Source of the DNA: Klebsiella aerogenes
GTDB lineage: Bacteria; Pseudomonadota; Gammaproteobacteria; Enterobacterales; Enterobacteriaceae
NCBI GenBank assembly: GCA_029027985.1
Contig: CP119076.1
Location: 682,001 to 746,000, forward strand
Direction of reading: 5' to 3'
DNA: 64,000 bases
Under the pieces are notes generated by a model that was given only the letters and a program-made list of their open reading frames with translations, was not told the origin of the DNA and did not search any database. Position 1 is the stretch's first letter. The number at the start of each line of letters is the position of its first letter. The translations under genes and the position numbers were made by a program. Positions 1-64,000 of this stretch are shown piece after piece.

Positions 1-2
1 TT

Positions 3-473
3 CTGATCTCCACGCTGGTGCTGACGCTGCGCCCGACCGGCCTGTTGCCGTTGGTGACCGATAGCCTGCCGGTGCGTCTGCTGCCGACGGAGCTGCTTTC
101 CGGTACGCCGCTGCGCAGCCGCGATATCACTCTCGGCGACGACCCGGGTATCAACGGTCAACTGTGGGATCCGCAGCGTATTGATATCACCGCCCAGCAG
201 GGCACATGGGAGCGCTGGACCGTCCGCGCCGACCGCCCGCAGTCGTTCCATATTGAAGGCGTGATGTTCCAGATCCGCAACGTCAACGGGACGATGCCAT
301 TCCCGGAAGACAGAGGCTGGAAAGATACCGTGTGGATCGACGGGCAGGTAGAACTGATGGTGTATTACAACCAACCGTCCTGGCCGCACTTCCCGTTCCA
401 GTATCTCAGCCAGACGTTAGAGCTCGCCGACCGCGGCTCGATTGGCCAGATTCTGGTGAATCCGGCGCCGTAA
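3..473 (+). CDS. ftsP: FtsP (SufI) cell division protein, C-terminal part
   Basis: This is the last 156 codons of a gene entering from the left edge. The protein ends RGSIGQILVNPAP and carries the cupredoxin-like stretch FHIEGVMFQIRNVNG, which I recognise as the C-terminus of FtsP/SufI. The family is a multicopper-oxidase fold without copper; it is exported by Tat to the periplasm and stabilises the divisome under stress. The signal peptide and first two cupredoxin domains lie outside the window. The gene precedes ygiQ as in E. coli. Identity is confident; only the end can be judged. Confidence 0.9.
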   Translation: MISTLVLTLRPTGLLPLVTDSLPVRLLPTELLSGTPLRSRDITLGDDPGINGQLWDPQRIDITAQQGTWERWTVRADRPQSFHIEGVMFQIRNVNGTMPFPEDRGWKDTVWIDGQVELMVYYNQPSWPHFPFQYLSQTLELADRGSIGQILVNPAP

Positions 474-481
474 TCTCCGTC

Positions 482-508
482 ACCCTGGCCGGGTCGCGGT
501 CAGGGTTT
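482..508 (+). terminator. Terminator after ftsP
   Basis: A 9-bp stem (ACCCTGGCC with GGTCAGGGT, one G:T pair) and 7-nt loop begin eight bases after the ftsP stop and are followed by TTTG. The T-run is short, so it may be a weak intrinsic terminator. Confidence 0.5.
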
Positions 509-521
509 GAGAAAATCCTCC

Positions 522-551
522 TTCATTTCCTGTCTTGATCCGGCTTATAAT
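522..551 (+). promoter_or_regulatory. Putative sigma70 promoter for ygiQ
   Basis: A perfect TATAAT at 546-551 lies 18 bases after TTCATT (522-527), placing a start site about 40 bases before the ygiQ ATG. The -35 box is poor; the call rests on the perfect -10 and its position between a terminator and the gene. Confidence 0.4.
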
Positions 552-597
552 CCACGCCCTTTTTGATTATTTTTTTATCATTTTCCCCGGAAGCAAT

Positions 598-2781
598 ATG
601 AGCGCAATATCCCTGATCCAGCCGGATCGTGACCTATTTTCCTGGCCGCAATACTGGGCTGCCTGTTTTGGCCCTGCGCCATTTTTACCGATGTCGCGTG
701 AAGAGATGGATCAACTTGGCTGGGATAGCTGCGACATTATCCTGGTGACTGGCGACGCCTACGTCGACCACCCAAGCTTCGGTATGGCTATCTGTGGCCG
801 TATGCTGGAAGCGCAGGGCTTTCGTGTCGGGATCATCTCCCAGCCGGAGTGGAACAGCAAAGAAGACTTCATGCGTCTGGGTAAGCCGAATCTGTTCTTT
901 GGCGTCACCGCGGGCAACATGGACTCGATGATCAACCGCTATACCGCCGACCGTAAACTGCGTCATGACGATGCTTACACCGCTGGCAACGTGGCAGGCA
1001 AACGTCCTGACCGCGCAACGCTGGTTTATACCCAGCGCTGCAAAGAGGCGTGGAAAGATGTGCCGGTGATCCTCGGCGGTATTGAAGCCAGCCTGCGCCG
1101 TACCGCGCACTATGATTACTGGTCTGATACCGTTCGCCGCTCGGTGCTGGTGGATTCGAAAGCCGATATGCTGATGTTTGGCAATGGTGAGCGTCCGCTG
1201 GTTGAAGTGGCGCACCGTCTGGCGATGGGCGAAGCGATCTCCGACATTCGCGACGTGCGTAATACCGCGATCATGGTAAAAGAAGCGCTGCCGGGTTGGA
1301 GCGGCGTCGATTCCACGCGTCTGGATACCCCGGGCAAAATCGACCCGATTCCGCATCCGTATGGTGAAGATCTGCCGTGCGCCGATAACAAACCGGTTGA
1401 GCCGAAAAAGCAGCAAGCCAAAAGCATTACCGTACAGCCGCCGCGGCCAAAACCGTGGGAGAAGACTTACGTGTTGCTGCCATCCTTCGAGAAGGTCAAA
1501 GGCGACAAAGTGCTGTACGCCCACGCGTCGCGTATTCTGCACCATGAAACGAACCCAGGCTGCGCCCGCGCGCTAATGCAAAAACACGGCGAGCGTTACA
1601 TCTGGGTTAACCCGCCGGCGATCCCACTCTCCACCGAAGAGATGGATAGCGTTTTTGCGTTGCCGTATAAACGCGTGCCGCATCCGGTATATGGCGATGC
1701 GCGTATCCCGGCCTACGAGATGATCCGTTTCTCTATCAACATCATGCGCGGCTGCTTCGGCGGTTGTTCTTTCTGCTCGATCACCGAACACGAAGGGCGC
1801 ATTATCCAGAGCCGTTCCGAAGATTCGATCATCAACGAAATCGAAGCCATTCGCGACACTGTTCCCGGATTTACCGGTATTATCTCCGATCTTGGCGGCC
1901 CAACCGCCAACATGTACATGCTGCGCTGTAAATCGCCGCGCGCCGAGCAGACCTGCCGCCGTCTCTCCTGTGTGTACCCGGATATCTGCCCGCACATGGA
2001 TACCAACCATGAACCGACGATTAACCTCTATCGCCGCGCCCGCGACCTGAAAGGCATCAAGAAAATCCTGATCGCCTCCGGCGTGCGCTACGACATCGCC
2101 GTAGAAGATCCGCGTTATATCAAAGAGCTGGCGACCCACCACGTTGGCGGCTATCTGAAGATCGCCCCGGAACATACCGAAGAAGGGCCGCTGTCGAAGA
2201 TGATGAAGCCGGGCATGGGCAGCTATGACCGCTTTAAAGAGCTGTTTGACACCTATTCGAAGCAGGCAGGTAAAGAGCAGTATCTGATCCCATATTTTAT
2301 CTCCGCCCACCCGGGAACCCGCGATGAAGATATGGTGAACCTGGCGCTGTGGTTGAAGCAACGTCGTTTCCGTCTCGACCAGGTGCAGAACTTCTATCCG
2401 TCGCCGTTGGCAAACTCGACCACCATGTATTACACCGGCAAGAACCCGCTGGGTAAAATTGGCTATAAGAGCGAAGACGTGGTGGTGCCGAAGGGCGACA
2501 AGCAGCGCCGCCTGCACAAAGCGCTGCTGCGCTATCACGATCCGGCAAACTGGCCGCTGATCCGCCAGGCGCTGGAAAGCATGGGCAAAAAGCACCTGAT
2601 TGGCTCACGCCGCGACTGCCTGGTACCGGCGCCGACGCTGGATGAGATGCGCGAAGCGCGTCGCCAGAATCGCAACACTCGCCCGGCGTTAACCAAGCAC
2701 ACGCCAATTGTGCATCAGCGTTCGAACGGTGGGGAGACGGCGAAGAAGCCCATCAAACGCGGCAAAGTTGCCGGACGTTAA
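598..2781 (+). CDS. ygiQ: YgiQ family radical SAM protein
   Basis: The 727-aa product matches E. coli YgiQ along its length (start [14 protein letters not shown]). A longer reading from 535 exists, but ATG 598 matches the family start and follows GGAAGCAAT. The radical SAM [4Fe-4S] motif CFGGCSFC is at residues 386-393 (C386, C390, C393), preceded by an N-terminal extension typical of this family (UPF0313) and followed by a TIM-barrel core ([30 protein letters not shown]). The tail is rich in Arg and Lys. The substrate is not established. It is probably monocistronic, followed by two REP-like palindromes before convergent dkgA. Confidence 0.93.
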
Positions 2782-2793
2782 GCCTGTTGTATT

Positions 2794-2856
2794 GCCCGGA
2801 GGCGTTTCGCCTGCCGGGCCTGTGTGTAGGCCGGAGAAGCGCGAGCGCTATCCGGC
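2794..2856. repeat. REP-like palindrome pair between ygiQ and dkgA
   Basis: Two imperfect palindromes lie in the convergent gap: GCCCGGAGGC...GCCGGGC (2794-2819), and a second (2826-2856) with the GTAG head of REP elements followed by GCCGGA...TCCGGC. Both can form stable hairpins and may act as bidirectional transcript ends. They are short scattered repeats, not the tandem array at 6.1 kb. Confidence 0.7.
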
Positions 2857-2866
2857 TTTTTACCTT

Positions 2867-3694
2867 TTACCCGCCGAACTGATCGGGATCTGGCCCTAAA
2901 CGCTTGCCCTGATCCAGCTTCGCAATCTCCCCCAACTCATCTTTGTCGAGGCGGAAGTCCCAGACCTCGAAGTTTTCCGCGATGCGCGACGAGGTGACGG
3001 ATTTCGGGATCACCACCAGACCGCTGTCGAGATGCCAGCGAATGACGATTTGCGCCGGGGTTTTGCCATATTTATCCGCCAGATGGTGAATGATTTTCTG
3101 ATCGAAAACGCCTTCGCCGCCCTGGGCTAACGGGCTCCAGGATTCAGTCTGGATTTTGTGTGTGGCGTTCCAGGCGTGCAGCTGGCGTTGTTGCATTAAC
3201 GGGTGCAGTTCAACCTGGTTTATCACCGGGGCGATGCCGGTTTCATCAATCAGCTTTTGCAAATGCGGCACCTGAAAATTACATACGCCGATGCTCTTCG
3301 CCAGCCCCTGTTGCTGCAGTTCTATCAGCGCCTGCCAGGCTTCAACATAATGGCCGATTGCCGGTACCGGCCAGTGGATTAAATAGAGATCGACATAATC
3401 AAGCTTCAGCTTACTGAGGCTCTCATTTAGCGCTTCATGCGGTCGTTTTTGATCGTCATTCCATAGTTTGGTGGTGACAAAAAGCTCATCGCGATTGACG
3501 CCCGCGCTGTTCAACGCGTTGCCGACGCCAGCCTCATTTTGGTACGCGGCGGCGGTGTCAAAAGAGCGATAACCGACTTCCAGCGCCTTATGAATGGCGG
3601 AGACGACTTCCTCGTTGCCTGCTTTCCACACGCCGAGACCCAACTGCGGCATCAGGGTGCCGTCGTGTAGTTTTATAACGGTTGGATGTGTCAT
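2867..3694 (-). CDS. dkgA: 2,5-diketo-D-gluconate/methylglyoxal reductase DkgA
   Basis: The 275-aa aldo-keto reductase has the AKR catalytic tetrad D46, Y51, K76 and H107 (FDTAAAY, TTKLW, IHWP) and the NADPH-binding end IPKSVTSSRIAENF. It is nearly identical to E. coli DkgA, including the C-terminus GPDPDQFGG. The family reduces 2,5-diketo-gluconate, methylglyoxal and other small carbonyls in the cytoplasm using NADPH. It lies downstream of yqhD on the same strand, as in E. coli where YqhC activates both. A terminator-like hairpin in the 146-bp gap suggests that expression from yqhD is partial. Confidence 0.95.
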   Translation of the reverse strand: MTHPTVIKLHDGTLMPQLGLGVWKAGNEEVVSAIHKALEVGYRSFDTAAAYQNEAGVGNALNSAGVNRDELFVTTKLWNDDQKRPHEALNESLSKLKLDYVDLYLIHWPVPAIGHYVEAWQALIELQQQGLAKSIGVCNFQVPHLQKLIDETGIAPVINQVELHPLMQQRQLHAWNATHKIQTESWSPLAQGGEGVFDQKIIHHLADKYGKTPAQIVIRWHLDSGLVVIPKSVTSSRIAENFEVWDFRLDKDELGEIAKLDQGKRLGPDPDQFGG

Positions 3695-3780
3695 GCCTTC
3701 CTCCTGTTAATGAACTCAGCGCGATAGAATCCGCCGAGGGGTAGCATTAAGTCTGGACGAAATAGCTAAAAACGGTAGTA

Positions 3781-3823
3781 AAAAACACCTCTCCCCGATG
3801 TTTGTTTATCGTAAGGAGAGGTG
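3781..3823 (-). terminator. Terminator downstream of yqhD
   Basis: Read on the minus strand, a 9-bp stem (CACCTCTCC with GGAGAGGTG, 20-nt loop) is followed by TTTTT. It lies 18 bases after the yqhD stop and before dkgA, so it may attenuate read-through. Confidence 0.6.
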
Positions 3824-3840
3824 AATCAGGCGGGGATAAT

Positions 3841-5004
3841 TTAGCGAGCTGCCTCGTAAATACGGCGGCTAACGTCCAGGGTAATATCTTGATTTTCACC
3901 CAGTTTGGTCATGCCATGTGCTTCCAGTTTCACCAGCAACGCCGGGATGGAGCTACCGTCGAGACCATAGTCGGAAAGACGAGTCGGCACGCCCATCTGC
4001 TCGAAGAAACCACGCGTCGCGGCGATAGCGGCATCGATACGCTCTGCTTCAGAACCTTCGGTGATGTTCCAGACGCGTTCTGCGTACTGCAGCAGCTTAG
4101 CGCGCTTGATATCGCGTTTCTCATTCCACAGCGCCGGCAGAACGATGGCTAGCGTTTGGGCATGATCCAGACCGTGCATCGCCGTCAGTTCATGGCCGAG
4201 CATATGCGTCGCCCAGTCCTGCGGCACGCCTGCGCCGATCAGGCCGTTCAATGCCTGAGTCGCGGCCCACATAATGTTGGCGCGAACGTTGTAGTTTTCC
4301 GGCTCCTGCAGCGCTTTCGGACCCTCTTCGACCAGGGTGAGCAGAATGCCTTCCGCGAAACGGTCCTGAATTTTGCCATCGACCGGGTAGGTGACGTACT
4401 GCTCAACGGTATGGACGAAAGCGTCAACGACGCCATTCGCCACCTGGCGCGGCGGCAGGGTGTAGGTGTAAACCGGATCGAGGATCGCAAAGACCGGCTG
4501 GACGTGCTCGGACATAAAGGCGCGTTTGTCGCCGGTGGTTTTACGCGAGATAACCGCGCCTTTGTTTGACTCGGAACCGGTGGCTGGCAGCGTCAGCACC
4601 GAACCCATCGGGATAGCGCTGGCAACGTTGCCGCCGTGAGTCTCAAGGATTTCCCACGGATCGATATTCGCGTCATAGTGCGCTGCCGCAGCGATAAATT
4701 TGGTACCGTCGAGTACCGAACCGCCGCCGACCGCCAGCAGGAAAGTGATGTTCTCTTCGCGGGCGATTTTCACCGCGTTCATCAGCGTTTCGTAAGACGG
4801 ATTTGGCTCAATGCCGCCGAACTCCAGCACCTCAAAGCCCGCCAGCGCGTTCAGCACCTGATCAAGCACGCCGGTTTTCTTCACGCTACCGCCGCCGTAA
4901 GTGACCAGCACGCGAGCGCCAGCAGGGATTTGCTCACGCAGATCGGCGATGGCGCCTTTGCCGAACAGAATGCGGGTTGGGGTATGTAAATTGAAGTTAT
5001 TCAT
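3841..5004 (-). CDS. yqhD: NADPH-dependent aldehyde/alcohol reductase YqhD
   Basis: This 387-aa iron/zinc-type (family III) alcohol dehydrogenase matches E. coli YqhD in length. An in-frame upstream ATG at 5019 is less likely than MNNFNLHTP at 5004, the family start. Metal ligands are D194, H198, H267 and H281 (DAFVHTVEQ, HMLGHELTAMHGLDH). The GGGSV and GGGSVLDGTK loops bind NADPH. The enzyme reduces short and medium-chain aldehydes, including lipid-peroxidation products and furfural, and protects against glyoxal. It is divergent from its activator gene yqhC, with 198 bp of control region between them. Confidence 0.96.
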   Translation of the reverse strand: MNNFNLHTPTRILFGKGAIADLREQIPAGARVLVTYGGGSVKKTGVLDQVLNALAGFEVLEFGGIEPNPSYETLMNAVKIAREENITFLLAVGGGSVLDGTKFIAAAAHYDANIDPWEILETHGGNVASAIPMGSVLTLPATGSESNKGAVISRKTTGDKRAFMSEHVQPVFAILDPVYTYTLPPRQVANGVVDAFVHTVEQYVTYPVDGKIQDRFAEGILLTLVEEGPKALQEPENYNVRANIMWAATQALNGLIGAGVPQDWATHMLGHELTAMHGLDHAQTLAIVLPALWNEKRDIKRAKLLQYAERVWNITEGSEAERIDAAIAATRGFFEQMGVPTRLSDYGLDGSSIPALLVKLEAHGMTKLGENQDITLDVSRRIYEAAR

Positions 5005-5202
5005 GGCTGGTGCCCTCATAAAGATGAAACTCCCGGCAGAAAGAACGACTTTCTACCCGATGGCGGCTATTGTGTTCCTGCGGCCGTTTCCCCTCAATGC
5101 ACATTCCTGCCATTGTCTTGCCCATTTCTCCATGGGGCTGGAGAAAAGGCGTAAATATGCGCACAATGAGAGCGTAGAAAAATAGTCGGAGAAGTGGCGA
5201 AA

Positions 5203-6102
5203 ATGAACCGTGCCGAGATATGCCAGCTGTTAACGGAAAAGGTTAACCAGCTGAAAGATAAGCAAGAAGTGCTGAGCGACCTGCTACCGGATATCCGTCT
5301 ACTATACGGGACGCAGCCGGGTACCCGCACGCCGGTGATGTACCAGCCGGGGATCGTTTTTCTCTTTTCCGGCCATAAGATTGGCTATATCAATGAGCGA
5401 ACATTTCGCTACGACACCAATGAATACCTGCTGCTCACTGTGCCGCTGCCGTTCGAATGTGAGACCTTCGCCACCCCGGAAGTGCCGCTGGCGGGGATGC
5501 GGCTGAATGTGGATATTTTGCAACTGCAGGAACTGCTGATGGATATCGGCGAAGACGAGCTCTTTCAGCCGTCAATGGCTTCCAGCGGGATCAACTCGGC
5601 GGTGCTCTCGGAAGAGATTCTCTGCGCGGCGGAACGTCTGTTGGATGTCATGGAACGGCCGCTGGACGCGCGTATACTCGGCAAACAGATTATCCGCGAG
5701 ATCCTTTATCATGTGCTGATTGGTCCCTGCGGCGGGGCGTTGCTGGCGCTGGTTAGCCGTCAGACCCACTTCAGCCTGATTAGCCGCGTCCTCAAACGCA
5801 TTGAAAGCCAGTACACCGAAAACCTGAGCGTCGATCAGCTGGCGGCTGAGGCCAATATGAGCGTCTCGGCCTTCCACCATAACTTCAAATCGGTCACCAG
5901 TACCTCGCCGCTGCAATATCTGAAGACTTATCGTCTGCACAAGGCAAGGATGTTGATGATCCACGACGGCATGAAGGCCAGCGCCGCGGCGATGCGCGTC
6001 GGCTACGAAAGCGCGTCGCAGTTCAGCCGTGAGTTTAAACGCTATTTTGGTATCACGCCGGGCGAGGATGCCGCGCGTATTCGTATGATGCAGGGGATTT
6101 GA
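5203..6102 (+). CDS. yqhC: AraC-family activator YqhC
   Basis: The 299-aa regulator has an N-terminal AraC-N domain (about residues 25-180, including [13 protein letters not shown]-like family sequence) and a C-terminal double helix-turn-helix (about 195-295: [23 protein letters not shown] and [19 protein letters not shown]). ATG 5203 is preferred over GTG 5194 because the ribosome site GGAG at 5188-5191 is properly spaced only for the ATG. The E. coli protein responds to aldehydes and activates yqhD and dkgA. Divergence from yqhD supports the same role here. Confidence 0.93.
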
Positions 6103-6114
6103 TAAGGATATTGC

Positions 6115-6697
6115 CGGGATATTCCCTGCTTGCGCTACGCTTAGCAGGGCTACGGGGCGACAAATGGCACGAAACGTAGGTCAGGTAAGCAAAGCGCCAC
6201 CTGACAAAAACGGTACCGCCGGGATTTCCCTGCTTGCGCTACGCTTAGCAGGGCTACGGGGTGACAAATGGCACGAAACGTAGGTCAGGTAAGCAAAGCG
6301 CCACCTGACAAAAACGGCACCGCGGGATGTTCCCTGCTTGCGCTACGCTTAGCAGGGCTACGGCTACGGGGTGACAAATGGCACGAAACGTAGGTCAGGT
6401 AAGCAAAGCGCCACCTGACAAAAACGGTACCGCCGGGATTTCCCTGCTTGCGCTGCGCTTAGCAGGGCTACGGCTACGGGGCGACAAATGGCACGAAACG
6501 TAGGTCAGGTAAGCAAAGCGCCACCTGACAAAAACGGCACCGCGGGATGCTCCCTGCTTGCGCTACGCTTAGCAGGGCTACGGCTACGGGGTGACAAATG
6601 GCGCGAAACGTAGGTCAGGTAAGCAAAGCGCCACCTGACAAAAACGGTACCGCCGGGATTTCCCTGCTTGCGCTGCGCTTAGCAGGGCTACGGCTGC
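6115..6697. repeat. BIME-type tandem REP array, five copies plus a part
   Basis: Units begin at 6123, 6227, 6331, 6441, 6551 and 6661 (periods 104, 104, 110, 110, 110; the last is truncated). Each unit holds two hairpins with GTAG heads facing each other: a minus-strand REP (CCCTGCT...AGCAGGG) and a plus-strand REP (GTCAGGT...ACCTGAC). Joints between units alternate strictly between two forms, GGTACCGCCGGGATTT and GGCACCGCGGGATG(T/C), so the amplified element is a dimer of about 214-220 bp. The later units carry a 6-bp CTACGG duplication. No credible gene lies in 6103-6730. Confidence 0.93.
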
Positions 6698-6730
6698 TGT
6701 ACTTACCGCTGTAGGCCCGGCACGCGTTAA

Positions 6731-7390
6731 TCAGGCACTGCAATATTTCTTTTTGATCACCACGATAAGCGTGCCGACCAGACCGGTCACCAGCAGGGCG
6801 ATGGGCAGCACCATCAGGCAGGTCATGACCTGATCTTCGTGGTTTTTCACAAATGGGATCATACTCAGCGCGTAGCCAAGACCGGTGACCACGCCGACCC
6901 ACAGCAGGCCGCTCAGCCAGTTGAAAAACTGGAAGCGACGATTCGGCAGCCCGGAAATGCCTGCCATGGTTGGCAGCAGGGTGCGGACAAACGCCAGAAA
7001 ACGCCCAGCCAGCAGCGCCAGCAGGCCGTGCTTATCGAACATGTTGGTGGCGCGCTGGTGATACTTGTGCGGCAGATGCGACAGCCAACCTTTCACCATG
7101 CTAGTGTTGCCCAGCCAACGCCCCTGCAAGTAGCTCAGCCAGCAGCCGAGACTGGCGGCAGCGGTCAAAATAGCGAGAGTGGGGACGAAATCCATGACGC
7201 CTTTGGCGATCAATGCGCCGGCGAGCAGCAGCAGGCTATCCCCCGGTAAAAACGAAGCGGGCAGCAGTCCGTTTTCCAGAAACAGGGTTGCGAACATGAC
7301 CAGATATACAAAACCCACAACGTGAGGGTTTGCCAATGCGGCAAAATCATGTTGCCACAGCGCGGCGACAATCTCTTGAATGACAACCAT
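6731..7390 (-). CDS. yghB: DedA-family membrane protein YghB
   Basis: The 219-aa product matches E. coli YghB in length. ATG 7390 gives the family start [16 protein letters not shown]; an upstream extension to 7468 does not resemble the family. It is a polytopic inner membrane protein with the DedA motifs [18 protein letters not shown] and [19 protein letters not shown], which includes the conserved arginines. E. coli YghB and YqjA are partly redundant and support proton motive force homeostasis, cell division and envelope function; the wider family includes lipid scramblase-like proteins. It is transcribed away from metC on the same strand, 129 bp after it. Confidence 0.94.
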
Positions 7391-7519
7391 GGACTTTCCT
7401 AAGTGGTACCGTTTTTCGACTAGTGTACTCCTGGAGCGGCCCGAACACCTTGATCTCGGGCGCAACAAAAGCGGCCGCTTCTCTGAAAACGTCCGCTATT
7501 GTTGCCACTCACTGTCACT

Positions 7520-8742
<1,223 letters not shown>

Positions 8743-8876
8743 AAACTAACATGAATACCGGTTTGTGTACCGGGTCAGCGGTGATACAGGTAAAAATTTT
8801 TCCGAAACCGCCGGTGGCCGCTTTTTTACTGCGTAAGCGCAAGGAAAATAAACGTGATTTGCTGCACAGTGTAAAT

Positions 8877-8895
8877 ACTAATGAGAACCACTATC
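8877..8895 (+). promoter_or_regulatory. Fur box upstream of exbB
   Basis: ACTAATGAGAACCACTATC matches the 19-bp Fur consensus at 14 of 19 positions and lies 63 bp before the exbB start. Iron repression of exbBD is known in E. coli. Confidence 0.75.
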
Positions 8896-8958
8896 AATTC
8901 GATGCCGTTTTGATATTATTGTGCTCAGTTTTTGTGATTGACGTCCTGGAGAAACAGT

Positions 8959-9690
8959 GTGGGTAATAATTTGATGCAGGCGGATCTCTCCGTTTGGGGT
9001 ATGTATCATCATGCCGATATTGTCGTTAAGGTAGTGATGATTGGCTTGATTCTGGCTTCGGTAGTCACCTGGGCTATCTTCTTCGGCAAAGGCGCCGAAA
9101 TGTTGTCCAGCAAGCGTCGCCTCAAGCGTGAGCAGCAGCTGCTTAGCGAAGCGCGTTCTCTCGATCAGGCTAACCATATCGCGAATAGCTTCCATGCCAA
9201 AAGCCTGAGCTCCCAGCTTATCAACGAAGCGAATAATGAACTGGAACTGTCGGCTGGCGTTGAAGACAACGAAGGCATTAAAGAACGTACCGGTTTCCGC
9301 CTTGAACGCCGCGTGGCGCAGGTCGGCCGCTATATGGGGCGTGGTAACGGCTACCTGGCGACTATCGGTGCGATCTCGCCGTTTGTTGGCCTGTTTGGTA
9401 CCGTTTGGGGCATCATGAACAGCTTCATCGGCATCGCGCAAACCCAGACGACCAACCTCGCGGTAGTGGCTCCGGGCATCGCTGAAGCGCTGCTGGCGAC
9501 GGCTATCGGCCTGTTTGCCGCTATCCCGGCGGTGGTCATCTATAACGTCTTCGCCCGAATGATTGGCAGCTACAAAGCTTCTCTCGGCGATGTTGCCGCG
9601 CAGGTTCTACTGCTGCAAAGCCGCGATCTCGACCTGAACGCCAGTGGTTCTCAGCCGCTGCGCCCGGCACAGAAATTACGGGTAGGTTGA
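8959..9690 (+). CDS. exbB: TonB-system proton channel protein ExbB
   Basis: The 243-aa inner membrane protein has three transmembrane segments (about residues 16-39, 128-155 and 162-194, with [15 protein letters not shown] and [16 protein letters not shown]) and matches E. coli ExbB. GTG 8959 gives the family start [14 protein letters not shown], with GGAG eight bases upstream. ExbB pentamers with ExbD form the proton channel that energises TonB, here serving receptors such as IroN at 47.2 kb. It sits 6 bp before exbD in one iron-regulated operon. Confidence 0.97.
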
Positions 9691-9696
9691 TGCGCT

Positions 9697-10122
9697 ATGG
9701 CGATGCATTTTAACGAAAACCTCGATGATAACGGCGAAATGCACGACATCAACGTGACGCCGTTTATCGACGTCATGCTGGTGCTGTTGATTATCTTCAT
9801 GGTGGCGGCCCCGCTGGCCACCGTGGATGTCAAAGTTAATCTGCCGGCCTCTTCCAGCCAGCCGCAGCCGCGCCCGGAAAAACCGATTTACCTGTCGGTG
9901 AAAGCGGACAAGTCGATGTTCCTCGGTAACGATCCGGTGACCGACGAGAGCGTGATTGCCTCGCTGGACGCGCTGACCCAGGGCAAGAAAGACACGACTG
10001 TCTTCTTCCGCGCTGATAAAACCGTGGACTACGAGACGATGATGAAAGTCATGGATACCCTGCATCAGGCGGGCTATCTGAAAATTGGTCTGGTGGGTGA
10101 AGAGACCGTCAAAGCGAAGTAA
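9697..10122 (+). CDS. exbD: TonB-system protein ExbD
   Basis: The 141-aa protein has a short cytoplasmic N-terminus, one transmembrane helix (about 23-43) containing the essential aspartate D25 in FIDVMLVLLIIF, and a periplasmic domain. It matches E. coli ExbD in length and sequence. It forms the stator/rotor complex with ExbB that couples proton flow to TonB. An intrinsic terminator 26 bp after the stop closes the operon. Confidence 0.97.
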   Translation: MAMHFNENLDDNGEMHDINVTPFIDVMLVLLIIFMVAAPLATVDVKVNLPASSSQPQPRPEKPIYLSVKADKSMFLGNDPVTDESVIASLDALTQGKKDTTVFFRADKTVDYETMMKVMDTLHQAGYLKIGLVGEETVKAK

Positions 10123-10143
10123 CGTCCTCCAGGATACCTCCCG

Positions 10144-10171
10144 AAAAGCTGGCCATGCGCCGGCTTTTTTT
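10144..10171 (+). terminator. Intrinsic terminator after exbD
   Basis: Stem GCTGGC/GCCGGC (10148-10153 with 10159-10164), loop CATGC, followed by seven T. Confidence 0.88.
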
Positions 10172-10234
10172 ACGTCTGGCGCATGGCCGAACTTATGCTT
10201 TGCTTAGAAGGGTGTTGATGACGGGAGAAGAGCG

Positions 10235-11122
10235 ATGACGCGGCTAACGGCAAAAGATTTTCCACAGCAACTGCTTGAGTACTACGACTATTACGCGCAC
10301 GGCAAAATCAATAAACGGGAATTTCTACAGCTGGCGGGCAAATACGCCATTGGGGGGATGACCGCGATGGCGCTGTTCAATCTATTGAAACCCAATTATG
10401 CGCTGGCGGAACAGGTCGAATTCACCGACCCTGATATTCACCCGGAATATATCCGTTACCCTTCCGCGGAGGGCCATGGCGAAGTACGCGCCTATCTGGT
10501 GACGCCGACAAAACTGCACGGCAAACCCGGCGCGGTGGTGGTGGTGCATGAAAATCGCGGGCTGAATCCTTACATTGAAGATGTCGCCCGGCGGGTGGCG
10601 AAAGCGGGCTATCTGGCGTTGGCGCCGGATGGCTTGAGCTCGGTTGGCGGTTACCCCGGCAATGATGATGAAGGACGGACGCTGCAACAGCAGGTCGATC
10701 CGTTGAAGCTGATGAACGATTTTTTCGCTGCGGTGGACTTTATGCGCCAGCATCCGCAGGGAAATGGCAAGGTAGGGATCACCGGCTTTTGTTATGGCGG
10801 TGGGGTATGCAATGCCGCCGCGGTGGCGATCCCGGAGCTGGCCTGCGCGGTTCCCTTTTATGGCCGCCAGCCGCCCGTTGATGACGTTGTGAAGATAAAA
10901 GCGCCGCTGTTGCTGCACTACGCCGGTCTGGATAAAGCCATCAATGAAGGCTGGCCCGCCTATGAACAGGCGCTGAAAGCCGAGCATAAAATCTATGAGG
11001 CATATGTTTATCCGGGAGTGAACCATGGCTTCCATAATGACTCGACGCCGCGCTACGACCGGGCCGCCGCGGAGCTGGCCTGGCAGCGCACATTGGCGTG
11101 GTTCGCGAAATATTTACCCTGA
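10235..11122 (+). CDS. yghX: Dienelactone hydrolase family protein (intact YghX homologue)
   Basis: The 295-aa alpha/beta hydrolase has an N-terminal hydrophobic segment after a KREF box (about residues 28-58, ending in LLKPNYALA) that looks like a Tat-like or membrane leader without twin arginine. The catalytic Cys lies in GFCYGGG, with Asp in AGLD and His in NHGFHN. Family members hydrolyse lactones or small esters; the substrate here is unknown. The yghX gene of E. coli K-12 is broken, while this copy is full length. It stands alone after the exbD terminator and 66 bp before yghW. Confidence 0.82.
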   Translation: MTRLTAKDFPQQLLEYYDYYAHGKINKREFLQLAGKYAIGGMTAMALFNLLKPNYALAEQVEFTDPDIHPEYIRYPSAEGHGEVRAYLVTPTKLHGKPGAVVVVHENRGLNPYIEDVARRVAKAGYLALAPDGLSSVGGYPGNDDEGRTLQQQVDPLKLMNDFFAAVDFMRQHPQGNGKVGITGFCYGGGVCNAAAVAIPELACAVPFYGRQPPVDDVVKIKAPLLLHYAGLDKAINEGWPAYEQALKAEHKIYEAYVYPGVNHGFHNDSTPRYDRAAAELAWQRTLAWFAKYLP

Positions 11123-11188
11123 ACCAGGACTACCACTCGCTTAAAAAATCGCTATATAATGTTGTATATAGCGATTGAGGAAAGCGCG

Positions 11189-11476
11189 ATGGAAAATCAT
11201 TTTGGTAAAGGGTTAATGGCGGGGTTAGCGGCGTCCTATGCCGATACCGCAAGCCATGCCGCGGATTTTTGCACCGACTATAAGCGCGGGTTTGTGTTGG
11301 GCTATTCGCACCGTATGTTCGAAAAGACCGGCGACCGCCAGCTTAGCGCGTGGGAGGCGGGGATCCTGACCCGTCGTTACGGGCTTGATAGAGACATGGT
11401 GATGGACTTCTTCAAAGAGGGTAGCTCCTGCATGGCGATGCGCTATTTTATGGCTGGCTACCGGCTGGAAAGCTGA
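11189..11476 (+). CDS. yghW: YghW family (DUF2623) protein
   Basis: The 95-aa small soluble protein starts at ATG 11189 with GAGGAAAG upstream; it matches E. coli YghW ([41 protein letters not shown], ending FMAGYRLES). The possible start at 11159 adds ten unrelated residues. Function is unknown. The position between yghX and yghU is conserved. Confidence 0.88.
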
Positions 11477-11536
11477 AATGGTCTTGCGGGGCTGAGCGGC
11501 TTACCCCGGATTGCGTTGACAACATTGCACGATCCC

Positions 11537-11566
11537 GTAGCCCCGGCGAGCGTAGCGCCGCCGGGG
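11537..11566 (+). repeat. Single REP element
   Basis: A GTAG head is followed by CCCCGGC...GCCGCCGGGG, the same architecture as the 2.8 and 6.1 kb elements, in the convergent gap between yghW and yghU. Confidence 0.75.
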
Positions 11567-11578
11567 AGGGGAACGGAT

Positions 11579-12445
11579 TTACGCCTGGCGTTTATCTTCG
11601 GTTTGAGTGTCAAAATCGCTGGCGTCATGGCGCTCATGCAATTGCTCGTCGAGCGGGCCATTGGTGCGGTTGACGATACGTCCGCGTTTTACTGCAGGGC
11701 GGCTGCCAACATCCTGCGCCCAGCGCAGCACGTTGACGTAGCTGCCTGCGTCAAGGAACTCGGCGGCGTTATACACATTGCCCAGCACCACGTTGCCGTA
11801 CCACGGCCAGATCGCCATATCGGCGATGGTGTACTCTTCCCCCGCTACAAAGCGATCGCGAGCGAGCTGCTTATCTAAGACGTCGAGCTGACGCTTGGCT
11901 TCCATGGTAAAGCGGTCGATCGCGTATTCGATTTTCACCGGCGCATAGTTATAGAAGTGGCCAAAGCCGCCGCCGAGGAACGGCGCCGCGCCCTGCAGCC
12001 AGAACAACCAGTTGAGGGTTTCAGTGCGTCCCGCCGGATCTTTCGGCAGGAAGAAGCCAAACTTTTCCGCCAGATACAGCAGGATGCTGCCGGATTCGAA
12101 TACCCGCGTTGGCGGGGTGGTAGAGTGATCGCTGAGCGCCGGGATCTTGGAGTTCGGGTTGACCTCGACAAAGCCGCTGGAGAACTGGTCGCCTTCGCCG
12201 ATGCGAATCAGCCAGGCGTCGTATTCCGCGCCGGTGACGCCCAGCGCCAGCAGCTCTTCCAGCATGATCGTCACTTTCTGCCCGTTCGGCGTGCCCAGCG
12301 AATAAAGCTGCAGCGGATGGGTGCCGACCGGCAACACCTGTTCATGCGTCGCGCCGGAAACCGGGCGGTTGATATTGGCGAATGCGCCGCCGTTATTCTG
12401 TTTCCATTCCCATACTTTCGCGGGTTGGTAGTGATTGTCGGACAT
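11579..12445 (-). CDS. yghU: Glutathione transferase-like disulfide-bond reductase YghU
   Basis: The 288-aa Nu-class glutathione transferase homologue matches E. coli YghU in length. ATG 12445 gives MSDNHYQPAKVW; the longer frame to 12493 reads through a repeated intergenic motif. N-terminal thioredoxin fold (about 45-130, with NPNSKIPAL and FESGSILLYLAEK) and C-terminal helical domain (about 135-270, EYTIADMAIWPW) are present. The E. coli enzyme binds two glutathiones and shows disulfide reductase activity. It follows a monothiol DsbA-like gene on the same strand, and gss is divergent next door, making a thiol-metabolism neighbourhood. Confidence 0.95.
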   Translation of the reverse strand: MSDNHYQPAKVWEWKQNNGGAFANINRPVSGATHEQVLPVGTHPLQLYSLGTPNGQKVTIMLEELLALGVTGAEYDAWLIRIGEGDQFSSGFVEVNPNSKIPALSDHSTTPPTRVFESGSILLYLAEKFGFFLPKDPAGRTETLNWLFWLQGAAPFLGGGFGHFYNYAPVKIEYAIDRFTMEAKRQLDVLDKQLARDRFVAGEEYTIADMAIWPWYGNVVLGNVYNAAEFLDAGSYVNVLRWAQDVGSRPAVKRGRIVNRTNGPLDEQLHERHDASDFDTQTEDKRQA

Positions 12446-12465
12446 ACTGACCTGCCTCTTTAGTA

Positions 12466-12496
12466 AGGTGTACAAAAATAGTGAGGTGTACAAAAA
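12466..12496. repeat. Direct repeat around TGTACA in front of yghU
   Basis: Two copies of AGGTGTACAAAAA (12466-12478 and 12484-12496) lie 18 bp apart in the 67-bp gap between yghU and the upstream gene. Each holds the palindrome TGTACA. The spacing would place the two sites on nearly opposite DNA faces. They may be regulator sites; no regulator can be named. Confidence 0.5.
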
Positions 12497-12512
12497 AGTC
12501 TAGCAGCTAATA

Positions 12513-13073
12513 TCAGGCCATAATCCGCGCGGCCCACACGCTGACATCATCGCCGCTGCCGAGATCGGGTTGCGCCAGGCCGTTGACCATAAAGGTGGGC
12601 GACACATGGATACCGTTCTGGCGGGCGTATTTACTGTGCCATTTGATCTCATTTTGCAATTCCGGGCGGGCAAAAGCCGCCGCCAGCGAGACGTGGCTGT
12701 AACGTTCAAGACGTTCGATGATCTGCTGTGGGGTGGTGTCCATGTTCGGCCCGCTGCAGTGGTCGGTGAATTCAAACTCTTCGCGGTGATCGGCGACCGC
12801 CTGCAGCACTTTGTGCGCCTGCTCTCGGCCGTGCGGCAGGGTTGAAGCGGCCAGTACGCAGCGCACCACCACGCCGGAGAACAGATGCCACGGCTGAGAC
12901 TGAAGGCGAACCTTGATGGTGACGTTCTCCGCGCCGACTTCATCCAGCAGCTCATCAAGCTTGTTGAAGGCGCGAACGGAATAGGGACAGGTCGGTTCAA
13001 GGAACACTTCAAAGGTCCGCGGGCCGTGTCCCCAGACCAGCGGCTGGGCATTGAGATGCGAAGGTGCGCTCAT
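12513..13073 (-). CDS. Monothiol DsbA/thioredoxin-fold protein
   Basis: The 186-aa product begins with a thioredoxin strand and the motif EPTCPYSVRAF: a CPYS site with one cysteine where DsbA has two. A helical insertion and the cis-proline region HVSPTFMVNG follow, as in DsbA/FrnE-like folds. There is no signal peptide, so it is cytoplasmic. A single-cysteine site suggests glutathione-dependent chemistry rather than disulfide formation. It lies 67 bp upstream of yghU on the same strand and divergent from gss, so a role in glutathione or glutathionylspermidine redox is plausible but inferred. A ribosome site CAGGAGT precedes the start. Confidence 0.72.
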   Translation of the reverse strand: MSAPSHLNAQPLVWGHGPRTFEVFLEPTCPYSVRAFNKLDELLDEVGAENVTIKVRLQSQPWHLFSGVVVRCVLAASTLPHGREQAHKVLQAVADHREEFEFTDHCSGPNMDTTPQQIIERLERYSHVSLAAAFARPELQNEIKWHSKYARQNGIHVSPTFMVNGLAQPDLGSGDDVSVWAARIMA

Positions 13074-13292
13074 TGTCGACTCCTGATGTAGTGGTGCTTT
13101 TTTGTTATGTCTCGGTTAACAATATCACTTTTGCCAATGGGTGCCGGGTTATTTTCCATAAGGGCACGTTTAGCGAAACGAATGAGTGGTATCATCATTT
13201 CACCTCTGTCTGGTAAGTGCCTGCGGCAGGATAAGAAGAGGGAGTTTTGTTCCGCCAACTGCCCGGGCTGCATTAATTTGAGGTCAGGCTAA

Positions 13293-15158
13293 ATGAGCAA
13301 AGGATCGACAAGTATTGATGCCCCTTTCGGTACGCTTTTAGGCTACGCTCCGGGCGGCGTGGCGATTTATTCATCGAACTACAGTAGCTTAAATCCGCAA
13401 GATTATCCGGATGACGCCACCTTCCGCAGCTATATCGGCAATGAGTATATGGGGCATAAATGGCAATGCGTAGAGTTCGCGCGACGCTTTTTGTTTCTCA
13501 CCTACGGCTTTGTCTTTACCGACGTCGGCATGGCCTACGAAATCTTCTCGCTGCGCTTCCTGCGCGAAGTGGTTAACGACAACATTCTTCCCCTGCAGGC
13601 CTTCGCCAACGGTTCACGCCGCCCGCCGATCGCCGGCTCACTACTGATCTGGCAGAAAGGCGGCGAATTTAAACATACCGGCCACGTGGCGGTGATTACG
13701 CAACTGGTGGGAAATAAAGTCCGCATCGCCGAACAAAACGTGATTCACGCGCCATTGCCTCAGGGGCAGCAGTGGACTCGCGAGCTGACGCTGGAAGTGA
13801 ACGATGGCGTCTACACCCTCAAAGATACTTTTGCCGATACCGAAATTTTAGGCTGGATGATCCAGACCGCCGATACTAAGCACAGCCTGCCGCAGCCCAT
13901 GCTGCCGGGCGAAGAGATGAAAATTAGCGGCGCGCGGCTGCCAAATAAGGGCCAATTCCGCGGTAACTGGCTCAATGAGAAAGACGCGCTGCAAAAAGCC
14001 TACATCGACGCCAACGGTCATTTCATCAATCAGGATCCTTATCAGTACTTCACGATTAGCGAGAGCGCTGAACAGGAGTTGATTAAAGCGACCAATGAGC
14101 TGCACCTGATGTATCTGCACGCCACCGATAAGGTGATGAAGGATGACAATCTGCTGGCGTTGTTCGATATTCCGAAGATCCTCTGGCCGCGTTTGCGCCT
14201 TTCGTGGCAGCGTCGTCGTCATCATATGATCACCGGGCGCATGGATTTCTGCATGGACGAGCGCGGGCTGAAGGTGTACGAATACAATGCCGACTCCGCC
14301 TCTTGCCATACGGAAGGGGGATTGATCCTCGAACAATGGCTGAAACAGGGCTATCGCGGTACCGGCCATAATCCGGCGGAAAATCTGCTCGACGAACTGG
14401 CGGGGGCGTGGAAGCACAGCCGCGCGCGGCCGTTCGTGCATATCATGCAGGACAAGGATCTTGAGGAGAACTACCACGCCCGGTTTATTCAGCGTTCGCT
14501 GACCGACGCGGGCTTCGAAAGCAAAATCCTCTTTGGCCTTGATGAGCTGCGCTGGGATGCTGCCGGTCAGCTGATTGACGGCGATGGCCGGTTGGTGAAC
14601 TGCGTCTGGAAGACCTGGGCGTGGGAAACCGCGATCGAGCAGGTTCGCGAAGTCAGCGCCGATGAGTACGCCGCGGTGCCGATTCGTACCGGCCACCCGC
14701 AAAATGAGGTCCGCCTGATTGACGTCCTGCTGCGTCCGGAGGTATTGGTATTCGAGCCGCTGTGGACGGTTATCCCTGGCAACAAGGCGATTTTGCCGGT
14801 GCTGTGGTCGCTGTTTCCGCATCATCGCTATCTGCTGGATACCGATTTTGTCGTTAACGACGAGCTGGCGAAAACCGGCTATGCGGTGAAACCGATCTCC
14901 GGGCGCTGCGGCAGTAACATCGACCTGATAAGCCCGCACGACGAGGTTCTGGATCAGACCAGCGGGCAGTTCGTCGATCGCAAAAATATTTACCAGCAGC
15001 TGTGGTGCCTGCCGAAGGTTGATGGCAAGTACATTCAGGTATGCACCTTCACGGTAGGCGGTAACTACGGCGGTACCTGCCTGCGCGGTGATGATTCACT
15101 GGTGGTGAAAAAAGAGAGTGATATCGAGCCGTTAATCGTCCTGAAAGACGACGAATAA
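13293..15158 (+). CDS. gss: Bifunctional glutathionylspermidine amidase/synthetase
   Basis: The 621-aa protein matches E. coli Gss along its length. The N-terminal CHAP amidase domain (about 1-195) has the catalytic C59 (KWQCVEFARRF) and His in FKHTGHVAVI. The C-terminal ATP-grasp synthetase (about 205-615) includes FCMDERGLKVYEYNADS and the end VGGNYGGTCLRGD. It makes and breaks the amide between glutathione and spermidine in the cytoplasm. It is divergent from the DsbA-like/yghU pair and followed by a long perfect palindrome. Confidence 0.96.
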   Translation: MSKGSTSIDAPFGTLLGYAPGGVAIYSSNYSSLNPQDYPDDATFRSYIGNEYMGHKWQCVEFARRFLFLTYGFVFTDVGMAYEIFSLRFLREVVNDNILPLQAFANGSRRPPIAGSLLIWQKGGEFKHTGHVAVITQLVGNKVRIAEQNVIHAPLPQGQQWTRELTLEVNDGVYTLKDTFADTEILGWMIQTADTKHSLPQPMLPGEEMKISGARLPNKGQFRGNWLNEKDALQKAYIDANGHFINQDPYQYFTISESAEQELIKATNELHLMYLHATDKVMKDDNLLALFDIPKILWPRLRLSWQRRRHHMITGRMDFCMDERGLKVYEYNADSASCHTEGGLILEQWLKQGYRGTGHNPAENLLDELAGAWKHSRARPFVHIMQDKDLEENYHARFIQRSLTDAGFESKILFGLDELRWDAAGQLIDGDGRLVNCVWKTWAWETAIEQVREVSADEYAAVPIRTGHPQNEVRLIDVLLRPEVLVFEPLWTVIPGNKAILPVLWSLFPHHRYLLDTDFVVNDELAKTGYAVKPISGRCGSNIDLISPHDEVLDQTSGQFVDRKNIYQQLWCLPKVDGKYIQVCTFTVGGNYGGTCLRGDDSLVVKKESDIEPLIVLKDDE

Positions 15159-15168
15159 CGCTCGAAAC

Positions 15169-15196
15169 CCAGTCAGCGGCTAGCGCCGCTGACTGG
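15169..15196. terminator. Perfect palindrome after gss
   Basis: A 12-bp perfect stem (CCAGTCAGCGGC with GCCGCTGACTGG) and a 4-nt loop begin ten bases after the gss stop. No T-run follows, so it may be a 3'-end stabiliser or REP-like element rather than an intrinsic terminator. Confidence 0.55.
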
Positions 15197-15254
15197 CACC
15201 TGCAAAGAAGCAATGAATAACTAACACAACAACAAGACAGAAAAGGAAAAGCAT

Positions 15255-16436
15255 ATGCACGATCGGCGCCTCGCCGCCCGCGCGGGTGAACTCAAGCCCT
15301 CCGCCGTCCGCGAACTTCTCAAACACAGTAAACTCCCTGGCGTTATCTCGCTTGGCGGCGGCATTCCGGCGCCGGAGCTGTTTGATACCGAAGGCCTCAA
15401 CCTCGCGGTGCAGAAGGTGATGAGCGAACGTTTTAATGACGCCTTCCAGTACGGCCTGACCGAAGGTTATCCTCCGCTGCGTCAGGCGGTGAGCGAAATC
15501 TGCCAGTCTCGCGGGGTGGCCTGTGAGGCAAGTCAGGTGTACATCACTTCCGGCTCGCAACAGTCGCTGGATATCGTCGCCCGTACGCTGCTCGATCCTG
15601 GCGATGCGATTGTCGTTGAGCGCCCGACCTATCTGGCGGCGCTGCAGGTGTTCCAGCTGGCGCAGGCCAATATCCTTAGCGTCGATACCGACGATAACGG
15701 CATGCTGGTTGAGCAATTAGCCGATCTGCTGGCAACCACTCAGATCAAAGCGGTCTATCTGGTGCCAACCTTCGGTAACCCCGGAGGTAAAACCCTGAGC
15801 GACGATCGCCGTCAGCGGCTGGTGGCGTTAGCGAAGCAGCATGATTTTGTGATCATCGAAGACGATCCCTACGGCGAAATTAGTTTTACCGATAAAGTGC
15901 GTCGCCCGCTGTATCAGCATGCGATCGAACAGGGCTGCGAAGATCGCGTGGTTTACACTTCAACCTTCTCCAAGATCCTTGCGCCGGGGATGCGTATCGG
16001 CTGGATCGTGATGCCGGAATGGCTGGCGCATCAGGCGGTGATCGTCAAGCAGGCGGCGGATCTGCATACCAATATGCTGTCTCAGGTGATCACCACCGAG
16101 TACCTCGGAATGGATCGTCTGAACAAGCAGATCGCCCTGATCCGCGAAGATTACCGGAAGAAGTGCGTGGCGCTGGCCGACGCGCTGGAAAGCCGCCTCG
16201 GCGAGCATCTGGAGTTCAGCCGCCCGGAAGGGGGAATGTTCCTGTGGGCTCGCTTCCGCTATCCGTTCGACACCATGGCGTGGCTGAAGAAGACGCTGGA
16301 AAACGGCGTGGTCTACGTGCCTGGCGAAGCGTTTTATAACGATAACCCGGATACCCGCACGCTGCGCCTTTCCTATTCAACGGTTTCGGAAGCCGGTCTG
16401 CTGACCGCTGTCGAACGTCTGGAAAAATCGCTGTAA
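15255..16436 (+). CDS. PLP-dependent class I/II aminotransferase (LysN/2-aminoadipate type)
   Basis: The 393-aa fold-type I aminotransferase has the Schiff-base lysine K240 in STFSKILAPGMRIGW, the pyridine-binding Asp in IEDDPYGEI and the substrate-carboxylate arginine in TLRLSYS. The opening LKPSAVRELLK and SLGGGIPAPELF are typical of the MocR-catalytic/2-aminoadipate aminotransferase branch; no regulator domain is attached. Substrate cannot be fixed; a broad amino acid range is usual. AAGGAAAAGC precedes ATG 15255. It stands alone between the gss palindrome and its own terminator. Confidence 0.82.
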   Translation: MHDRRLAARAGELKPSAVRELLKHSKLPGVISLGGGIPAPELFDTEGLNLAVQKVMSERFNDAFQYGLTEGYPPLRQAVSEICQSRGVACEASQVYITSGSQQSLDIVARTLLDPGDAIVVERPTYLAALQVFQLAQANILSVDTDDNGMLVEQLADLLATTQIKAVYLVPTFGNPGGKTLSDDRRQRLVALAKQHDFVIIEDDPYGEISFTDKVRRPLYQHAIEQGCEDRVVYTSTFSKILAPGMRIGWIVMPEWLAHQAVIVKQAADLHTNMLSQVITTEYLGMDRLNKQIALIREDYRKKCVALADALESRLGEHLEFSRPEGGMFLWARFRYPFDTMAWLKKTLENGVVYVPGEAFYNDNPDTRTLRLSYSTVSEAGLLTAVERLEKSL

Positions 16437-16442
16437 CCTTTT

Positions 16443-16476
16443 GACTCCGCGCGCTTTCCCGGCGCGGAGTCTTCCC
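16443..16476 (+). terminator. Intrinsic terminator after the aminotransferase
   Basis: Ten-bp stem GACTCCGCGC/GCGCGGAGTC (16443-16452 with 16462-16471), followed by TTCCCTT. Confidence 0.75.
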
Positions 16477-16492
16477 TTGCTACACGCCGAGT

Positions 16493-17206
16493 ATGCCAAT
16501 GAACCCTGATAACCTGCCGCTGGCGCTGATCCCCGGTTTTATGCTGGATGAAACCCTATGGGATGCCTTCGTCGCCGAATTTCCGCCGTCGCGTACCTTT
16601 GTCCGCGCCAGCCTGCGAGAAGGCGAGACCATTGCTGAAATGGCGCGTCATATCGTCAGCACGCTGCCGCCGCGCTTTGTGCTGGTGGGCTTCTCGCTGG
16701 GCGGTTACATTGCGCGTTCGATTGTCGAACAGTTCCCGCAATCGGTCGCCGGGTTGGTGCTGGTCGCCACCTCGCTGCGTGAAGATAGCGAGGAGCAGCA
16801 ACAGATTAAAACCGCGGCGATTAAAGCGGTCTCCGGGCCGACTTTCCGTGGGATTAGCACCGGCGCCATTGCCGCGACGTTGCACCCATCGCGGGCGCAG
16901 GACCACGCGCTGATTGCGCAAATCCGCGCGATGGGCGCGCAGCTGGGCGCTGATGTTTTTCGTCGTCAGGCGAGCCTGGTACGAGGAAAAATCACGCGAC
17001 ATCCTATTGAATGCCCGACGTTAGTTATCGCTGCCGCTGACGACCCGTCACGCCCGCTGGCCGAACTGCAGGAGTTGCACCAGAGTATTGCCGGTTCGAC
17101 ATTGGCGTTGATTGAGCAGTGCGGTCATATGGTGCCGTTAGAGCAGCCGGGTAGGCTGGCGGAGACGATTAGTGAGTGGCTGGCGAAGCAGAGAGAGTCG
17201 TGGTGA
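16493..17206 (+). CDS. Alpha/beta-fold hydrolase
   Basis: The 237-aa soluble hydrolase has the oxyanion strand LALIPGFM, the nucleophile elbow GFSLGG (Ser near residue 69), an Asp in AAADDPSRP and a His in EQCGHMVPLE. It resembles small esterase/BioH-like enzymes; the substrate is unknown. Two in-frame ATGs (16493, 16499) are possible and neither has a strong ribosome site. It lies after a terminator, so it probably has its own promoter. Confidence 0.78.
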   Translation: MPMNPDNLPLALIPGFMLDETLWDAFVAEFPPSRTFVRASLREGETIAEMARHIVSTLPPRFVLVGFSLGGYIARSIVEQFPQSVAGLVLVATSLREDSEEQQQIKTAAIKAVSGPTFRGISTGAIAATLHPSRAQDHALIAQIRAMGAQLGADVFRRQASLVRGKITRHPIECPTLVIAAADDPSRPLAELQELHQSIAGSTLALIEQCGHMVPLEQPGRLAETISEWLAKQRESW

Positions 17207-17267
17207 AGTTGCTCGCCGTTGCCCGGGGCGGGAAACGACGAGCAGAGAAGTCAGAATCGAGAAGAGA

Positions 17268-17357
17268 TCACTCCTGCTCGGCGATACGATCGTCAAGCCA
17301 GATAAGCATCAAGGAAGAGAGAAAAGCGACAGCAATGGTGCCAATAAACAACAACAT
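17268..17357 (-). CDS. Putative 29-aa single-pass membrane protein
   Basis: Reading the minus strand from ATG 17357 gives 29 residues and TGA. Residues 1-20 (MLLFIGTIAVAFLSSLMLIW) form one hydrophobic helix, followed by a charged tail LDDRIAEQE. A strong ribosome site TGAGGAAAT sits eight bases before the start. It follows a 65-aa frame by 24 bp on the same strand. I do not recognise it. Hydrophobic miniproteins with acidic tails commonly tune inner membrane transporters or kinases; that is analogy only. Confidence 0.6.
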   Translation of the reverse strand: MLLFIGTIAVAFLSSLMLIWLDDRIAEQE

Positions 17358-17381
17358 AATAATTTCCTCAGGGGCTTTTTA

Positions 17382-17579
17382 TTATTTTTCTAATTTAACC
17401 GGTGAGTGACTGTTCTTATCTGCAATGGTGATTTTGGTATCGTGCTGCGTCGTCGCAAGGGTGAAAAAATCATCGGCGTCGATATCGAAGTTCAGTACTA
17501 TTTCCCGATATTTTCTGGCGTTAATCAATTCTTTAGCTTCTTTCATACTACTGGCGATAATAGTAGGCATCAGATTCAT
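17382..17579 (-). CDS. Putative 65-aa soluble protein, partner of the miniprotein
   Basis: The frame reads MNLMPTIIASSMKEAKELIN at its start and ends HSPVKLEK. The pattern (helix KEAKELINARKYREI, strand VLNFDIDADDFF, LATTQHDTKITIAD) looks like a small alpha/beta protein rather than random reading. A start at Met4 (17570) is possible because GAG at 17580-17582 is then better spaced. It is AT-richer than its surroundings. No family recognised. A terminator-like hairpin lies immediately upstream, which could regulate it. Confidence 0.5.
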   Translation of the reverse strand: MNLMPTIIASSMKEAKELINARKYREIVLNFDIDADDFFTLATTQHDTKITIADKNSHSPVKLEK

Positions 17580-17587
17580 CTCAGTTT

Positions 17588-17616
17588 AAAAAACTGCTAG
17601 CAAAATAAAAGCTAGC
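17588..17616 (-). terminator. Terminator-like hairpin just upstream of the mini-operon
   Basis: On the minus strand GCTAGC-TTTTATTTT-GCTAGC is followed by AG and six T. It ends only 8 bases before the 65-aa frame. It could end transcripts from the DUF1330 gene or act as an attenuator in the leader of the small genes. The AT-rich 17620-17818 holds no gene I can support. Confidence 0.6.
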
Positions 17617-17818
17617 TCGTATCAGATCAACTACTTTTTACTGTCATCTACATCACAGAAAAAGACATGGCTACGCTGACTGGCGAAAAATGAAACATAA
17701 TTTCTGTTTTCCGCACAGCAGGTAGCGAATTATTTTATTGATCTCACTGAAGAATATGAAAACATCGCTTAAAAATAATATCCCTGCTTATTTTAAGACT
17801 ACTGGCCGTCATATTCAG

Positions 17819-18109
17819 TCAGGCTGGTAAACCTTCGACGATGGTTATCATCGCGTCGGCGACATCCGCACGCGCGGCGCGCGCCTGCTGATATTCTTCC
17901 GAGTGGTAGCAGGCCAGCGCGCTTGCCATATCGCTAAACTCAATCAGGACGTGTTTGGCGAAGCGTTGTCCTTCCAGCGTCTGCGCCTGGCCGCCGCGGG
18001 CGACGAAGCGCGCGTTGAAACGTTTGAACGCCGCAGGGGCGAGATCCATATAGTGTTGATATTGCTCGGGATCGTGAATATTGACGTGGGCAATCCAGTA
18101 AGCGGCCAT
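17819..18109 (-). CDS. DUF1330 family protein
   Basis: The 96-aa protein is a dimeric alpha-beta barrel of the DUF1330 family (AYWIAHVNIHDPEQYQHY near the start, HVLIEFSDMASALACYHSEEYQQA, then a helix). CAGGAGTAAAC precedes ATG 18109. It starts two bases after the stop of the GntR regulator on the same strand, so the two are co-transcribed. DUF1330 proteins often sit in catabolic clusters and resemble small monooxygenases or isomerases; no activity is assigned. Its link to the divergent operon is inferred from position. Confidence 0.82.
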   Translation of the reverse strand: MAAYWIAHVNIHDPEQYQHYMDLAPAAFKRFNARFVARGGQAQTLEGQRFAKHVLIEFSDMASALACYHSEEYQQARAARADVADAMITIVEGLPA

Positions 18110-18111
18110 GT

Positions 18112-18789
18112 TTACTCCTGTGAGGATAGAATCTGTTTGGCGAGCTGCGCGGCTTCGGTTAGATGCTCAAACACCGCCTGTCGGGCCTGCTGTGGGTCGT
18201 TGCTTTCAATCGCGCTATAGATGCGCGACATACGCTCAAAGCCCGCTACTTGCCGTTCCGGCGAAGCCAGAGTCAGCGCGCGCAGGCGGCTGATGCGGCT
18301 ATTCAGACGCTGCACGATTTCCCAGGCGATCGTGTGTTTCGCGACGCGGAATAGGGTTTCATAGAAAGCCTGCGAGGCTTCAACCCGCTTAATGTCATCC
18401 TGCTCGCGCGAAGCCTGAGCGATCAGCTGTAGCTGCTGCTGAAGCTGCCGTTTATCGTCGGCATTAGCGAGTTTGGCGCAATCACAGGCCGCCTCTTGTT
18501 CAAGCAACATACGAATGTTGTAGATCTGCTCTGCGCTTTCCCAGCTTAAAACAGCAACGATGGGGCCTTTTTTCGGCAGCGTTTCAATAAGCCCTTCGGC
18601 TTCAAGATAGCGGATCACCTCTCTGACCACGCTGCGGCTGACGCCGAGCTGCTCGGTTAGCTGACGTTCGACCAGTCGATCGCCCGCTTTAAAATAGCCG
18701 GCAATAATCGCCTGGCGGACTTTTGTTAACGCCAGCTCACGTAACGTAACCGGGACGGCATCAATTTTTAGTGAATGGTTATCAACCAT
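18112..18789 (-). CDS. GntR/FadR-subfamily transcriptional regulator
   Basis: The 225-aa regulator has a winged helix-turn-helix (about 14-78: LRELALTKVRQAIIAGYF, LVERQLTEQLGVSRSVVREV) and an FCD ligand domain (about 88-220, with the metal-binding Asp/His pattern in MLLEQEAACDC and VFEHLTEAAQ). ATG 18789 is chosen over TTG 18792 because AGAGGG is six bases upstream. It is divergent from the AA_synth operon; the perfect palindrome ATGGTATACCAT beside that operon's promoter is its likely operator. The ligand is probably a pathway substrate or intermediate. Confidence 0.88.
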   Translation of the reverse strand: MVDNHSLKIDAVPVTLRELALTKVRQAIIAGYFKAGDRLVERQLTEQLGVSRSVVREVIRYLEAEGLIETLPKKGPIVAVLSWESAEQIYNIRMLLEQEAACDCAKLANADDKRQLQQQLQLIAQASREQDDIKRVEASQAFYETLFRVAKHTIAWEIVQRLNSRISRLRALTLASPERQVAGFERMSRIYSAIESNDPQQARQAVFEHLTEAAQLAKQILSSQE

Positions 18790-19184
18790 CAAATCCCTCT
18801 GTGTTTATCTGATGAATCAAAGCGGCAACACGGCCCGCAGAGGAGAATCGCTGTACTATTAGCACCCTTTCGTCAGGCGACGCAACGTTAGTCCGCGGTG
18901 AGGTACTGGCGATTCACTTCTCCGGAAGCCAGGAAATTGCGCTGGCTCACAAATCTGCATTCTGCTGAAGAAAAAAACGCGCTGCGACCGTCGTTATCCT
19001 AACACTTTGATTTTAGTTCATTTCAAAGTGGTGAAATGTTCACCGCTTCCCACCCTTGCGTTTATCCGGTTTTTAAGCGGGAAAACGTCATGTAATTTCT
19101 TTAAATCTAATAAAAATCATAAAGTTAAATAATTAAAAATCGCTTTATCTCTCATCATGATTCGGCATAAAAACATACCGTATG

Positions 19185-19229
19185 ATGGTATACCATATTT
19201 TGACATGTTAATTTCGCCGATGCTATACC
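19185..19229 (+). promoter_or_regulatory. Operator and promoter of catabolic cluster A
   Basis: A perfect 12-bp palindrome ATGGTATACCAT (19185-19196) lies four bases before a -35 TTGACA (19200-19205). The -10 is TATACC (19224-19229) with an extended TG two bases ahead and an 18-bp spacer. The -10 region GCTATACCAC repeats half of the palindrome, so repressor bound at both could block polymerase. The start codon is 52 bases downstream. The remainder of the divergent gap 18790-19184 holds no gene I can support; it is AT-rich toward 19.1 kb. Confidence 0.7.
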
Positions 19230-19280
19230 ACTTGCGAAACATTTAATTAGCAAGTTGTTAACCTTTATTGAGGAGAGGCT

Positions 19281-19883
19281 ATGCATCCGGCGATTCGTAA
19301 AACGTTAGTCACAACGGAAACGTTGTATGTCGATGGTGGTAAAGCGGCTGCAAAACCGCTGGTGATGATTGCCGCCGCGGCGGTGATCCGCAACCCGTGG
19401 GCAGGGCTGGGCTATGTCGACGACCTCGCCCCGCAAATCCGTGAATTCGCGCCGATCCTTGGCGAGCTACTTACCGGCCTGATTCTGCAGGAAGCCGGCG
19501 GCGGTGAAAAAGTCGAAGCGTTTGGGAAAAGCGCGATCGTCGGTCTTGATGGCGAGCTGGAGCATGCCTCGGCGCTTATCCATACGCTGCATTTTGGCAA
19601 CCACTACCGTAGCGCGGTACAGAGCAAGAGCTACCTGGCATTTAACAACACTCGTGGTCCGGCTAATTCACCGGTGCTGATCCCGATGATGAACAAGAAC
19701 GACGAAGGCAGCCGCGAACACTATCTGACGATGCAGTTCAACATCAGCGATGCGCCGCGTTATGACGAAATCGTTATTGCGCTGGGTGCGGCGCTGGGCG
19801 GACGCCCGCATCACCGTATTGGTAACCGTTACTCCGACCTGAAAGAGTTAGGCCATGATGCGCAAAACCCAGCAGCTGTCTGA
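19281..19883 (+). CDS. AA_synth (DUF1185) family protein
   Basis: The 200-aa protein belongs to the family named amino acid synthesis (PF06684 type), recognised from AIRKTLVTTETLYVDGG, AAAVIRNPWAGLGYVDDL and the C-terminal HHRIGNRYSDLKELG. Such proteins have a chorismate-mutase-like or ring-hydrolase-like fold and no settled reaction. GAGGAGAGGCT precedes the ATG. It is the first gene of an operon with two overlaps downstream, so a catabolic step on a ring-opening intermediate is more likely than synthesis. The catalytic residues are unknown. Confidence 0.82.
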   Translation: MHPAIRKTLVTTETLYVDGGKAAAKPLVMIAAAAVIRNPWAGLGYVDDLAPQIREFAPILGELLTGLILQEAGGGEKVEAFGKSAIVGLDGELEHASALIHTLHFGNHYRSAVQSKSYLAFNNTRGPANSPVLIPMMNKNDEGSREHYLTMQFNISDAPRYDEIVIALGAALGGRPHHRIGNRYSDLKELGHDAQNPAAV

Positions 19884-20700
19884 TCGTCAGATGCGGGTCA
19901 GCTATCTGGAGGCTGGCGAAGGCGAGCCGCTGGTGCTGATCCACGGCGTCGGTATGAATGCGGCGTCCTGGTATCCGCAAATTGAGGCGCTGAGCCGCCA
20001 TTTCCGGGTAATTGCCGTCGATATGCCGGGACATGGCAATAGCGAGGCTTTCCATCATCCGGCGACCTTAACGGACTACGTGGCCTGGTTGAATGATTTT
20101 CTGCGTACCCAGCCCGAGCGTTGTTTTGCGGTCGCGGGTCACTCGATGGGGGCGCTTATCGCCTCAGGTTTGGCCATTGACCATCCGCAGCGGGTGAGCC
20201 ATGCGGTGGTGATGAGTGGCGTGTTTCGCCGCAGCGAGCAGGCGCGTCGCGCCGTGCTGCAGCGGGCCCGCGAACTGGCGGACGGCGAGGCGCAGTTGGA
20301 TTCCCCGTTGGCGCGCTGGTTTAGCAACGACGCCGGGGAAGCCATCCTGCGTGAACAGGTAGGCGGCTGGCTGGCGGAGGTGAATGTGCAAGGCTACGCC
20401 GCTGCATATCAGGCCTTTGCCAGCGGCGATCGGGTCTATGCCGATCGCTGGCGGGAGATCCGCTGCCCGGTACTGGTGTTGACCGGTGAACTGGATGCCA
20501 ACTCCAGCCCGCAAATGGCGCAGGAGATGGCGGCGGCGGCGCCGCTGGGTCAGGCGGTCATTATCGACGGCGCCCGGCATATGGTCAGTCTGACCGATGC
20601 CCTGCGCGTCAACCATGAATTGCTGAGCTTCTTGCAGTGCGGCTCGGCGCGACAGAGCAACAATGCCGATATGGCGGGACTCTCTCATGCAAACAGATAA
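19855..20700 (+). CDS. Alpha/beta hydrolase, TgnD-like candidate
   Basis: The 281-aa hydrolase overlaps the preceding gene by 29 bp. It has the oxyanion motif IHGVGMNAASW, the nucleophile elbow GHSMGA (Ser near residue 97), Asp in TGELDANSS and His in GARHMVSL. In the A. baylyi trigonelline pathway an alpha/beta hydrolase of this size (TgnD) cleaves the N-methylformamido-methylene succinate intermediate; gene company here makes an equivalent role likely. It could instead act on another enamide or lactone. Overlaps on both sides indicate translational coupling. Confidence 0.83.
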   Translation: MMRKTQQLSDRQMRVSYLEAGEGEPLVLIHGVGMNAASWYPQIEALSRHFRVIAVDMPGHGNSEAFHHPATLTDYVAWLNDFLRTQPERCFAVAGHSMGALIASGLAIDHPQRVSHAVVMSGVFRRSEQARRAVLQRARELADGEAQLDSPLARWFSNDAGEAILREQVGGWLAEVNVQGYAAAYQAFASGDRVYADRWREIRCPVLVLTGELDANSSPQMAQEMAAAAPLGQAVIIDGARHMVSLTDALRVNHELLSFLQCGSARQSNNADMAGLSHANR

Positions 20701-21613
20701 ACGTAGACAACTCCGCGACGCTTTTGGCGCGTTTATGACCGGCGTCACCGTCGTCACCAGCCGTGATAAAAACGGCGAGCCGATTGGCTTTACCGCCAAC
20801 TCTTTCTCTTCGGTATCGCTGGATCCAGCGTTGCTGTTGGTCAGCATCGATAAACGTTCGGCCAACTTCAGCAACTTCACCGAGTGCGCCTATTTCGCGG
20901 TCAATATTCTGGCGGAACAGCAGAAAGAAACCTCCAACATCTTCGCCCAGAAAGTTGAGGACCGCTTCAGTCTGATTGACTGGCGCGCCAGTGAAAACGG
21001 CACGCCGCTGATCGATGACAGTTCCGCATGGTTCGACTGCGCGCTGCATCAGGTCATCGACGCCGGCGATCACGCGATTTTGCTGGGCAGGGTTGAAGGT
21101 TTTGATTCCGTCGGCACCGCGGGGCTGGGCTACTATCGCGGGGCCTATTTCACGCCGTATCACAATGCCGAAGCGTTGATTAATCGCTTAAGCGTTGAAG
21201 TGAGCGCATTGATTGAGTTCAACGGTCAGGCGGTGATGGTGCCACACGGTGAGAGCTATCGCTTGCCGACTCGCAGCGTGGCGAAAGGCAGCGTCGACGA
21301 CACGCTGAAGGCGTTAATGGCGGAGTTGGGGATTAACGCCAGCCCGGGCTTTGTTTATTCGGTTTATGAAGATCGTCAGAACAATAAACAGCATATCGTG
21401 TTGCTGTGCGCGCTGCCGACCGAGTCGGAAAGCGAGCGGCCGGTTCTACAGCACGCGCAATGGTACGACCTGGAAAAACTGTCGGCGCTACCGATTGGCG
21501 ATTCGGCGCTGAAATCCTTGATGAACCGTTTTGTGCGTGAAAGTGCCGTCGGCAATTACAGTATTTACTACGGTGATGAACTGAGCGGGTCAATCAAGCA
21601 ATTCGCTAGCTGA
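20687..21613 (+). CDS. Flavin reductase with C-terminal Nudix-like domain (TgnA-like candidate)
   Basis: The 308-aa protein starts at ATG 20687 inside the end of the hydrolase gene (14-bp overlap). Residues 1-160 are an HpaC/RutF-type flavin reductase (FGAFMTGVTVVTS, GFTANSFSSVSLDPALLLVSI, AYFAVNIL, GYYRGAYF). Residues 165-308 look like a Nudix fold (ALIEFNGQAVMVPHG, YRLPTRSVAKGSVDDTLKAL) whose Nudix box has lost the REUXEE residues. It would supply reduced flavin to the next gene's monooxygenase. The tail may sense a nucleotide such as FAD, NAD or ADP-ribose. Confidence 0.82.
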   Translation: MQTDKRRQLRDAFGAFMTGVTVVTSRDKNGEPIGFTANSFSSVSLDPALLLVSIDKRSANFSNFTECAYFAVNILAEQQKETSNIFAQKVEDRFSLIDWRASENGTPLIDDSSAWFDCALHQVIDAGDHAILLGRVEGFDSVGTAGLGYYRGAYFTPYHNAEALINRLSVEVSALIEFNGQAVMVPHGESYRLPTRSVAKGSVDDTLKALMAELGINASPGFVYSVYEDRQNNKQHIVLLCALPTESESERPVLQHAQWYDLEKLSALPIGDSALKSLMNRFVRESAVGNYSIYYGDELSGSIKQFAS

Positions 21614-21632
21614 ATGTATACTGGAGCCCCAA

Positions 21633-22670
21633 ATGAAACTGTCTCTCTTTATTCATATGGAACGTATCTCGCCGGATGAGCCGCAGGATAAGCTCTACAA
21701 CGAGATGATGGCGCTGTGCGAAATGGCCGATGAAGCCGGGATGCACGCGATCTGGACCGGTGAGCATCATGGGATGAATTTTACCATTGCGCCGAACCCG
21801 TTTATTAATCTCGCCGATTTAGCCAACCGTACCAGCCGGGTGCGTCTGGGCACTGGCACCATCATTGCCCCGTTTAACCACCCGCTGCGGCTGGCTGGTG
21901 AGGCGGCCATGACCGATATCATCACCGGCGGTCGCCTGGAGTTGGGCATCGCGCGCGGAGCATACAACTACGAATACCAGCGTTTGATGCCTGGTCTGGA
22001 TGCCTGGGAAGCCGGGCAGCGGATGCGCGAACTGGTGCCTGCCGTGAAAAAATTGTGGGAAGGGGATTACGCGCACCAGGGAGAATACTGGCAATTCCCG
22101 TCATCGACCTCATCGCCGCAGCCCAAGCAGCAGCCGCATCCGCCGATCTGGATTGCCGCTCGGGATCCGAATAGTCATGAGTTTGCGGTCAGTAACGGCT
22201 GCAACGTGCAGGTGACGCCGCTGCATCAGGGCGAAGAAGAGATCGTCCGCCTGGCGGAATGTTTCCACGAAACCCGCCAGCGCCTGGCGCCGGAGAAACC
22301 GCTGAAAATTATGCTGCTGCAGCACGGCTTCGTCGCGGAAGATGAGCAGGACGCGCAGCAGGCCGCCGAAGAGCTTAACCGTTTTTATAACTATTTCGGC
22401 GCCTGGTTTAAGAATGAGCGTCCAGTAAGTCAGGGGCTAATTCAGCCGCTCAGCGACGAAGAGATTGCCGCCAATACCTATTATTCCGCTGCCGCCATGC
22501 GTAAAAATCTCGCCATCGGTACGCCGAATGAAATCATCACCCGGCTGAAAAAATATGAAGCGCTGGGCTATGACGAGTTTGCGTTATGGATTGATAGCGG
22601 CATGACGTTTGAGCGGAAAAAGGCGTCACTGACCCGTTTTATTCAGCAAGTTATGCCCGAATTTCGTTAA
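21633..22670 (+). CDS. LLM-class flavin-dependent monooxygenase (TgnB-like candidate)
   Basis: The 345-aa protein is a bacterial luciferase-like TIM barrel (MKLSLFIHMERI, WTGEHHGMNFTIAPNP, RLGTGTIIAPFNHPLRLAGEA, GRLELGIARGAYNYEY, KPLKIMLL). These enzymes use reduced FMN from a partner reductase, encoded 19 bp upstream, to oxygenate their substrate. The pair plus downstream aldehyde dehydrogenase and upstream hydrolase parallels trigonelline or pyridine ring opening. Substrate specificity cannot be read from the sequence. Confidence 0.87.
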   Translation: MKLSLFIHMERISPDEPQDKLYNEMMALCEMADEAGMHAIWTGEHHGMNFTIAPNPFINLADLANRTSRVRLGTGTIIAPFNHPLRLAGEAAMTDIITGGRLELGIARGAYNYEYQRLMPGLDAWEAGQRMRELVPAVKKLWEGDYAHQGEYWQFPSSTSSPQPKQQPHPPIWIAARDPNSHEFAVSNGCNVQVTPLHQGEEEIVRLAECFHETRQRLAPEKPLKIMLLQHGFVAEDEQDAQQAAEELNRFYNYFGAWFKNERPVSQGLIQPLSDEEIAANTYYSAAAMRKNLAIGTPNEIITRLKKYEALGYDEFALWIDSGMTFERKKASLTRFIQQVMPEFR

Positions 22671-22681
22671 CAGGTGCCGAG

Positions 22682-24148
22682 ATGGAATCGTTCGATCTTT
22701 ATATAGACGGTATGTTTGAGCGCGGCGCGGCGCGCTTTTCATCGCTTAACCCGGCGACCGCCCAGCCGTGGGCGGAAATTGCCGAAGCGCGGGGCGAGGA
22801 AGTGGATCGCGCCGTTGCCGCCGCCAGGCGGGCGTTTTACGATCCGGTCTGGCGCGGGCTAACCGCCAGCGCTCGCGGCAAGCTGCTGTTGAAGCTTGCC
22901 GAGCTGGTTGAGCAAAACGCCGCTGAACTGGCGCGGCTTGAAACGCTGGACACCGGGAAAATTATTCGCGAAACGCAATCGCAGATTGCCTATGTGGCTG
23001 AGTATTATCGCTATTACGCTGGTCTTGCCGATAAACTGGAAGGCCGTACGCTGGCGATTGATAAGGCGGATACCGAAACCTGGACCCGGCGTGAACCGGT
23101 TGGCGTCGTGGCCGCGATTATTCCGTGGAACAGCCAGCTCTTTTTATCGGCGGTGAAAATCGGTCCGGCACTGGCGGCGGGCTGTACTCTGGTTGTCAAA
23201 GCGGCAGAAAGCGCCCCCGCGCCGTTGCTGGCTTTTGCACGATTGATTGCTGACGCCGGTTTCCCGGCGGGCGTCTGTAACGTGATTACCGGTTTCGCCG
23301 AGGCGTGCGGGACGCGGTTAACCACCCATCCAGATGTTGACCATATCGCGTTTACCGGCGGCCCTGAGACCGCGCGGCATATTGTGCGCAACAGCGCGGA
23401 AAACCTCAGCAAAACCACCCTTGAGCTGGGCGGTAAGTCGCCCTTTATCGTCTTTGAGGATGCGGATTTGGACAGCGCCGCCAACGCGCAGGTTGCGGCG
23501 ATATTTGCCGCCTCCGGGCAGAGTTGCGTCGCCGGTTCGCGCCTGCTGGTAGCGGAAAGCGTCAAAGAGCAGTTGCTGGAGAAATTGGTCGAGCGCGTCA
23601 AACGGATTGTCATCGGCAGCCCGGACGACATGACGACGCAATTTGGCCCGCTGTGTACGCAACGCCAGAAGACGCTCATCGAGCAGGTCGTCAACCGCTC
23701 TCTGGAGCAGGGCGCCCGGCTGGTGATCGGCCATGACGCCATTGACTCCCCTGGCTATTACTATCCGCCGACGATCCTCGATTGTTCCGCCGCGCCGCAG
23801 GCGGAAAGCGTGGTGCGCGAGCTTTTCGGCCCGGTGCTTTCCGTCGTGACCTTCCGTGATGAAGCGGAAGCCATACGGCTGGCGAATGCTACCGATTACG
23901 GACTGGCGGCTGGCGTCTTTACGCGCAATCTGGCCCGCGCCCACCGTGCGACCCGCGATCTCCGCTGCGGGATCGTCTGGATAAACACGTATCGCATGGT
24001 ATCGCCGCTGGCACCCTTCGGCGGATACGGTCTTTCCGGCCATGGACGGGAAGGCGGAATGGAAGCGGCGCTGGAGTTCACTACCACCAAAACGGTGTGG
24101 CTGCGTACCAGCGATGAGCCGATCGACGATCCCTTTATCATGCGCTGA
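22682..24148 (+). CDS. Aldehyde dehydrogenase (TgnC-like candidate)
   Basis: The 488-aa NAD(P)-dependent aldehyde dehydrogenase has N150 in IIPWNSQ, K173 (VVKAAES), E248 in LELGGKSP and the nucleophile C282 in SGQSCVAGS. The start lies 11 bp after the monooxygenase gene. In the trigonelline pathway the ring-opened lactol is oxidised by an ALDH (TgnC) to a succinate derivative; this position fits that step. It is distinct from the PuuC-like ALDH at 27.7 kb. The cofactor-site sequence VVKAAES departs from the common KPSE motif. Confidence 0.9.
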   Translation: MESFDLYIDGMFERGAARFSSLNPATAQPWAEIAEARGEEVDRAVAAARRAFYDPVWRGLTASARGKLLLKLAELVEQNAAELARLETLDTGKIIRETQSQIAYVAEYYRYYAGLADKLEGRTLAIDKADTETWTRREPVGVVAAIIPWNSQLFLSAVKIGPALAAGCTLVVKAAESAPAPLLAFARLIADAGFPAGVCNVITGFAEACGTRLTTHPDVDHIAFTGGPETARHIVRNSAENLSKTTLELGGKSPFIVFEDADLDSAANAQVAAIFAASGQSCVAGSRLLVAESVKEQLLEKLVERVKRIVIGSPDDMTTQFGPLCTQRQKTLIEQVVNRSLEQGARLVIGHDAIDSPGYYYPPTILDCSAAPQAESVVRELFGPVLSVVTFRDEAEAIRLANATDYGLAAGVFTRNLARAHRATRDLRCGIVWINTYRMVSPLAPFGGYGLSGHGREGGMEAALEFTTTKTVWLRTSDEPIDDPFIMR

Positions 24149-24195
24149 AGCGACGTGTTTCTCTCCTCGCGCTATGGTCGGCGCGACGGTCGGTT

Positions 24196-24222
24196 GCGGT
24201 AACGCCAGCAGCGCGTTACCGC
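24196..24222. terminator. Hairpin between the ALDH and permease genes
   Basis: Ten-bp stem GCGGTAACGC/GCGTTACCGC with 7-nt loop, 47 bases after the ALDH stop and without a T-run. It may stabilise the upstream mRNA end or separate permease expression from the enzyme genes. Confidence 0.45.
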
Positions 24223-24351
24223 CACTGTCTTAACGGAATAACCCCAGCATGTATTCCCGGGAACCCTGCGTTCCCAGGGCTGGCTGTGCTCTTTTTTAGA
24301 CATTCGAACCCTACACATGAAAGAAAAAAATCCCCATTAACGGAGGATAAA

Positions 24352-25764
24352 ATGTCCCGAAACCACGTAATTGAAAATAAGACGGTGGACTACGTTCCGG
24401 CCAACGAACGCCACGGCCAGGCGCGCAGCCTCTTCACCTTATGGTTTTGTACCAATATCGCGCCGCTGGCGGTGGTGACCGGCGCGATATCCACGCAAAC
24501 GTTTCATCTTAATATTCTGTCGGCGATAAGCGCGATTATTGCCGGGCATATGTTTGGCGGGCTTTTTCTGGCGCTCACTTCCGCACAGGGGCCGCGAGTC
24601 GGCATCCCGCAAATGGTACAGAGCCGGGCGCAGTTCGGCCGCTACGGTTCGCTGCTGGTGGTCGCGTTCACCACCATGATTTATCTTGGCTTTTTTATCT
24701 CAAACGTGACGCTCTCCGGAAAAGTCATCAACAATGTCATACCGGCGATACCGGTGACCAGCGCGACGGTGATTGGCGCGATTGCCGCCACCTTGATTGG
24801 TGTGATTGGCTATCGCTTTATTCACCGCATTAATAAAATCGGCGCCTGGGTGATGGGCACGGCGCTGTTAGTGGGGTTGGTGATGATGCTCACGCAGCCT
24901 TTGCCGGCTGACTTCTGGCATCGAGGCTCATTCAGTCTCAACGGTTGGTTCGCAACGTTCTGTATCTGCGCCGTTTGGCAGATGAGTTTTTCACCTTATA
25001 CTTCTGATTATTCTCGCTATTTACCAGAAAATATCGGTGTGTTTAAACCGTTTATCTGCACCTGGGCGGGGGCCTGCTGCGGCACGATTCTGGCCTTTCT
25101 GGTGGGGGTTGCGGCGATTAACGTCGTCGGCGGCGAAGGGGATGCGATGGCGGCGGTGCGCCAGGCGACCGGAGTATTAGGGCCGATACTGATGGTGCTG
25201 TTTCTGCTCAACATTATTTGCCATAACTCGATGAATCTCTATGGGTCGGTTCTTTCGCTGATCACCGCTGTGCAGACTTTTCGCCCGCAGTGGCGGCCGG
25301 ATGCGCGGGTGCGGATGTTATTTTCTGCCGTGGTGCTAGTGGGGGGCGTGTTCGTCTCGGTAGCGGCGGCGGCCAATTTTGTCGCCTTCTTCCTGAATCT
25401 GATCTGGGCGTTAATTGGCGTCCTCATCCCGTGGTGCGTCATTAACCTGCTCGATTTTTACGTTATCAATAAGCAGCATTACGACATCGCCGCCATTTTT
25501 AGCGCCGACGGCGGGCGTTACGGGCTGGTAAATCGCCGTGCGCTGCTGGTTTACTTTGGCGGCGTACTGGTGCAGGTGCCGTTTGTTGAAAACGCCTTCT
25601 ATACCGGCCCGTGGGCGCACCTGATCCCCGGCGCCGATATTTCATGGATGATTAGCCTGGTGGTCACTAGCCTTGCGTATTTGCGTTTTCACCAACAGGG
25701 CGCCGCGGTGCAATATGGACAGGAAAAAGCCCGGATCACCGGCCTGATGGATAACGGCTCTTGA
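24352..25764 (+). CDS. NCS1-family (cytosine permease-like) transporter
   Basis: The 470-aa inner membrane protein has about 12 transmembrane helices. ATG 24352 follows CGGAGG; the extension to 24286 lacks family similarity. NCS1 landmarks are RSLFTLWFCTNIAPL, SAQGPRVGIPQMVQSRAQFG, FSPYTSDYSRYLP and PWCVINLLDFYVI. Family members import nucleobases, hydantoins, thiamine or related N-heterocycles with H+ or Na+. It closes cluster A and should bring in the substrate. Two paralogues lie at 34.7 and 39.6 kb. Confidence 0.9.
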   Translation: MSRNHVIENKTVDYVPANERHGQARSLFTLWFCTNIAPLAVVTGAISTQTFHLNILSAISAIIAGHMFGGLFLALTSAQGPRVGIPQMVQSRAQFGRYGSLLVVAFTTMIYLGFFISNVTLSGKVINNVIPAIPVTSATVIGAIAATLIGVIGYRFIHRINKIGAWVMGTALLVGLVMMLTQPLPADFWHRGSFSLNGWFATFCICAVWQMSFSPYTSDYSRYLPENIGVFKPFICTWAGACCGTILAFLVGVAAINVVGGEGDAMAAVRQATGVLGPILMVLFLLNIICHNSMNLYGSVLSLITAVQTFRPQWRPDARVRMLFSAVVLVGGVFVSVAAAANFVAFFLNLIWALIGVLIPWCVINLLDFYVINKQHYDIAAIFSADGGRYGLVNRRALLVYFGGVLVQVPFVENAFYTGPWAHLIPGADISWMISLVVTSLAYLRFHQQGAAVQYGQEKARITGLMDNGS

Positions 25765-25792
25765 CTAAAGGACGGGGCGAAAAGGCCCGCGC

Positions 25793-26128
25793 TTAGCGCT
25801 GCTGTTTTTCACTCATGAGCTGGCGGCAGCGCTGCTGGTCTTCGCCGATTGCCGCTTGCTCCTCTTCGCTAAGCTGCTGCCAGGTGCTGAGCATCTTGTC
25901 GCCCAGAGCGGAAATATAGTGGTTTTTGCGCAAGGCGTAATCGGCGTTGCCGCCCTCGACAATGTTTTCCATATCATGCAGAAACGCCTGCGGGTCGCGG
26001 TGATCAATGACGCAGAATACCGAGCGGTAATAGCTTTCTTCTTCTGCGGAGTAGTGCGGCGTCAGCCACCAGGCGATAGCGGCGGCCAGCGCCAGCAGCG
26101 GGAGAATAAAACGTAACGTCTTCAACAT
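25793..26128 (-). CDS. Membrane-anchored hypothetical protein, 111 aa
   Basis: The N-terminal segment LRFILPLLALAAAIAWWL (residues 5-22) is a transmembrane anchor or uncleaved signal. The rest is hydrophilic and probably periplasmic, with two cysteines (C39 in FCVID and C101 in QQRCRQLM) that could pair, and a predicted helical C-terminus rich in Glu and Gln. I recognise no family. It lies between the cluster A permease and the cluster B aminotransferase, convergent with the former and following the latter on the same strand after a terminator. Confidence 0.65.
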   Translation of the reverse strand: MLKTLRFILPLLALAAAIAWWLTPHYSAEEESYYRSVFCVIDHRDPQAFLHDMENIVEGGNADYALRKNHYISALGDKMLSTWQQLSEEEQAAIGEDQQRCRQLMSEKQQR

Positions 26129-26186
26129 GGGGCATTCAGTCAGGCAAATTGAGGGCGTAGTGTACCTGCTGACGGATGAGAATGTA

Positions 26187-26213
26187 AAAGCGGAGGCAGG
26201 GTGCCTCCGCTTT
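26187..26213. terminator. Bidirectional terminator
   Basis: Twelve-bp perfect stem AAAGCGGAGGCA/TGCCTCCGCTTT with a 3-nt loop lies 30 bases past the stop of the minus-strand aminotransferase gene; A and T tracts make it usable from either side. Confidence 0.8.
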
Positions 26214-26242
26214 GCGGTAATGAAAGACGCTATTTAATGATC

Positions 26243-27625
26243 CTACAGCAGGCCAATCTCTTTGGCGGTGCGGTCAACGGCGCGTTTGGTTTTCTCAATC
26301 AGCTCATCGAGTTCGCTATGTCCGGCAATCAGTGCCGGGGCCATGATCATGCGTCCCAGCGTCGAGCGAATAATCACCCCTTCTTCAAAACCGATGGTGC
26401 GGCAGCGCCAGGCCAGTTCGTTTTCGTTGGCAAAGCGTTTGCGGGTGGCTTTATCCTCAGCAAACTGCAAGGCGGCAACCAGCCCGGCGCCCTGAACTTC
26501 GCCAATCAGCGGATGGTTATCGAAGACTTCACGCAGCGTTTTTTGCAGGTATGGGCCGGTATCTGTACGTACCCGGGTCACGTGGTTTTCATCGCGTAAG
26601 GCTTTCAGGTTAGCGATCGCCACCGCTGCCGCTACCGGGTGGCCGGAGTAGGTCAGGCCGTGCGGGAAGACGCCGCCTTTTTCCACCAGCGCTTCGGCTA
26701 TGCGTTTGCTCAGCACCAGACCGCCCATCGGCACGTAGCCTGATGTCAGTCCTTTGGCAATCGACAGCGTATCCGGCTCGAAACCAAAGTGCTGATGCGC
26801 AAACCATTCACCGGTACGGCCAAAGCCGCCAATCACCTCATCGGCGCACAGCAGCACATCGTATTGGCGACAGATGCGTTGGATCTCCGGCCAGTAGCTT
26901 TCCGGTGGGAAGATCATGCCGCCCGCGCCCTGGAACGGCTCGGCGATAAAACCGGCGACGTTTTCCGCGCCCAGTTCAAGGATCTTCTCTTCCAACTGAC
27001 GAGCGCAGCGCAGGCCGAACTCCTGCGGAGTCAGGTTGCCGCCGTGCATATACCAGTAGGGTTCATCGATATGGGCGATATCTGGAATCATGCCGCCCAT
27101 TTCATGCATGAATTTCATACCGCCGAGCCCGGTCGCCGCCAGCGTGGAACCGTGATAACCGTTCCAACGGCCAATCATCACCTTTTTCTCCGGCTTGCCG
27201 AGGATCTGCCAGTAGCGGCGCACGGTACGAATCAGCACTTCGTTCGATTCCGAACCGGAGTTGGTATAGATAGCGTGGCTGTAGTGCGGCGGCAGCAGGC
27301 TGAACAGCAGTTCGGAAAGCTCGATCACCGCCGGATGGGTGGTGTGGAAGAACATGTTGTAATAGGGCAGTTTGGCGAACTGCGCTGCGGCGGCATCCGC
27401 CAGATCCTGACGGCTGTAGCCCAATTGGGTACACCACAGGCCGGACATCCCATCGAGATACTTATTGCCGTCGTTGTCCCACAGGTATAGCCCTTCGCCG
27501 CGTACCATGACGCGCGCCCCTTCGGCGTTCAGCGCTTTTTGATCCAGGAAGGCATGAATATGGTGAGCCGCATCTGAATGTTGGTAATCGGACGTCGAAC
27601 GGTTCTGATTGCTTGGATTAGTCAT
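26243..27625 (-). CDS. Class III omega-aminotransferase, SpuC-like
   Basis: The 460-aa PLP enzyme resembles putrescine-pyruvate transaminase SpuC of Pseudomonas: SGLWCTQLGY, YYNMFFHTTHP, IGRWNGYHGST, AEPFQGAGGM, D262 (ADEVIGGFGR) and Schiff-base K291 (IAKGLTSGYVPMGG). It would transfer the terminal amino group of a diamine or omega-amino acid to pyruvate, giving an aldehyde for the ALDH encoded 51 bp upstream on the same strand. CAGGAGAGACGAA precedes ATG 27625. The exact amine is unknown. Confidence 0.87.
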   Translation of the reverse strand: MTNPSNQNRSTSDYQHSDAAHHIHAFLDQKALNAEGARVMVRGEGLYLWDNDGNKYLDGMSGLWCTQLGYSRQDLADAAAAQFAKLPYYNMFFHTTHPAVIELSELLFSLLPPHYSHAIYTNSGSESNEVLIRTVRRYWQILGKPEKKVMIGRWNGYHGSTLAATGLGGMKFMHEMGGMIPDIAHIDEPYWYMHGGNLTPQEFGLRCARQLEEKILELGAENVAGFIAEPFQGAGGMIFPPESYWPEIQRICRQYDVLLCADEVIGGFGRTGEWFAHQHFGFEPDTLSIAKGLTSGYVPMGGLVLSKRIAEALVEKGGVFPHGLTYSGHPVAAAVAIANLKALRDENHVTRVRTDTGPYLQKTLREVFDNHPLIGEVQGAGLVAALQFAEDKATRKRFANENELAWRCRTIGFEEGVIIRSTLGRMIMAPALIAGHSELDELIEKTKRAVDRTAKEIGLL

Positions 27626-27676
27626 TTCGTCTCTCCTGTCTGCTGAAATGTAAAAAGTGACGCAGGCTGCGGCCCA

Positions 27677-29167
27677 CTAGCGAAACTGAAACCAGGTTGT
27701 TTTGAGGCTGGTGAATTTATCGAAGGCGTGCAGCGACAGATCGCGGCCAAAGCCCGACTGTTTGTTGCCGCCAAAGGGCACGGTGACGTCCAGCGCATCG
27801 ACGGTATTCACCGATACCGTTCCGGCAGTAAGCTGCGCGGCGACGCGGTGGGCGCGGTGCAGGTTATCGGTCCACAATGATGCGGCCAGGGCGTAAATAT
27901 GGTTGTTCGCCAGATGTACCGCCTCCTGTTCGCTATCGAAGGCGCAAACCGCCAGCACCGGGCCGAAGATCTCTTCTTGCCACAGCGCCATCTCTTCGTT
28001 GACGTTGGCCAACAGCGTCGGCTGGACGTAGTTGGCGACGCCGTCGATTTCTACCGCGCGCCCGCCGGTGAGCAGCGTGGCGCCATCGTCTTCCGCGCGC
28101 CGGATGGCGGCGATCACTTTTTCGGCATGCCCGGCGCTGACCATTGCCCCCATGCGGGCGTCCGGGTCGAATGGATGCGCTGGCGCCCAGGCCTGCATTT
28201 TTTCCTGTAGTTTGGCAATGAAGGCCGCGTAAACCGGGCGCTCAACCAGCAGGCGGGAGTTTGCGGAACAGACTTCGCCCTGATTAAAACAGATGCCAAA
28301 TGCCGCTTTCTCCGCGGCCAGGTCGAGATCCTGGCAGTCAGCGAAGATGATATTGGCGCTCTTGCCGCCGCACTCCAGCCATACCTGTTTCAGGTTGGAT
28401 TGCGCCGAATAGGCCATAAAGGCTTTGCCGACTGCGGTTGATCCAGTGAAGGCGATGGTGTCGATATCGTGATGCAATCCCAGGGCACGACCGGTTTCGG
28501 TTCCCAGCCCGGTCACCACGTTGAGCACGCCCGGCGGAATACCGGCTTCCAGCGCCAGCTCGCCCAGACGTAGGGCGCTGAACGGCGCGTTTTCCGAAGG
28601 CTTGAGGATCACGCTATTACCGGCGGCCAGCGCCGGACCCAGCTTCCATGAGGCGAGGTCGAGCGGGAAATTCCACGGCACGATAGCGGCGACCACGCCG
28701 ATCGGTTGGCGAGTGATGGTCGCCAGCGAGCCGGGTTTGGCAGGCGCGACTTCATCGTAGATTTTATCTACGCTTTCGGCATACCAACTGAGGATGTGCG
28801 CGGCGCCGGGAACATCAATCGTCAGCGCATCGTTGACCGGTTTCCCCATGCTGACGCTCTCCAGCAGCGCCAGTTCTTCGCGATGCTGGAGGATCAGCGC
28901 TGACAGGCGCAGCAGCGCGCGTTTACGCTCCTGCGGCGCCAGCCCGGACCAGACCCCGGAGGTAAACGCGCGGCGTGCGGAAGCGACGGCGATATCAATA
29001 TCTTCCGCCTGCAGTGACGTGACTTCCGCCAGAACCGTATTGGTTGCCGGATTGACGGCGGGGCAGACCTGGCGGCTTTTCGCGACGTACGGTTGACCAT
29101 CGATAATGGCGTGGCTGATAAAGCGCTGCTCCTGCAGCTTGCGCTGCCAAAAGTTTCTATCAGACAT
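27677..29167 (-). CDS. Aldehyde dehydrogenase, PuuC-like
   Basis: The 496-aa ALDH resembles PuuC (gamma-glutamyl-gamma-aminobutyraldehyde dehydrogenase): IVPWNFPL, KPSE at 189-192, E265 (LECGGKS), C300 (NQGEVCSANS) and VPFGGNKQSGFGRD. ATG 29167 is chosen over 29185 by GAAGGTTC upstream and similarity. It is first in an operon with the SpuC-like aminotransferase, forming an amine-to-acid route, and is divergent from a LysR gene. It could also finish cluster A by oxidising succinate semialdehyde, but that is speculative. Confidence 0.88.
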   Translation of the reverse strand: MSDRNFWQRKLQEQRFISHAIIDGQPYVAKSRQVCPAVNPATNTVLAEVTSLQAEDIDIAVASARRAFTSGVWSGLAPQERKRALLRLSALILQHREELALLESVSMGKPVNDALTIDVPGAAHILSWYAESVDKIYDEVAPAKPGSLATITRQPIGVVAAIVPWNFPLDLASWKLGPALAAGNSVILKPSENAPFSALRLGELALEAGIPPGVLNVVTGLGTETGRALGLHHDIDTIAFTGSTAVGKAFMAYSAQSNLKQVWLECGGKSANIIFADCQDLDLAAEKAAFGICFNQGEVCSANSRLLVERPVYAAFIAKLQEKMQAWAPAHPFDPDARMGAMVSAGHAEKVIAAIRRAEDDGATLLTGGRAVEIDGVANYVQPTLLANVNEEMALWQEEIFGPVLAVCAFDSEQEAVHLANNHIYALAASLWTDNLHRAHRVAAQLTAGTVSVNTVDALDVTVPFGGNKQSGFGRDLSLHAFDKFTSLKTTWFQFR

Positions 29168-29797
29168 GAACCTTCTCCTTCGCATGTTGCGTAATTGTTA
29201 TTTATTTGTTTCTTTGAGTTCATGATGCAGGAGGGCAATGCGGCGAGAAAGGACTAAAAATTGAGGCAACCTCTATAAAAATCGTTGTTAGCCAACGGAA
29301 GCGGTTTTTCATGCTTCAGGGGGAGCGCTAATACGTTGTGATCGCGTTCAAATAATTATGTTCTGCTATTTTTCAATAAGTTGTAATTCAACGAATTTTT
29401 GTTTTGTGCTTATTTTCTTCGACGGCGCGTCGGGAACGTCTTTAGCGATATTAAATGTTTTCAAATTTAAAAATTGAAAATAAAAATAATATTCAAGAGG
29501 AAGTAAATCACAGTGAAATGAGATCGCCCGCCAGAGCGATTGAGTGAATGGAAGTACAATTAATACCTTGTAATATAAGACAGTTGTATGCCTGATTTTG
29601 ACTCATCCTGCCTATACTGGCCGGTGAACGATCGTCTGGCGCTCGCACTTTCCTCGGCGAGCGTCTGTTAATTTTCTGTAAAAATCTGATCGCGGTCGGA
29701 TTGTTGATCTTTTTCGCGGGCGAGGGTTGCAGGCCGGGGTGTTCATCGTTTAATGCTAATCAACCTGCCTCTTTGATGATAAAAAATAAGGTATCAC
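29168..29797. promoter_or_regulatory. Divergent control region, 630 bp without genes
   Basis: The region is AT-rich (poly-A/T around 29.35-29.5 kb) between the ALDH gene and divergent LysR gene. A hairpin CGCTCGC/GCGAGCG (29640-29646 with 29657-29663) is followed by a T-rich stretch. TATACT at 29613-29618 resembles a -10. Length exceeds what one LysR operator needs; a small RNA or long leader is possible. No protein frame is supported. Confidence 0.5.
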
Positions 29798-30727
29798 ATG
29801 CCCCATTTTACCCTGAAACAGCTCAAATACTTTGTGGCCGTCGTCGAGGCGGAAAGTATTGCTGAAGCCTCACGCCAGCTGCATATCGCGCAGCCGTCCA
29901 TTTCCATCGCCGTGAAGACGCTGGAAGATATGTTTGAGCAGCAGTTTTTTATTCGCCACCACGCCCAGGGCGTATCGATGACCCCGAGCGGGCAACGTTT
30001 TTATGAAAAGGCGAAAGAGCTGCTGCGGCTTTCATATCAATTCGAGCAAAACTCGAAAGCCGATAATGAACTGGTCTCCGGCATTATTTCTATCGGCTGT
30101 TTTGAGACCGCCGCACCGCTGTATATGCCGCTGCTGATGGCCGGATTTAAGAAGATCTATCCGGAAATCACCATCAAAATCTACGACGGCGAACAACATG
30201 AGATTGCTCACGGCCTGCACCGCGGGCGTTTTGATTTGGCTTTTCTCTACGATCTTGAACTGGATACGTCGATTTATACCGAAAGCCTCAACGCGCCGCA
30301 GAAACCCTACGCGTTGTTGCCGGCGGATCACCCGCTGGCCCAGCGTCATTCCGTGCGGCTGTCCGAGTTGAGCAACCTGCCGATGATTCTGCTGGACGTG
30401 GTGCCGAGCAAAAACTACTTCATCAGTATTTTCAAAGATAAGGGCTACAATCCGCAGGTCGCGTACAGTTCGCCGTCGATTGAGATGGTGCGCTGCATGG
30501 TGGGTCAGGGGTTGGGTTTCTCGGTGCTGGTGACCCGCCCGGTCAATGACATGACCTATGACGGCCAGCAGGTGCGCTGCGTGGAAATTCAGGATGAGAT
30601 GGCGAATTCGGCGCTGGTGATGGCGCATCTGCGCAGTAGCGAGCCGACCAAACCGACCAAACTCTTTATGGAATATTGCCGCAATGCGGTGCTGAGTCCG
30701 CCGCAACTGGACGCTAAAGTGGCCTGA
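29798..30727 (+). CDS. LysR-family regulator of cluster B
   Basis: The 309-aa protein has an N-terminal winged helix (residues 1-60: TLKQLKYFVAVVEAESIAEA, LHIAQPSISIAVKTLE) and a periplasmic-binding-like effector domain (about 90-295, LPMILLDVVPSKNYF, MVRCMVGQGLGFSVL). AAGG precedes ATG 29798. It is divergent from the ALDH/aminotransferase operon and upstream of the FMO-Rid-DUF1028-M20 genes, so it may control either or both. Effector unknown. Confidence 0.88.
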   Translation: MPHFTLKQLKYFVAVVEAESIAEASRQLHIAQPSISIAVKTLEDMFEQQFFIRHHAQGVSMTPSGQRFYEKAKELLRLSYQFEQNSKADNELVSGIISIGCFETAAPLYMPLLMAGFKKIYPEITIKIYDGEQHEIAHGLHRGRFDLAFLYDLELDTSIYTESLNAPQKPYALLPADHPLAQRHSVRLSELSNLPMILLDVVPSKNYFISIFKDKGYNPQVAYSSPSIEMVRCMVGQGLGFSVLVTRPVNDMTYDGQQVRCVEIQDEMANSALVMAHLRSSEPTKPTKLFMEYCRNAVLSPPQLDAKVA

Positions 30728-30733
30728 ATGATG

Positions 30734-30764
30734 ATATTTACCCGCCGCGAGCGCGGGTAAATAT
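30734..30764 (+). terminator. Terminator hairpin after the LysR gene
   Basis: Twelve-bp stem ATATTTACCCGC/GCGGGTAAATAT with 7-nt loop, seven bases after the stop. A second hairpin, CGAGGCT...AGCCTCG (about 30802-30832), follows in the 310-bp gap (30728-31037); the rest of the gap is AT-rich and contains the leader of the flavoprotein gene. Confidence 0.7.
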
Positions 30765-31037
30765 ATTAATCGCTTATCTCCCGCTTATTACCAATAAAAA
30801 AACGAGGCTTTGAATATATTTTTATGAGCCTCGAAAACTATTCTATTTTTTTTCTTTACTCATTCCGCATCTGAAAAATAAATACGGCCCCTTCGCCGGC
30901 AGGAAATCGGCTGGCGGCGGGCATTGCGCCGCTGCATCATTATTTTATTCTCAGGTTCTAAATTTATAATAATTTACCTGTGTGTAACGGTTTATTAACC
31001 TCGGTTCTGTGCAGAACATCATTCGAAGGACACATTT

Positions 31038-32303
31038 ATGACCGTAGAAAAAACACAAATCGAGACGCTGGTTGTTGGCGGGGGTCAGGCCGGTATTGCC
31101 ATGAGCGAACATCTGACTAAACAGGGGATTTCGCATCTGGTGCTGGAAAAGAACCGCATTGCCGAAGCCTGGCGCACCGGGCGCTGGGATTCGCTGGTGG
31201 CGAATGGTCCGGCGTGGCATGACCGTTTTCCGGGAATGGAATTTAAAGGCGGTAATCCCGATGCCTTTATCCCGAAGGATGATGTGGCGCAGTACTTTGC
31301 TGATTATGTGCGCGAGTTCAATCTCCCTGTGCGCACTGGCGTGGAAGTCAAAAGCGCGGTGCGCAACCACGGGCGCCCTGGTTTTACTATCGAAACCACC
31401 GACGGCGTGATTGAGGCGCTGAATATCGTGGCGGCGACCGGGCCGTTCCAGAAGCCGGTGATCCCGCCGATCGCGCCGCGCGACAGCGCCATTCATCAAA
31501 TCCATTCTGCGAAATACTACAACCCGCAGCAGTTGCCGGAAGGTGCGGTGCTGGTGGTGGGCGCGGGATCGTCCGGCGTACAAATCGCGGATGAATTGCA
31601 GCGCGCGGGCCGCCAGGTCTATTTATCAGTTGGCGCGCACGATCGCCCGCCGCGTGCCTATCGCAACCGGGATTTCTGCTGGTGGCTAGGCGTACTGGGT
31701 CTGTGGGACGCGCCCGCCAGCGAGCCGGGTAAAGAGCACGTCACCATCGCGGTCAGCGGTGCGCACGGCGGGCATACGGTTGATTTCCGTGAGTTGGCCC
31801 ATCGTGGCATTACCCTGGTCGGCCTGACGGAATCCTTTGCCGAGGGTACCGTCTCGTTTAAAAACAACCTCGTCGAGAACATTCGCCTTGGTGATGAAAA
31901 CTACCTGTCGCTGCTGGATGCCGCTGATGCGTACATTGCCGCCAATGGTCTGGATTTACCGGAAGAGCCTACCGCGCGGCAGTTCTTACCTGACCCGGCC
32001 TGCATGACCTCGCCAATCCTGTCGCTCAATCTGGCGCAGGCGGGGATTAGCACCATTATCTGGGCCACCGGCTATGCGGTGGACTACAGCTGGCTCAACG
32101 TCAACGCCTTCAACGAGCAAGGCCGCCCTCAGCATCAGCGCGGGGTCTCCAGCGAATCGGGGGTTTATTTCCTGGGTCTGCCGTGGCTGTCTCGCCGGGG
32201 GTCAACCTTTATCTGGGGCGTTTGGCACGACGCGAAACATATTGCCGATCATATCGCCACTCGCCGTAAATATAGCCAATACCAGGACGCCAGCCAGCGC
32301 TAA
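31038..32303 (+). CDS. FMO-like FAD/NAD(P)H-dependent monooxygenase
   Basis: The 421-aa flavoprotein has a FAD Rossmann motif GGGQAG at 14-19, a second nucleotide motif GAGSSG near 175-180 and, between them, IHQIHSAKYYNP, which fits the FMO/N-hydroxylase fingerprint (HSxxYxxP type). The late motif IWATGYAVDY is also typical. Such enzymes N- or S-oxygenate or carry out Baeyer-Villiger oxidation. GAAGGAC precedes the ATG. It heads a cluster with Rid, DUF1028 and M20 genes, suggesting oxidation of a nitrogen compound to an unstable imine or N-acyl product. Confidence 0.84.
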   Translation: MTVEKTQIETLVVGGGQAGIAMSEHLTKQGISHLVLEKNRIAEAWRTGRWDSLVANGPAWHDRFPGMEFKGGNPDAFIPKDDVAQYFADYVREFNLPVRTGVEVKSAVRNHGRPGFTIETTDGVIEALNIVAATGPFQKPVIPPIAPRDSAIHQIHSAKYYNPQQLPEGAVLVVGAGSSGVQIADELQRAGRQVYLSVGAHDRPPRAYRNRDFCWWLGVLGLWDAPASEPGKEHVTIAVSGAHGGHTVDFRELAHRGITLVGLTESFAEGTVSFKNNLVENIRLGDENYLSLLDAADAYIAANGLDLPEEPTARQFLPDPACMTSPILSLNLAQAGISTIIWATGYAVDYSWLNVNAFNEQGRPQHQRGVSSESGVYFLGLPWLSRRGSTFIWGVWHDAKHIADHIATRRKYSQYQDASQR

Positions 32304-32331
32304 TTATCACTCATTGAACAGGATAAACCTT

Positions 32332-32751
32332 ATGCCAACCCATACTCGTATTCGGATGTTCAACACCAAAGAGACTTACCCCAACCAGACTCTGGATAAT
32401 GATTTATGTCAGGCGGTGCGTGCCGGGAATACCGTTTACGTTCGCGGCCAGGTGGGGACTGATTTTGAAGGCAATCTGGTCGGCCTTGGCGACCCGCGGG
32501 CGCAGGCTGAACAGGCGATGAAAAACGTTAAGCAGCTGCTGGAAGAGGCGGGTAGCGACCTGTCGCATATCGTCAAAACCACCACCTATATTATCGACCC
32601 GCGCTATCGCGAGCCGGTCTATCAGGAAGTGGGAAAATGGTTAAAAGGCGTGTTCCCGATCTCCACCGGACTGGTGATTTCCGCGCTGGCGCAACCGCAG
32701 TGGCTGATGGAAATCGATGTTGTCGCCGTTATCCCTGATGACGCGGCGTAA
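32332..32751 (+). CDS. Rid (YjgF/YER057c/UK114) family protein lacking the imine-binding arginine
   Basis: The 139-aa protein has the Rid fold (VRAGNTVYVRGQVG, QAMKNVKQLLEEAGSDLSHIVKTTTYI, LMEIDVVAVIP). Start ATG 32332 follows CAGGATAAA. In archetypal RidA an arginine after FPA (FPARSCVEV) is needed to hydrolyse 2-imino acids; here the aligned stretch FPISTGLVI has Ser. This places it with Rid subgroups that lack imine deaminase activity, such as those in heterocycle pathways. It follows the FMO gene by 28 bp. Confidence 0.82.
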   Translation: MPTHTRIRMFNTKETYPNQTLDNDLCQAVRAGNTVYVRGQVGTDFEGNLVGLGDPRAQAEQAMKNVKQLLEEAGSDLSHIVKTTTYIIDPRYREPVYQEVGKWLKGVFPISTGLVISALAQPQWLMEIDVVAVIPDDAA

Positions 32752-32763
32752 TAAGGAGGCAGG

Positions 32764-33438
32764 ATGACATTTTCTATTGCCGCACGCTGCCCGGAAAGCG
32801 GGCAGTTTGGTATCGCGATTAGTTCCTCAAGTATCGCCGTCGGCGCGCGTTGCCCGTGGCTGCAGGCGGGCATTGGCGCGGTCTCCAGTCAAAACATTAC
32901 CTTACCTGCGCTGGGTCAACTGACCCTGGCACAGATGGAACAGGGATTGACGGCGGAGAAGGCGATGCGCCGGGCGCTGGCGGAAGATGATTTCAGCCGC
33001 TACCGGCAGATTATCGCCATTGACGCCAATGGCCAGACCGCGTGGTTCAGCGGCGATAAAACCCTGGGGACCTGGCACGTCGCGCAGGGAGATAATTGTA
33101 TCGCCGCTGGCAACATGCTGGCTTCTGAGGCCGTCATTGACGCGATGATTGCGGCGTTCGCGCAAACCGATGGCGAGCTGGCGACGCGGCTGGTGGCCGC
33201 GCTGCAGGCTGGCGTCGCGCAGGGGGGCGAAGCCGGGCCAGTACATTCGGCGGCGGTCAATGTCGTCGATGATTACTCCTGGCCGCTGGTGGATCTGCGC
33301 GTCGACTGGAGCGAAACGGACCCGATTGGCGAGCTGGCGGCGCTGTGGCAGGCATATGAGCCGCAAATGCAGGCCTACGTGACGCGCGCGCTCGATCCGC
33401 GGGAGGCCCCCAGTTACGGAGTTCCCGGCGATGAATAG
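32764..33438 (+). CDS. DUF1028 family protein (Ntn-hydrolase-like)
   Basis: The 224-aa protein begins TFSIAARCPESGQFGIAISSSS and contains GARCPWLQAGIGAVSSQ and NMLASEAVIDAM, the usual DUF1028 pattern. The fold resembles N-terminal nucleophile hydrolases, and the residue after Met is Thr2, a possible nucleophile. AAGGAGG precedes the ATG 12 bp after the Rid stop. DUF1028 genes commonly travel with Rid and M20 peptidase genes, implying a shared amide-cleaving route; the substrate is unknown. Confidence 0.82.
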   Translation: MTFSIAARCPESGQFGIAISSSSIAVGARCPWLQAGIGAVSSQNITLPALGQLTLAQMEQGLTAEKAMRRALAEDDFSRYRQIIAIDANGQTAWFSGDKTLGTWHVAQGDNCIAAGNMLASEAVIDAMIAAFAQTDGELATRLVAALQAGVAQGGEAGPVHSAAVNVVDDYSWPLVDLRVDWSETDPIGELAALWQAYEPQMQAYVTRALDPREAPSYGVPGDE

Positions 33439-34579
33439 TATGCTGCAAGATATTCTGGCGCGGCTGCTGGCGTTTGACACCACCAGCCGCGAATCGAATC
33501 TGGCGATGATCGACGATATTGCGGATTATCTCCACGGCTTCGCTATCGAGACGCAACGGTTTTACGACGCGGAAGGTAAAAAAGCCAACTTGTATGCACG
33601 ACTGGGCCCTGCGGGGCCCGGCGGCGTTATGCTCTCCGGCCATACTGATGTGGTGCCGGTTGATGGCCAACCATGGACGGTTCCTCCCTTTGCATTAACC
33701 CAACGCGATGGCCGCTGCTATGGCCGTGGCAGCACCGATATGAAAGGTTTTCTCGCCTGTGTGCTGGCTGCTATCCCTGATTTTCTCGCCCAACCGCTGC
33801 GCATGCCGCTGCATCTGTCTTTCTCCTACGATGAAGAGGTGGGGTGCCTTGGCGTTCGCAGCCTGGTCGCCCATCTGAAGGCCTCGAAAGAGAAGCCGGC
33901 GATGTGCATTATCGGCGAGCCGACGGAGATGCGCCCGGTATATGGCCATAAGGGGAAGTTGGCGATGCGCTGTGATGTCCATGGCCGTGCGTGCCATTCC
34001 GCCTATGCGCCTGACGGGGTGAATGCGATTACTTGGGCGGCGAAGCTGATTGGTCGCCTGGAGACGCTGGGAGAAGAGCTTGCGCGACAGCAGGATACGC
34101 GTTTTGACCCGCCTTTCAGCACCCTGCAGGTGGGGGTGATTAAGGGCGGCGCGGCGCTGAATATCGTCCCGCAGCATTGCCAGTTCGATTTTGAAATCCG
34201 CCATTTACCCGATGTTTCGCTCGACGACACGCTGGCTTCGCTGCAGGCGTACGCTGAAAGCGAACTGTTGCCAAAAATGCGCGCCACGGCGGCGGAATCG
34301 ACCATCACTTTGCAGCCGCTAAGTCAGTATCCCGGCCTGCTGAGCGATCCGCAGTCAGCGTTTGCCGGCTGGTTGGCGCAATGGGCTGAATGCGAGGACT
34401 TTTCGACGGTCGCTTTTGGCACCGAGGGCGGGCTGTTTGATGAAGCTGGCGTCGCAACGCTGATCTGCGGCCCCGGGAGCATGGAACAGGGGCATAAAGC
34501 GGATGAGTTCGTCAGCGAAGCACAGTTGGAGAAGTGCCAGCAGATGCTGAAGAATCTCTGTCGTTGGATGTCTGCTTAA
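33431..34579 (+). CDS. M20-family ArgE-like deacylase
   Basis: The 382-aa metalloenzyme resembles acetylornithine deacetylase: metal ligands H71 (GHTDVVP), D103 (GRGSTDMKG) and E136 with base E135 (YDEEVG), then the dimerisation domain (about 180-290) and H near the end (EQGHKADEF). It overlaps the DUF1028 gene by 8 bp, so it is co-translated. Because it is in a catabolic cluster rather than with arg genes, an N-acyl or N-formyl intermediate is a better guess than acetylornithine. A terminator follows. Confidence 0.85.
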   Translation: MNSMLQDILARLLAFDTTSRESNLAMIDDIADYLHGFAIETQRFYDAEGKKANLYARLGPAGPGGVMLSGHTDVVPVDGQPWTVPPFALTQRDGRCYGRGSTDMKGFLACVLAAIPDFLAQPLRMPLHLSFSYDEEVGCLGVRSLVAHLKASKEKPAMCIIGEPTEMRPVYGHKGKLAMRCDVHGRACHSAYAPDGVNAITWAAKLIGRLETLGEELARQQDTRFDPPFSTLQVGVIKGGAALNIVPQHCQFDFEIRHLPDVSLDDTLASLQAYAESELLPKMRATAAESTITLQPLSQYPGLLSDPQSAFAGWLAQWAECEDFSTVAFGTEGGLFDEAGVATLICGPGSMEQGHKADEFVSEAQLEKCQQMLKNLCRWMSA

Positions 34580-34585
34580 TCTTCG

Positions 34586-34614
34586 GCGCGCCGTATTCAC
34601 GGCGCGCTTCTTAT
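34586..34614 (+). terminator. Terminator after the deacylase gene
   Basis: Nine-bp stem GCGCGCCGT/ACGGCGCGC with a 4-nt loop, followed by TTCTTATTTT. Confidence 0.85.
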
Positions 34615-34630
34615 TTTCCCCGTCGTAAAT

Positions 34631-34661
34631 AAAAAAGACCCCGGAGAATAACGCCGGGGTC
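34631..34661 (-). terminator. Terminator after the second NCS1 permease gene
   Basis: Stem GACCCCGG/CCGGGGTC (34637-34644 with 34654-34661); on the minus strand it is followed by six T. It faces the previous terminator in the convergent gap. Confidence 0.85.
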
Positions 34662-34692
34662 AATCAGGTTTAATGAGGAAGAACGTGGAGCG

Positions 34693-36096
34693 TTAAACTT
34701 TCTCTTTAGCAAAAGCCATGCTTTTGACACTCTTCGCTTTCGAGAAATAATAATACACCGGTGATACCACTAACAGACCGACAATCCATGAGAGATCCGC
34801 GCCGCCGAAGGAAAGGGCGATAGGCCCGGTATAAATCGAGGTTGACATAAACGGCACCTCCACCAGAATACCGAGGACATAACAGGAGATCGCTGTCGCA
34901 TTAAAGTAGCCGTAAATACCGCCATCGCGTTTAAAGAAGGACTCAACGTGATATTCGCCGTGGGCCACTAAATAATAATCGACCAGATTAATCGCGGTCC
35001 ATGGCACCAGCACGTACAGCAGCACGGTAATAAAGTTGGTGTAAATCAGCAGGAAGTTTTCCTGGCCGTAGATGGCGAGGAAGATCTCCAGCAGCATGGT
35101 CAAAATGGCGGTGATAATGCGCGCCCGCGCCATCGGCGACCAGCCGTCGATAAAGGTCTGGCCGAGCGTCAGGGTACAAAGCACGCCGCAGTACAGCATC
35201 ATCGAGTTGGTGGCGGCGATACCCAGCGCCAGCACGACAATCACTAGCGCCCCCATGCCGCCGGTCAGGTCCATAATGCCCTGAATAATATCGTCATTAC
35301 CGATACAGATGGCTACCAGCACGCCGAGCACCATCGGCAGATAGGAGCCGAGAATGCAGCCGAAATAGCTGGCGTAAAACACGCTTTTATCATTGGTGCT
35401 ATAGGGCATATAGCGAGAGTAGTCAGAGACATAGGGCGCATAGGCCAGCTGCCAGAGCGCAGCGATGGACACGGCGCCTAAGAAGCCGACTTTGTTAAAG
35501 CCGCCGCGGTCGACAAAATCCGCCGGCAGGCCGTGGACAAAGACGATCCACAGGAAGGTCGCCGCCAGCACGATACCGGAAATCCACGACATGATCCGCG
35601 CGTAGGAGTGGATTATCTTATAACCAAAGATGGTGGCGAACAGGCTTAGCGCGCCGACCACGATAATCCCTACGTCCGAGTTCATCGGCTTGTAGATAGC
35701 ATGCATCGACTGCCCGCCCAGCACCAGGCTGGAAGCGGTAAAACCGATATACATCAGGACGACGATCGAGACCACCAGCACTGAGCCATAGGACCCAAAC
35801 TGTCCCTTGGTCTGTACCATTTGCGGTACGCCGAGTTTGGGGCCCTGCGCCGAGTGCAGCGCCATAAATAGCCCGCCGACGAGGCTGCCGATAAATAGCG
35901 CAATCACTGCCCAAAAAAAGGAAAGATGAAAAATCGTCACTGACATTGCGCCGGTTATCACCGTTAACAGCATAATGTTGGAGCCAAACCAAATGGTAAA
36001 CAGATCGCTTGGTTTGCCGTGACGCATATTTAAAGGGATAGGTCTGATGGTATTACTTTCAAGATTTTCGACATTAACAGATTGATGTTTTGTCAT
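34693..36096 (-). CDS. NCS1-family transporter (cluster B)
   Basis: The 467-aa inner membrane protein has about 12 helices and NCS1 landmarks MRHGKPSDLFTIWFGSNI, SAQGPKLGVPQMVQTKGQFG, YAPYVSDYSRYMP and PWTAINLVDYYLV. It is the most divergent of the three paralogues in this window (for example TKGQFG in place of SRAQFG). It is convergent with the FMO-Rid-DUF1028-M20 genes and is their likely importer. Substrate class: nucleobase-like or other N-heterocycles. A 606-bp AT-rich region lies upstream. Confidence 0.88.
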   Translation of the reverse strand: MTKHQSVNVENLESNTIRPIPLNMRHGKPSDLFTIWFGSNIMLLTVITGAMSVTIFHLSFFWAVIALFIGSLVGGLFMALHSAQGPKLGVPQMVQTKGQFGSYGSVLVVSIVVLMYIGFTASSLVLGGQSMHAIYKPMNSDVGIIVVGALSLFATIFGYKIIHSYARIMSWISGIVLAATFLWIVFVHGLPADFVDRGGFNKVGFLGAVSIAALWQLAYAPYVSDYSRYMPYSTNDKSVFYASYFGCILGSYLPMVLGVLVAICIGNDDIIQGIMDLTGGMGALVIVVLALGIAATNSMMLYCGVLCTLTLGQTFIDGWSPMARARIITAILTMLLEIFLAIYGQENFLLIYTNFITVLLYVLVPWTAINLVDYYLVAHGEYHVESFFKRDGGIYGYFNATAISCYVLGILVEVPFMSTSIYTGPIALSFGGADLSWIVGLLVVSPVYYYFSKAKSVKSMAFAKEKV

Positions 36097-36702
36097 GGTG
36101 CTCTCTCATCATTATTGGTCTTCATCAGCGTAAGAGTGATATTTCAATGAGGAGTACAGCTAATCTACTCATCACAACATTTCATTTACCATTTTTACAA
36201 CCCTGTAGCATTTGCGAAATTACAAAAAATATCGGTGCTGGATATAAAAAAAATGCTTTACCTGGCGCGGGAAAAACGTAGCCGCGCGGCGCTCTGTATT
36301 TTTTAGAGCTTTATGCTATTCGCTTGCTTATTTTCTGATTAACAATCTGGCGGCTTTTTATCAGGCAGATAAAGCTCTGCCATATAGCGTCAGGATTAGA
36401 ATGATGAACCGCTGATTAAAATAACAAGCCCCTGCTTTTATTATGGGGTAATAAAATGGGGCTGCTGGGGTTAAGATATTGCGGAGAAACGAAAGAATTA
36501 ACATATAAATCATGGCCTTCAGATTTATCCCGATCAGGAGAATAAAGACTTGTGAATAATAGGGGAAACAGGATTATGCGAGATGCTTCACAATAACCAA
36601 CAGAGAATGAATAGTGTGCAGCGGATCAATATTTGCGACAGTGAATCATTGAGTTGCCGACAAGAATAGGGGCAGGAAAACGACCTCCCGCCCGAAAGCG
36701 TA
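36097..36702. other. AT-rich intergenic region with a compound hairpin
   Basis: The 606-bp stretch between the NCS1 gene and the SDR gene has no supported gene. A compound hairpin lies at 36427-36463: AGCCCC and TTTTATTA pair with TAATAAAA and GGGGCT around a TGGGG loop. The part next to 36096 should hold the permease promoter. The remainder is unexplained. Confidence 0.5.
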
Positions 36703-37305
36703 TTAGTAACCGACTTTGTAGACCCGTCCGCTTTGGATCCCTTCCACGCTACGACGGTAGGCCAGCGCGACCGTTGCCGCCGGTACGCTGACAAAACCAG
36801 GGAAGAAACCGTCATAGGCTTCGGCGGATTCGCTCAGCACGGTAGGGCTTATCAGGTTGATGCGGATCCCACGCGGCAGTTCGCAGGCGGCGGCGCGGAT
36901 GAAGCCCGCCAGCCCGGCGTTGACGGTAGTGGCATTCACCCCCTGGGCGATTGGCTCATCGGCGACGATACCGCTGATAAGGGTGATCGAACCGCCGTCG
37001 TTGAGGTAATGCTGGCCGGTGAGGGCAAGGCGAATTTGTCCTAACAGTTTATCCTGCAGCCCCTGCTCGAAATCGTGGTCGGTCATCGTGCTGAGCGGGC
37101 CAAAGTACAGATTGCCGGTTGCCGAGACGATGGCATCGACCGGGCCAATTTTTTCAAACAACGCCTGCACGCTGTGCTGCGAGGTGATGTCGACCTGCTC
37201 GTCGCCGTGGGTGCGGCCGACGCGAATAACCTCATGTTGACGACTGAGCTCTTCTGTAACTGCACGGCCGACGGTACCGCTGGCGCCAATAACGATAATT
37301 TTCAT
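36703..37305 (-). CDS. Atypical short-chain dehydrogenase/reductase
   Basis: The 200-aa Rossmann protein has the cofactor motif GASGTVG at 7-13 and Asp39 in QVDIT. The catalytic Ser region is present (LISGIVAD, S111), but at the place of YxxxK it reads ATTVN (125-129), so the usual Tyr and Lys are absent. It may use other residues or act as a NAD(P)-binding regulator. ATG 37305 is preferred to 37335 for its upstream GGAGTCC. It is divergent from a LysR gene with a 98-bp gap, the common LysR-SDR pair. Confidence 0.82.
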   Translation of the reverse strand: MKIIVIGASGTVGRAVTEELSRQHEVIRVGRTHGDEQVDITSQHSVQALFEKIGPVDAIVSATGNLYFGPLSTMTDHDFEQGLQDKLLGQIRLALTGQHYLNDGGSITLISGIVADEPIAQGVNATTVNAGLAGFIRAAACELPRGIRINLISPTVLSESAEAYDGFFPGFVSVPAATVALAYRRSVEGIQSGRVYKVGY

Positions 37306-37403
37306 CGCGGACTCCTTAGTGAAGTGAGTCTCCATTCTTTAATTAATCGATTGTCGGATAAACTGGCTAAAAGTTAGATGATTACTAACCAGAGGTTTGC
37401 AAT

Positions 37404-38300
37404 ATGGATAAGCTGCGTGGAATGGAGACATTTGTCGCGGTCGTGGAGTGCGGCAGTTTTACCGGCGCGGCGGCGCGTCTGGAGATGTCGGCGGTGATGG
37501 TCGGCAAATATATCGCTTTAATCGAAGGCCAGCTTGGTACCCGGCTGCTGGAGCGAAATACCCGTCGGCAAAGCCTGACCGATGCCGGGCGGGTTTATTT
37601 TGATGAAGCCAGGCGGGTGCTTGAGCAGGTGGCAATTGCCGAGCGTTCGGTTGAACGGCTGCGGTTGGCGCCAGCCGGCACGTTACGGGTGAGCGCGCCG
37701 GTTTCCTTCGGCGCCAGCATTATTGCGCCGCTGACCGCCTCTTTCCTGCAGGCCTGGCCCGAGGTGCGCGTCGAGCTCGATTTGACGAACCGGATGGTAG
37801 ATCTGGTTGATGAAGGCATCGATCTGGCGATCCGCATCGGCGATATTCAGCGTACCGATCTGGTGGCTAAATACCTTGCGCCCTACCGCATGGCGATTTG
37901 CGCGGCGCCGGATTATCTGGCGCGCCACGGTACCCCGCAGTCGCCCGCGGATCTGGCCGGGCATCAGTGTCTGTCGCATACGGTGTGGACCGCGCGTAAC
38001 GAGTGGCGATTACCCGGCGCCGATGAAGAAGTGCGCTGGAAGCGCGATGCGGTGCTGCGCTGCAACGACGGCTACGCGCTGCGCATGGCGGCGGTAGCCG
38101 GGGCCGGGCTGTTGCTGCAGCCGGAAGTGCTGCTGGCGGAGGATTTTGCCAGCGGCCGACTGGTGCGTATTTTACAACACTACACTCCGCAGCCCAGGCC
38201 TATCCACCTGCTCTGGCGACAGGATCTGCGCCCGTTGCCAAAACTGACCCGCTTCGTCGAACATTTGTTAAAGGAAGTCAGCGGTATTTATAAGCTATGA
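37404..38300 (+). CDS. LysR-family regulator paired with the SDR
   Basis: The 298-aa protein has a winged helix at 1-60 (DKLRGMETFVAVVECGSFTGAA, RLLERNTRRQSLTDAG) and an effector domain (PAGTLRVSAPVSFG, DLAIRIGDI, AVAGAGLLLQPEVL) of the CrgA/DsdC-like clade. It probably controls the divergent SDR gene and itself. Effector unknown. Confidence 0.87.
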   Translation: MDKLRGMETFVAVVECGSFTGAAARLEMSAVMVGKYIALIEGQLGTRLLERNTRRQSLTDAGRVYFDEARRVLEQVAIAERSVERLRLAPAGTLRVSAPVSFGASIIAPLTASFLQAWPEVRVELDLTNRMVDLVDEGIDLAIRIGDIQRTDLVAKYLAPYRMAICAAPDYLARHGTPQSPADLAGHQCLSHTVWTARNEWRLPGADEEVRWKRDAVLRCNDGYALRMAAVAGAGLLLQPEVLLAEDFASGRLVRILQHYTPQPRPIHLLWRQDLRPLPKLTRFVEHLLKEVSGIYKL

Positions 38301-38354
38301 TTATCGGGTCTGATGAAAGTATTCATCGTGAAACAGTAATGGAGGTATGGATAG

Positions 38355-38804
38355 ATGGGATTATTAAGTTTTGTGAAAGAAGCGGGCGAGAAGATCTGGG
38401 ATGCCGTATCTGGCGGCAGCAAGGAAGATCAGGCCGACAAGCTGAAAAAACATATTGATAGTCTTAACCTGCCTGGCGCCGAAAACGTCAATATTGCCGT
38501 AGCGGACGATGGTACCGCGACGATCACAGGCGACGTCGGTTCACAGGAAGATAAGGAAAAAATTCTGGTGGCGGTCGGTAATGTCACCGGGATTGGGCAG
38601 GTCAACGATAGCGTTACTGTGACGCAGAGCGGGGCGGAAAGCCGTTACTACACGGTCAAATCCGGCGATACCCTGAGCGCCATCTCGAAAACGATGTATG
38701 GATCCGCCAATGACTATCAGCGTATTTTTGACGCCAATAAGCCGATGCTGAAGCACCCTGATAAGATCTATCCGGGGCAAGTACTGATTATCCCGGCGAA
38801 GTAA
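38355..38804 (+). CDS. Kbp/YgaU-like BON-LysM protein
   Basis: The 149-aa protein has the same length and layout as E. coli Kbp (YgaU): N-terminal [20 protein letters not shown] domain (about 22-88, [32 protein letters not shown]) and LysM domain (about 98-147, [25 protein letters not shown]). E. coli Kbp is a cytoplasmic potassium-binding stress protein. The locus differs from the E. coli ygaU neighbourhood, so this may be a second copy. It precedes a YidB-like gene by 43 bp. Confidence 0.85.
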
Positions 38805-38847
38805 GCCGCGAATCAGGGATTAATAACCACGTTTTATGGAGTCTGCA

Positions 38848-39243
38848 ATGGGATTATTAGATCAAATCGGCGGCATGCTTGGCGGGCAGGCCGGGAAAGC
38901 TGAACAACTTCAGGCGATCATGACCTGGATTGAACAGCAGGGTGGTATCCAGGGCATTATGGATAAATTCCGCAACGGCGGCTTAGGTGAAATCGTCGAG
39001 TCATGGATTAGCCAGCAGAGTAATATGTCGGTGAACAGCGAGCAGATCACCTCGGTGTTCGGTTCGCCGGCCCTGCAGGATCTTGGCGCGAAACTGGGCG
39101 TCGATTCACAAACCGCCTCATCGCTGATTGCCGAATATCTGCCAAAAATCGTCGATGGCCTGTCGCCGCAGGGCGAGGCGCCAGCTCAGGGCGACCTGGT
39201 TTCCGCCGGGCTTAATCTGCTGAAAGGTAAGTTATTTGGTTAA
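38848..39243 (+). CDS. YidB-like (DUF937) protein
   Basis: The 131-aa protein resembles E. coli YidB: GLLDQIGGMLGG, IEQQGGIQGIMDKFRNGGLG, LGVDSQTASSLIAEYLPKIVDGLSPQGE and the end LLKGKLFG. ATG 38848 follows ATGGAG; an in-frame start at 38836 is less likely. Function is unknown. Pairing with a BON-LysM gene suggests a stress or envelope-associated two-gene unit. Confidence 0.85.
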   Translation: MGLLDQIGGMLGGQAGKAEQLQAIMTWIEQQGGIQGIMDKFRNGGLGEIVESWISQQSNMSVNSEQITSVFGSPALQDLGAKLGVDSQTASSLIAEYLPKIVDGLSPQGEAPAQGDLVSAGLNLLKGKLFG

Positions 39244-39278
39244 ACGCCTGCCGTTTAAGTATTAACTTACCGAAACCT

Positions 39279-39304
39279 ACGGGCCGAATAGCGGCCCGTT
39301 TTTT
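39279..39304 (+). terminator. Intrinsic terminator after the YidB-like gene
   Basis: Eight-bp stem ACGGGCCG/CGGCCCGT with loop AATAG, then six T. The rest of the 332-bp gap (39244-39575) is AT-rich and contains only the leader of the next permease gene. Confidence 0.9.
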
Positions 39305-39575
39305 ATTAAAAACCATAAATTCACCGGCTGACAATTCATTATTCTGCAGCGCTTGTCGCTACGTTGGAAATATCATTATTTAATCTGACATACGCTGGTG
39401 CGATAATTTTTTGTGATATTTATCGATATGCTGGCGGGCTAATTATTATTTTTATTCCTATTAGCCATAAACAAAGTAATTTACCCTTTTGGCAAACAAT
39501 GCGCATTATCTCCAAAACATAAAAACACCTGCACATCACAACCATTATTTATGGTTCCTGACTTTGGAGAATGCT

Positions 39576-40985
39576 ATGCCGACCAAAGAATCATCGCCGC
39601 CGCTTATTGAGAAGCACACTATTGGCTATATTCCGCCAGAAGACCGCCACGGTAAAACCCGCGATCTTTTTACCCTATGGTTTGGCGGTAATATCGCGCC
39701 GCTACCGATCGTCACCGGTGCGCTGGGGGTACAGATATTTCATCTGAATCTCCTGTGGGGAGTGACGGCGATTTTAGTCGGCCATTTGGTTGGCGGGGCG
39801 CTGATGGCGCTGCACTCCGCCCAGGGGCCGCAGATGGGGATCCCGCAGATGATCCAAAGCCGGGCGCAGTTCGGATCTTTCGGCTCGCTGCTGGTGGTGG
39901 CGATCGCCGGGGTGATGTACGTTGGCTTTTTCGCCTCGAATATCGTATTGGCCGGGCAGTCGCTACACGGCATCGCCCCCGCCGTCCCGCTGCCGGTGGG
40001 CATCGTGATTGGCGCGGTCGGATCCTGTGTGATTGGCATTATTGGCTACCGATGTATCCATATTCTTAACCGGATCGGGACCTGGGTGCTGGGCATCGGC
40101 ATTATGGTCGGTTTTGGCTACATCTTTACCCATCTGCATACCGCCGATTTCTTAACTCGTGGCGGTTTTTCCTTCTCGGGCTGGTTGGCCACCGTGTCGC
40201 TGGCGGCGCTATGGCAGATCGCCTTCGCTCCGTATGTCTCTGATTATTCGCGCTACCTGCCAGCGGATGTCCCTGTCGCCGCCACTTTCTGGACCACCTA
40301 TCTTGGCTCGACGCTGGGCTCCAGCCTGTCGTTTATTTTCGGCGCGGTGGCGGTGCTGGCGACGCCAGTGGGGCTCGAAACCATGGATGCGGTGAAGCTG
40401 GCGACCGGCACTATTGGTCCGCTGATGTTGGTGCTGTTCCTGCTGAGCGTGATTAGCCATAACGCTCTCAATCTGTATGGCGCGGTGATGTCGGTGATCA
40501 CCCTGGTGCAGACCTTCCTGTGGCGCTGGATCCCCGGTAGCCGCAGCCGCGCGCTGCTGTCGGTCATCGTACTTATTTGCTGCGTAGTGGCGGCGATCTT
40601 CGCCTCGGCGGACTTTATCAGCCACTTTATCGACCTGGTATTGGCCCTGCTGGTGGTGCTGGTGCCGTGGACCGCGATCAACCTGATCGACTTCTACGCC
40701 ATCCACAAAGGCAAATACGATATTCAATCGATCTTTCAGGTCGATGGCGGTATTTATGGCCGTTATAACCCGCACGCGTTGCTGGCCTATGCCATCGGGA
40801 TCCTGGTGCAAATTCCGTTCATGAATACCCCGCTGTACGTTGGCCCGGTCTCGGCGTGGTTTAACGGTGCCGATCTCTCCTGGCTGGTCGGACTGCTGGT
40901 GACCTCGCCGCTGTACTACTGGTTGGCGAGCCGCGATAGCGCCTGGCGCCGCCGTCAGCTTGGCCTTAAGCAGGCGATGGATTAA
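39576..40985 (+). CDS. NCS1-family transporter, third copy
   Basis: The 469-aa, about 12-helix permease is very like the cluster A permease (RHGKTRDLFTLWFGGNIAPL, SAQGPQMGIPQMIQSRAQFG, FAPYVSDYSRYLP, PWTAINLIDFYAI). ATG 39576 follows TTGGAGA; the frame open from 39489 is noncoding leader. It stands alone, tail-to-tail with an AraC regulator with no gap. It may be an additional importer for the same class of heterocycles as clusters A and B. Confidence 0.88.
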   Translation: MPTKESSPPLIEKHTIGYIPPEDRHGKTRDLFTLWFGGNIAPLPIVTGALGVQIFHLNLLWGVTAILVGHLVGGALMALHSAQGPQMGIPQMIQSRAQFGSFGSLLVVAIAGVMYVGFFASNIVLAGQSLHGIAPAVPLPVGIVIGAVGSCVIGIIGYRCIHILNRIGTWVLGIGIMVGFGYIFTHLHTADFLTRGGFSFSGWLATVSLAALWQIAFAPYVSDYSRYLPADVPVAATFWTTYLGSTLGSSLSFIFGAVAVLATPVGLETMDAVKLATGTIGPLMLVLFLLSVISHNALNLYGAVMSVITLVQTFLWRWIPGSRSRALLSVIVLICCVVAAIFASADFISHFIDLVLALLVVLVPWTAINLIDFYAIHKGKYDIQSIFQVDGGIYGRYNPHALLAYAIGILVQIPFMNTPLYVGPVSAWFNGADLSWLVGLLVTSPLYYWLASRDSAWRRRQLGLKQAMD

Positions 40986-41840
40986 CTATAAAGCGGAGCG
41001 CCGCTGGCTGGCCTTACGATACTGCAGCGGCGTCTGACGCATCATCTTTTTAAAGCAAGTGATGAAATAGCTCACCTCGCTAAATCCCACCGCCAGCGCA
41101 ATGGCATCTATATTTTCGTCGCTGTTGCGCAGGAGATCGCAACTGCGCTTTATGCGCCGGGTCAGCAAATATTCGTGGATGCTGCCGCCAGTTTGCTGGC
41201 GGAAAACCCGCGAGGTGTAACTGCGCGATAGCCCCAGGTCGAAGGCCAGCCGGTTGAGAGAAAATTTACTGGCGTAGTGGGTCTCTACCCAGCTCATGAT
41301 CCGCGAGGCGGCGGTCTGCTGGCGTGGTGGATAAGACGGTGGTTGCTCAGGCAGAAACGCCATCAGTTGCATCACCAGAAAAGCCACTTCGCAAGCCGGG
41401 GTCTGTTCATTTCCTCCGATTTGATGAAACTGCGCGAGGATCCTTTCGATAAATGCCGCGTGTTCGCTGAGGTCATAGATTTGCGCCGGTAAATTGCTGG
41501 CGGCCAGCGCAGCGAACTGGGCCTGATGGCGTGGAAAGGCGCTGAGCGCGCTGTCGACGACCGACTGCTCAATGTGCATGGTGGTGCGGTGATAAGGGTT
41601 CTTATCGCTATGATCGACCTGCACTTTGTGTAACCGGAAGGGAGGGAAGATAAATAACCGCCCCGGGCGCGCGGTGTAATGCTGATTATCCACCACCACG
41701 ATGCCGTAGCCGCTGGAAATATAAAGAAATTCAACGCACTGGTGCCAGTGATAGTAAATCGCGCTGGTGGTATACATGCGATTAAAAGAAATCGCTCGCT
41801 TATCGAGCGTAATGCGTTCCAGCAGTTGCGTCTCGCTCAT
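40986..41840 (-). CDS. AraC-family regulator of the uronide cluster
   Basis: The 284-aa regulator has an N-terminal cupin sensor (about 15-160: YHWHQCVEFLYISSGYG, GRLFIFPPFRLHKV) and a C-terminal double helix-turn-helix (about 185-280: FSLNRLAFDLGLSRSYTSRVF, IDAIALAVGFSEVSYFITCF). Its stop abuts the stop of the NCS1 gene. It is divergent from the DUF2264-MFS-GH88 operon, which it probably activates in response to a sugar; control of the permease is less likely by orientation. Confidence 0.86.
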   Translation of the reverse strand: MSETQLLERITLDKRAISFNRMYTTSAIYYHWHQCVEFLYISSGYGIVVVDNQHYTARPGRLFIFPPFRLHKVQVDHSDKNPYHRTTMHIEQSVVDSALSAFPRHQAQFAALAASNLPAQIYDLSEHAAFIERILAQFHQIGGNEQTPACEVAFLVMQLMAFLPEQPPSYPPRQQTAASRIMSWVETHYASKFSLNRLAFDLGLSRSYTSRVFRQQTGGSIHEYLLTRRIKRSCDLLRNSDENIDAIALAVGFSEVSYFITCFKKMMRQTPLQYRKASQRRSAL

Positions 41841-41943
41841 TTTCCCCCCCAGGACAATAGATTTAAATTTTTACGCCATCATTTGCAATTTATCCCCCGC
41901 GCCAGCGACAAAATCCAGTGAAAATGAAATGGCGGTTTAATTT

Positions 41944-41959
41944 TGTGAGTCCGCTCACT
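41944..41959. promoter_or_regulatory. Putative CRP site for the uronide operon
   Basis: TGTGA-GTCCGC-TCACT matches TGTGA-N6-TCACA at nine of ten positions, in the 230-bp divergent region between the AraC gene and the DUF2264 operon. It predicts catabolite control. Confidence 0.7.
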
Positions 41960-42070
41960 CAGCGCCGCGAATAAAAGCGGTTACTCTTCATTCAGACGTC
42001 GCACGCGAAGCTTGATAAAAGCTAAATAACAATAACTTATGAATACCCTCGTGTTATACGGGAGGACCTT

Positions 42071-43909
42071 GTGCAACCTGAAAACATTAATCTGGATAAC
42101 CCACTGATAAGCCGGGAAGAGGTGCAGCGGCTGGTCAATGAATTGCTAAACGCGGTGGCGCCCTATTTTAAGCATGACGCCAGCCGTATTGATTTGGCGA
42201 ACTTTACCGCCCACTACGGCCAGCACGTGGCGAGCATGGAAACCTTTTCCCGCCTGCTATGGGGCGTGACGCCGTTGCTGGCCGGCGGTAGCGAGCCGCA
42301 GCAGTTCTCTTTCTATTTGCAGGCGATAAAAAATGGCACCAACCCGCAGCACGCCGATTATTGGGGTGAAGTCGCGCCTTACGATCAGCGAATCGTCGAG
42401 ATGGCGGCCTACGGGCTATTGCTGGCGTTGGCGGGCGAGACCGTACTGGCGCACTTCAATGAGGCGGAGAAAGCGAATTTATGGCGCTGGTTGAAGCAGT
42501 GCGAAACGCAGGATATCCCGGATAACAACTGGCACTTCTTTCCGATTCTGGTGCAGGTCGGCTTCCATCACAGCGGCATGCCGACTAACCCGCAAGCGCT
42601 GGAAGACCATTTTGCCGCCATGGAGCGCTACTATCTGGGCGATGGTTGGTACTCCGATGGCCCGGGTCGGCCGCGTGACTACTACATCTCGATGGGCTTC
42701 CATTTCTACGGCCTGATTTACGCGAAGCTGATGGCCGCTGTCGACCCGCAACGCTGCGCGGAGCTGCGCCGTCGGGCCGCGCGTTTCTCTACTGACTTCA
42801 TCCACTTCTTTGCCGACGACGGCGCGGCGATCCCATTTGGCCGCAGTCTGACCTACCGCTTTGCCGAGGCGGCGTTCTGGAGCGCGGCGGCCTTCGCCGG
42901 GCTGGAGGTCTTTTCGCCAGGGGTGATTAAGGGCATTGTTCTGCGCCACCTGCGCTGGTGGCTGAAGCAGCCGATGTTCGACCGCGACGGGGTACTGAGC
43001 GTCGGCTACAGCTACCCGAACCTGGCGATGGCGGAAGATTACAACGCGCCGGGTTCGCCGTACTGGGGGCTGAAAACCATGCTGGTGCTGGCGTTAGGCG
43101 AAGATGATGCCTTCTGGCAGGCGACAGAACTGCCGCTGCCGCCGCTGGCCGCGCAGCACACGATCGCCCATGCGGATCAGGTGGTGGTTCATCAGGCCGA
43201 TCATCTGTGGATGCTGACTTCCGGCCAGCTGGAGTTGAACAACTTCGTTAATACCGAAGCGAAATACTGCAAATTTGCCTACTCCGCTCGCTATGGTTTC
43301 ACTATCGAGCGCGGGCGCTATGGTCTGAACCATGCCGCCCCTGATTCGATGCTGCTGCTTGCCGAGAAGGATAACTACTGGCGCGGCCGTCGCGCATGCC
43401 AGAGCGTGATCACTGCCGATGGGACGATCTACAGCCGCTGGCTGCCGTGGCATGACGTGGTCATCGATAGCTGGTTGTTGGCGCTGGGCGACTGGCAGCT
43501 GCGTGTCCATCGTATCGATACGCCGCGCGCGCTGGATAGTGCCGAAGGCGGCTTTAGCCTGGCTAACCGCCCGCTACCACAGTCGCAGGAGGGGGATGGC
43601 GCTTGCTGGTTACGCAACGCCCGCGATGCGTCCGCGATTTTTTGTTTACACCCGCTCTCCCGCCGGGGTGAAACGGTGCTGACGCCGCCAAACAGCAATC
43701 TACTGTTCGCGGAGCGCGCGGCGGTGCCGGTGTTGCGCGGTGAACTCGACGTTGGCGTTCATCTGTTGATCAGCGCGGTGTGGGCGGGCAATGCCGCCGA
43801 CTTCGATCCGCAACAATGTCCACAGGCCCTCATTAGCGATGGCGCGGTACGCTTTGTGACGGCACAGGAAGAAACCACGCTCGTTCTGGCCCCGGAGGCA
43901 TCGCTATGA
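42071..43909 (+). CDS. DUF2264 family protein (putative polysaccharide/uronide-processing enzyme)
   Basis: The 612-aa soluble protein starts at GTG 42071, directly after GGAGGACCTT. The N-terminal two-thirds is an alpha/alpha barrel typical of DUF2264 (NNWHFFPILVQVGF, YYLGDGWYSDGPGRPRDYYISMGFHFYGL, YSYPNLAMAEDYNAPGSPYWGLK), and the C-terminus is a beta-rich domain. The fold is like heparinase II/III and glycoside hydrolase toroids. No signal peptide is seen, so it acts in the cytoplasm on imported oligosaccharides. It shares a 4-bp overlap (ATGA) with the transporter gene. Confidence 0.83.
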   Translation: MQPENINLDNPLISREEVQRLVNELLNAVAPYFKHDASRIDLANFTAHYGQHVASMETFSRLLWGVTPLLAGGSEPQQFSFYLQAIKNGTNPQHADYWGEVAPYDQRIVEMAAYGLLLALAGETVLAHFNEAEKANLWRWLKQCETQDIPDNNWHFFPILVQVGFHHSGMPTNPQALEDHFAAMERYYLGDGWYSDGPGRPRDYYISMGFHFYGLIYAKLMAAVDPQRCAELRRRAARFSTDFIHFFADDGAAIPFGRSLTYRFAEAAFWSAAAFAGLEVFSPGVIKGIVLRHLRWWLKQPMFDRDGVLSVGYSYPNLAMAEDYNAPGSPYWGLKTMLVLALGEDDAFWQATELPLPPLAAQHTIAHADQVVVHQADHLWMLTSGQLELNNFVNTEAKYCKFAYSARYGFTIERGRYGLNHAAPDSMLLLAEKDNYWRGRRACQSVITADGTIYSRWLPWHDVVIDSWLLALGDWQLRVHRIDTPRALDSAEGGFSLANRPLPQSQEGDGACWLRNARDASAIFCLHPLSRRGETVLTPPNSNLLFAERAAVPVLRGELDVGVHLLISAVWAGNAADFDPQQCPQALISDGAVRFVTAQEETTLVLAPEASL

Positions 43910-45186
43910 GCACATCATCGTCCGTACGCGCCGCGCAGTACAAAATGAGTACCTTCATTTTTCTCTACTTCTTCACCTGGTCATCCAGTTTTGGCCTGTA
44001 TGCCTTGTGGCTGAGCCAGAAGGTTGGCCTGGATAGCATCACCATCGGCAGCGTGTTCGCCATCAACGGCGTCTTCGCGGTCATCCTGAAGCCGGTGTAT
44101 GGCTACATCATGGACAAAATCGGCATGAGCAAGTGGTTGCTCTATTTTGTCTGCGCGATTTCCGCGCTGATGGCGCCGTTCTTCGCGCTGATTTACCAAC
44201 CGCTGCTGCAAAGCCATGCGATGCTGGGGATTATCATCGGCGCGTTATATCTGAGTCTTGGCTGGTACGCCGGGGTGGCGGCTTCGGAATCGTATGCCGA
44301 TCGCTTTAGCCGCCTGTACGGGCTGGAGTTTGGCCGCATCAGAATGTGGGGTTCGCTGGGGTGGGCGATGGCGGCATCGGTATCCGGGTTGCTGTTTAAC
44401 TTCACGCCGCTGGCTAACTTCTTGCTCAGCAGCGGCACCTCCGTCCTGATGCTGCTGGTGCTGATTAGCCTCAAAATCGGCGATGAGCAGCTGCGCAATA
44501 ACAGCGTCATCTCCGCGAATAAAATTGTCTTTGCCGATGTCATCCTGCTGTTGAAGAACCGTAAGTTCTGGATGTTCAGCCTCTACGTCGCGGGCGTCGC
44601 ATGGATGATGTTTATCGCCGAGCAGCAGTTCCCGCGCTACTTCGTGTCGTTCTTCGCTACCAAAGAGCAGGGTAACGCCTGGTATGGCTATCTGAGCACC
44701 GTCCAGTCGGGGATGGAGTTCGTGATGATGATGTTTATCCCCTGGCTGGTGAACCATTACGGCGCCAAGCGAGGCCTGCTGTTTTGCGGCTGTGTGGTGG
44801 GCGCGCGGCTGATTGCCTCCGGCCTGACCAGTGACCCGATCGTTATCTCAATCATCAAACCGTTTTATGGCGTCGAAATTGCGCTGCTGCTCATTTCGGT
44901 CTTCAAATATATTGCCGAGCACTTCAACCGCCGGGTCAACGCGACGATGTATTTGCTGGGTTACCAGGCGATGATTTATGTCGGCTCGATTGTGGTCGCA
45001 CCGCCTGCGGGTTACCTGTACGACAAGATCGGTTTTGAGCATACCTATCTGCTGATGGGCTGCTGCGCCCTGACATTCACGCTGATTTCCGCCTTTACGC
45101 TCTCGCGCTGCCAGTCGAAGCGCGATGAATCACGATCCTTTGATCCGGCTTTAGATACCGCCTCGGTTGAACCGGCCAAACATTAA
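43906..45186 (+). CDS. LacY-like oligosaccharide:H+ symporter (MFS)
   Basis: The 426-aa protein has 12 helices and resembles the OHS branch of MFS that includes LacY and RafB (FFFTWSSSFGLYALWLSQKVG-like start, INGVFAVILKPVYGYIMDKIG, RIRMWGSLGWAMAAS, CALTFTLISAF). It overlaps the DUF2264 gene by 4 bp. With GH88 downstream, the cargo is probably an unsaturated-uronate di- or oligosaccharide from pectin, heparin-like or other uronate-bearing polymers. Confidence 0.86.
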   Translation: MSTSSSVRAAQYKMSTFIFLYFFTWSSSFGLYALWLSQKVGLDSITIGSVFAINGVFAVILKPVYGYIMDKIGMSKWLLYFVCAISALMAPFFALIYQPLLQSHAMLGIIIGALYLSLGWYAGVAASESYADRFSRLYGLEFGRIRMWGSLGWAMAASVSGLLFNFTPLANFLLSSGTSVLMLLVLISLKIGDEQLRNNSVISANKIVFADVILLLKNRKFWMFSLYVAGVAWMMFIAEQQFPRYFVSFFATKEQGNAWYGYLSTVQSGMEFVMMMFIPWLVNHYGAKRGLLFCGCVVGARLIASGLTSDPIVISIIKPFYGVEIALLLISVFKYIAEHFNRRVNATMYLLGYQAMIYVGSIVVAPPAGYLYDKIGFEHTYLLMGCCALTFTLISAFTLSRCQSKRDESRSFDPALDTASVEPAKH

Positions 45187-45199
45187 TTCAGGAGTTGTT

Positions 45200-46390
45200 A
45201 TGACCAAATCTGTTATCACCGAAGCGTTACGCCCTATCGAACTGCATCAGGTCGATCGCCTGGCGTTGGGGCATAAGCTGGAAGAGGCGCTGGCTCGGGT
45301 AACGCGCAAGCTCGATAAAAATATCGTCGCTTTCGGCGATAAGTTCCCCGGCGAGGCCTGTGAGAACGGTATCTGGCCGCGTACCGACAACGTCGAATGG
45401 ACCACCAGTTTTTGGCCGGGCCAGCTGTGGCTGGCGTGGGAGATGACCGGTAAAGCGCGTTTCCGCGAAGCCGCCGAGCGCTATTTACCCTCGTTCGCGC
45501 AGCGTATTGAACAGCGTATTGATACCGCGACGCACGATCTCGGGTTCCTCTATTCGCTCTCCTGCGTCAGCGCCTGGCGGTTAACCGGCAACCAGGCCGC
45601 CCGCCAGTCGGCGCTGCTGGCCGCCGATCGTTTGATGGAGCGCTTTAACCCAACGGCTAACATTATTCAGGCATGGGGCGATTTAAACGATCCGGAGCAG
45701 CAGGGACGGATGATCATCGACTGCAATATGAACCTGCCGCTGCTGTACTGGGCCAGCGAGCAGACCGGCGATCCGCGCTACGCCCAGGCGGCGACGGCTC
45801 ATGCTGAGCAGGCGGCGAACTATATCGTGCGCGAAGACGCTTCGACTTATCACACTTACTATATGGACGTACTGACCGGCGAGCCGCGGTTTGGCAATAC
45901 GCATCAGGGCTACAGCGATACCTCGTGCTGGTCGCGCGGCCAGGCGTGGGGCATTTACGGTTTCCTGCTTAGCTATCAGCACACTGGCGATAAGCAGATG
46001 GTTGAGCTATCGCGCAGCCTGGCGCACTACTTCCTGAACCGTCTGCCGGAAGATGATGTTTGCCACTGGGATCTGGCGCTGCTTGGCACCGATGCGGTGC
46101 GCGACAGTTCGGCGGCGGCGATTGCCGCCTGCGGACTGCTGGAGCTGGTCAAGGCGCTGCCGACGCTCGATGCGCACCGCGCATATTATGAAGAGATGGC
46201 GCTGCGTATCACGCTGTCGTTGACCGACAACTATCTGGCCCGCGACGACGAGCCGACCGAAGGGCTGCTGCAACATTCGGTTTATCACATGGGCAGCGGC
46301 AAGGGCGTCGATCAGTGCTGTAGCTGGGGTGACTATTTCTATCTTGAATTGCTGGCGCGGGTGCGGCAGATCTGGCACCCGTACTGGTAA
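45200..46390 (+). CDS. GH88 unsaturated glucuronyl/galacturonyl hydrolase
   Basis: The 396-aa alpha/alpha-barrel enzyme starts at ATG 45200 after GGAG; the reading from 45167 overlaps the transporter gene. Catalytic-region Asp residues lie in HDLGFLYS (D113) and in IIDCNMNLPLLYW, with aromatic walls WTTSFWPGQLWLAW and WSRGQAWGIYGF. GH88 enzymes hydrate the C4-C5 double bond of the terminal unsaturated uronic acid left by polysaccharide lyases, releasing it. It gives the cluster its functional interpretation. Confidence 0.88.
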   Translation: MTKSVITEALRPIELHQVDRLALGHKLEEALARVTRKLDKNIVAFGDKFPGEACENGIWPRTDNVEWTTSFWPGQLWLAWEMTGKARFREAAERYLPSFAQRIEQRIDTATHDLGFLYSLSCVSAWRLTGNQAARQSALLAADRLMERFNPTANIIQAWGDLNDPEQQGRMIIDCNMNLPLLYWASEQTGDPRYAQAATAHAEQAANYIVREDASTYHTYYMDVLTGEPRFGNTHQGYSDTSCWSRGQAWGIYGFLLSYQHTGDKQMVELSRSLAHYFLNRLPEDDVCHWDLALLGTDAVRDSSAAAIAACGLLELVKALPTLDAHRAYYEEMALRITLSLTDNYLARDDEPTEGLLQHSVYHMGSGKGVDQCCSWGDYFYLELLARVRQIWHPYW

Positions 46391-46411
46391 TCGTTACGCA
46401 ATGGAGAGCAG

Positions 46412-46969
46412 ATGAACAACGTAGCCGTGTTATTAGCCCCCGGTTTTGAAGAGGGGGAAGCGATCGTCACTATCGATATCCTGCGCCGCCTGAATATTCG
46501 GGTGCAGACGATTTCCTGCGGCGATAGCCGCGAGGTGGTCAGCTATCACGCCATCCCGATGAGGGCGGATAGCACCCTGCAGGCCAGTTTTGACCAGACC
46601 TTCGATGCGGTAGTGCTGCCGGGCGGCCCGGAAGGCAGCGCCAACCTGGCGAAAAGCGCGGAGGTTATCGCCTTCGTTCGCCGCCACGATGAAGCGGGTA
46701 AATATATTTGCCCGATTTGCTCTGCCGCCGCCCGCGTACTGGGCGGCAATGGGCTACTCAAGGGCCGTCGCTATGTCTGTTCCGGCGAGTTATGGCGGCA
46801 GGTGAGCGATGGCGTGTATGTGGACGCCGACGTGGTGGAAGACGGTAATCTGCTGAGCGGCCGCGGGTTGGGCAAGGTGTTTGATTTCGCCTTTACGCTG
46901 GCGGCGCGGCTGCAGGGCGATGAAGCGCCGGCGCGCTATCAGGCGGAACATATTTATTATCCGTGGTAG
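46412..46969 (+). CDS. DJ-1/PfpI family protein
   Basis: The 185-aa protein has the DJ-1 nucleophile elbow cysteine C103 in ICPICSAAARVLG, with supporting E16 (GFEEGEA). It has the length of DJ-1/ThiJ/YajL. It follows GH88 by 21 bp in the same operon and is closed by a terminator. DJ-1-type enzymes deal with glyoxals and reactive carbonyls, which unsaturated uronates generate as ring-opened 4-deoxy-5-keto sugars; that link is inferred. Confidence 0.85.
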   Translation: MNNVAVLLAPGFEEGEAIVTIDILRRLNIRVQTISCGDSREVVSYHAIPMRADSTLQASFDQTFDAVVLPGGPEGSANLAKSAEVIAFVRRHDEAGKYICPICSAAARVLGGNGLLKGRRYVCSGELWRQVSDGVYVDADVVEDGNLLSGRGLGKVFDFAFTLAARLQGDEAPARYQAEHIYYPW

Positions 46970-46991
46970 AGGAAAATAGCCAGTGACTGCC

Positions 46992-47015
46992 AAAGGCGCC
47001 TTAATGGCGCCTTTT
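46992..47015 (+). terminator. Intrinsic terminator after the DJ-1 gene
   Basis: Nine-bp stem AAAGGCGCC/GGCGCCTTT, loop TTAAT, T-rich run afterwards (TTTTAATTTTTG). Confidence 0.9.
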
Positions 47016-47085
47016 AATTTTTGTAGCGCCCTCTCATTTCTCCAGGTTAATAGTGTGTCAAGGATTGCCTTATCCTTACTTAAAT

Positions 47086-47104
47086 GATATTAATTATCAT
47101 TCTC
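47086..47104 (+). promoter_or_regulatory. Fur box upstream of iroN
   Basis: GATATTAATTATCATTCTC matches the Fur consensus at 15 of 19 positions and lies 92 bp before iroN. Confidence 0.85.
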
Positions 47105-47196
47105 ATAATAAAAACATAATAACAAAATCAATACCTGGCAAGGATGTGAGCTTAACGAACAACCACTTTAAGTTAGGCATGAATTAGGGAATAGGT

Positions 47197-49371
47197 ATGA
47201 GAATTAACAAGATCCTCTGGCCGCTCACCGCGCTAGTGGTAGGGCTGAATAGCCCGCTATCCGCCGCCAAATCCTCCGACGATAGTGATGAAACGCTGGT
47301 CGTTGAAGCCACCGCAGAACAAGTACTAAAGCAGCAGCCGGGCGTTTCAATTATTACCAGCGAAGATATTAAAAAGGACCCTCCGGTCAACGACCTCTCC
47401 GATATTATTCGCAAAATGCCGGGGGTAAACCTGACCGGCAACAGCGCGTCGGGTACCCGCGGTAATAACCGCCAAATCGATATTCGCGGCATGGGGCCGG
47501 AAAACACCTTAATCCTTATTGATGGCGTCCCGGTGACCTCGCGTAACTCTGTACGCTATAGCTGGCGTGGCGAACGTGATACCCGCGGCGATACTAACTG
47601 GGTACCGCCAGAGCAGGTTGAACGCATTGAAGTCATTCGCGGCCCGGCGGCGGCGCGCTATGGTTCCGGCGCGGCGGGCGGGGTAGTGAATATCATTACC
47701 AAACGCCCGACCAATGACTGGCACGGCTCGCTGTCGCTATACACCAACCAACCGGAAAGCAGCGATGAAGGGGCCACCCGACGCGCCAACTTTAGCCTGA
47801 GCGGGCCGCTGGCCGGCGATGCGCTGACGATGCGTCTGTACGGCAACCTGAATAAAACCGACGCCGACAGCTGGGATATTAACTCTTCCGCTGGCTCGAA
47901 AAACGCTGCCGGCCACGAAGGGGTACGCAATAAAGATATTAACGGCGTCGTCTCCTGGAAAGTGAATCCGCAGCAAATCCTCGATTTTGAAGCCGGGTAT
48001 AGTCGCCAGGGAAATATCTACGCTGGCGATACGCAAAACAGCTCTTCCAGCGTGGTGACCGAAAGCCTGGCGAAATCTGGCGAAGAGACCAACCGCTTGT
48101 ACAGGCAGAATTACGGCATTACCCATAACGGGATCTGGGACTGGGGGCAAAGCCGTTTCGGGGTCTATTACGAAAAAACCAATAATACCCGCATGGATGA
48201 AGGTTTATCCGGCGGCGGTGAAGGGCGTATTTCGGCGGATGAGAAATTCACCACTAACCGCCTGACCTCCTGGCGCACCAGCGGCGAAGTTAATATTCCG
48301 CTGGATCTGTGGGTCGATCAAACCCTGACCGTCGGCGCAGAGTGGAACCGCGATGAGCTTGACGATCCTTCTTCTACCGGCCTAACGGTGAATGATAATA
48401 ATATTGGCGGCATCTCCGGTTCAGCGGCGGATCGCAGCAGTAAAAACCATTCACAAATCAGCGCGCTCTATTTTGAAGATAATATTGAGCCGACTCCCGG
48501 TACCAATATTATCCCTGGCCTGCGCTTTGATTATCTCAATGAGTCCGGCGGTAACTTCAGCCCCAGCCTGAACCTGTCGCAGGAATTAGGCGATTACTTC
48601 AAAGTCAAAGCCGGGATTGCCCGAACGTTTAAAGCGCCAAATCTCTATCAATCCAGTGAAGGCTATCTGCTCTATTCGAAAGGCAATGGCTGCCCAAAAG
48701 ATATAACTTCTGGCGGCTGTTATCTGATCGGTAATAAAGATCTCGATCCAGAAATCAGCGTCAATAAAGAGATCGGTCTGGAGTTTGCCCTCGACGATTA
48801 CCATGCCAGCGTGACCTACTTCCGTAATGATTATCAGAATAAGATCGTGGCCGGTGATGACATAATCGGGCAAACCGCTTCCGGCGCGTATATTCTCCAG
48901 TGGCAGAATGGTGGAAAAGCGTTAGTCGATGGCATTGAAGCCAGCATGGCGTTCCCGCTGGTGAAAGATCGTCTGAAATGGAATACCAACGCCACTTACA
49001 TGATTACTTCGGAACAAAAAGATACCGGCAACCCGCTCTCGGTTATCCCTAAATACACCATCAACAACTCGCTGGACTGGACGATAACCCAGGCGTTTTC
49101 CGCCAGCGTCAACTGGACACTATACGGTAGACAAAAACCGCGTACCCATGCGGAATCGCGCAGCGAAGACACCGGCGGCCTGTCGGGTAAAGAGCTGGGG
49201 GCTTATTCGCTGGTGGGCACCAACTTTAATTACGATATTAATAAAAACCTGCGCCTGAACGTTGGGGTCAGCAATATCTTCGATAAACAGATCTATCGTT
49301 CATCCGAAGGGGCAAATACCTATAACGAACCCGGTCGGGCTTATTATGCCGGGGTGACGGCGAGCTTCTGA
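47197..49371 (+). CDS. iroN: Salmochelin/enterobactin outer membrane receptor IroN
   Basis: The 724-aa TonB-dependent receptor matches IroN of Salmonella and E. coli along its length. It has a signal peptide (cut near ALVVGLNSPLSAA), TonB box region DETLVVEATAEQ, plug domain (about 40-190, IDIRGMGPENTLILIDGVPV, RIEVIRGPAAARYGSGAAGGVVNI) and a 22-strand barrel ending in YYAGVTASF with terminal Phe. It imports glucosylated and linear enterobactins and needs TonB-ExbBD, the latter encoded at 9 kb. It is convergent with iroE, as is usual for the iro locus. Confidence 0.96.
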   Translation: MRINKILWPLTALVVGLNSPLSAAKSSDDSDETLVVEATAEQVLKQQPGVSIITSEDIKKDPPVNDLSDIIRKMPGVNLTGNSASGTRGNNRQIDIRGMGPENTLILIDGVPVTSRNSVRYSWRGERDTRGDTNWVPPEQVERIEVIRGPAAARYGSGAAGGVVNIITKRPTNDWHGSLSLYTNQPESSDEGATRRANFSLSGPLAGDALTMRLYGNLNKTDADSWDINSSAGSKNAAGHEGVRNKDINGVVSWKVNPQQILDFEAGYSRQGNIYAGDTQNSSSSVVTESLAKSGEETNRLYRQNYGITHNGIWDWGQSRFGVYYEKTNNTRMDEGLSGGGEGRISADEKFTTNRLTSWRTSGEVNIPLDLWVDQTLTVGAEWNRDELDDPSSTGLTVNDNNIGGISGSAADRSSKNHSQISALYFEDNIEPTPGTNIIPGLRFDYLNESGGNFSPSLNLSQELGDYFKVKAGIARTFKAPNLYQSSEGYLLYSKGNGCPKDITSGGCYLIGNKDLDPEISVNKEIGLEFALDDYHASVTYFRNDYQNKIVAGDDIIGQTASGAYILQWQNGGKALVDGIEASMAFPLVKDRLKWNTNATYMITSEQKDTGNPLSVIPKYTINNSLDWTITQAFSASVNWTLYGRQKPRTHAESRSEDTGGLSGKELGAYSLVGTNFNYDINKNLRLNVGVSNIFDKQIYRSSEGANTYNEPGRAYYAGVTASF

Positions 49372-49387
49372 TCGCATCGTCATCATA

Positions 49388-49415
49388 ATACTGCCCGCAA
49401 TCGCGCGGGCAGTAT
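49388..49415. terminator. Bidirectional hairpin between iroN and iroE
   Basis: Eleven-bp stem ATACTGCCCGC/GCGGGCAGTAT with 6-nt loop in the 54-bp convergent gap; suited to end both transcripts. Confidence 0.75.
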
Positions 49416-49425
49416 CAAGGCGGGG

Positions 49426-50373
49426 TTAAAGACAGCGGTGCTGGTTCGGCGCTTTTTCGCGACTCATTTCCAGCAGCGCGCTGCGGTACGAGGCGTTGAA
49501 CATCGGCCCGTGGCCGAGGCCCGGGAAATCCCAAAAGGCGGCATTAACCCCTTTCTCCTGCAGCGTGGCGAGGGTGGCATGCACTTTGGTTAGCACTTCG
49601 GCCGCGCGCGTTGCCCGATTATCGCCCGGCGTCGCAGAACCTTCCATGATGGCCAGATTTTTGCCGCAGTATGATGCAGGTTTGGCCGCCGTGAGCCGGC
49701 TCAGCAGGGCGAAGTTATCCTGGCCCAGCGACGGGCTGGCGCTGTAATAAGCGTGGAAGAACGAGGACGACAGCCAGGAGTCGAGCACGAACAGGCCGCC
49801 GTAGGAGTGGCCCCACAGACCGCGGCGCTGCGGGTTGATCTGCAGTCCTTGCTCCGCCTTAACGGCAATATGCGTTTCCAGTAACTGGCGGAAGTCGTCG
49901 ATGCCGCCGCTTTTGCGCCCCGGTCGCCCGCTAGCGGAATGGGTTTTACCGTTCGCTTGCGCGGCTGGCGTGTAGTCGTAGGCCCGGCCGCTAAGATCGA
50001 AAGGCAAGTTGGTCTGATAGCCGATCGCGACGATCACCGGCGGCGATTGTGCCGCCAGCTGTTTGAGCAGCTCATCAGACAGGCGATCCATTACCGCATT
50101 ACCATCGAGCATGTATAGCACGGGATAGCCCGTCGGCGGTGCGGCTTTATTTGGCACGGCGGTCCATACCCGATAGTGGCGAGCGCCGTCGGCGGAGTCG
50201 AACTGATTGACGCTAAAGTGGTAAAACGCCGAACCCTTATCGGCGATATTGGGCCCCAGCGGCTGCATATCCGGTTTTGCTAAGCCTGAAGCGCTATAAC
50301 CGAGGGTGAGGCAAGAAAGAACGGCAAAAAGCGCCTTGCGCGGGCGCGTAGAGCGAGACTCACGGGCATACAT
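49426..50373 (-). CDS. iroE: Periplasmic salmochelin esterase IroE
   Basis: The 315-aa alpha/beta hydrolase has an N-terminal hydrophobic anchor/signal (about 13-31, KALFAVLSCLTLGYSASG), the nucleophile S190 in GHSYGG and H288 in GLGHGP. It matches IroE, which linearises cyclic (glucosyl-)enterobactin in the periplasm during export. It is last in the iroBCDE operon, 82 bp after iroD. Confidence 0.94.
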   Translation of the reverse strand: MYARESRSTRPRKALFAVLSCLTLGYSASGLAKPDMQPLGPNIADKGSAFYHFSVNQFDSADGARHYRVWTAVPNKAAPPTGYPVLYMLDGNAVMDRLSDELLKQLAAQSPPVIVAIGYQTNLPFDLSGRAYDYTPAAQANGKTHSASGRPGRKSGGIDDFRQLLETHIAVKAEQGLQINPQRRGLWGHSYGGLFVLDSWLSSSFFHAYYSASPSLGQDNFALLSRLTAAKPASYCGKNLAIMEGSATPGDNRATRAAEVLTKVHATLATLQEKGVNAAFWDFPGLGHGPMFNASYRSALLEMSREKAPNQHRCL

Positions 50374-50455
50374 CCGATGATTATTCCTTTTCCGCAGGTA
50401 AATTTTAGTTATTCAGAAAGCACATACAGTTGCCTGAAAGCGCTCGTTGGTCAAG

Positions 50456-51694
50456 TCAGCCCTGCAGTAAGCCGAGCCCGTCAAGCAAGGCGCCGCGCCA
50501 CCAGGCGTAATCATGCCCGCCGGTGTAAATAGCGCAATGACTCTCGACGCCGGCCGCCAGTAGCTGCTGATGAAGCCGCTCGACATGAGGCACCGTCGAA
50601 CCCTCCAGTGAGCCTACGCACAGGCGAATACGCACATCGCGCGGCGGCGCGGCCAGCACATGTTCGCTGACCCATGAAGTATCGGTGGCGCTAAATAAAT
50701 GGGGCCGACTGCCGCCATCCGGCGTCCACCACATGGAAGGCGAGTGGCTGAGCACCAGACCGAAGGTTTCCGGCGCATGGCGGGCGGCCATCAGCGCGCT
50801 GACGCCGCCGAGGCTCTGCCCGGCCAGCACGGTGCGCGAACGATCCGCCCATTTCTGTTGTGGCTGTTCGCGGCGAATGGCGGGGATGAGATGCTCCGCG
50901 ACATCCTGTATCAGTTCGCTGCGCCCGCCGAGTAACAGGGTGCGTTCGCGTTCATTGATATTATCGATACCCAGCAGCGCCACGGGAACGATGCGGCGAC
51001 TATCGATCGCAGCGTCAATGGCCGCGCACACCCCAAGATGATCGAACCAGGTTTCGCCATCGGGCAGCACCACCATGCCGAGCGGCTGTGAATCCTCAAC
51101 CGCGGGCAGGTACAGGCGCACCCGCCGCGATTGCCCGGCAATGACCCGCTCTGAGGTTAGCAGGGTTCCGGCATGGCGGCCTCCGTGCCATTCGGATTGA
51201 GCGGGCGCCTTATCCAGCGCCAGGACTGACTCCTGCGCGCTGTCGCGAACGGCGATCCCCGGCGTCTTGTTGAGCGGATCGGCCTGTCCGGCGAGGGCGG
51301 CAAAGCGGCTCCCTAGCTGGTTAACAATCTCTTCCGGCGTGCCGGGCGGGATCTCTACCAGCGAATAAGAACCGCAGTAGCTGGCCGGGAGGCGCAACGT
51401 CAGGGTCCAGATATCCGTTGCGGGAATCTGGGTCATCAGCCCTTTTGCCACCTGTTCTTTGTCGGTTACCCGGTTCAAGCGCAGATAAACGCCCTGCAGC
51501 AGACGGCGTGCGCGCCACAAAAAAGTGACTTCACGTTCATCGGCAGCGCCGTCAGCCGTTGTCACTAGCGGTACCGGCAGCGATGCGGCCTGCTGCCAGA
51601 AACGAGAAAGATCGGTAATGTTGGCGGTAGCCAACTGGCGGCGCAGGCCGGCGATAGCTGCTGAAACCGGCGGATGTGAATTCATATCGAACAT
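50456..51694 (-). CDS. iroD: Cytoplasmic salmochelin/enterobactin esterase IroD
   Basis: The 412-aa Fes-type esterase has an N-terminal Fes domain (about 1-170) and a catalytic alpha/beta hydrolase domain with nucleophile Ser in GQSLGG (S294 from this start) and His in TGGHDYAWW. ATG 51694 is chosen because AAGAGATAG lies just upstream; 51685 is also possible. It cleaves ferric salmochelins to free iron in the cytoplasm. A terminator-like hairpin lies between it and iroC. Confidence 0.94.
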   Translation of the reverse strand: MFDMNSHPPVSAAIAGLRRQLATANITDLSRFWQQAASLPVPLVTTADGAADEREVTFLWRARRLLQGVYLRLNRVTDKEQVAKGLMTQIPATDIWTLTLRLPASYCGSYSLVEIPPGTPEEIVNQLGSRFAALAGQADPLNKTPGIAVRDSAQESVLALDKAPAQSEWHGGRHAGTLLTSERVIAGQSRRVRLYLPAVEDSQPLGMVVLPDGETWFDHLGVCAAIDAAIDSRRIVPVALLGIDNINERERTLLLGGRSELIQDVAEHLIPAIRREQPQQKWADRSRTVLAGQSLGGVSALMAARHAPETFGLVLSHSPSMWWTPDGGSRPHLFSATDTSWVSEHVLAAPPRDVRIRLCVGSLEGSTVPHVERLHQQLLAAGVESHCAIYTGGHDYAWWRGALLDGLGLLQG

Positions 51695-51734
51695 TCTATC
51701 TCTTTGAAAAATCATACTACCAGTAAAAATAGCT

Positions 51735-51763
51735 AAAGCGGCTGTTCCGCGAACAGCCGCTTT
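51735..51763 (-). terminator. Intra-operon hairpin between iroC and iroD
   Basis: A perfect 13-bp stem (AAAGCGGCTGTTC/GAACAGCCGCTTT) with 3-nt loop; on the minus strand AGCTATTTTTACTGG follows. It could act as a partial terminator or as an mRNA processing barrier that sets iroBC against iroDE levels. Confidence 0.7.
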
Positions 51764-51797
51764 AGGCGTGTTGATTAAGGTCTAACTCTTACCATCA

Positions 51798-54700
51798 CTA
51801 TCCCACGATTTCTCCCGTTATGTCGTGTTGGCTACGCCCTTCCGGCTGGCCGACGCTGTCGCGCCATAAGCGGGTATAGAATCCGCCTGCCTTGAGCAAT
51901 TGCTCGTGAGTACCGTATTCCGCGAGCCGTCCCTTATCGACAACGGCTATCAGATCGCAGCGCTGAGCGGTGGTCAGGCGGTGTGCCACGATTAACGCCA
52001 AACGATTCTCCGCGTGGGCGACTTCGGTTAACGAAGACATTAAGCGCTCTTCCGATCGGCGATCGAGGCGCGACGTGGCTTCGTCCAGAAGCAGGACGTG
52101 GGCATTCGCCAACTGGGCGCGAGCCAGCGCAATCAGCTGACGTTGTCCGGCGGACAAATCCGCGCCGCCGTTATTGACCGGCGTGCGGAAGCCCTGCGGC
52201 AATTGGCGTATTAGCTCAAACAGACCTGCCCGTCGTGAAGCAATTTCAACTTCAGCATGGCTGCTGGATGGCCGCGAATAACGAATGTTTTCCGCAATAT
52301 CGCCGCTAAATAGCGCAACATCCTGATCGACCAGGCCAATCTGACGACGGTAATCGGCAAGGGTCGCCGCCGTCATCTGCCGCTCGCCAATGCCGATGGT
52401 CCCGCTGGTGGGCGAATACAGTCCGGCGATAAGCTTAATCAATGTCGACTTCCCGGCGCCGCTGCGGCCAACGACCGCTACGACGGTGCCTTCGGGGATG
52501 GTTAGGGTGAGCTTGTCCAGCGCCGGCTCTGGGCTGCCGGGATAGCGGAACGTCACTTCATCAAGCCGTAATGCCCCCGTGGCGGGCGGAGCGGAAGAGG
52601 GCTCGACGTTCTCCGTATCGTCGGTCGCCAGCAGTTCATCAATATGTTTACCGCTGGCCGTCGCCTGCTGGAAGGAATCCACAATCCCGGATAATTGCTG
52701 TACCGGGCCGTAAAACTGTCCCAGCAACAGGAAGAACGCCGCCAGTACCCCGGCGGTCATTTCACCCTCGGCCACCCTTGAGGCGCCGACCAACAGCACG
52801 GCGGCATAGGAGGCCTCGGTGCAGAAGGTCAGGAAGGGGAAATAGACCGCAAGGTATTTCTGCGCGCGTACGCGGGTGGCGCGGAAGCGATCCGATAATG
52901 CGCGCAGCCGGGCGGCCTCCTGCTCCTGCTGACCGTGCGATTGCACGACGCGCAGGCCGGAGACTTTCTCCTGCAGAGTGCTATTCACTTTGCCGATTTC
53001 GAGGCGCGCCTGGGCATAGGCCGGCGAACTCAGGCGACGGTAAATCCAGGTCGCCAGCGCGACTACCGGCACCGCGCTTAATGCCGTCAGCGCCAGTATA
53101 GGGTCGAGCCAGAACATGGCCGCGGCGATGGCGAACATCGTGACCAGGCTGGTGGCCGCGCCGGCAAGGCCGTTTTGCAGAAAACGGGCGAGGGAGTCGA
53201 CATCAACGGTCATCCGGGTCAGGCGTGAATCGACATGCTTTTCATGCCAGGGGAGGGCCAGGCGCAGCATATGGCCGAAGCTGCGTAGGCGTACCGTATG
53301 CTGAACCGACTCCGCCGCTCTGGCGGCGAAGACCGTCTGTAGTGAATAACAGCACCAGCTTATGGCCACCAGGCACAGAGCGAGCAGAGCGCAGATGCCG
53401 ATAGTCGCCATATCGCCAGCGGCGACCCCCGAGTCAATACCGCGCTGCAGCAGTATTAGCACGCCGACGCCGGCGGCGGAATCCAGCGCGATCAGTAGGG
53501 CGGCGATGATGAACATCCACGCCACCGGCCGTAACAGCGAGGTAAATTTACGCCCCTCGCCGGCCAGCGCCTGCTGCACCGCCTGTTCCGGTATGCGGGT
53601 CATGCGGGCGACAAAACCGTTGCCGTCAGTTTCCGGCAAGGCTTGCGGTTCATCGTTCTGTGCCGCTGGGGTTGTCGGCCACAGATCGTGGCAGCCGCTG
53701 GCGCTTGGTTCGAGGAAATCGCCGTCGCCGGTCATCAGCGCGCGGAACGCCGGGCAGCGAGACTCAAGCTCTGCCTGGCTGCCGATGTCCACCACTTGCC
53801 CTTTATCCAGCACCACAATTCGACTGGCCAGCTGCAGCGTCGCCCGGCGGCGGGCTATTACCAGCAGCATGTGCCGTTCATCGGCGTAACGACTCAGCGC
53901 GGCGTTGATCTCCGCTTCGGTACCGGCATCTACCGCAGAGGTGGTGTCATCGAGAATCAGCAGTTCCGGCGCGGTAATCAGCGCCCGCGCCAACGCGATG
54001 CGCTGGCGCTGCCCTCCAGACAGGTTCGTACCGCGCTCGGTTAGCCGGGTATCGAAGCCTTTTGGTAAGGCGTTGATAAACTCGCTGGCGCCTGCCGCCG
54101 CCGCCGCGCGGCGAATATCTTCCGCCGTCGCCTGGGGGTGGCCGTAGGCGATATTCTCCGCTACCGTACCGGCAAACAGGAATGCATCTTCAAATACCAC
54201 TCCCACCTGACGACGCAGCGCCTCCAGTTTGAGCTCGCGAAGGTTCTGCCGGCCGGCGCTGGTGTTAAGCCAAATATCACCGGCGCTGGGATCGTAAAAG
54301 CGCGCCAGCAGCATCAGCAGTGTCGATTTACCCGATCCCGATGCGCCGACCACCGCCACCGTTTCACCGGTCTGCAGAGAAAACGACACATCGCTCAGGA
54401 TGCGGTTGCCGTTGCCATAATCGAAGTTCACTTTTTCCAGTTCCAGGCCAGTCACGCGGCCATTGAGCGCTTCTCTACCGTCAACCATTTGCGAACGGGT
54501 GTCGATCAGGGCGAAGACTCGTTCTACGGATGCCTGGGTACGTTGGGCAATCACCAGGAACGAGGCCAGCACGCGGGTCGGCCCGGTCAGCATGGCGAGG
54601 AAACTGGCAAAGGCCACGAAGGTCCCGAGGTCAATTCGCCCGTGCATTACCGACCAGCCGCCATAGCACAGAAGAACGATTTGCCCGAGCACCGGCAGCG

Positions 54701-55466
54701 CCAGCATCGTCGCACCGGGCATCGCCTGCGAGATGGCCGCACCGATACGCACGCGCACCATCTGCCGCGACTGACGATCCAGCCAGCGGGTTTCGCGCAG
54801 TTCCGCCACGCAGGATTTCACCACTGAGATCTGCGCCAGAACTTCGCGCATGTGCTCGGTCAGATTCGCCAGCTGGTCTGAAGCCAGCCCCGTCTGTGCG
54901 AATACCCGACGGCGGGCGCGCAGCGCGGTAATGGCAAGACACGCCAGTACGCAGACCACGATCAGCGTCATGGCTGGCGACATCCACAGCATTACCGCAA
55001 TACCGGCGATGTAGTAGGTGAATACCGCCAGCGGCACCGGCGACATTTGCAGCAAGGTATGCATCTGCTGCAGATCGCTATTGGTTCGCGAAATTACCTG
55101 CCCGGTACGCAGCGCGTCCTGGCCTGCGCCGTCCAGTTTTTGAATGCTGTCGAACGCGCGTCCTCGTAGGGTGTGCTGGACCCATAACGATAGCTCGCCA
55201 GCATAGCCGCGGCGTACGTAGTTACCGATGAAATCAAAAAAGGCAATCAGCAGTAGCCCGCAGGCCAGCCACGGCAGGCGGGTAGGATTACCCGCCAGCG
55301 CATCGTTTACCGCCTGCCGCGTCAGTAGCGGCGTCAGCGCGGCCAGCAGAATGGTCGACACCGACGCCACCACCACGATGGCGCTAAGTTTCTTACGTTC
55401 CCAGCACACGCGAGCCAGGCGGATTATCCAGGATCGCGCGGGCGTGGGAGAGTGAGTCGCAGGCAT
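51798..55466 (-). CDS. iroC: Salmochelin ABC exporter IroC
   Basis: The 1222-aa full ABC exporter is a tandem of two TMD-NBD halves. NBD1: Walker A GASGSGKST (374-382), E426 at the Q-loop (VVFEDAF), signature NLSGGQ (481-486), Walker B ILDD with D507 at the catalytic Glu position, and R539 at the switch-His position (VIARRR). NBD2 keeps GRSGAGKST, LLLDEATS and VAHRLTT but has signature LSAGQ. It exports glucosylated enterobactin across the inner membrane. It lies 46 bp after iroB. Confidence 0.94.
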   Translation of the reverse strand: MPATHSPTPARSWIIRLARVCWERKKLSAIVVVASVSTILLAALTPLLTRQAVNDALAGNPTRLPWLACGLLLIAFFDFIGNYVRRGYAGELSLWVQHTLRGRAFDSIQKLDGAGQDALRTGQVISRTNSDLQQMHTLLQMSPVPLAVFTYYIAGIAVMLWMSPAMTLIVVCVLACLAITALRARRRVFAQTGLASDQLANLTEHMREVLAQISVVKSCVAELRETRWLDRQSRQMVRVRIGAAISQAMPGATMLALPVLGQIVLLCYGGWSVMHGRIDLGTFVAFASFLAMLTGPTRVLASFLVIAQRTQASVERVFALIDTRSQMVDGREALNGRVTGLELEKVNFDYGNGNRILSDVSFSLQTGETVAVVGASGSGKSTLLMLLARFYDPSAGDIWLNTSAGRQNLRELKLEALRRQVGVVFEDAFLFAGTVAENIAYGHPQATAEDIRRAAAAAGASEFINALPKGFDTRLTERGTNLSGGQRQRIALARALITAPELLILDDTTSAVDAGTEAEINAALSRYADERHMLLVIARRRATLQLASRIVVLDKGQVVDIGSQAELESRCPAFRALMTGDGDFLEPSASGCHDLWPTTPAAQNDEPQALPETDGNGFVARMTRIPEQAVQQALAGEGRKFTSLLRPVAWMFIIAALLIALDSAAGVGVLILLQRGIDSGVAAGDMATIGICALLALCLVAISWCCYSLQTVFAARAAESVQHTVRLRSFGHMLRLALPWHEKHVDSRLTRMTVDVDSLARFLQNGLAGAATSLVTMFAIAAAMFWLDPILALTALSAVPVVALATWIYRRLSSPAYAQARLEIGKVNSTLQEKVSGLRVVQSHGQQEQEAARLRALSDRFRATRVRAQKYLAVYFPFLTFCTEASYAAVLLVGASRVAEGEMTAGVLAAFFLLLGQFYGPVQQLSGIVDSFQQATASGKHIDELLATDDTENVEPSSAPPATGALRLDEVTFRYPGSPEPALDKLTLTIPEGTVVAVVGRSGAGKSTLIKLIAGLYSPTSGTIGIGERQMTAATLADYRRQIGLVDQDVALFSGDIAENIRYSRPSSSHAEVEIASRRAGLFELIRQLPQGFRTPVNNGGADLSAGQRQLIALARAQLANAHVLLLDEATSRLDRRSEERLMSSLTEVAHAENRLALIVAHRLTTAQRCDLIAVVDKGRLAEYGTHEQLLKAGGFYTRLWRDSVGQPEGRSQHDITGEIVG

Positions 55467-55512
55467 TAAGCCTCCTCCGTCAATTTAAAGATGAGATCCG
55501 CCACGGCGGCCG

Positions 55513-56628
55513 TTACCTGCTTTGCACCATTGCGGCGAGCTTTTTCGCCACTTCGGTTGGGCAGGCCTGCGCCGCCATTTCCGCCGCCACCTCTTCAGAG
55601 GCCGTACGTAATGCGCGATCGTCGAGGAAAGCATTGATCATGCTGCTCGACAGACCGCCGTCGCCGGGGATGATCCCGCAGCCGCGATCGACCACCGCGC
55701 GGGCATTCACGGGGCGATCGGCGCCCTGGCCGAATACGATCTGCGGAATACCCGCGTGTAGCGCCGTCAGGGTGTTTCCCGCGCCGCCGTGATGGATAAA
55801 ACCATCGGCGCCGTTGAGGAAGGCGCCCATCGGGATCCAGTCAACCAGGCGAACGTTTGACGGCAGCGATCGCAGATCGGATCGCGCATTGGCGGAAAGA
55901 TGCAGAATAATCTCGGCATCGACCTCGCTGGCGGAATCCATCACCCAGGAAATCAGATCGAGGCCATCGACCATCGGTTTGACGGTACCGAGGCTGACCA
56001 GCAGCCGTTTGCGGCCGGGCGTGCGTTCCCACCATTCCTCCCATACCGCGCCGCCGTTATACGGCACGTATTGCATGGGAATGATCGGTTCGCCGTCGTT
56101 TTGCAGGATGCTCATACTCGGCGGCGTTACGTCGATCCACGCCATATCCTGCGGCGGAGCTTCGACGCCGTGGCGACGGTAGGCGTCGGCGAGCGAGCGC
56201 GTCACGCCTTTGATATGCCAGGGGGTGTGGCCGAAGCCGACGGTTTGCATCACCACCGGGATGCCGTATTTGGCGGCAATCAGCGGCCCGACGACTCCAA
56301 GGGGAGGGTAGACGATAAGATCGGGCCGCCAGTGTCCAGCAAACTCCACCAACTGATCGGCCATCTCTTCGCTAAAGAACGAGAAGTTGCCCATTTTGGT
56401 GCCAATATTACTTTCCTTTCGCTGCGCCTCGCGGCGGCGATAATCGGCTTCCGAATCGAAGCCGGGCGCGGCATCAAACACCACCAGCCCTGCCTCGGCC
56501 GCTTTTTGGGCGAATTTACCGCTACTGGCGATCAGCACTTCATGACCGTTAACGCGAAATGCCTGTGCCAAAGACAGCACCGGATACAGCAGCCCATAGA
56601 GTGGCGGGCCAACAAACAAAATACGCAT
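55513..56628 (-). CDS. iroB: Enterobactin C-glucosyltransferase IroB
   Basis: The 371-aa GT1-type enzyme begins MRILFVGPPLYGLLYP and has the C-terminal donor-binding signature HHGGAGNTLTALHAGIPQIVF followed by GQGADRPVNA. It matches IroB, which attaches glucose from UDP-glucose to C5 of the dihydroxybenzoyl rings of enterobactin, making salmochelins. It is the first gene of iroBCDE; AGAGGG precedes the ATG and a Fur box lies about 480 bp upstream. Confidence 0.95.
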   Translation of the reverse strand: MRILFVGPPLYGLLYPVLSLAQAFRVNGHEVLIASSGKFAQKAAEAGLVVFDAAPGFDSEADYRRREAQRKESNIGTKMGNFSFFSEEMADQLVEFAGHWRPDLIVYPPLGVVGPLIAAKYGIPVVMQTVGFGHTPWHIKGVTRSLADAYRRHGVEAPPQDMAWIDVTPPSMSILQNDGEPIIPMQYVPYNGGAVWEEWWERTPGRKRLLVSLGTVKPMVDGLDLISWVMDSASEVDAEIILHLSANARSDLRSLPSNVRLVDWIPMGAFLNGADGFIHHGGAGNTLTALHAGIPQIVFGQGADRPVNARAVVDRGCGIIPGDGGLSSSMINAFLDDRALRTASEEVAAEMAAQACPTEVAKKLAAMVQSR

Positions 56629-57377
56629 GAGAAAATCCCTCTCCGCTTGACGAACTAATTCAGGAAGTCGACGCAGTCAATATGCCGGCCAGCGCGACGT
56701 TAACTATCGTTAACCCGGCTGAGCCTGGCGCTGCGCCATTTTTTAGTTTCGTCAGCGCGGCGCACGGCAACGCCGGCGACCCTATCGCAGGCGGTAAATC
56801 CGTAGCGCGCGCGGACGAATCGGGAATTCCCTGTCCCGACTTCCATTAACGCTTGCGCGTCATTGTCCTGATGAACGGCCTGACGCGCCGCCGCACTGCC
56901 ACGGCGGCGTTTTAGGCCGCATTTGCCGGGTGAGAGGCCGGTCAACGCGCCGGGCGATGTCCGTGATTCCTGAAGACACCGTGCCGCATCATCCTGATGG
57001 CTTCGCCTTCGCGGGTCGGTAAGGGGAAAAGCGCCGTTGTTCAGGCGATGCTCGTTCCCTTACGGCCTCGGTATACCTTGCCAGATAAATCACCAATGCA
57101 AATGCTAATGAGAATAATTACCAATATCATTTACAGATTGCAACGATTAGTAAAAACTTAATGGAGAGGGAAAACGCTTATAGGATAAATCGCAGGAGAG
57201 TGTGTTGGAGAGGAGTGACGGGTTGAAGTAAGTGATGATGCTATCCCGGAGCAAAGACCAATCGGTTGTTTTTTATTCAGGAAAGCGGTGGCTTGCCGCT
57301 CTTCATTACCCGGGTATGATTTGTGATATGATGAAAAAGCGAAACTTTTTCTCTTTTTTCCAGGTTAAACGATACTT
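56629..57377. promoter_or_regulatory. Divergent iroB-nanR region with Fur box
   Basis: The 749-bp gap contains a Fur box GCTAATGAGAATAATTACC at 57104-57122 (15 of 19 consensus matches), overlapped by further Fur-like hexamers to about 57132. This is far from iroB (476 bp), implying a long leader. A GC-rich open minus-strand frame at 56700-56945 looks unlike a protein and may be part of a dispersed intergenic element. The nanR promoter should lie between 57.2 and 57.37 kb. Confidence 0.65.
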
Positions 57378-58160
57378 ATGAGCGCGTTCGATCACTCGTC
57401 AGATGACACCCAGGAAACTATCGGCAACAGCCTGCGCCGACGCCCGCTGGCGCGCAAAAAGTTGTCTGAGATGGTGGAAGAAGAGTTGGAGCAGATGATT
57501 CGTCGCGGCGAGTTTGGTGAAGGGGGGCAGCTTCCCTCTGAGCGTGAGCTGATGGCATTCTTTAACGTCGGGCGTCCATCGGTGCGTGAAGCGCTGGCTG
57601 CGCTGAAGCGTAAGGGCCTGGTACAAATCAACAACGGCGAACGTGCGAGGGTCTCGCGACCGTCGGCGGACACCATTATTTCCGAGCTTTCCGGCCTGGC
57701 GAAAGATTTCCTCTCCGCGCCTGGCGGTATTGCGCACTTCGAGCAGCTACGCCTTTTTTTCGAATCGAGCCTGGTGCGCTACGCGGCCGAGAACGCCACG
57801 GATGAGCAGATTGCGTTATTGAGCAAAGCGCTGGAAATCAACGGTCAGTCGCTGGATGACAACGCGCAATTTATTCGCTCAGACGTCGATTTCCATCGGG
57901 TGCTGGCGGAGATCCCCGGTAATCCGATCTTTATGGCGACCCATGTCGCTTTGCTTGACTGGCTCATCGCCGCGCGCCCGACAGTGTCAGAGCAAGAGCT
58001 CCATCAGCATAACAGCGTAAGTTTTCAAGAACATATCGCGATATTCAATGCTATTCGCGCTCACGATCCGGATGAAGCCGACCGTGCGCTGCAAACCCAC
58101 CTCAATAGTGTTTCCGCTACCTGGCATGCCTTAGGCAAAACCAAAAAAAACCGCAAGTGA
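57378..58160 (+). CDS. nanR: Sialic acid-responsive repressor NanR
   Basis: The 260-aa GntR/FadR regulator matches E. coli Nan[22 protein letters not shown], winged helix (about 45-100, [25 protein letters not shown]) and FCD domain (about 110-245, with metal/sialate ligands around [14 protein letters not shown]). It represses the nan operon and is relieved by N-acetylneuraminate. Three GGTATA-like repeats in the downstream gap are its operator. Confidence 0.95.
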
Positions 58161-58236
58161 TCCCCACATTGCGATCGGTTTAGTGAACTCGATCGCACAA
58201 TAAGCTTTCCGTATTGTACTGCTTTAAAATTGATCT

Positions 58237-58259
58237 GGTATAACAGGTATAAAGGTACA
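58237..58259 (+). promoter_or_regulatory. NanR operator (GGTATA repeats)
   Basis: GGTATA at 58237 and 58246 and GGTACA at 58254 lie just upstream of nanA, the arrangement NanR dimers bind in E. coli; the third repeat differs by one base. A hairpin TGCGATCG/CGATCGCA (58170-58197) lies between nanR and the operator and may end the nanR transcript. Confidence 0.85.
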
Positions 58260-58293
58260 CAGTTAATCAATTAAACATCACTACGAGGTAGGT

Positions 58294-59187
58294 ATGGTTA
58301 GCAATTTACGTGGCGTGATGCCCGCGCTTCTGACGCCATTTGACGCGCAGCAGAACATTGATCAAGCAAGCCTGCGGCGGTTGGTGCGTTTCAATATTGA
58401 ACAGGGCGTTGATGGGCTATATGTCGGCGGATCAACCGGAGAGGCATTTGTTCAGAGCTTGTCCGAGCGCGAAGAAGTCCTTGAAATCGTAGCGGAAGAG
58501 GGCAAAGGGAAACTCACTCTGATTGCCCATGTCGGCTGTGTCAGCACGGCGGAAAGCCAACAACTGGCGGCAGCGGCGCAACGCTACGGCTTTGACGCCG
58601 TCTCTGCGGTCACGCCTTTTTACTACCCGTTCAGTTTTGAAGAACACTGCGATCACTACCGCGCCATTATCGATTCTGCCGATGGAATACCGATGGTGGT
58701 CTACAACATTCCGGCGCTGAGCGGGGTAAAACTGACGTTGGATCAGATCAACCATCTGGTGACATTACCAGGGGTTGGCGCGTTGAAGCAGACCTCTGGC
58801 GATCTTTATCAGATGGAACAGATCCGCCGCGCGCATCCGGATCTGGTGCTCTACAACGGCTATGATGAAATTTTCGCCTCCGGATTACTGGCGGGCGCTG
58901 ACGGCGGGATTGGCAGTACCTACAACATTATGGCCTGGCGTTACCTGGGGATTGCGCAGGCGCTGAAAGCGGGCGACACCGCGAAGGCGCAGCAACTGCA
59001 GCAGGAATGTAATAAGGTCATCGATCTGTTGGTCAAGGTGGGCGTATTCCGTGGACTGAAAACAGTGCTGCACTATATGGATGTGCTCTCCGTACCACTC
59101 TGTCGTAAACCGTTTGCCCCGGTTGACGATAAATTCCAGGCAGAATTGAAAGCGCTGGCGCAGCAGTTAATGCAGGAGCGCGGCTGA
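58294..59187 (+). CDS. nanA: N-acetylneuraminate lyase NanA
   Basis: The 297-aa DapA-superfamily aldolase has Schiff-base K165 (ALKQTSGD), Y137 (VVYNIP) and the carboxylate-binding GGSTGE (45-50). It splits sialic acid into N-acetylmannosamine and pyruvate. CTACGAGGTAGGT precedes the ATG. First structural gene of nanATEKQ. Confidence 0.97.
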
Positions 59188-59323
59188 TTTCTCGCCGGAT
59201 ACGTCATGAACGGCGCTTCCGATGACGGGCTTAGCCAGGCATCCGCAGCGGGCGTTATCCGGCAACAACGATATTCAATTCATACCAAAGCGTGTGGGCT
59301 CAGCCCATCGCGGGAGACTCACC

Positions 59324-60814
59324 ATGAGTACAACAACCCAGAATATCCCGTGGTATCGTCATCTTAATCGGGCGCAGTGGCGCGCATTTTCCGCCGCCTG
59401 GTTAGGGTATTTGCTTGATGGTTTTGATTTTGTCTTAATCGCCCTGGTGCTCACCGAAGTCCAGGGGGAATTTGGTTTAACGACCGTACAGGCGGCAAGC
59501 CTGATTTCCGCTGCCTTTATCTCCCGCTGGTTTGGCGGCCTGATGCTCGGTGCCATGGGGGATCGCTATGGTCGCCGTCTGGCGATGGTGACCAGCATTA
59601 TCCTCTTTTCGGTGGGAACGCTCGCCTGCGGCTTTGCGCCAGGCTACACCTCGCTCTTTATTGCTCGTCTGATCATTGGGATGGGCATGGCGGGTGAGTA
59701 TGGCTCCAGCGCCACTTATGTTATTGAAAGTTGGCCGAAACATCTCCGAAACAAAGCCAGCGGCTTCCTGATCTCCGGTTTCTCTGTGGGCGCTGTGGTT
59801 GCTGCGCAGGTCTATAGTCTGGTGGTGCCCGTCTGGGGCTGGCGTGCGCTCTTTTTCATCGGCATTGTCCCCATCGTTTTCGCGCTCTGGCTGCGTAAAA
59901 ACATCCCGGAAGCGGAAGACTGGAAAGAGAAGCACGCAGGCAAAGCGCCGGTACGTACGATGGTCGATATTCTTTATCGCGGCCCGCATCGGGTGATGAA
60001 CATCATCATGACTGGCGTGGCCGGCGCGTCGCTGTGGTACTGCTTTGCAGGCGAAGCGCGTATCGCCGGACTGGTCGCGTTGCTTGGTCTGGTGTGCGCC
60101 ATCATCTTCATCAGTTTTATGGTGCAAAGCAGTGGTAAACGCTGGCCGACCGGCGTCATGCTGATGGTCGTGGTGCTCTTCGCTTTCCTCTACTCCTGGC
60201 CGATTCAGGCGCTGCTTCCTACCTATCTGAAGACGGAACTGGCCTATGATCCGCACACTGTAGCCAATGTCTTGTTTTTCAGCGGCTTTGGGGCTGCCGT
60301 TGGCTGCTGCGTCGGCGGCTTCCTTGGCGACTGGCTGGGAACCCGTAAAGCTTATGTTTGCAGTCTGCTGGCTTCGCAATTGCTGATCATTCCGGTATTT
60401 GCGATTGGCGGCACAAATGTCTGGGTGCTGGGTTTGCTACTTTTCTTCCAGCAGATGCTGGGGCAGGGGATCTCAGGGATCTTACCGAAACTGATCGGGG
60501 GATATTTCGAGACAGATCAACGTGCAGCGGGATTGGGGTTTACTTACAACGTTGGCGCGCTGGGCGGCGCATTAGCGCCGATTCTCGGCGCGCTGATTGC
60601 TCAACGTCTGGATTTAGGCACGGCGCTGGGGTCGCTCTCCTTTAGCCTGACGTTCGTCGTGATCCTCCTGATTGGGCTCGACATGCCAACCCGTGTCCAG
60701 CGCTGGATCCGCCCGGAAGCGATGCGCACTCATGATGCGATCGACGGTAAACCATTCAGCGGCGCGCTGCCGTTTGGCAGCGGCAAAAGTGCATTTGCGA
60801 AAAGTAAAAATTAA
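59324..60814 (+). CDS. nanT: Sialic acid transporter NanT
   Basis: The 496-aa MFS symporter matches E. coli NanT ([18 protein letters not shown], 14 helices, [31 protein letters not shown]). ATG 59324 after GGGAG is the family start; the frame open from 59222 is intergenic. The 136-bp gap from nanA contains inverted GCCGGATA/TATCCGGC-like segments resembling a REP pair. It imports N-acetylneuraminate with protons. Confidence 0.96.
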
Positions 60815-60858
60815 CCCGGAGCCCGGTCAATACCGGGCGCTTGCCTAAGGATGTGATG

Positions 60859-61544
60859 ATGTCGTTACTTGAACGTCTTAACCAGAAAATTGCGCAATCT
60901 GGTGGTTTGATTGTTTCCTGCCAGCCTGTACCCCATAGTCCGCTGGATAAACCGGAGATTGTCGCCGCGATGGCTCTGGCGGCGGAGCAGGCAGGGGCGG
61001 TCGCGCTACGTATTGAAGGCGTGGAGAATTTACGCGCGACTCGCGCCGTCGTTTCCATTCCTATCATTGGTATTCTCAAACGCGACCTCGAAGCGTCGCC
61101 GGTCCGTATTACGCCTTTCCTGGATGACGTTGATGCGCTGGCGCAAGGCGGGGCCGATATCATCGCCGTGGATGGTACCGACCGCGTGCGTCCGGCTACC
61201 GTTGCGTCGCTGCTGGCGCGAATCCGCGAGCACGCCTTACTGGCAATGGTCGACTGCTCAACCTATGAAGAGGGTATGGCGTGCCAGCAATTGGGGGCCG
61301 ATATTATTGGGACGACGCTTTCTGGTTACACCACGGCGGAAACGCCGGAAGAACCGGATTTATCTCTGGTGAAAGCATTAAGCGAGGCCGGGTGCCGGGT
61401 TATCGCGGAAGGGCGCTACAACACCCCTTCACAGGCGGCAAGCGCGATGCGCCAGGGTGCATGGGCCGTGACCGTTGGCTCCGCCATCACCCGTCTTGAG
61501 CATATCTGTCAGTGGTATAACTCGGCGTTAAAAAAGGCGGTGTC

Positions 61545-61548
<4 letters not shown>
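60859..61548 (+). CDS. nanE: N-acetylmannosamine-6-phosphate 2-epimerase NanE
   Basis: The 229-aa TIM-barrel enzyme matches E. coli NanE in length ([17 protein letters not shown], the catalytic Lys in [29 protein letters not shown]). ATG 60859 is 7 bases after AAGGA. It converts ManNAc-6-P to GlcNAc-6-P. It overlaps nanK by 4 bp (ATGA). Confidence 0.96.
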
Positions 61549-62887
<1,339 letters not shown>

Positions 62888-63204
62888 CCTATTAATAATA
62901 GGGGGGGCGCGATGGTCAGAGAGAATATATGCGATACCATAACCTATAGATATATAAAATAGAGCGCATGAAGGTTACCCCTGTTTGTTTAATGGTTTTC
63001 TATTGATAACTATTTGTTTTAATTTAAAAACAATATATTTTCCATCTATTTTAGCATGTTGTTTTTCAGGGTTATTAACAAGGTGGTAGTGAGATTATTC
63101 CTGGTTTTTATTATGTCATGATTTATTCATTTAAATCTCCAGGATTTACTCTAGTTTATAAGGGCGAATCACCTTTTCTTACAACATGCGATATAGGGAT
63201 TGTT
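62888..63204. promoter_or_regulatory. AT-rich leader between nan operon and hcp
   Basis: The 317-bp segment is strongly AT-rich with several A/T tracts, unlike the flanking GC-rich genes. No gene is supported; an in-frame extension of hcp from 63118 has no family similarity. It should contain the hcp promoter and is a plausible H-NS target. Confidence 0.55.
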
Positions 63205-63687
63205 ATGGCTATTGATATGTATCTGAAAGTGGATGGTGTAACCGGCGAATCTAACGACTCAAATCATAAAAACTGGATTGATGTGTTGTCATTTAACTGG
63301 GCGGCCGAACAGCCTGGGAATATGAGCGTTGGCGGCGGTGGTGGCGCAGGTAAAGTGAATTTCCAGGACCTTGCGGTACAAGCATTAATAGATAAAGCAA
63401 CGCCCGCGATCCTCAAGTTTTGCGCCAGCGGCAAGCATGTCGATAAAGTCGAACTGTCAATTTGTAAAGCCGGCGGCTCGCAAATTGAGTATTCGCGTGT
63501 TGTTCTTGAAGATGTTCTTGTGACGAAAACCAGTTTTAGCGGTGTGGGCCATACCGATACTATTATGGTGAATTACCTGTTCCAGGCGTCGAAAGTCAAT
63601 CTGCATTATTGGGAGCAGTCTTCTCAGGGGACGAAAGGGGCAGAAACTAAATCTGGCTGGGATATCAAACAGAATAAAGAAATTTAA
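63205..63687 (+). CDS. hcp: Type VI secretion tube protein Hcp (TssD)
   Basis: The 160-aa protein is an Hcp1-type hexameric ring protein: AIDMYLKVDGVTGES at the start, the SFNWAAEQPGNM region, VEYSRV-like strand IEYSRVVLEDVLV and VNYLFQASKVNLHYWEQ. ATG 63205 follows AGGGATTG; the frame from 63118 is leader. Hcp forms the inner tube and carries effectors. It is the left edge of a T6SS locus or an orphan hcp-effector island. Confidence 0.93.
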   Translation: MAIDMYLKVDGVTGESNDSNHKNWIDVLSFNWAAEQPGNMSVGGGGGAGKVNFQDLAVQALIDKATPAILKFCASGKHVDKVELSICKAGGSQIEYSRVVLEDVLVTKTSFSGVGHTDTIMVNYLFQASKVNLHYWEQSSQGTKGAETKSGWDIKQNKEI

Positions 63688-63707
63688 TCGACGTTGGAGA
63701 TCCTGCG

Positions 63708-64000
63708 ATGCCAGATATTACCTCCGAGATAGATGCGGTTCTCTCCGATCATTCCCGTTTTGACGCAGACCAGTTGGATATTATTATTTCATTCGTCAAT
63801 GAACTGGATAAAGGAACCCTGAGCCAGTTTGAAACTGCCCAGGATCGCACGATTATGAATACTTATGAGCAGTTGCTTTCTGCCAGTAAAGAGCCGGCCA
63901 GAAGGCGACGCGACGAAGAGTACGAGCTGGAATCGTTGACGGGGGGCAGTCGTCGTAATGCCACCATGAGTAATCATGCCGAATTTTTTGATCGCTTCAA
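63708..64000 (+). CDS. Unrecognised gene after hcp, cut by the window edge
   Basis: From ATG 63708 (GTTGGAGAT upstream) a frame remains open to the edge, 97 codons. It begins MPDITSEIDAVLSDHSRFDA and is rich in charged residues with a basic run ARRRRDEEYE. It lies 20 bp after hcp on the same strand, so it belongs to the T6SS transcription unit. It could be a structural component or a chaperone/effector; no domain is recognised in this part. Confidence 0.6.
   Translation, partial: MPDITSEIDAVLSDHSRFDADQLDIIISFVNELDKGTLSQFETAQDRTIMNTYEQLLSASKEPARRRRDEEYELESLTGGSRRNATMSNHAEFFDRF

Follow-up and report, generated by a model that had tools for sequence, protein, structure and literature searches.

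What do the eight genes of a divergent locus in Klebsiella aerogenes break down, and do they still form a working pathway? We address this question for a 64,000-nucleotide stretch of genomic DNA (the window). The trigonelline degradation (tgn) cluster was reportedly worked out in Acinetobacter baylyi ADP1 by Perchat et al. in 2018, and a preliminary description of the window had proposed a ring-opening pathway of this type while cautioning that the substrate might be a different one. Judging from gene content, order and orthology, the locus is very probably a tgn cluster whose pathway, directed at trigonelline (N-methylnicotinate), a betaine of plants, still works. It is a new enterobacterial member of a known system, to which our analysis adds an operator-like motif, an empty-site result and the rarity of the cluster in the order. 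The preliminary description was correct on the pathway and overcautious on the substrate.

Structure of the locus

The minus-strand arm encodes a DUF1330 protein (17819..18109; PF07045, 116 bits) and a GntR/FCD regulator (18112..18792; PF07729 and PF00392, with 80 bits for FCD and 55 for GntR). The plus-strand arm begins with an AA_synth/DUF1185 protein orthologous to TgnF (19281..19883; PF06684, 212 bits) and continues with an alpha/beta hydrolase, probably TgnD (19855..20700; PF12697/PF00561, 99 bits for Abhydrolase), the flavin reductase TgnA (20687..21613; PF01613, Flavin_Reduct, 134 bits), the LLM flavin monooxygenase TgnB (21633..22670; PF00296, Bac_luciferase, 186 bits), the aldehyde dehydrogenase TgnC (22682..24148; PF00171, Aldedh, 540 bits) and an NCS1-family permease (24352..25764; PF02133, Transp_cyt_pur, 133 bits). 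In the Pfam profile search each of the eight proteins scored above the cut-off for its expected domain; none of the reading frames is interrupted, and the domains are intact. The divergent layout described earlier thus agrees with the sequence in its strands, outer limits, four ORF coordinates and domains, as does the close packing of the enzyme genes: AA_synth and hydrolase overlap by 29 nt and hydrolase and reductase by 14 nt, with gaps of 19 nt between reductase and monooxygenase and 11 nt between monooxygenase and aldehyde dehydrogenase. The reductase start at 20687 is internal to a longer ORF beginning at 20663 and matches the annotated L010 orthologue, and comparison with the same locus indicates that the permease likely starts at 24352 rather than at the first GTG, at 24286. 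NCBIfam (release 20.0) gave, among the matches listed, no above-cut-off match for any of the eight proteins, and the names TgnA to TgnC therefore rest on annotation in Acinetobacter sp. PK01 and on orthology.

Correspondence with the Acinetobacter tgn loci

The PK01 locus, one of the listed matches of the plasmid search described below, matches the window in gene order and orientation: DUF1330, GntR, AA_synth, hydrolase, annotated tgnA, tgnB and tgnC, and cytosine permease. Its TgnC orthologue is annotated as (Z)-2-((N-methylformamido)methylene)-5-hydroxybutyrolactone dehydrogenase. The eight genes are likewise collinear, in order and orientation, with the tgn locus of the A. baylyi type strain, DSM 14961 (L018 in the genome collection), with identities from DUF1330 through NCS1 of 61, 55, 71, 48, 49, 66, 71 and 58%. 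The comparison with TgnA to TgnD that had been proposed thus yields 49% for TgnA, 66-67% for TgnB across A. baylyi and PK01, 71% for TgnC and 48% for the hydrolase. A. baylyi DSM 14961 has a single TgnB-like protein, the sole other match at E 1e-10 being 30% identical. The best characterized homologues of the window monooxygenase are accordingly TgnB proteins and not members of unrelated LLM families, and this similarity, the collinearity with both Acinetobacter loci and a position within the TgnB clade (see below) uphold the trigonelline-type assignment. The TgnB accession Q6F9F6 appears in a figure legend of PMC11354265.

The flavin reductase is a two-domain protein that aligns with its A. 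baylyi counterpart over residues 4-305. Its residues 7-307 match structure 3rh7 (E 7.2e-80), a near whole-length match that includes the C-terminal part. The hydrolase, which we take to be TgnD from its position, retains Ser97, Asp214 and His242, invariant in all 11 aligned sequences, two of which are paralogues.

The AA_synth, DUF1330 and NCS1 genes had been offered as grounds for a different substrate. This argument does not hold: all three are present in the Acinetobacter tgn locus, and so give no reason to suspect another compound. The Acinetobacter loci differ in having a downstream porin-like gene (judged by eye, and "hypothetical" in PK01), an SSADH gene (TgnE) and a carboxymuconolactone-decarboxylase-like (CMD) gene, as well as an upstream sarcosine-oxidase-type module; none of these was found in or beside the window cluster.

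A putative operator

The palindrome TGGTATACCA (19186..19195) lies between the divergent arms, 95 bp before the AA_synth gene, and an operator-like palindrome occupies the equivalent place in A. baylyi (TTGTATACCA), where a second copy is found 103 bp before the SSADH gene. Of 85 upstream regions (the window and 84 loci), 68 contain the exact 10-mer and 71 the looser form T[GT]GTATAC[CA]A, for which 50 mononucleotide shuffles gave a mean of 0.16 of 85. These counts overstate independence, since related loci share ancestry. Loci with the palindrome come from Gamma-, Beta- and Alphaproteobacteria. The upstream region of the Sinorhizobium medicae locus (L013) has no site of this type, and that of a Xanthomonas locus (L030) has the GTATAC core only. 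In the whole 5.0 Mb host genome, TGGTATACCAT has a single palindromic site. The palindrome is probably the operator of the GntR regulator.

Predicted pathway and its completeness

The gene content, order, orthology, clade, residues, motif and empty site reported here come from sequence, and the reaction steps from annotation and published accounts. Trigonelline would most likely be imported by the NCS1 permease. With reduced flavin supplied by TgnA, TgnB would use O2 to cut the pyridinium ring, giving an N-methylformamido-methylene semialdehyde/hydroxylactone that TgnC would oxidize to N-methylformamido-methylene succinate. The hydrolase TgnD would then take off the formyl group, and the resulting N-methyl enamine is expected to break down to methylamine, CO2 and succinic semialdehyde with the aid of TgnF. 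An SSADH encoded elsewhere in the genome would convert succinic semialdehyde to succinate. Both arms are probably repressed by the GntR/FCD protein, acting at the intervening palindrome.

The host genome encodes three unlinked SSADHs whose identities to the SSADH of A. baylyi are 62, 60 and 55%, and linkage of this gene is not universal: matches occur in 37 of 89 loci, a count that includes short loci and off-cluster matches. Use of the carbon as succinate, through an SSADH encoded outside the cluster, is therefore likely. For CMD, the host genome yielded a single homologue, at 36% identity. A search of the same genome for the sarcosine-oxidase-type large subunit gave nothing beyond a 32% match that covers the C-terminal part; with no such module found, methylamine may not be used, and its use as a nitrogen source appears doubtful.

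Distribution and origin of the cluster

Of 20 genomes from the genus, two carry the monooxygenase gene, and a close copy occurs in two of 394 genomes of the order, the host genome being counted in both cases. The third of three matches in the order (G288, locus L096) was rejected as a close copy at 49% identity, and its branch in the tree is not part of the tgn group; its LLM protein served as a paralogue in the diagnostic-column comparison below. At megablast sensitivity, no E. coli genome in the collection has the locus. Genome G001, of the same genus, aligns across the region at 88-90% DNA identity, with an LLM protein 98% identical to that of the window.

Flank alignments of six genomes delimit a block of ~8.1 kb (17641..25790) that is present in the window and G001 and missing at this site in four of the five other genomes. 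The downstream aminotransferase gene occurs in seven of the 20 genus genomes, and in four of the five tgn-less genomes that have it the flanks lie 120-264 bp apart, versus 8.1-8.6 kb where the block is present. One of these four has an extra 3.9 kb slightly downstream; the fifth genome, G006, has ~6.1 kb of other sequence between the flanks. Gain of the cluster in this lineage is the simpler reading, the empty site alone being compatible with loss. The plasmid search with the LLM protein returned 390 records, of which 60 were listed. Among these listed matches, a protein on a K. aerogenes record is 98.3% identical to that of the window, and Pantoea and Chimaeribacter plasmids carry similar clusters with LLM identities of 81-91%; the source may plausibly be related to the latter clusters. 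In base composition the block does not stand out (56.5% G+C; window as a whole, 56.2%). The 64-kb window contains no tRNA, and a comparison of 17560-17820 with 25700-26000 found no exact repeats of 9-30 nt, direct or inverted, so no integration mechanism is named.

Trigonelline catabolism is known from bacteria of soils, the sea and root nodules, and the cluster places it in a Klebsiella lineage where 18 of the 20 genomes searched lack it. Because the block is compact (8 kb) and carries its own operator-like site, strains with and without it would offer a clean way to test the use of plant betaines by enterobacteria.

Substrate and functionality

A maximum-likelihood tree was constructed from 92 LLM proteins, in which Ruegeria was represented by proteins other than that of R. 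pomeroyi. The window TgnB falls within a six-row enterobacterial clade (support 100/100) nested in a TgnB group of 89 rows that also includes proteins from Acinetobacter, Burkholderia, Rhodobacterales (Ruegeria) and Sinorhizobium, and three rows are more distant. Several deep forks within the 89-row group are weakly supported, which leaves the exact sister group of the enterobacterial clade unsure. With TgnB at 66% identity, the substrate range may have shifted, and the enterobacterial clade might, with enzymes and chemistry unchanged, act on another N-alkylpyridinium or pyridine carboxylate such as homarine or a nicotinate derivative. The fairly long stem of this clade (0.33) would fit such a shift, as would the existence of paralogous cassettes that encode the same set of enzymes, on the minus strand of Caballeronia loci L043/L044 (LLM 55% identical to the window) and on Agrobacterium pAt (L097, LLM 42%). 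The residues of the enzyme argue otherwise. Comparison of 83 non-enterobacterial tgn-group rows with five paralogues gave 17 separating columns, and the window TgnB carries the tgn-group residue at 16 of them. Weighing on the other side are its deviation at the remaining column, 233, and at 15 of the 177 columns for which conservation among the 83 rows reaches 95% or more. Its nesting among Acinetobacter, Ruegeria and Sinorhizobium proteins, together with a permease type and operator-like motif as in Acinetobacter, also speaks against a shift, and homarine as a TgnA/TgnB substrate is deemed unlikely on steric grounds in a passage of PMC8269262. We consider a shifted substrate very improbable.

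Also to be weighed is a horizontally acquired cluster that has decayed, being silent or merely detoxifying and giving no support to growth. Such an outcome could account for the lack of adjoining TgnE and CMD genes and for the rarity of the cluster in both the genus and the order. It sits poorly with eight open frames and intact domains, with the retained Ser, Asp and His of the hydrolase and with an intact operator-like site. The G001 region, at 89% DNA identity with an LLM protein 98% identical, is likewise as expected under purifying selection. Decay is thus distinctly unlikely, and a trigonelline pathway remains the preferred reading.

Related systems and reported phenotypes

The Rut pyrimidine pathway (RutA-G) combines an LLM ring-opener, a flavin reductase, an alpha/beta hydrolase and the YjgF-type helper RutC, and the Arthrobacter pyridine (Pyr) cluster also pairs an LLM monooxygenase with a flavin reductase. 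The Rut pathway works in a similar way; the AA_synth protein of the window belongs to PF06684. Membership in Rut was rejected on scores of 68.9 bits against a cut-off of 238.5 for RutD and 87.9 against 254.75 for RutF, and RutA was not among the 25 of 31 families listed for the window LLM.

Orthologous clusters lie near nodulation genes on pSymA of Sinorhizobium meliloti and S. medicae. They share the order GntR, AA_synth, hydrolase, reductase, LLM and aldehyde dehydrogenase, and differ in having NIPSNAP after the aldehyde dehydrogenase, no DUF1330 seen, an ABC importer instead of NCS1, and GntR on the same strand. Structure 3rh7, matched above by TgnA, is SMa0793, and the pSymA cluster is probably its home. 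A title cited in PMC12489286 places trigonelline catabolism genes of R. meliloti on pSym. Growth of R. pomeroyi is described as better on trigonelline than on homarine in an excerpt of PMC8269262.

In a table of PMC2656620, K. pneumoniae strains (95 per its number row) are always trigonelline-negative, which fits how seldom the cluster occurs. Excerpts of other reports give E. pasteurii, and also Siccibacter and Franconibacter, as trigonelline-negative. Our limited literature search found no report of K. aerogenes growth on trigonelline or of a test of this Klebsiella cluster. Other publications, off the present question, report that trigonelline protects Klebsiella sp. BRL6-2 mildly against osmotic stress and mention the compound on solar panels.

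Conserved neighbors and the AA_synth family

Members of the Gamma-, Beta- and Alphaproteobacteria share the grouping of these genes, which is therefore not due to chance. In 89 loci collected via the LLM gene (hence 89 for LLM by construction), aldehyde dehydrogenase occurs in 88, flavin reductase in 85, AA_synth in 84, hydrolase in 82, GntR in 81, DUF1330 in 73 and NCS1 in 41, where presence means anywhere in the locus rather than strict adjacency, some loci hold a second cassette, and several are short (L008, L070, L078, L087, L095 and L096). ABC substrate-binding matches occur in 30 of the 89. Importer type varies by lineage, with NCS1 in Acinetobacter, many Burkholderiaceae and the window, and ABC in many Alphaproteobacteria.

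At 71% identity to A. baylyi, above the hydrolase (48%) and reductase (49%), the AA_synth protein is no passenger. A DUF1185/AA_synth member is named TgnF in A. baylyi ADP1 in a passage of PMC7913881 that cites Perchat 2018. We tentatively suggest, as a possibility we think rather less than even, that the family is misnamed and that TgnF has a BCM/Rid fold and acts as an enamine hydrolase or tautomerase. Glu92, His95 and Arg179 are invariant residues of this protein. It might convert the N-methyl-enamine product of TgnD to 2-formylsuccinate and methylamine, before CO2 loss to succinic semialdehyde, and might also serve other pyridine-ring routes via an aminomethylene dicarboxylate, with the Sulfitobacter loci described below as examples. 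If true, a Rid-like TgnF would account for the reported stimulation by TgnF of TgnE-dependent oxidation. PF06684, the "amino acid synthesis" family, regularly accompanies enzymes that open N-containing rings, and a definite biochemical test can on this basis be designed for an orphan family.

Contexts of AA_synth genes were also viewed by hand-picking from a 60-row spread of 375 records, which is not a random sample. Sulfitobacter loci hold two AA_synth genes apiece, with an annotated 6-hydroxynicotinate reductase next to one.

Related gene sets in other genera

The Mesorhizobium ciceri locus (L102) has a gene order that is tgn-like except that a single gene of 1800 nt, annotated as an alpha/beta hydrolase (6581-8380 of that locus), replaces the separate hydrolase and flavin reductase genes. 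Because this one gene occupies the place of both, a hydrolase/flavin reductase gene fusion is suggested.

In two Caballeronia loci the tgn cluster stands back to back with another AA_synth-hydrolase-reductase-LLM-ALDH cassette, which is divergent and lies on the minus strand (3698-8000 of L043 and 4555-8100 of L044). The LLM flavin monooxygenase of this cassette is ~55% identical to that of the window (21633-22670), and the cassette possibly encodes a ring-opening pathway that acts on a different substrate. On the Agrobacterium fabrum plasmid pAt (L097, 796-7586) and in Rhizobium binae (L098, 1-6588), AA_synth is accompanied by paralogous genes for flavin reductase, ALDH, LLM and hydrolase. 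The pAt LLM shares 42% identity with the window LLM; the pAt set additionally includes CMD and NIPSNAP genes and lies near a glycine-betaine-type ABC importer. On two Sulfitobacter plasmids, a tandem pair of AA_synth genes (L100, 5423-6585; L104, 5420-6585) adjoins molybdenum hydroxylase subunits and UPF0280, and a 6-hydroxynicotinate reductase is annotated in L100.

Plasmid records

The 791-kb 'plasmid 4' of K. aerogenes NCTC10006 (LR134124.1) carries the tgn block and may be a piece of the chromosome, since the block here sits in the large contig that contains the window. An Acinetobacter venetianus plasmid (CP060162.1) has its gene order and replicon type in common with a Pantoea plasmid, and therefore may represent either a mislabelled record or a transfer.

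Upstream flank of the tgn block

Just upstream of the block is a segment of ~0.8 kb (16475-17263) that contains an alpha/beta hydrolase gene (ORF 16493-17206). When six relatives were compared, among them the second tgn-bearing genome of the genus, nothing in the aligned region corresponded to this segment in any of them. The adjoining segment at 17270-17600 is part of the flank conserved in relatives that lack the tgn genes. Short possible reading frames were read by eye on its minus strand, one of them ~29 codons long with a hydrophobic stretch.
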